NCBI GenBank assembly: GCA_024278415.1
Contig: JAJRTI010000579.1
Coordinates: 1-12,352, forward strand
DNA from: Planctomycetota bacterium
Lineage (GTDB): Bacteria > Planctomycetota > Brocadiia > JAJRTI01
Reading direction: 5' to 3'
Length of the DNA stretch: 12,352 bases
Below the pieces are notes generated by a model. It did not search any database. It saw nothing but the letters and a program-made list of their open reading frames with translations, and was not told the DNA's origin. Positions 1-12,352 of this stretch are shown here, in pieces (within the stretch, counting starts at the first letter, position 1; every line of letters starts with the position of its first letter). Made by a program: the position numbers and the translations under genes.

Positions 1-33
1 CTGATCATCTGGCGATTTGCCATCGGGGCAGAG

Positions 34-56
34 GGCGCCCTTACGGTCGCCACTAC
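34..56 (-). repeat. REP-like singlet (GTAG plus GNRA-loop hairpin)
   Basis: Read on the minus strand from 56, the tetranucleotide GTAG is followed by an imperfect hairpin with arms GGCG and CGCC, an A/G mismatch, an inner CC/GG and a GTAA loop. GTAG or GGAG followed by a hairpin is the hallmark of bacterial REP sequences mobilised by RAYT (TnpA-REP) transposases. Its partner would lie left of the window if it forms a doublet. No RAYT gene is present here. Confidence 0.65.
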
Positions 57-99
57 GAGCGGGCCGCTCCCGCGGCCGCACAGCGGTGGCGTCATGCTT

Positions 100-177
100 G
101 TAGTAGGCCCGTGAGGGCCTTCCGCTCGGATAACGCTTCGCCATCGGGGCAGAGGGCGCCCTTACGGTCGCCACTAC
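100..177. repeat. REPIN-like doublet: two REPs in inverted orientation
   Basis: On the plus strand, 100-119 reads GTAG followed by a perfect hairpin, GGCCC-GTGA-GGGCC (106-119). On the minus strand, 177-155 reads GTAG followed by the GGCG/CGCC hairpin with a GTAA loop. The GTAG ends face outward and the hairpins inward, so the unit begins GTAG and ends CTAC, as in REPIN elements. Both loops are GNRA-type on the strand that carries GTAG. A diverged copy lies inverted at 11995-12071. Confidence 0.7.
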
Positions 178-182
178 GAGCG

Positions 183-198
183 GGCCGCTCCCGCGGCC
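183..198 (-). terminator. Possible 3'-end stem-loop after the NapA-like gene
   Basis: A perfect 6-base GGCCGC/GCGGCC stem with a GGGA tetraloop on the minus strand lies 24-39 bases past the stop codon of the last operon gene. No T-run follows, so it is not a standard intrinsic terminator. It could protect the mRNA 3' end or help termination, as REP hairpins do in other bacteria. The same hairpin recurs at 62-77. Confidence 0.35.
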
Positions 199-221
199 GG
201 CACTTCAGTCGTGGCATGACA

Positions 222-2924
222 CTAGATCCGCTCGATCCGTGCGGCGATCTTCTTGTAGTCGACTTGGCCGGACACGGGGTCGTAGGCCCGGTGCGAGGTC
301 GCGTTCACGAGCCACTTGTTTTTCTTGGGATCGGCCGAGTCGGCCACCGACAGGTTCCAGGGCGAGAAGAGATAGCCTTCGGGGACTTCGTTGCGCGCGG
401 GCCGCACTTTGCTGCGCAGGCCGCCGATGCTCACGCGCGCCTCGTAGGAGCCGCGGCGGGTGGTGATGCGCACCTTGTCGCCGTCGCGGAGGCCGTTGCG
501 TTTGGCGTCCTCCATGTGCATTTCCACGTACTGTTCCGGCACAAGCCGCCGCGTGGTGGCGCCGCGGATCGTCTTGGCCGAATGGAAGTGCTCGTACACG
601 ATGCCCAGGCCCAGCCAGAAGGGGAACTTGTCTTTCGGCACGTCGCGCCAGTGCTGCTTGGCGTGGTCCGTGTCCGGCCATTCGGGCGTGAGCGCCATGT
701 CCCGGGCGGCGTCGAGCACGGACTTGTGCGCGCTCGCGTAGTAGTCCTTCTCCGTGCCCATCTTGCGCAACTCGGCCAAGACTTCTTTGGCCTTCGAGTA
801 GTCTTGCCGGCAGACCTTGAAATGCATCTTGCCGTCTTTGTGGCGGAAGGGCCCATAGGGCTTGCCCGCCCATCCTTCTTGGTCCATGTAGCGCCGGGGC
901 GTGCCCCCCTGCTTGGCGATCTCGTAGGTCGGCGCGGGCCACTGGACGCCGCGGAGCCGGCGGATCTGGTCGTAGAGGCCGATGCCGTCGCGCTCGCGCA
1001 CCTCGAGCATGCCGGTCATGTCGCAGTCCGCGCCCTTCGACGCCTTGACCATCTCCTCGAACACTTCCTCCGCGTCGTAGAGCGCGGGCCCGTCGGGGTG
1101 GAACTTCTTCTTCTTGTAGGGGAACATCGCGTCCGCGTCGAGCCCCAGCCGCTTGGCCAAGGCTTTGCCCTTGTCGATGGCCATGTCCAGGTCGGGCAGG
1201 CAGTTCTCCAAACCCTGTGCGCCCTTGCCAACACCGTCCACGACGTTGAAGCGGCGCTCCGAGGAGATGTACGTGCCGCCCTGCCATTCGCCCCACGTGA
1301 GCGCGGGTAAGACCACGTCTGCGTACAGCACGTTCGGCGCGTGCCGGTAGATGTCCTGCACGACCACGAACATGTTCTTGAGCGCGGGCCGGATCAGCGT
1401 GTTGATATCCGGCTGGTGCACGTGGGTCGTGTACATGTAGAACATGGCCTTGACCGGGTCGAGGCCTTGTTCCTTGAGGATTTTTTCGGGCATGAGCGCG
1501 CGCTCGAACAGGCCCACCATCATGCCGGGGTTCTTCATGCCAGCCACGTTCCTGAGGTTCTGTGCGGGGCACTTCCACGCGTCGGCGATGATGTTGATGC
1601 CCTTTTCATTGAGCTTGCCTGCCTTGCCGAGGCCTTGGTTGAAAGGCAGCCGGCCGGTGAGCCCGCCCATGAGGCGCTCGCCCATCGCGTTGGGTTGGCC
1701 GGTCATGGAGAACGGCCCCGCGCCGGGCCGGCCCAGGTTGCCGGTGAGCGCGTGGAGGTTGATGACGCTGATGACGTTGTGCTGGCCGTGGATGTGCTGG
1801 TTGTAGCCGATGCCCCAGAAGGACAGCACGCCGCCGCGGCCGTTGCGCCGGCCTTTGCGGGACGCGTCGGCCCACTGCTGCGCGATCTTGCGGATGCGCT
1901 CGGGTTCGATCATGGTGCGGTCCTGCACCTTCTCAGGCGCGTACTCTTCCTTCATCGCCCTGATGTACTCCTGCCAGCCCGCGGTATGGGCCTTGAGGAA
2001 GTCGTAGTCGACCACGTCTTCGTGCTGGGTGATGATGCAGTGGGCGATGGCGTTGAGGATCGAGATGTCGCCGTTGATCGTGGAGAAATGCTCGCTGTTG
2101 CGCGGGTTGATCGACTCCAGCGCGCCCACCGTGCCGGTGCGCCGGGGGTCCACCACCAGCGTGGGGATGTCGCTCTTCTTCTTGTAGTCCGCGCAGCGCC
2201 AAAACACGATGGAGTGGCTCGACCGTGCGTTGTGGCCCCAGAAGGTGATCATGTCCGCCTGCTCGATATCGTCGTAGCACAACGGCGGCGTGTCGGAGCC
2301 GAGCGTAGCGAAGTAGGCGGTGACCGCGGACGTCATGCAGACGCGTGCGTTGGCCTCGATCGAGTTGGACTGAACCACGCCCTTCATGAGCTTGTTTTCC
2401 ATCCACTGCGCTTCGACCGTGAGCTGCCCGGAACCATAGAGGCCGACGGAGTTGCCGCCGAACTTCTTGATGACCGCGGCGATCTTGTCCGCCACCATCT
2501 CTTCGGCTTCCTCGTACGTGGCCTCGCGGAACACGCTGTCGTCGAACCGGCCTTTCGTGTTGGAGACATGGCCCGTGACCGGGTCGTTCATGTCCTTGCG
2601 CACGAGGACCTTGGTGAGCCGGTCGACGTACGTGGGCTCGTCCGCGTTCAGGCCTTTGATGCACTGCACGCCTTTGTTGGTGGGGTGTTGCTTATCGGGC
2701 ACGACGCCGAGGATCCGGCCGGACGCGTCGGCCTTGATCAGCGTGCCGCAGCCCACGCCACAGTAGGGGCACTGGGCGAGGTAGGTCGTGAGACCCGTGG
2801 CGCCGCCCTCCTCGGCGAGGATCCTGTCCGGGGCGAAGATCAGACTGCCCAGGCCCAGGCCGGCCGCGCCCGCCACGCCGCCCTTGATGAAGTTGCGTCG
2901 GCTGATGTTCTTGCCTTTCCTCAT
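222..2924 (-). CDS. Tat-exported NapA-like molybdopterin oxidoreductase (probable periplasmic nitrate reductase)
   Basis: This 900-residue protein has an N-terminal Tat signal (SRRNFIK at 8-14, then a hydrophobic stretch to about residue 36). A [4Fe-4S] site follows (C52, C55, C59, C88), with K90 in the usual relay position. C196 in ARVCMTSAV matches the Mo-ligating cysteine of NapA/Nas enzymes. CYDDIEQAD, GQPNAMGER, FPFWLGLGIVYEHFH and a C-terminal DPVSGQVDYKKIAAR also match that lineage, so nitrate reduction is the best guess. It is longer than E. coli NapA (about 830 residues), with extra sequence seemingly between residues 590 and 740. It is the last gene of the operon. Its ATG lies one base after the cytochrome stop, with GAGG inside that gene as ribosome site, so translation is probably coupled. 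No NapB, NapC or NapD gene is seen. Another Mo-dependent oxyanion substrate or the reverse reaction cannot be excluded. Confidence 0.82.
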   Translation of the reverse strand: MRKGKNISRRNFIKGGVAGAAGLGLGSLIFAPDRILAEEGGATGLTTYLAQCPYCGVGCGTLIKADASGRILGVVPDKQHPTNKGVQCIKGLNADEPTYVDRLTKVLVRKDMNDPVTGHVSNTKGRFDDSVFREATYEEAEEMVADKIAAVIKKFGGNSVGLYGSGQLTVEAQWMENKLMKGVVQSNSIEANARVCMTSAVTAYFATLGSDTPPLCYDDIEQADMITFWGHNARSSHSIVFWRCADYKKKSDIPTLVVDPRRTGTVGALESINPRNSEHFSTINGDISILNAIAHCIITQHEDVVDYDFLKAHTAGWQEYIRAMKEEYAPEKVQDRTMIEPERIRKIAQQWADASRKGRRNGRGGVLSFWGIGYNQHIHGQHNVISVINLHALTGNLGRPGAGPFSMTGQPNAMGERLMGGLTGRLPFNQGLGKAGKLNEKGINIIADAWKCPAQNLRNVAGMKNPGMMVGLFERALMPEKILKEQGLDPVKAMFYMYTTHVHQPDINTLIRPALKNMFVVVQDIYRHAPNVLYADVVLPALTWGEWQGGTYISSERRFNVVDGVGKGAQGLENCLPDLDMAIDKGKALAKRLGLDADAMFPYKKKKFHPDGPALYDAEEVFEEMVKASKGADCDMTGMLEVRERDGIGLYDQIRRLRGVQWPAPTYEIAKQGGTPRRYMDQEGWAGKPYGPFRHKDGKMHFKVCRQDYSKAKEVLAELRKMGTEKDYYASAHKSVLDAARDMALTPEWPDTDHAKQHWRDVPKDKFPFWLGLGIVYEHFHSAKTIRGATTRRLVPEQYVEMHMEDAKRNGLRDGDKVRITTRRGSYEARVSIGGLRSKVRPARNEVPEGYLFSPWNLSVADSADPKKNKWLVNATSHRAYDPVSGQVDYKKIAARIERI

Positions 2925-2925
2925 C

Positions 2926-5511
2926 TCATTTCCTCGCTCTCGATTGAAAACTTCTCAGGTAGGCGACAATGTCGTTGACGTCTCGGGACTCCAGCTCCAC
3001 CACTCCCTGGCCGCCGCGGGTCATGGGCCGCATGCCCGATTCGTGGCGCCCCAGGGCGAGGGTGGCTTGCAGATAGCTGTCGGTGGCCGCATGGAGGAAC
3101 GTTTGGCTCAGCAAACGCGGTGCGTAGCCCTCCTTCGCGTCCGTGCCGTGGCATTGGGCGCACTGCCGGGCGTAGAGCGCGGCTCCATTGAGCGGCGTGC
3201 CGCGCACGACCTTGGGCTTCATGAGCGGCGCGTCTTGTTGGCTGCGCAGGTAGGCGACGATGGAGCTGGTTTCGTGTTCCCCGAGTTTGGCCACGCCGTC
3301 GCCGCCAGGGGCAAACCCGCGCATCTCTGTGCCGGATCGGCCGTTGGTGATCATGCCTTGGATGAACCCATCGGACACGCGGCTGAGGAAGCCTCGCCGG
3401 CCGATGGCCGGGCCGTTGCCGCCGCCGCCGTACGCGCCGTGGCACTGTGCACAGGCCCGCGCAAACCGTTCCCGCCCCAACTGCACGTCGCCCTCGACCG
3501 CGGCCACGCCGCGCGACGGAGCGGGCCGCGTCTCGAACGAGCGGATGTACGCGACGACGCCGTTCACGGCCAACTCATCCAAATCCGTCGTGCCGTCGGC
3601 CCCGCGCAGGTTCCCGCGCATCTGCGTGCCGGTCCGGCCGTACGCGACCGTCTCCTTGATGAACGCGTCGCTCGCGGCCGTGAGGAAGCTCCGGCCGAGG
3701 ATCGCGGGCCCGATCTTGCCCTGGCCCTTGGCGCCGTGGCATTGGGAGCACACGCTGTCAAAAACCTCGCGGCCGCGGAACTCAGAGCCCACTACCCGGG
3801 CGCGCTTGTCGAGCGTCTTCGGTTTGTTCTTGGAGTGCGTTCGAACCCAGGCGAGGATGGCCGCGAGCTCTGTATGGCGCAAGTGGGCCCACGAGGGCAT
3901 GGCCGTGCCTTGCCGGCCTTTCACCACGGTCGTGGCAAGAAACTCGTCGTCCGCGAGGGTCTGGAACTCCGGGCTGGAGAGGGACGGGCCGATGCCGCCC
4001 TGGGCGTCCAGGCCGTGGCAGGGCGCGCAGTTGCTGCGATACAGGGATTCGCCGAACTGCGACGAGGCCTGCGGGAGGCGCTTTAGCACGGCCTCGACCG
4101 TGGCCGTCGGACCGCGTAGGGACAGCACATAGGCCATGGTGTCGGCGATCTGGGTCTTGTCCAGGAAGTGCCATGCCGGCATGGCGGTGTTCGGCCGGCC
4201 GTTGACGAGCATGTCGTAGAGGAACTGGCGGTCGATATAGGAGAGCAGTTCTGGCGTGTTCAACGTAGGGCCGACCAGGTCGGCCTCAAACTCGCCGGCG
4301 ATGCCGTGGCAGGCGGAGCAATTGCCTTCGAACAGGGCGCGGCCGTAGCGCGGCTGGCCCGCGACGGCGTCGACCTCGGCGAGCGAAGGTGCGGGCTTGC
4401 GCAACGACAGCACAAACTCGGCGATGGCGTCGATCTCTTGCCCGTTCAGCCCACCGTCTTGGCCCCATGCCGGCATGATGCGGCTCTGGGAGTTGCGCAC
4501 CACGTAACGCACGAAGGGCTTGGTCACGATGGAGAGGAATTGCGGGTTGCCCAGCGCGGGCCCGACCTTGTCTAGCTCGCGCAGATCGGTGCCTTCGCCG
4601 GTCTTGCCGTGGCAGGCCGAGCAGTAGAGGAGGTAGAGCCGGCGGCCGGCCAGCAGAGGCGTGTCGGCCGATCCCTGGCGCCGGGGCTTGGGGCGAGCCA
4701 CGTACGCCTCGGGCACAGCGTCGTCGCGCAGGGACTTCAGGTAGATCGTGACCGCGTCTGCGTCCTGGTCCGAGAACTTGTAATCCACCATGGCCGAGTC
4801 TTTGGGCTGGGCCTTGGGTTCCTTGACCGACTCGTAGAGGTACGCCAGGTTCACGTTGCCATGGAACTTGGCGAGCAACCGATGCCGGTTTTTCTTGGAG
4901 GGAGCCTTCTCGTAGAAGGACGCGTTGCCGATGTTGGTGAGTTCCGGCCCCAGGTGGCCGCCTTTGCCCCGCACGACGTGGCATCCCATACAACCGTTCG
5001 AAACGAAGACCTGCTCGCCTCGGCGATAGGCCGTGGCGGACTCGGGCATGTCGGCTCGGTGGCAGCGCGCACAATTGGCTTGGGCCAAGGCGCCTTCGAG
5101 CCGCGGCCGCTCCCAGAAGGGGATGCCTGCGGCGTGTGCGTCCCGCGCGTTCACGGCTCGCCCCTGGCCATCGTGGCAGATGGTGCACCCGTAGCGCTCG
5201 ACGTCGTGGTCATCGAGGAACTTCCCGGGGTGCGGCGCCAGCGGATTGGGCTGGCCCTTCATGCCAGGGTCTTCCATGGCCACGTGGCAACTGACGCAGC
5301 GGTCGGTACGGTTCAGTTCGGGGAGCACGATCTGGCGCAGTTGGATCGGGTAGTCGACGGCCTTCTTTCCAGTGGCCGCGGCCCGCGCGTGGAGCGCGGC
5401 CGCGTACTGCTTCTGGTAGCCCTTCCACGCAGGCCGGGCGATCTCGTTCGTCATGGCTACGGCAAGCAGCACGATGACGGCGCAGCTCGATACGAGGAGT
5501 AGCTTCTTCAT
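2926..5511 (-). CDS. Decahaem cytochrome c with six tandem class I domains
   Basis: The 861-residue protein begins with one hydrophobic segment (3-20), either a signal peptide or an anchor, so it should be periplasmic and perhaps membrane-tethered. Ten CxxCH sites are visible, at C72, C109, C147, C174, C297, C398, C495, C588, C687 and C784. The first four sit in a multihaem-type region. The last six sit in repeated units of about 100 residues. Distal methionines fall in two sub-patterns: MPAW/MPSW at M346, M444 and M538, and MR(G/P) at M631, M730 and M827 or M830, suggesting His/Met haems and domain duplication. Similar anchored multihaem subunits accompany Rieske/cytochrome b complexes in other bacteria. 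Lying between the complex genes and the molybdoenzyme gene, it is the natural electron carrier joining them. There is no clear Shine-Dalgarno before the ATG. The stop TGA is one base from the next start. Confidence 0.88.
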   Translation of the reverse strand: MKKLLLVSSCAVIVLLAVAMTNEIARPAWKGYQKQYAAALHARAAATGKKAVDYPIQLRQIVLPELNRTDRCVSCHVAMEDPGMKGQPNPLAPHPGKFLDDHDVERYGCTICHDGQGRAVNARDAHAAGIPFWERPRLEGALAQANCARCHRADMPESATAYRRGEQVFVSNGCMGCHVVRGKGGHLGPELTNIGNASFYEKAPSKKNRHRLLAKFHGNVNLAYLYESVKEPKAQPKDSAMVDYKFSDQDADAVTIYLKSLRDDAVPEAYVARPKPRRQGSADTPLLAGRRLYLLYCSACHGKTGEGTDLRELDKVGPALGNPQFLSIVTKPFVRYVVRNSQSRIMPAWGQDGGLNGQEIDAIAEFVLSLRKPAPSLAEVDAVAGQPRYGRALFEGNCSACHGIAGEFEADLVGPTLNTPELLSYIDRQFLYDMLVNGRPNTAMPAWHFLDKTQIADTMAYVLSLRGPTATVEAVLKRLPQASSQFGESLYRSNCAPCHGLDAQGGIGPSLSSPEFQTLADDEFLATTVVKGRQGTAMPSWAHLRHTELAAILAWVRTHSKNKPKTLDKRARVVGSEFRGREVFDSVCSQCHGAKGQGKIGPAILGRSFLTAASDAFIKETVAYGRTGTQMRGNLRGADGTTDLDELAVNGVVAYIRSFETRPAPSRGVAAVEGDVQLGRERFARACAQCHGAYGGGGNGPAIGRRGFLSRVSDGFIQGMITNGRSGTEMRGFAPGGDGVAKLGEHETSSIVAYLRSQQDAPLMKPKVVRGTPLNGAALYARQCAQCHGTDAKEGYAPRLLSQTFLHAATDSYLQATLALGRHESGMRPMTRGGQGVVELESRDVNDIVAYLRSFQSRARK

Positions 5512-5560
5512 GGAGGTGTCGTCTTCTGATGGGCCGAGACGGAAGCGATCGCCGGGGCCG

Positions 5561-6121
5561 TCAGACCCAGAAGTGCGGATACTGACGGCCCTTGGGGATG
5601 TTGTTCACGAGCAGCGCGATCACGAGCATGACCAGGGCGCCTGCGGCCACGGGCACGGCCACGTAGAGGTATCCCAGTGCATGGATCCGCTCGCTGCCGA
5701 TGACCGCGATCAGCGCGGTGGCGCCGCCGGGAGGATGCAGCGTCTTGGTCGCGTGCATGGCCGCGATGGCCGTTGCGACGGCAGCGGCCGATGCCAGCCA
5801 CGCGTTGGGGCCAAGCAATTTGTAGGCGGCCACTCCGATGACGGCCGACACCATGTGCCCGCCGATGAAGTTCCGCGGCTGGGCCAGCGGACTGTTGACC
5901 GCACCGTAGATGAGCACCGCGGATGCGCCGAAACTGCCGATGATGAACGCCAAGTCCGTGCGCTCGACGAGCGATACGTGCATGTAGGAGACTGCGGTGA
6001 TGCCCAGGATCGAGCCGAGCCAGGACCAGCCAATCTCGGACAGACTGACCCTGGGCGGGCTCTTGGAGGAGCCCTTCATCTTGGCGAAGTAGCCCGGGGC
6101 GTCGTCGCGGTCTTCCGTCAA
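5561..6121 (-). CDS. HPP-family integral membrane protein (possible nitrite/nitrate transporter)
   Basis: Starting at TTG 6121, which overlaps the cytochrome b stop (TTGA), the product has 186 residues. It shows the family signature LHPPGGATAL (residues 128-137) and the conserved SFGASAVLIYG...SPLAQPRNFIGGHMVSA stretch (63-93). About four to five hydrophobic segments cover roughly 31-47, 58-74, 86-104, 107-124 and 148-172. Plant-chloroplast and cyanobacterial HPP proteins have been reported to transport nitrite, in some cases nitrate too. Here the gene sits within an operon ending in a NapA-like enzyme, so moving nitrite or nitrate is a reasonable inference, though a structural role in the complex is also possible. 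The start is uncertain: GTG a few codons upstream and ATG at 6079 are alternatives, and no strong ribosome site is seen before any of them. It ends 49 bases before the cytochrome c start. Confidence 0.83.
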   Translation of the reverse strand: MTEDRDDAPGYFAKMKGSSKSPPRVSLSEIGWSWLGSILGITAVSYMHVSLVERTDLAFIIGSFGASAVLIYGAVNSPLAQPRNFIGGHMVSAVIGVAAYKLLGPNAWLASAAAVATAIAAMHATKTLHPPGGATALIAVIGSERIHALGYLYVAVPVAAGALVMLVIALLVNNIPKGRQYPHFWV

Positions 6122-7683
6122 TGAATCGGCCACTGTGATTTGGACCAGTAAAAATGCCAGTTCGGTCCGCGGTGGACCGTAGCGAAGTAGGTCATGATCA
6201 CGAACGCCACGGCCAAGCAGGTGAACATGGCGAGCGTGCCCATGTGGGTGCTGCGATGGCGCAGCAGCGCCAGAAACGACCACGCGGCCATGATTCCCAC
6301 GAGAATCGTGCCAGGGTTGATGAACGTGATGACGATCTGCGGGAGGTCGGGGTACGCCTTGCGCACCCATGCCCACTCACGCAGCCAGCCGAAGTTGACC
6401 GTGGCCACCAGCATGCCCACGACGGCCACCGCGGAGAACAGGAGGGACTGAAGCACCACGCGCCGGCCTCGCTCCCCGCCAAACCAGCGGCCGATGCCGG
6501 CCTCTTCGCGGTCGAGAAACGGGACGAGCGCCAACGCGAGCATGACGAGCGCAGGGATGCCGATGCCGCCCATGAACGCGGAATAGGAGACCAGTTCCTG
6601 GAGGCCCAAGAAGTACCAGGGCGCTTTGGCCGGGTTCTCCGGCACGGCCGGGTTCGCCGCCTCCTTGAGCGGAGCGTCGAACGCGAGGCCCAACGCGAGC
6701 AAGACCGCGAGCACGGTCATGAACACGGCCATCTCCGCATAGAGCAAGTGCGGCCAGCTTGGCACGGTGTGCTCGGGGCCTCGATTGACCGCCGGCGAGC
6801 GGCCCCCCACGACACACATGAGGCCGTAGGTTTTGGATTCGCTGGGTTGGAATGCCTGCTCCGCCTTCTCGTCCTTGGGCGTGCCTTCGAGATCGGCCTC
6901 GGTCAGGTCGTCGGGCCGGGTCATGCCGCCATCCTTGCGGATGCGCCAGAAATGCGCGGCGAGCAGCACGGTCAGGCCCACCGGCAACACGACGCAGTGG
7001 AGCCAGTAGAAGCGAATGAGCGCTTCTTCACCCACGCTGTTCGAGCCGAGGATGAGTTGCTTCTGCAACTGGCCGATGTTGAACACGTCGGTCAGGCCCA
7101 GCGCGTCGGTCAACTCGTTGGGCGAGGAGGCGATGTTCGCGCCAATGGTCGTGGCCCAATAGGCAAGCTGGTCCCACGGCAACAGGTAGCCGCTGTAGCT
7201 GAGCACGAGTGTGAGCACGAGCAACGCGAGGCCGATGAGCCAGTTGAACTCGCGGCCGCGCTTGTACGCGCCGGTGAAGAGGACCCGCGCCATGTGGAGC
7301 ATGACCGCGGCCACCATGAGGTGGGCCGCCCAGCGGTGGATGTTTCGGATCAGCCGCCCGGCCGGCACGACGTAGTGGATGTCCTTGACGCTCGAGTACG
7401 CGCCCGCGGCCGAGGGCTTGTAGTAGACCATCAACAGGATGCCGGTGGCGGCCAAGGTGAGGAACAGGCTGATCGAGGCCAGGCCGAGCCCGAGCGTGAA
7501 GCTGGGCTTGAGGCTGTGGCGGTGCGTGCGCGTGCTGTGGATGTGCAAGAAGACGTTGGAGAACACCGACTGCGATCGCGCGCGGTCGGTGACCGGCGGC
7601 CCGTGTCTCACGACCGCGTTTTTTACGTTCAGCGGAAGCGCAATGAGGTTCTTGATTACCGCTGCGACACCAGAGCTTGACAT
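6118..7683 (-). CDS. Cytochrome b of a Rieske/cytochrome b complex (b6 plus subunit IV-like fusion)
   Basis: This 521-residue membrane protein carries the two b-haems and quinol sites of a bc-type complex. The haem ligands appear as H116/H130 and H229/H244. The 14/15 spacing is that of cytochrome b6, not mitochondrial cytochrome b (14/14). The b6-like half covers about residues 60-250. A charged linker (250-310) follows, then a subunit IV-like half with about four to five further helices. The Qo-site motif PEWY appears as APWY (354-357), so the usual glutamate is missing; variants of this kind occur in menaquinol-using complexes. An extended N-terminal region of about 60 residues precedes the first helix. 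The ATG has AGGA eight bases upstream and lies 34 bases after the Rieske stop. The stop codon overlaps the proposed HPP start. Confidence 0.93.
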   Translation of the reverse strand: MSSSGVAAVIKNLIALPLNVKNAVVRHGPPVTDRARSQSVFSNVFLHIHSTRTHRHSLKPSFTLGLGLASISLFLTLAATGILLMVYYKPSAAGAYSSVKDIHYVVPAGRLIRNIHRWAAHLMVAAVMLHMARVLFTGAYKRGREFNWLIGLALLVLTLVLSYSGYLLPWDQLAYWATTIGANIASSPNELTDALGLTDVFNIGQLQKQLILGSNSVGEEALIRFYWLHCVVLPVGLTVLLAAHFWRIRKDGGMTRPDDLTEADLEGTPKDEKAEQAFQPSESKTYGLMCVVGGRSPAVNRGPEHTVPSWPHLLYAEMAVFMTVLAVLLALGLAFDAPLKEAANPAVPENPAKAPWYFLGLQELVSYSAFMGGIGIPALVMLALALVPFLDREEAGIGRWFGGERGRRVVLQSLLFSAVAVVGMLVATVNFGWLREWAWVRKAYPDLPQIVITFINPGTILVGIMAAWSFLALLRHRSTHMGTLAMFTCLAVAFVIMTYFATVHRGPNWHFYWSKSQWPIH

Positions 7684-7717
7684 GGTGGTGTTCCTATGAC
7701 GAGTGACGCGGCCCGGA

Positions 7718-8188
7718 TCAGACGTAGAACTTCGTGCCTTGCGGCACGTGGGCGCTGGTGTCGACGGATAGGCGGCCGTTGGGCAGTTGGTCGATCTTGA
7801 GCCAAGGCAGCGCCTTGGGCGCCGGGCCGCCGGTGACCTTGCCGACCGCGTCGAACTTCGATCCGTGGCAGGGGCAGGCGAAGCCCGTGTCCTCCCAGGC
7901 GACGATGCAGCCCAGATGGGTGCAGATGAGCGAGATCGCGTACAAGCCGTCGTCGTCGGAGAAGATGACGAATTTCATCTTTGGGAACGCGCGCACCGTG
8001 CCCGGCGGGAAGCGCCCCGCGGTGCCGATCTTGTACCGCGTCGAGCGCTCCGGCAACACGCTCGGCCGCACCAGCCTCAGCATGCACAGAAGGGCCGCGC
8101 CAAGCGCGCAGAAGAAGGCCGTCACTGACGCCATGCCAAGCACGTCGCGGCGAGAGACCGTTGGGGTCGGGGGAGCTTCCTCGCTCAC
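7718..8188 (-). CDS. Rieske [2Fe-2S] protein of the cytochrome b complex
   Basis: The 156-residue product starts at GTG 8188, which overlaps the preceding stop (GTGA) and has a strong ribosome site. A twin-arginine motif (SRRDVLG, 12-18) and one hydrophobic helix (about 19-40) form the usual uncleaved Rieske anchor. Cluster box 1 is CTHLGC (89-94) and box 2 is CPCHGS (105-110). C89, H91, C105 and H108 bind the cluster, and C94 and C107 form the expected disulphide. It would take one electron from quinol at cytochrome b and pass it to a periplasmic cytochrome, here most likely the decahaem protein. A longer in-frame reading back to 8272 exists but would run through the upstream gene and bury the anchor, so it is not used. 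Confidence 0.95.
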   Translation of the reverse strand: MSEEAPPTPTVSRRDVLGMASVTAFFCALGAALLCMLRLVRPSVLPERSTRYKIGTAGRFPPGTVRAFPKMKFVIFSDDDGLYAISLICTHLGCIVAWEDTGFACPCHGSKFDAVGKVTGGPAPKALPWLKIDQLPNGRLSVDTSAHVPQGTKFYV

Positions 8189-10050
8189 AGCGCTACCTCC
8201 CTGAACTGGAAACGTTCCATCGTGATTGCGCCGACCGGACAGCGGTCCGCACAGCAGCCGCAACGGATGCAACGCGTCTCATCCTTGATGATGGCGCTCG
8301 ATCCATCAGTGCGGTCGCCGACGTGGCGCTTCAGCAACTCGTCCGCGGCGTCGTTGTCCACGGCTTCAATAGGCACGAGCTTCAGGCACAGCTCCGGGCA
8401 CACGTCGACGCAGCCGCCGCACAGAATGCATTTGGAGCCGTCGAAGATGGTGTTGACGCCGCAGTCGAGACAGCGTTTGGCCTCCGCGCAGGCGGCCTCA
8501 TGGGGCAGCCCGTATTCGACGGGCACGCCCACCGAGGTGACACGCTCGGCCGGCGCGCGCGTGGGGATCGACTGCCGCGGGATGCCCTCGTACCCCGGCT
8601 CGCGTTGGAAAGGCTCAATCGCAAAATGCCGCGTCTCTACCTCGAACGGCAATTCTTGGCCGACGAGATACCGGTAGACCGACCGCGCCGCCTGCTTGCC
8701 GCTGGCGATGGCGTGGATCATGAGCTTAGGGCCGGTGGCCAAGTCGCCAGCCACGAACGTGCCCTCGCGGGTCGTCATCTGGGCATCGTCAATCGCGGGC
8801 AACCCGCGCTCGGTCATCTGGATGCCGTCGCGGTCAGGGTCGATGAACGACAGGTCGAATGCCTGGCCAATGGCTAGCAACACCGAATCGGCCTCGATCT
8901 CGGTCGTGCAGGACTTGTCGAAGACGGGGTTGAATCGCCCATCGGCGTCGAAGATGGACTTGACCGCCACAAACCGCACCCCGCGCACCTTGCCCTCGCC
9001 GTCGATGAGCACCTGGTCCGGGCCCATGCTGTTGTGCCGAATGACTCCCTCCTCTTCGCCCTCTCGGATTTCGATCTCGTCGGCCGGCATTTCCGTTTCC
9101 GACTCCAGGCAGCACAGATGCACCTCCCGCACGCCAGCCATGCGCGCCGCGGTGCGGGACACGTCGCCCTCTTCGTGGCGCAGCACGGTGCGGGACACGT
9201 CATACGCGACGTTGCCGCCGCCGATCACCACTACCTTCTGGCCCAGCTTGACACTGTCGCCAAGCGCCACGTCCCGCAGAAACTCGACTCCGCCGAACAC
9301 TCCCTCCGCTCCGACGTTGGGAATGTTGAGTCCCCGGGACTTCTTGGCACCCACCGCGAGGATCAGCGCTGGGTGCCGCGCCTGGAGTTCCGACAGCGAC
9401 ACGTCCTTGCCCACGTGCGTGCCGGTGTGGATGGCGACGCCGAGTGACTCGATGAGCGCGACCTCGGCGCGTATGACGTCCCGAGGCAGACGGTACTCAG
9501 GAATGCCGAGGTAGAGCATGCCTGCCGGCACGCGCTCCATCTCGTAGACCACGGGGCAGAAGCCCATGAGCGCGAGGTCGTGCGCGGCCGCGAGCCCGGC
9601 CGGGCCGCTGCCGACAATGCCCACTTCCTGGCCGTTTCCCTTGGCCACACGGCCCTTGCTCATGAGCACCCCAAGCGCGCCCGCTTCGTTCAACCCCGCG
9701 CAGTCTCGTGAATGAATCGAGTCGCGCAATTGTGCGATCAGCGCTTGGTCGGCCTCCGATTGTCTTGCCCTATGTTCGGGCTCACAAGCCACGCGCTTGA
9801 GTGCGCGGATACTGATGGGCTCGTCAATGCTGCCCCGGCGGCAAGCCGCTTCGCACGGCGCACCGCAGACACGACCACAGATGGACGCAAGTGGGTTCGG
9901 ACCCCGTGCGATCAGATACGCCTTTTCAAAGTCCCCGGCCGCAATCGCCTGAATGTAGCCCCGAGCGTCGGTGCCCACCGGACAGGCGAACTGGCAGTTG
10001 ATCTGTGCCCGCCAGTAGTTGATGTCGGGGATGATGACGGGGTAGCGCAT
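8185..10050 (-). CDS. FAD/NAD(P)-dependent oxidoreductase, GltD-like, with C-terminal ferredoxin domain
   Basis: The 621-residue protein has no export signal and should be cytoplasmic. An N-terminal Fe-S region has cysteines at C19, C23, C58, C62, C66 and C70, as in the small subunit of glutamate synthase and related enzymes. The FAD site is GSGPAG (147-152), the NAD(P) site is GGGNVA (277-282), and the second flavin motif is GTFVAGD (430-436). The C-terminus has a CLDC pair (527-530) and two [4Fe-4S] motifs (C541/C544/C547/C551 and C594/C597/C600/C604). No glutamate synthase large subunit is nearby. As first gene of a Rieske/cytochrome b operon it resembles the NAD(P) oxidoreductase subunits encoded with anammox Rieske/b complexes. 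The likely role is electron exchange between the complex and NAD(P) or ferredoxin. The start has only a weak AGAGG close to the ATG. The stop overlaps the Rieske start. Confidence 0.88.
   Translation of the reverse strand: MRYPVIIPDINYWRAQINCQFACPVGTDARGYIQAIAAGDFEKAYLIARGPNPLASICGRVCGAPCEAACRRGSIDEPISIRALKRVACEPEHRARQSEADQALIAQLRDSIHSRDCAGLNEAGALGVLMSKGRVAKGNGQEVGIVGSGPAGLAAAHDLALMGFCPVVYEMERVPAGMLYLGIPEYRLPRDVIRAEVALIESLGVAIHTGTHVGKDVSLSELQARHPALILAVGAKKSRGLNIPNVGAEGVFGGVEFLRDVALGDSVKLGQKVVVIGGGNVAYDVSRTVLRHEEGDVSRTAARMAGVREVHLCCLESETEMPADEIEIREGEEEGVIRHNSMGPDQVLIDGEGKVRGVRFVAVKSIFDADGRFNPVFDKSCTTEIEADSVLLAIGQAFDLSFIDPDRDGIQMTERGLPAIDDAQMTTREGTFVAGDLATGPKLMIHAIASGKQAARSVYRYLVGQELPFEVETRHFAIEPFQREPGYEGIPRQSIPTRAPAERVTSVGVPVEYGLPHEAACAEAKRCLDCGVNTIFDGSKCILCGGCVDVCPELCLKLVPIEAVDNDAADELLKRHVGDRTDGSSAIIKDETRCIRCGCCADRCPVGAITMERFQFREVAL
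8193..8201 (-). promoter_or_regulatory. Ribosome binding site that fixes the Rieske GTG start
   Basis: GGGAGGTAG lies within the last codons of the FAD/Fe-S gene. The GGAGGT core ends 6 bases before GTG 8188. It is the strongest Shine-Dalgarno in the operon and supports the GTG start overlapping the upstream TGA. Confidence 0.8.
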
Positions 10051-10159
10051 GAACCTCTGTCCGGAAGACCGAGCCCAAGTTGCCTGCTACCGGTGCGCCC
10101 TCGCCGCCGCTTGGTTACGGTAGGTCATGTCGCTGGCATTAGGCGCGCGTGCGGAGAAA

Positions 10160-10180
10160 GTTGGACCTTGTAGGTCCAGC
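10160..10180. promoter_or_regulatory. Dyad/stem-loop in the operon leader
   Basis: TGGACCT and AGGTCCA (10162-10168 and 10172-10178) form a perfect 7-base inverted repeat around a 3-base loop, extended by a G-T wobble and a G-C pair. No T-run follows. It lies about 110 bases upstream of the first operon start codon and downstream of the candidate promoter, so it could be an operator or a leader hairpin. The factor involved is unknown. Confidence 0.4.
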
Positions 10181-10265
10181 AAAGATGGTGCCGCGGGTAG
10201 ATCCAATGCGTTCGTTCCTGCGCCCTGCAAGCACCCGTTTCAACAAGTCAAACGTAAGTGCAGGG

Positions 10266-10294
10266 GTATTATGTCGTTACACGGCCAGTGACAA
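10266..10294 (-). promoter_or_regulatory. Candidate sigma70-type promoter for the respiratory operon
   Basis: On the minus strand TTGTCA (10294-10289, five of six to consensus) is followed 17 bases later by TAATAC. The overlapping CATAAT, at 15-base spacing, is a closer -10 match. It would give a leader of about 210 bases before the FAD/Fe-S start codon. The support is pattern only, and in a GC-rich genome the true consensus may differ. Confidence 0.3.
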
Positions 10295-10469
10295 CCCTTG
10301 AGACACCGTCATCCCTGGCCGGTTATGGATGCGTCGATCTGTTGCTATCGCCTTGTTCTGCACGCGTGTCCGCCAACTATCCATGTCCTGCGCCGGAAAC
10401 CTGGCGACAGTGGGGCCAGGCATCTCCACATGCCTGCTGATGACCGCAACAAAACGAGCCGGCCCATCC

Positions 10470-10503
10470 CTCCAGGGAATCTCAACACCTCTTTGGCCTG
10501 GAG
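10470..10503. terminator. Inverted repeat immediately after the response-regulator stop
   Basis: CTCCAGG (10470-10476) and CCTGGAG (10497-10503) are perfect 7-base complements around a 20-base loop, directly adjoining the TAA of the response regulator. The long loop and missing T-run make a standard intrinsic terminator unlikely. It may be a weak 3'-end structure or a protein site. Confidence 0.25.
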
Positions 10504-10902
10504 TTATTCAGATTTCGCAAGGAGGTCCGACACCCTTCGAGCAAGCGTATTGAAATCCACAGGCTTGTCAAGGAAATCATCGATTGGCAGACAATCTTCG
10601 TCGATGTCTTTTCGGCTGAAACCGATTGGGAATCGGTTATTGATGGCAGACAGGACCAGAACGGGTATGCCACTCAGCTTGCTGTATTCTTGCCGCATCT
10701 CCCTGGCCACCTTGAAGCCGGCGGAGCTGTCTTCTGGGAACATGACGTCAAGGATCACTAAGTCCGGCGGGCGCTCCTGCATGCAGGCGAGAGCACGGTC
10801 TGTCGTCTGTTCGACCTGCACCTCGTGGCCCATGGCCTTGAGGACCATGGTGGCCGCGGCCGAGAAGTCCTGGTCGTCATCCACAATCATTATATAAGCC
10901 AT
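10504..10902 (-). CDS. Stand-alone receiver-domain response regulator
   Basis: The 132-residue protein is a single REC domain with no output domain. The acidic pocket is D8-D10, the phospho-acceptor is D52 (LVILDVMF), the switch residue is S85 and the conserved lysine is K113 (FLDKPVD). The D52-K113 distance is about ten residues longer than in CheY, because an NNRFPIGFSRKDIDEDCLP-type insert (88-106) lies after beta strand 4. Such proteins act by binding a partner or as relays, not on DNA directly. No histidine kinase is in the window, so its signal is unknown. It begins 48 bases after moaA and has an AAGGT ribosome site, so the two could share a transcript. Its codons look less GC-rich than those of the neighbours. 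Confidence 0.85.
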   Translation of the reverse strand: MAYIMIVDDDQDFSAAATMVLKAMGHEVQVEQTTDRALACMQERPPDLVILDVMFPEDSSAGFKVAREMRQEYSKLSGIPVLVLSAINNRFPIGFSRKDIDEDCLPIDDFLDKPVDFNTLARRVSDLLAKSE

Positions 10903-10950
10903 GACCGTTTACCTTCTGCGCACGGATCCGGTGAATCCGAAGTCATTAAA

Positions 10951-11901
10951 CTATCCCCCTATGGCCGCGAGCGGTGCGGTTGGTCGCTGGGTGCGTCGGG
11001 TGGTCTTCTGGCTCATCGCCTCTGCCACCAACTGTGTGAGACGCTCTGGGGTTCGCTCGTTTTGCAGCCACGGTCTGAGGTCAATGCCATCGCCCCGCAT
11101 GAGGCATCCAATCAGCTTGCCCGACGCCGTGAGGCGAAGGCGCCTGCAATGGGAGCAAAAGGGCAGACTCTCCGGCGCGATGATGCCGATCGTTCCGGAC
11201 CGGCCTGCTTCGTCGCGGGCATGGTACAAGTCTGCTGTCGTTCCCGGTGCGTCGGGGATGGGCTCCATCGAGAACCGATGGCGCAGCCGATCCATGATCT
11301 CCGCTCGCGGCACATGCCATAGCCGATGGTTGTGCCGCGTCGGCCCCAGCCGCATCAGCTCTAAGAAGCGCGGCTGGAACCCGTGTTGCCAGGCGAACTC
11401 CACAAGGGCGGGAAGCTCGCCTTCATTATACCCGCGAATCACGACCGTGTTGAGCTTAATCGAGCGAAAACTCGCCTGCCGCGCCGCCTCCAGGCCGGCC
11501 AACGTTCGCCGAAGTTCTCCACCGCGAGTCAAGCGCTCGAAACAGCCCGGGAGGAGTGTATCCAGGCTGACGTTGAGGCGCAAAACCCCGGCTTCCCTCA
11601 ACGCGCCGGCCCACGCAGCCAGTCGCTGCCCATTGGTCGTGAGCGCGAGTTCCACGCCCGTAGTGTGCAACTGCTGCACCAAGCCCAAGAGGCCGCGTCG
11701 CACCAAAGGCTCGCCCCCGGTAATACGAATTCGTTTGACCGGGCAGGCCAGGACAATGCTCTCGACAACAAGCGCAAGTTCCTCCAGATTCAGAATCTCC
11801 CCGGGCGCCGCACAGGGCACGCCTGCCTCAGGCATACAATAGCGGCAGCGCAGATTGCATCTGTCGCTCACAGAGACCCGAAGGGTGTCGATGCGCAGCA
11901 A
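10951..11901 (-). CDS. moaA: GTP 3',8-cyclase MoaA (molybdenum cofactor synthesis)
   Basis: This 316-residue radical SAM enzyme makes the cyclic intermediate from GTP that leads, through MoaC, to cyclic pyranopterin monophosphate. The N-terminal SAM cluster motif is CNLRCRYC (C15, C19, C22), followed by ITGGEPL (60-66). The C-terminal cluster cysteines are C249, C252 and C266 in the FCSHCRRLRLT...GCL pattern. The protein ends in the GG pair (315-316) typical of MoaA. The start must be the TTG at 11901, because an in-frame TGA lies five codons upstream and no other start codon lies between; a G-rich ribosome site (11904-11911) precedes it. Its place between two molybdoenzyme genes fits cofactor supply for them. 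No moaC, moaE or moeA is seen nearby. Confidence 0.93.
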   Translation of the reverse strand: MLRIDTLRVSVSDRCNLRCRYCMPEAGVPCAAPGEILNLEELALVVESIVLACPVKRIRITGGEPLVRRGLLGLVQQLHTTGVELALTTNGQRLAAWAGALREAGVLRLNVSLDTLLPGCFERLTRGGELRRTLAGLEAARQASFRSIKLNTVVIRGYNEGELPALVEFAWQHGFQPRFLELMRLGPTRHNHRLWHVPRAEIMDRLRHRFSMEPIPDAPGTTADLYHARDEAGRSGTIGIIAPESLPFCSHCRRLRLTASGKLIGCLMRGDGIDLRPWLQNERTPERLTQLVAEAMSQKTTRRTQRPTAPLAAIGG

Positions 11902-11935
11902 GGCTCCCCCCTGTCAATGGCCAAAGAAGGTCGAA

Positions 11936-12075
11936 CTAGTGGCATGTCACGACTGAAGTGTCGAAGGCGGCGCGGCCACGGGAGCGGCCCGCTTGTAGTG
12001 GCGACCGCCAGGCGCCCTCCACTCCAATGGCGAACCGTCACCCGAGCGGAAGGCCCTCACGGGCCTACTACAAGC
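11936..12075 (+). repeat. Right copy of the dispersed REP-containing element
   Basis: This 140-base stretch is the diverged, inverted partner of 96-225. It starts CTAGTG, contains CACGACTGAAGTG and GGGAGCGGCCCGCT, and ends CTACTACAAGC. The GC-rich hairpin is degraded here by extra bases. It fills most of the gap between moaA and the upstream molybdoenzyme and overlaps the last codons of the latter. Confidence 0.8.
11995..12071. repeat. REPIN-like doublet, right copy
   Basis: Plus-strand 11995-12016 reads GTAG followed by a GGCGACC...GGCGCC hairpin with loop GCCA. Minus-strand 12071-12052 reads GTAG followed by the perfect GGCCC-GTGA-GGGCC hairpin. The GTAG ends point outward, as in the left copy. 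The GGCCC hairpin is unchanged between copies, while the other REP has loop and stem changes. Confidence 0.7.
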
Positions 12076-12352
12076 GCGGCGACACCTTCGTGATGCGCAC
12101 ACAGGTATCGTAGAAGCTGGCGCTGCCGCCAATGGGGTCGGTGAGGCAGACGTTGCCGACCACCGTGTCTTCCAGCATGAGCGGGTTGGGCACGATGCCT
12201 CCGCCGCGCGTCGGGTCGCCTTTGACGACCTTGCCATCAACCGTGACGTCCCGGGAGCCGTAGGCCCAATGCCCGAAGTGCCAGGAGATACCGACCACAC
12301 CGGGGCGCATGCCCTCGATGGCCATCACCGTCGTCTCCAGGCGTTTGACCTC
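12068..12352 (-). CDS. Molybdopterin oxidoreductase, C-terminal fragment (5' part outside window)
   Basis: The frame is open from the window edge and gives 94 residues up to a TAG at 12070-12068. It contains VVGISWHFGHWAYGSRDV, a NPLMLEDTVVGNVCLTDPIGG stretch and a terminal CVRITKVS. This looks like the end of the molybdopterin-dinucleotide-binding domain of a large CISM-family enzyme, closer in feel to the tetrathionate, polysulphide or arsenate type than to NapA. The substrate cannot be told from this fragment. The nearby moaA supports a molybdoenzyme. The stop codon lies within the GTAG of the adjoining REP, so the last residues may have been altered by arrival of the repeat. Confidence 0.62.
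   Translation of the reverse strand, partial: EVKRLETTVMAIEGMRPGVVGISWHFGHWAYGSRDVTVDGKVVKGDPTRGGGIVPNPLMLEDTVVGNVCLTDPIGGSASFYDTCVRITKVSPRL

What the first reader, a model, noticed from the sequence alone, without database searches (positions are those of the whole stretch)
222..10050. Candidate quinol-bifurcating Rieske/cytochrome b complex wired to a NapA-like enzyme
Six coupled genes encode a cytoplasmic FAD/NAD(P)/Fe-S subunit, Rieske protein, b6-type cytochrome b, HPP membrane protein, decahaem cytochrome c and a Tat-exported NapA-like molybdoenzyme. Rieske/b complexes with an NAD(P) oxidoreductase subunit are known from anammox bacteria, where quinol bifurcation has been proposed. A terminal NapA-like reductase in the same operon would let the exergonic branch (quinol to nitrate) drive the endergonic branch (quinol to NAD(P)+ or ferredoxin). 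The gene order is seen; the mechanism is inference.
Basis: partly seen in the sequence, partly recalled or inferred. Interest (0 to 1): 0.78.

Follow-up and report, generated by a model that had tools for sequence, protein, structure and literature searches.

The report
NADH-linked Rieske/cytochrome b nitrate-reductase operon
An uncultured bacterium carries one operon that joins a quinol-oxidising membrane complex, a flavoprotein that probably handles NADH and a probable periplasmic nitrate reductase; relatives keep the core but swap the last enzyme, which makes a debated idea about how cells make NADH testable outside anammox bacteria.

Summary
In detail: six tightly packed minus-strand genes (10050 to 222) encode an FAD/Fe-S oxidoreductase, Rieske protein, fused cytochrome b, HPP protein, ten-haem cytochrome c and Tat-exported NapA-like enzyme. 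The core is of the anammox NAD(P)-linked Rieske/b kind: the best solved match of the Rieske protein is Kuste4569 (9rk4). The order without HPP recurs in 7 of 80 fetched cytochrome b loci and 5 further genomes. HPP is not conserved (0 of 80). New here: the slot after the cytochrome c is swappable (NapA-like, NarG, DMSO-II Mo enzyme, NosZ, cbb3 oxidase; 44 of 64 loci with enough downstream DNA), and in the window's own cytochrome b clade a true NarG takes the place of the NapA-like enzyme, which argues for nitrate. The haem cN cysteine is absent (Cys in 1 of 77 rows) and the Arg pair of NADPH-using relatives is Leu-Glu (Glu in 69 of 71), pointing to NADH. Direction of electron flow, assembly and activity are untested; no NapG/NapH is seen in the window's last 221 nt. 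New variant of a known kind.

The parts
8185..10050 (-). FAD/NAD(H) oxidoreductase, GltD/NfnL-like, with ferredoxin-type C-terminus; four [4Fe-4S] clusters inferred from 16 conserved Cys
7718..8188 (-). Rieske [2Fe-2S] protein (CTHLGC...CPCHGSKF), N-terminal anchor; starts in a GTGA overlap with the flavoprotein stop
6118..7683 (-). cytochrome b, b6-like half fused to five-helix subunit-IV-like half; H116/H130/H229/H244 for two b haems; no Cys for haem cN; APWY Qo motif
5561..6079 (-). HPP-family membrane protein, possible nitrite transporter; not conserved in this place
2926..5511 (-). ten-haem (10 CXXCH) cytochrome c with N-terminal membrane anchor
222..2924 (-). Tat-exported NapA-like Mo-bisMGD enzyme, Cys196 as probable Mo ligand, one N-terminal [4Fe-4S]
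10504..10902 (-). response regulator receiver protein upstream of the operon; link to it not tested
10951..11901 (-). MoaA, molybdenum cofactor synthesis (TIGR02666 above cut-off)

Best explanation
The operon encodes a Rieske/cytochrome b complex of the anammox NAD(P)-linked kind, wired to a periplasmic nitrate reductase. Menaquinol (inferred) is oxidised at the Qp site. One electron goes through the Rieske protein and the ten-haem cytochrome c to the NapA-like enzyme, which reduces nitrate to nitrite. The other goes down the two b haems, then through four [4Fe-4S] clusters and FAD to NAD+ in the cytoplasm. The exergonic nitrate branch pays for NADH. Shown by sequence: gene order and its recurrence, cofactor motifs, loss of the cN cysteine, Leu-Glu in the nucleotide site, interchange of terminal enzymes. 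Inferred: assembly into one complex, direction of flow, nitrate, NADH, menaquinone.
For: Rieske: best PDB match 9rk4 = Kuste4569, third 9rk3 = Kustd1480 (measured +303 and +335 mV in that paper); the potential-raising Ser is present in 76 of 76 rows. Flavoprotein: best PDB match 9bov/9bp5 NfnABC, the same entry (9bp5) that the anammox authors found for their reductase; 16 Cys kept in 64-68 of 71 rows. Flavoprotein gene in 70 of 80 loci, GTGA overlap here. Cys for haem cN in only 1 of 77 cytochrome b rows; PMC12954380 names that haem and quinone reduction beside it as problems for the model. Terminal enzyme downstream in 44 of 64 loci, none of five Mo/NosZ probes in 45 upstream flanks. NarG (1468 bits, cut-off 1084) in the slot of L001, inside the window's 99/97 clade. 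All 7 NapA-linked loci have ten haems, as here; 0 of 62 other counted loci do. With menaquinone near -70, nitrate +420 and NAD -320 mV (values in PMC12954380 and the PMC6195509 abstract) the exergonic step gives 490 mV against 250 mV needed.
Against: No biochemistry. NapA-like scores 302-322 bits against NapA cut-offs of 904-931. NapG/NapH-like genes in relatives offer the enzyme another quinol donor, and the same enzyme occurs without the Rieske/b core in L106, L107, L109, L111 and L113. H47, my candidate for the anammox interface-haem ligand, is also invariant where no flavoprotein gene is near (L065, L038, L040), and it lies in a stretch of the model with pLDDT under 50. L011, a NapA-linked locus, keeps Tyr-Arg-Arg, so NADH does not fit all. 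L064 and L065 lack a flavoprotein gene within about 10 kb. 20 of 64 loci show no recognised terminal enzyme.
Confidence: 0.45

Rival explanations
1. Same complex, flavoprotein used the other way: NADH is oxidised by the FAD subunit and feeds quinone or cytochrome b on the negative side, so the operon is an NADH:quinone:nitrate supercomplex with an ordinary proton-pumping Q cycle.
For: Nothing in the sequence fixes direction. A quinol-cytochrome c reductase feeding Nap is shown by mutant in Campylobacter jejuni (PMC6195509, abstract). Loss of haem cN also leaves a bc1-like negative side.
Against: PMC12954380 argues that NADH oxidation this way would waste energy that complex I could conserve. 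High-potential type Rieske residues fit a low-potential partner branch (inference).
Confidence: 0.25
2. The flavoprotein is only a genetic neighbour; Rieske/b, ten-haem c and NapA-like form an ordinary electrogenic nitrate chain.
For: Rieske/b with Nap but, as far as the passages show, no NAD module is described in Caldithrix abyssi (PMC5317091 passages); Rieske/b next to nitrate reductase in haloarchaea (PMC4683180 passages). In an Acidobacteria group the flavoprotein gene sits downstream of the oxidase genes.
Against: GTGA overlap here, presence in 70 of 80 loci with differing terminal enzymes, and reported comigration of the subunits of Kuste4569-4574 (PMC12954380).
Confidence: 0.12
3. The core works as proposed but the NapA-like enzyme reduces something other than nitrate (for example selenate or chlorate).
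For: About 30% identity to known nitrate reductases on plasmids and its own clade (100/100).
Against: Cys-Met and GQP...Arg as in NapA/NasA, not Cys-His/RG..NVQG of formate dehydrogenases; NapG/NapH-like neighbours; exchange with NarG in the window's clade; HPP next door, a family with a nitrite transport role.
Confidence: 0.13
4. The Mo enzyme runs as an oxidase and the complex carries out reverse electron transport to NAD+.
For: Conceivable for the DMSO-II/NXR-lineage loci.
Against: No NapA-type enzyme is known to me as an oxidase; NapGH-like quinol dehydrogenases beside it in relatives.
Confidence: 0.05

Closest known systems
Anammox Rieske/cytochrome b complexes Kuste4569-4574 and Kustd1480-1485 (PMC12954380)
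   Same: Rieske kinship, b6-like four-helix plus five-helix SUIV-like parts, NAD(P) oxidoreductase related to NfnABC with four Fe-S clusters, multihaem c
   Different: Cytochrome b halves fused here; no Cys for haem cN; ten haems instead of six or eight; terminal partner NapA-like instead of an HAO-like cytochrome or none proposed; Leu-Glu nucleotide motif (not compared in the anammox proteins)
Periplasmic nitrate reductase NapA with NapGH
   Same: Tat export, one [4Fe-4S], Cys-Met at the Mo site, GQP...Arg; NapG/NapH-like genes in relatives
   Different: Fails NapA cut-offs, about 30% identity, 900 against 828 residues in E. coli, no NapB/NapD seen, clade of its own
Qcr-driven Nap of Campylobacter jejuni and the Nap/Rieske-b cluster of Caldithrix abyssi
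   Same: Quinol-oxidising Rieske/b complex supplies periplasmic nitrate reductase
   Different: No flavoprotein module is mentioned in what I read of those papers
Cytochrome b6f
   Same: b6-like half, Rieske ligands
   Different: No cytochrome f, no haem cN Cys, Pro instead of Glu in the Qo motif, extra helices

Membership tests
NAD(P)-linked Rieske/cytochrome b complex (anammox type) | b6-like four-helix cytochrome b with a five-helix SUIV-like part | tested here: met
   fused into one chain; model of moderate confidence
NAD(P)-linked Rieske/cytochrome b complex (anammox type) | NAD(P) oxidoreductase subunit with FAD and four Fe-S clusters | tested here: met
   domains, Cys sets and NfnABC match by sequence
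NAD(P)-linked Rieske/cytochrome b complex (anammox type) | High-potential Rieske (Ser in second sphere) | tested here: met
   residue only: Ser in 76 of 76 rows, window has Phe at the Tyr place like Kustd1480; potential not measured
NAD(P)-linked Rieske/cytochrome b complex (anammox type) | Multihaem c in place of cytochrome c1 or f | tested here: met
   10 CXXCH
NAD(P)-linked Rieske/cytochrome b complex (anammox type) | Haem cN | tested here: not met
   Gly65 at the Cys35 column; Cys in 1 of 77 rows. It is a feature of the anammox models, not shown to be required; I file the window as a variant, not as that same complex
NAD(P)-linked Rieske/cytochrome b complex (anammox type) | Dimer-interface b haem on a His pair | tested here: inconclusive
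   H47 in 77 of 77 rows, R505 in 73 of 73; anammox cytochrome b sequence not in hand, H47 in a low-confidence stretch
NAD(P)-linked Rieske/cytochrome b complex (anammox type) | Physical complex and NAD(P)+ reduction | not testable with these tools
   needs purification or multimer modelling
NapA periplasmic nitrate reductase | Curated NapA model cut-off | tested here: not met
   301.5 of 930.55 and 321.5 of 904 bits
NapA periplasmic nitrate reductase | Mo-Cys followed by Met, GQP...Arg, N-terminal Fe4S4, Tat | tested here: met
   one-residue gap before the Arg as in NasA-type rows
NapA periplasmic nitrate reductase | Nap partner genes | tested here: inconclusive
   NapG/NapH-like genes follow in relatives; not in the window's last 221 nt
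Formate dehydrogenase | His after the Mo-(Se)Cys and RG(Q/H)(N/D)NVQG motif | tested here: not met
   two of three reference dehydrogenases have the His
Canonical cytochrome bc1 or b6f | Cytochrome c1/f and Glu in the Qo motif PEWY | tested here: not met
   ten-haem c instead; Pro at the second motif position in 75 of 75 rows

The most novel reading that the evidence does not exclude
A widespread, modular quinol bifurcase that makes NADH: one conserved core (flavoprotein, high-potential Rieske, cytochrome b without haem cN) on which evolution exchanges the high-potential exit (nitrate by NapA-like or NarG, N2O by NosZ, O2 by cbb3 oxidase, other Mo enzymes), giving several uncultured lineages a direct quinol-to-NADH route.
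Probability: 0.35. Interest if true: 0.92.

Novelty: new variant of a known kind. Interest (0 to 1): 0.72.

Why it matters
The proposal that Rieske/b complexes can bifurcate quinol electrons to NAD(P)+ rests on two complexes of anammox bacteria, and for one of them no high-potential reaction has been proposed (PMC12954380). A family outside anammox with a defined high-potential exit, a predicted preference for NADH and no haem cN is a cleaner test case. If true, it would change how NADH supply and energy budgets are drawn for many uncultured bacteria that respire nitrate, N2O or O2.

Tried and rejected
Whole genome of the window: none held. HPP as a conserved part: rejected. H54 as interface-haem ligand: rejected, His in 60 of 77 rows. 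H47 as a mark of the NAD wire: weakened, present also without a nearby flavoprotein gene. N-oxide reductases as the only terminal partners: my first generalisation, dropped when cbb3 genes were found in 17 loci. Formate dehydrogenase reading: rejected on motifs. NapG/NapH in the window: not found in 221 nt. APWY in print: one search gave 0 papers; the Qo-motif paper is not held.

Limits. Terminal-enzyme probes were picked from these loci after looking, so 44 of 64 is descriptive; the upstream flank is the only control, and one CcoN lies upstream (L031). Class labels rest mostly on BLAST to a scanned representative: HMM-scanned were L001, L025, L037, L031, L005 and the CcoN of L043, L061, L033, L078; NosZ in L070 rests on 37% identity. 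Eleven loci had no matched cytochrome c and were not counted for haems; L066 has a separate ten-CXXCH protein that is no homologue by that match. Cytochrome b rows under 370 aa (L074, L079) and L115 were left out of the tree; L115 and L117 out of the tree. Long branches were flagged.

Full report
What is in the window. Junctions are tight: a GTGA overlap between the flavoprotein and Rieske genes with GGAGG ahead of it, and 1 nt between the cytochrome c stop and the NapA-like start. Upstream on the same strand lie a response regulator, MoaA (above its cut-off) and the tail of another ORF with a weak match to ArrA/TtrA. No whole genome is held, so the host is unknown.

Flavoprotein. It is GltD/NfnL-like; its best solved relatives are 9bov/9bp5, NfnA (9n5u) and 8oh5. 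The anammox authors found 9bp5 (NfnABC) as the nearest fold of their own reductase. Sixteen cysteines are kept in 64-68 of 71 rows. The RCLxC half-motif that stands at the N-terminus in 4ylf and 5jca stands behind the flavin domain here, as in 9bov. I infer two GltD-type and two ferredoxin-type [4Fe-4S] clusters, the number drawn in the anammox models. Where NfnL/GltD relatives have Tyr-Arg-Arg, this family has x-Leu-Glu: Glu in 69 of 71 rows, Arg in two, L011 and L080. An acidic residue there is a classical sign of NADH over NADPH (recalled).

Rieske and cytochrome b. The best solved match of the Rieske protein is 9rk4 (80 bits), the third 9rk3; PMC12954380 deposits these as Kuste4569 and Kustd1480. 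The potential-raising Ser is present in 76 of 76 rows. Cytochrome b has its four haem His in every row with a letter there, Pro at the second position of the Qo motif in 75 of 75 rows, and Cys at the haem cN position in 1 of 77 rows (L080). PMC12954380 (sections 3, 13 and 14 read, other passages by search) puts haem cN at about -50 mV and calls quinone reduction beside it a large problem for the bifurcation model. This family has no Cys to hold that haem. The AlphaFold2 model (mean pLDDT 67.9) shows four then five long helices but is poor at H47 and at the Qo motif.

Conservation. One scan with a 27-row cytochrome b alignment kept the best 80 of 557 confirmed loci. A flavoprotein gene is present in 70 of 80; of the ten without, L064 and L065 have about 10 kb on both sides and truly lack it nearby, L038 has 4.7 kb upstream without it, and the other seven have short flanks or, for L051, L053 and L055, resemble a group with the gene further downstream. 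The exact order flavoprotein-Rieske-b-c on one strand holds in 40 of 65 loci with at least 3 kb upstream and 1.2 kb downstream; the rest show a cytochrome c too divergent to match, a split cytochrome b, a moved flavoprotein gene or a missing part.

The slot after the cytochrome c. In 48 of 80 loci it holds one of: NapA-like (7), a DMSO-II alpha subunit of NarG/NXR lineage, mostly with NarH-like, EB_dh and TorD-like genes (17), another Mo enzyme (2), NarG (1), NosZ (4), cbb3 CcoN/CcoO (17). Representatives were named by HMM. Of 64 loci with at least 4.5 kb downstream 44 have such an enzyme and 20 do not; of 45 loci with at least 8 kb upstream none has one of the five Mo/NosZ probes upstream, while L031 has a CcoN upstream. 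The seven NapA-linked loci all have a ten-haem cytochrome c, as the window has; 0 of 62 other counted loci do. The core-bearing regions L104, L105, L110, L112 and L115 also have ten.

The NapA-like enzyme. Genome searches at E <= 1e-100 gave 2 of 193, 12 of 343, 3 of 198, 6 of 247 and 5 of 247 genomes (the last three drew many of the same genomes). The carriers with the core fall into at least three groups drawn as phyla: that of L062 and L104 (Omnitrophota by title), that of L004, L019, L105, L110 and L112 (Planctomycetota by title), and one that holds L011, L012 and L115 and probably L010; L074 is titled Myxococcota. Of 17 regions taken out, five carry the core upstream; L106, L107, L109, L111 and L113 lack it; the others are truncated or distant. 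NapG- and NapH-like genes, below their curated cut-offs, follow in most. So the enzyme can be fed without the core, probably by NapGH. In a 29-row tree its clade is 100/100 and joins NapA at 95/96, with long branches flagged. Its Mo-site columns follow NapA/NasA, not formate dehydrogenase. It misses NapA cut-offs widely, so I call it NapA-like.

Swapping. In a 51-row cytochrome b tree the six terminal classes need 11 changes (least possible 5; shuffled mean 27.5, as low in 0 of 200). The window lies in a group of four (99/97) with L062 and L104 (NapA-like) and L001 (NarG); its nearest row by path is L001. That a true NarG takes the slot of the NapA-like enzyme among the nearest relatives is the best evidence for nitrate.

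Mechanism. With menaquinone near -70, nitrate +420 and NAD -320 mV (PMC12954380; PMC6195509 abstract) one electron to nitrate yields 490 mV and one to NAD+ costs 250 mV. With ubiquinol (about +100 mV, recalled) the sum would be uphill, so the model predicts a low-potential quinone. HPP may carry nitrite (PMC7438415 passages, citing Maeda 2014), which would suit nitrite made in the periplasm, but among the loci examined it is peculiar to the window.

What is known. Rieske/b complexes that feed Nap or Nar are known (PMC6195509 abstract; PMC5317091 and PMC4683180 passages). NAD(P)-linked Rieske/b complexes are known in anammox. My ten searches listed no paper that, by title or abstract start, joins this flavoprotein core to NapA, NarG, NosZ or cbb3 genes; the library holds open-licence papers only, and Kartal 2013 and ten Brink 2013 were not seen. 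Verdict: a new variant of a known kind, with a general pattern worth testing.

Noticed in passing
window 1-228 and 11933-12086: A repeat stands at both ends of the contig in inverted orientation (76 nt arms 86% complementary, 40 nt arms 90%), with two direct 66-nt copies (97%) at 13-78 and 134-199; it frames the operon plus MoaA. Nature unknown.
   Followed up: no
window 12068-12352, minus strand: C-terminal end of another ORF cut by the contig edge, weak match to ArrA (6e-5) and TtrA (2.5e-4) Mo enzymes.
   Followed up: no
L043, L045, L046, L049, L054, L057: Environmental Chlamydiae carry the flavoprotein-Rieske-b core with a 1078-1364 aa seven-haem cytochrome and cbb3 oxidase genes behind it.
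   Followed up: partly
L030, L031, L032: Nitrospirae loci put NosZ behind the same core, with two-haem cytochromes between.
   Followed up: partly
L064, L065: Bacterial cytochrome b relatives with SPWY and an eight-haem cytochrome c but no flavoprotein gene within about 10 kb: a possible NAD-free sister type.
   Followed up: no
L066, L068, L069, L072, L073, L060, L070: Seven cytochrome b rows have Tyr at the haem cN column and Lys or Thr in place of H54.
   Followed up: no
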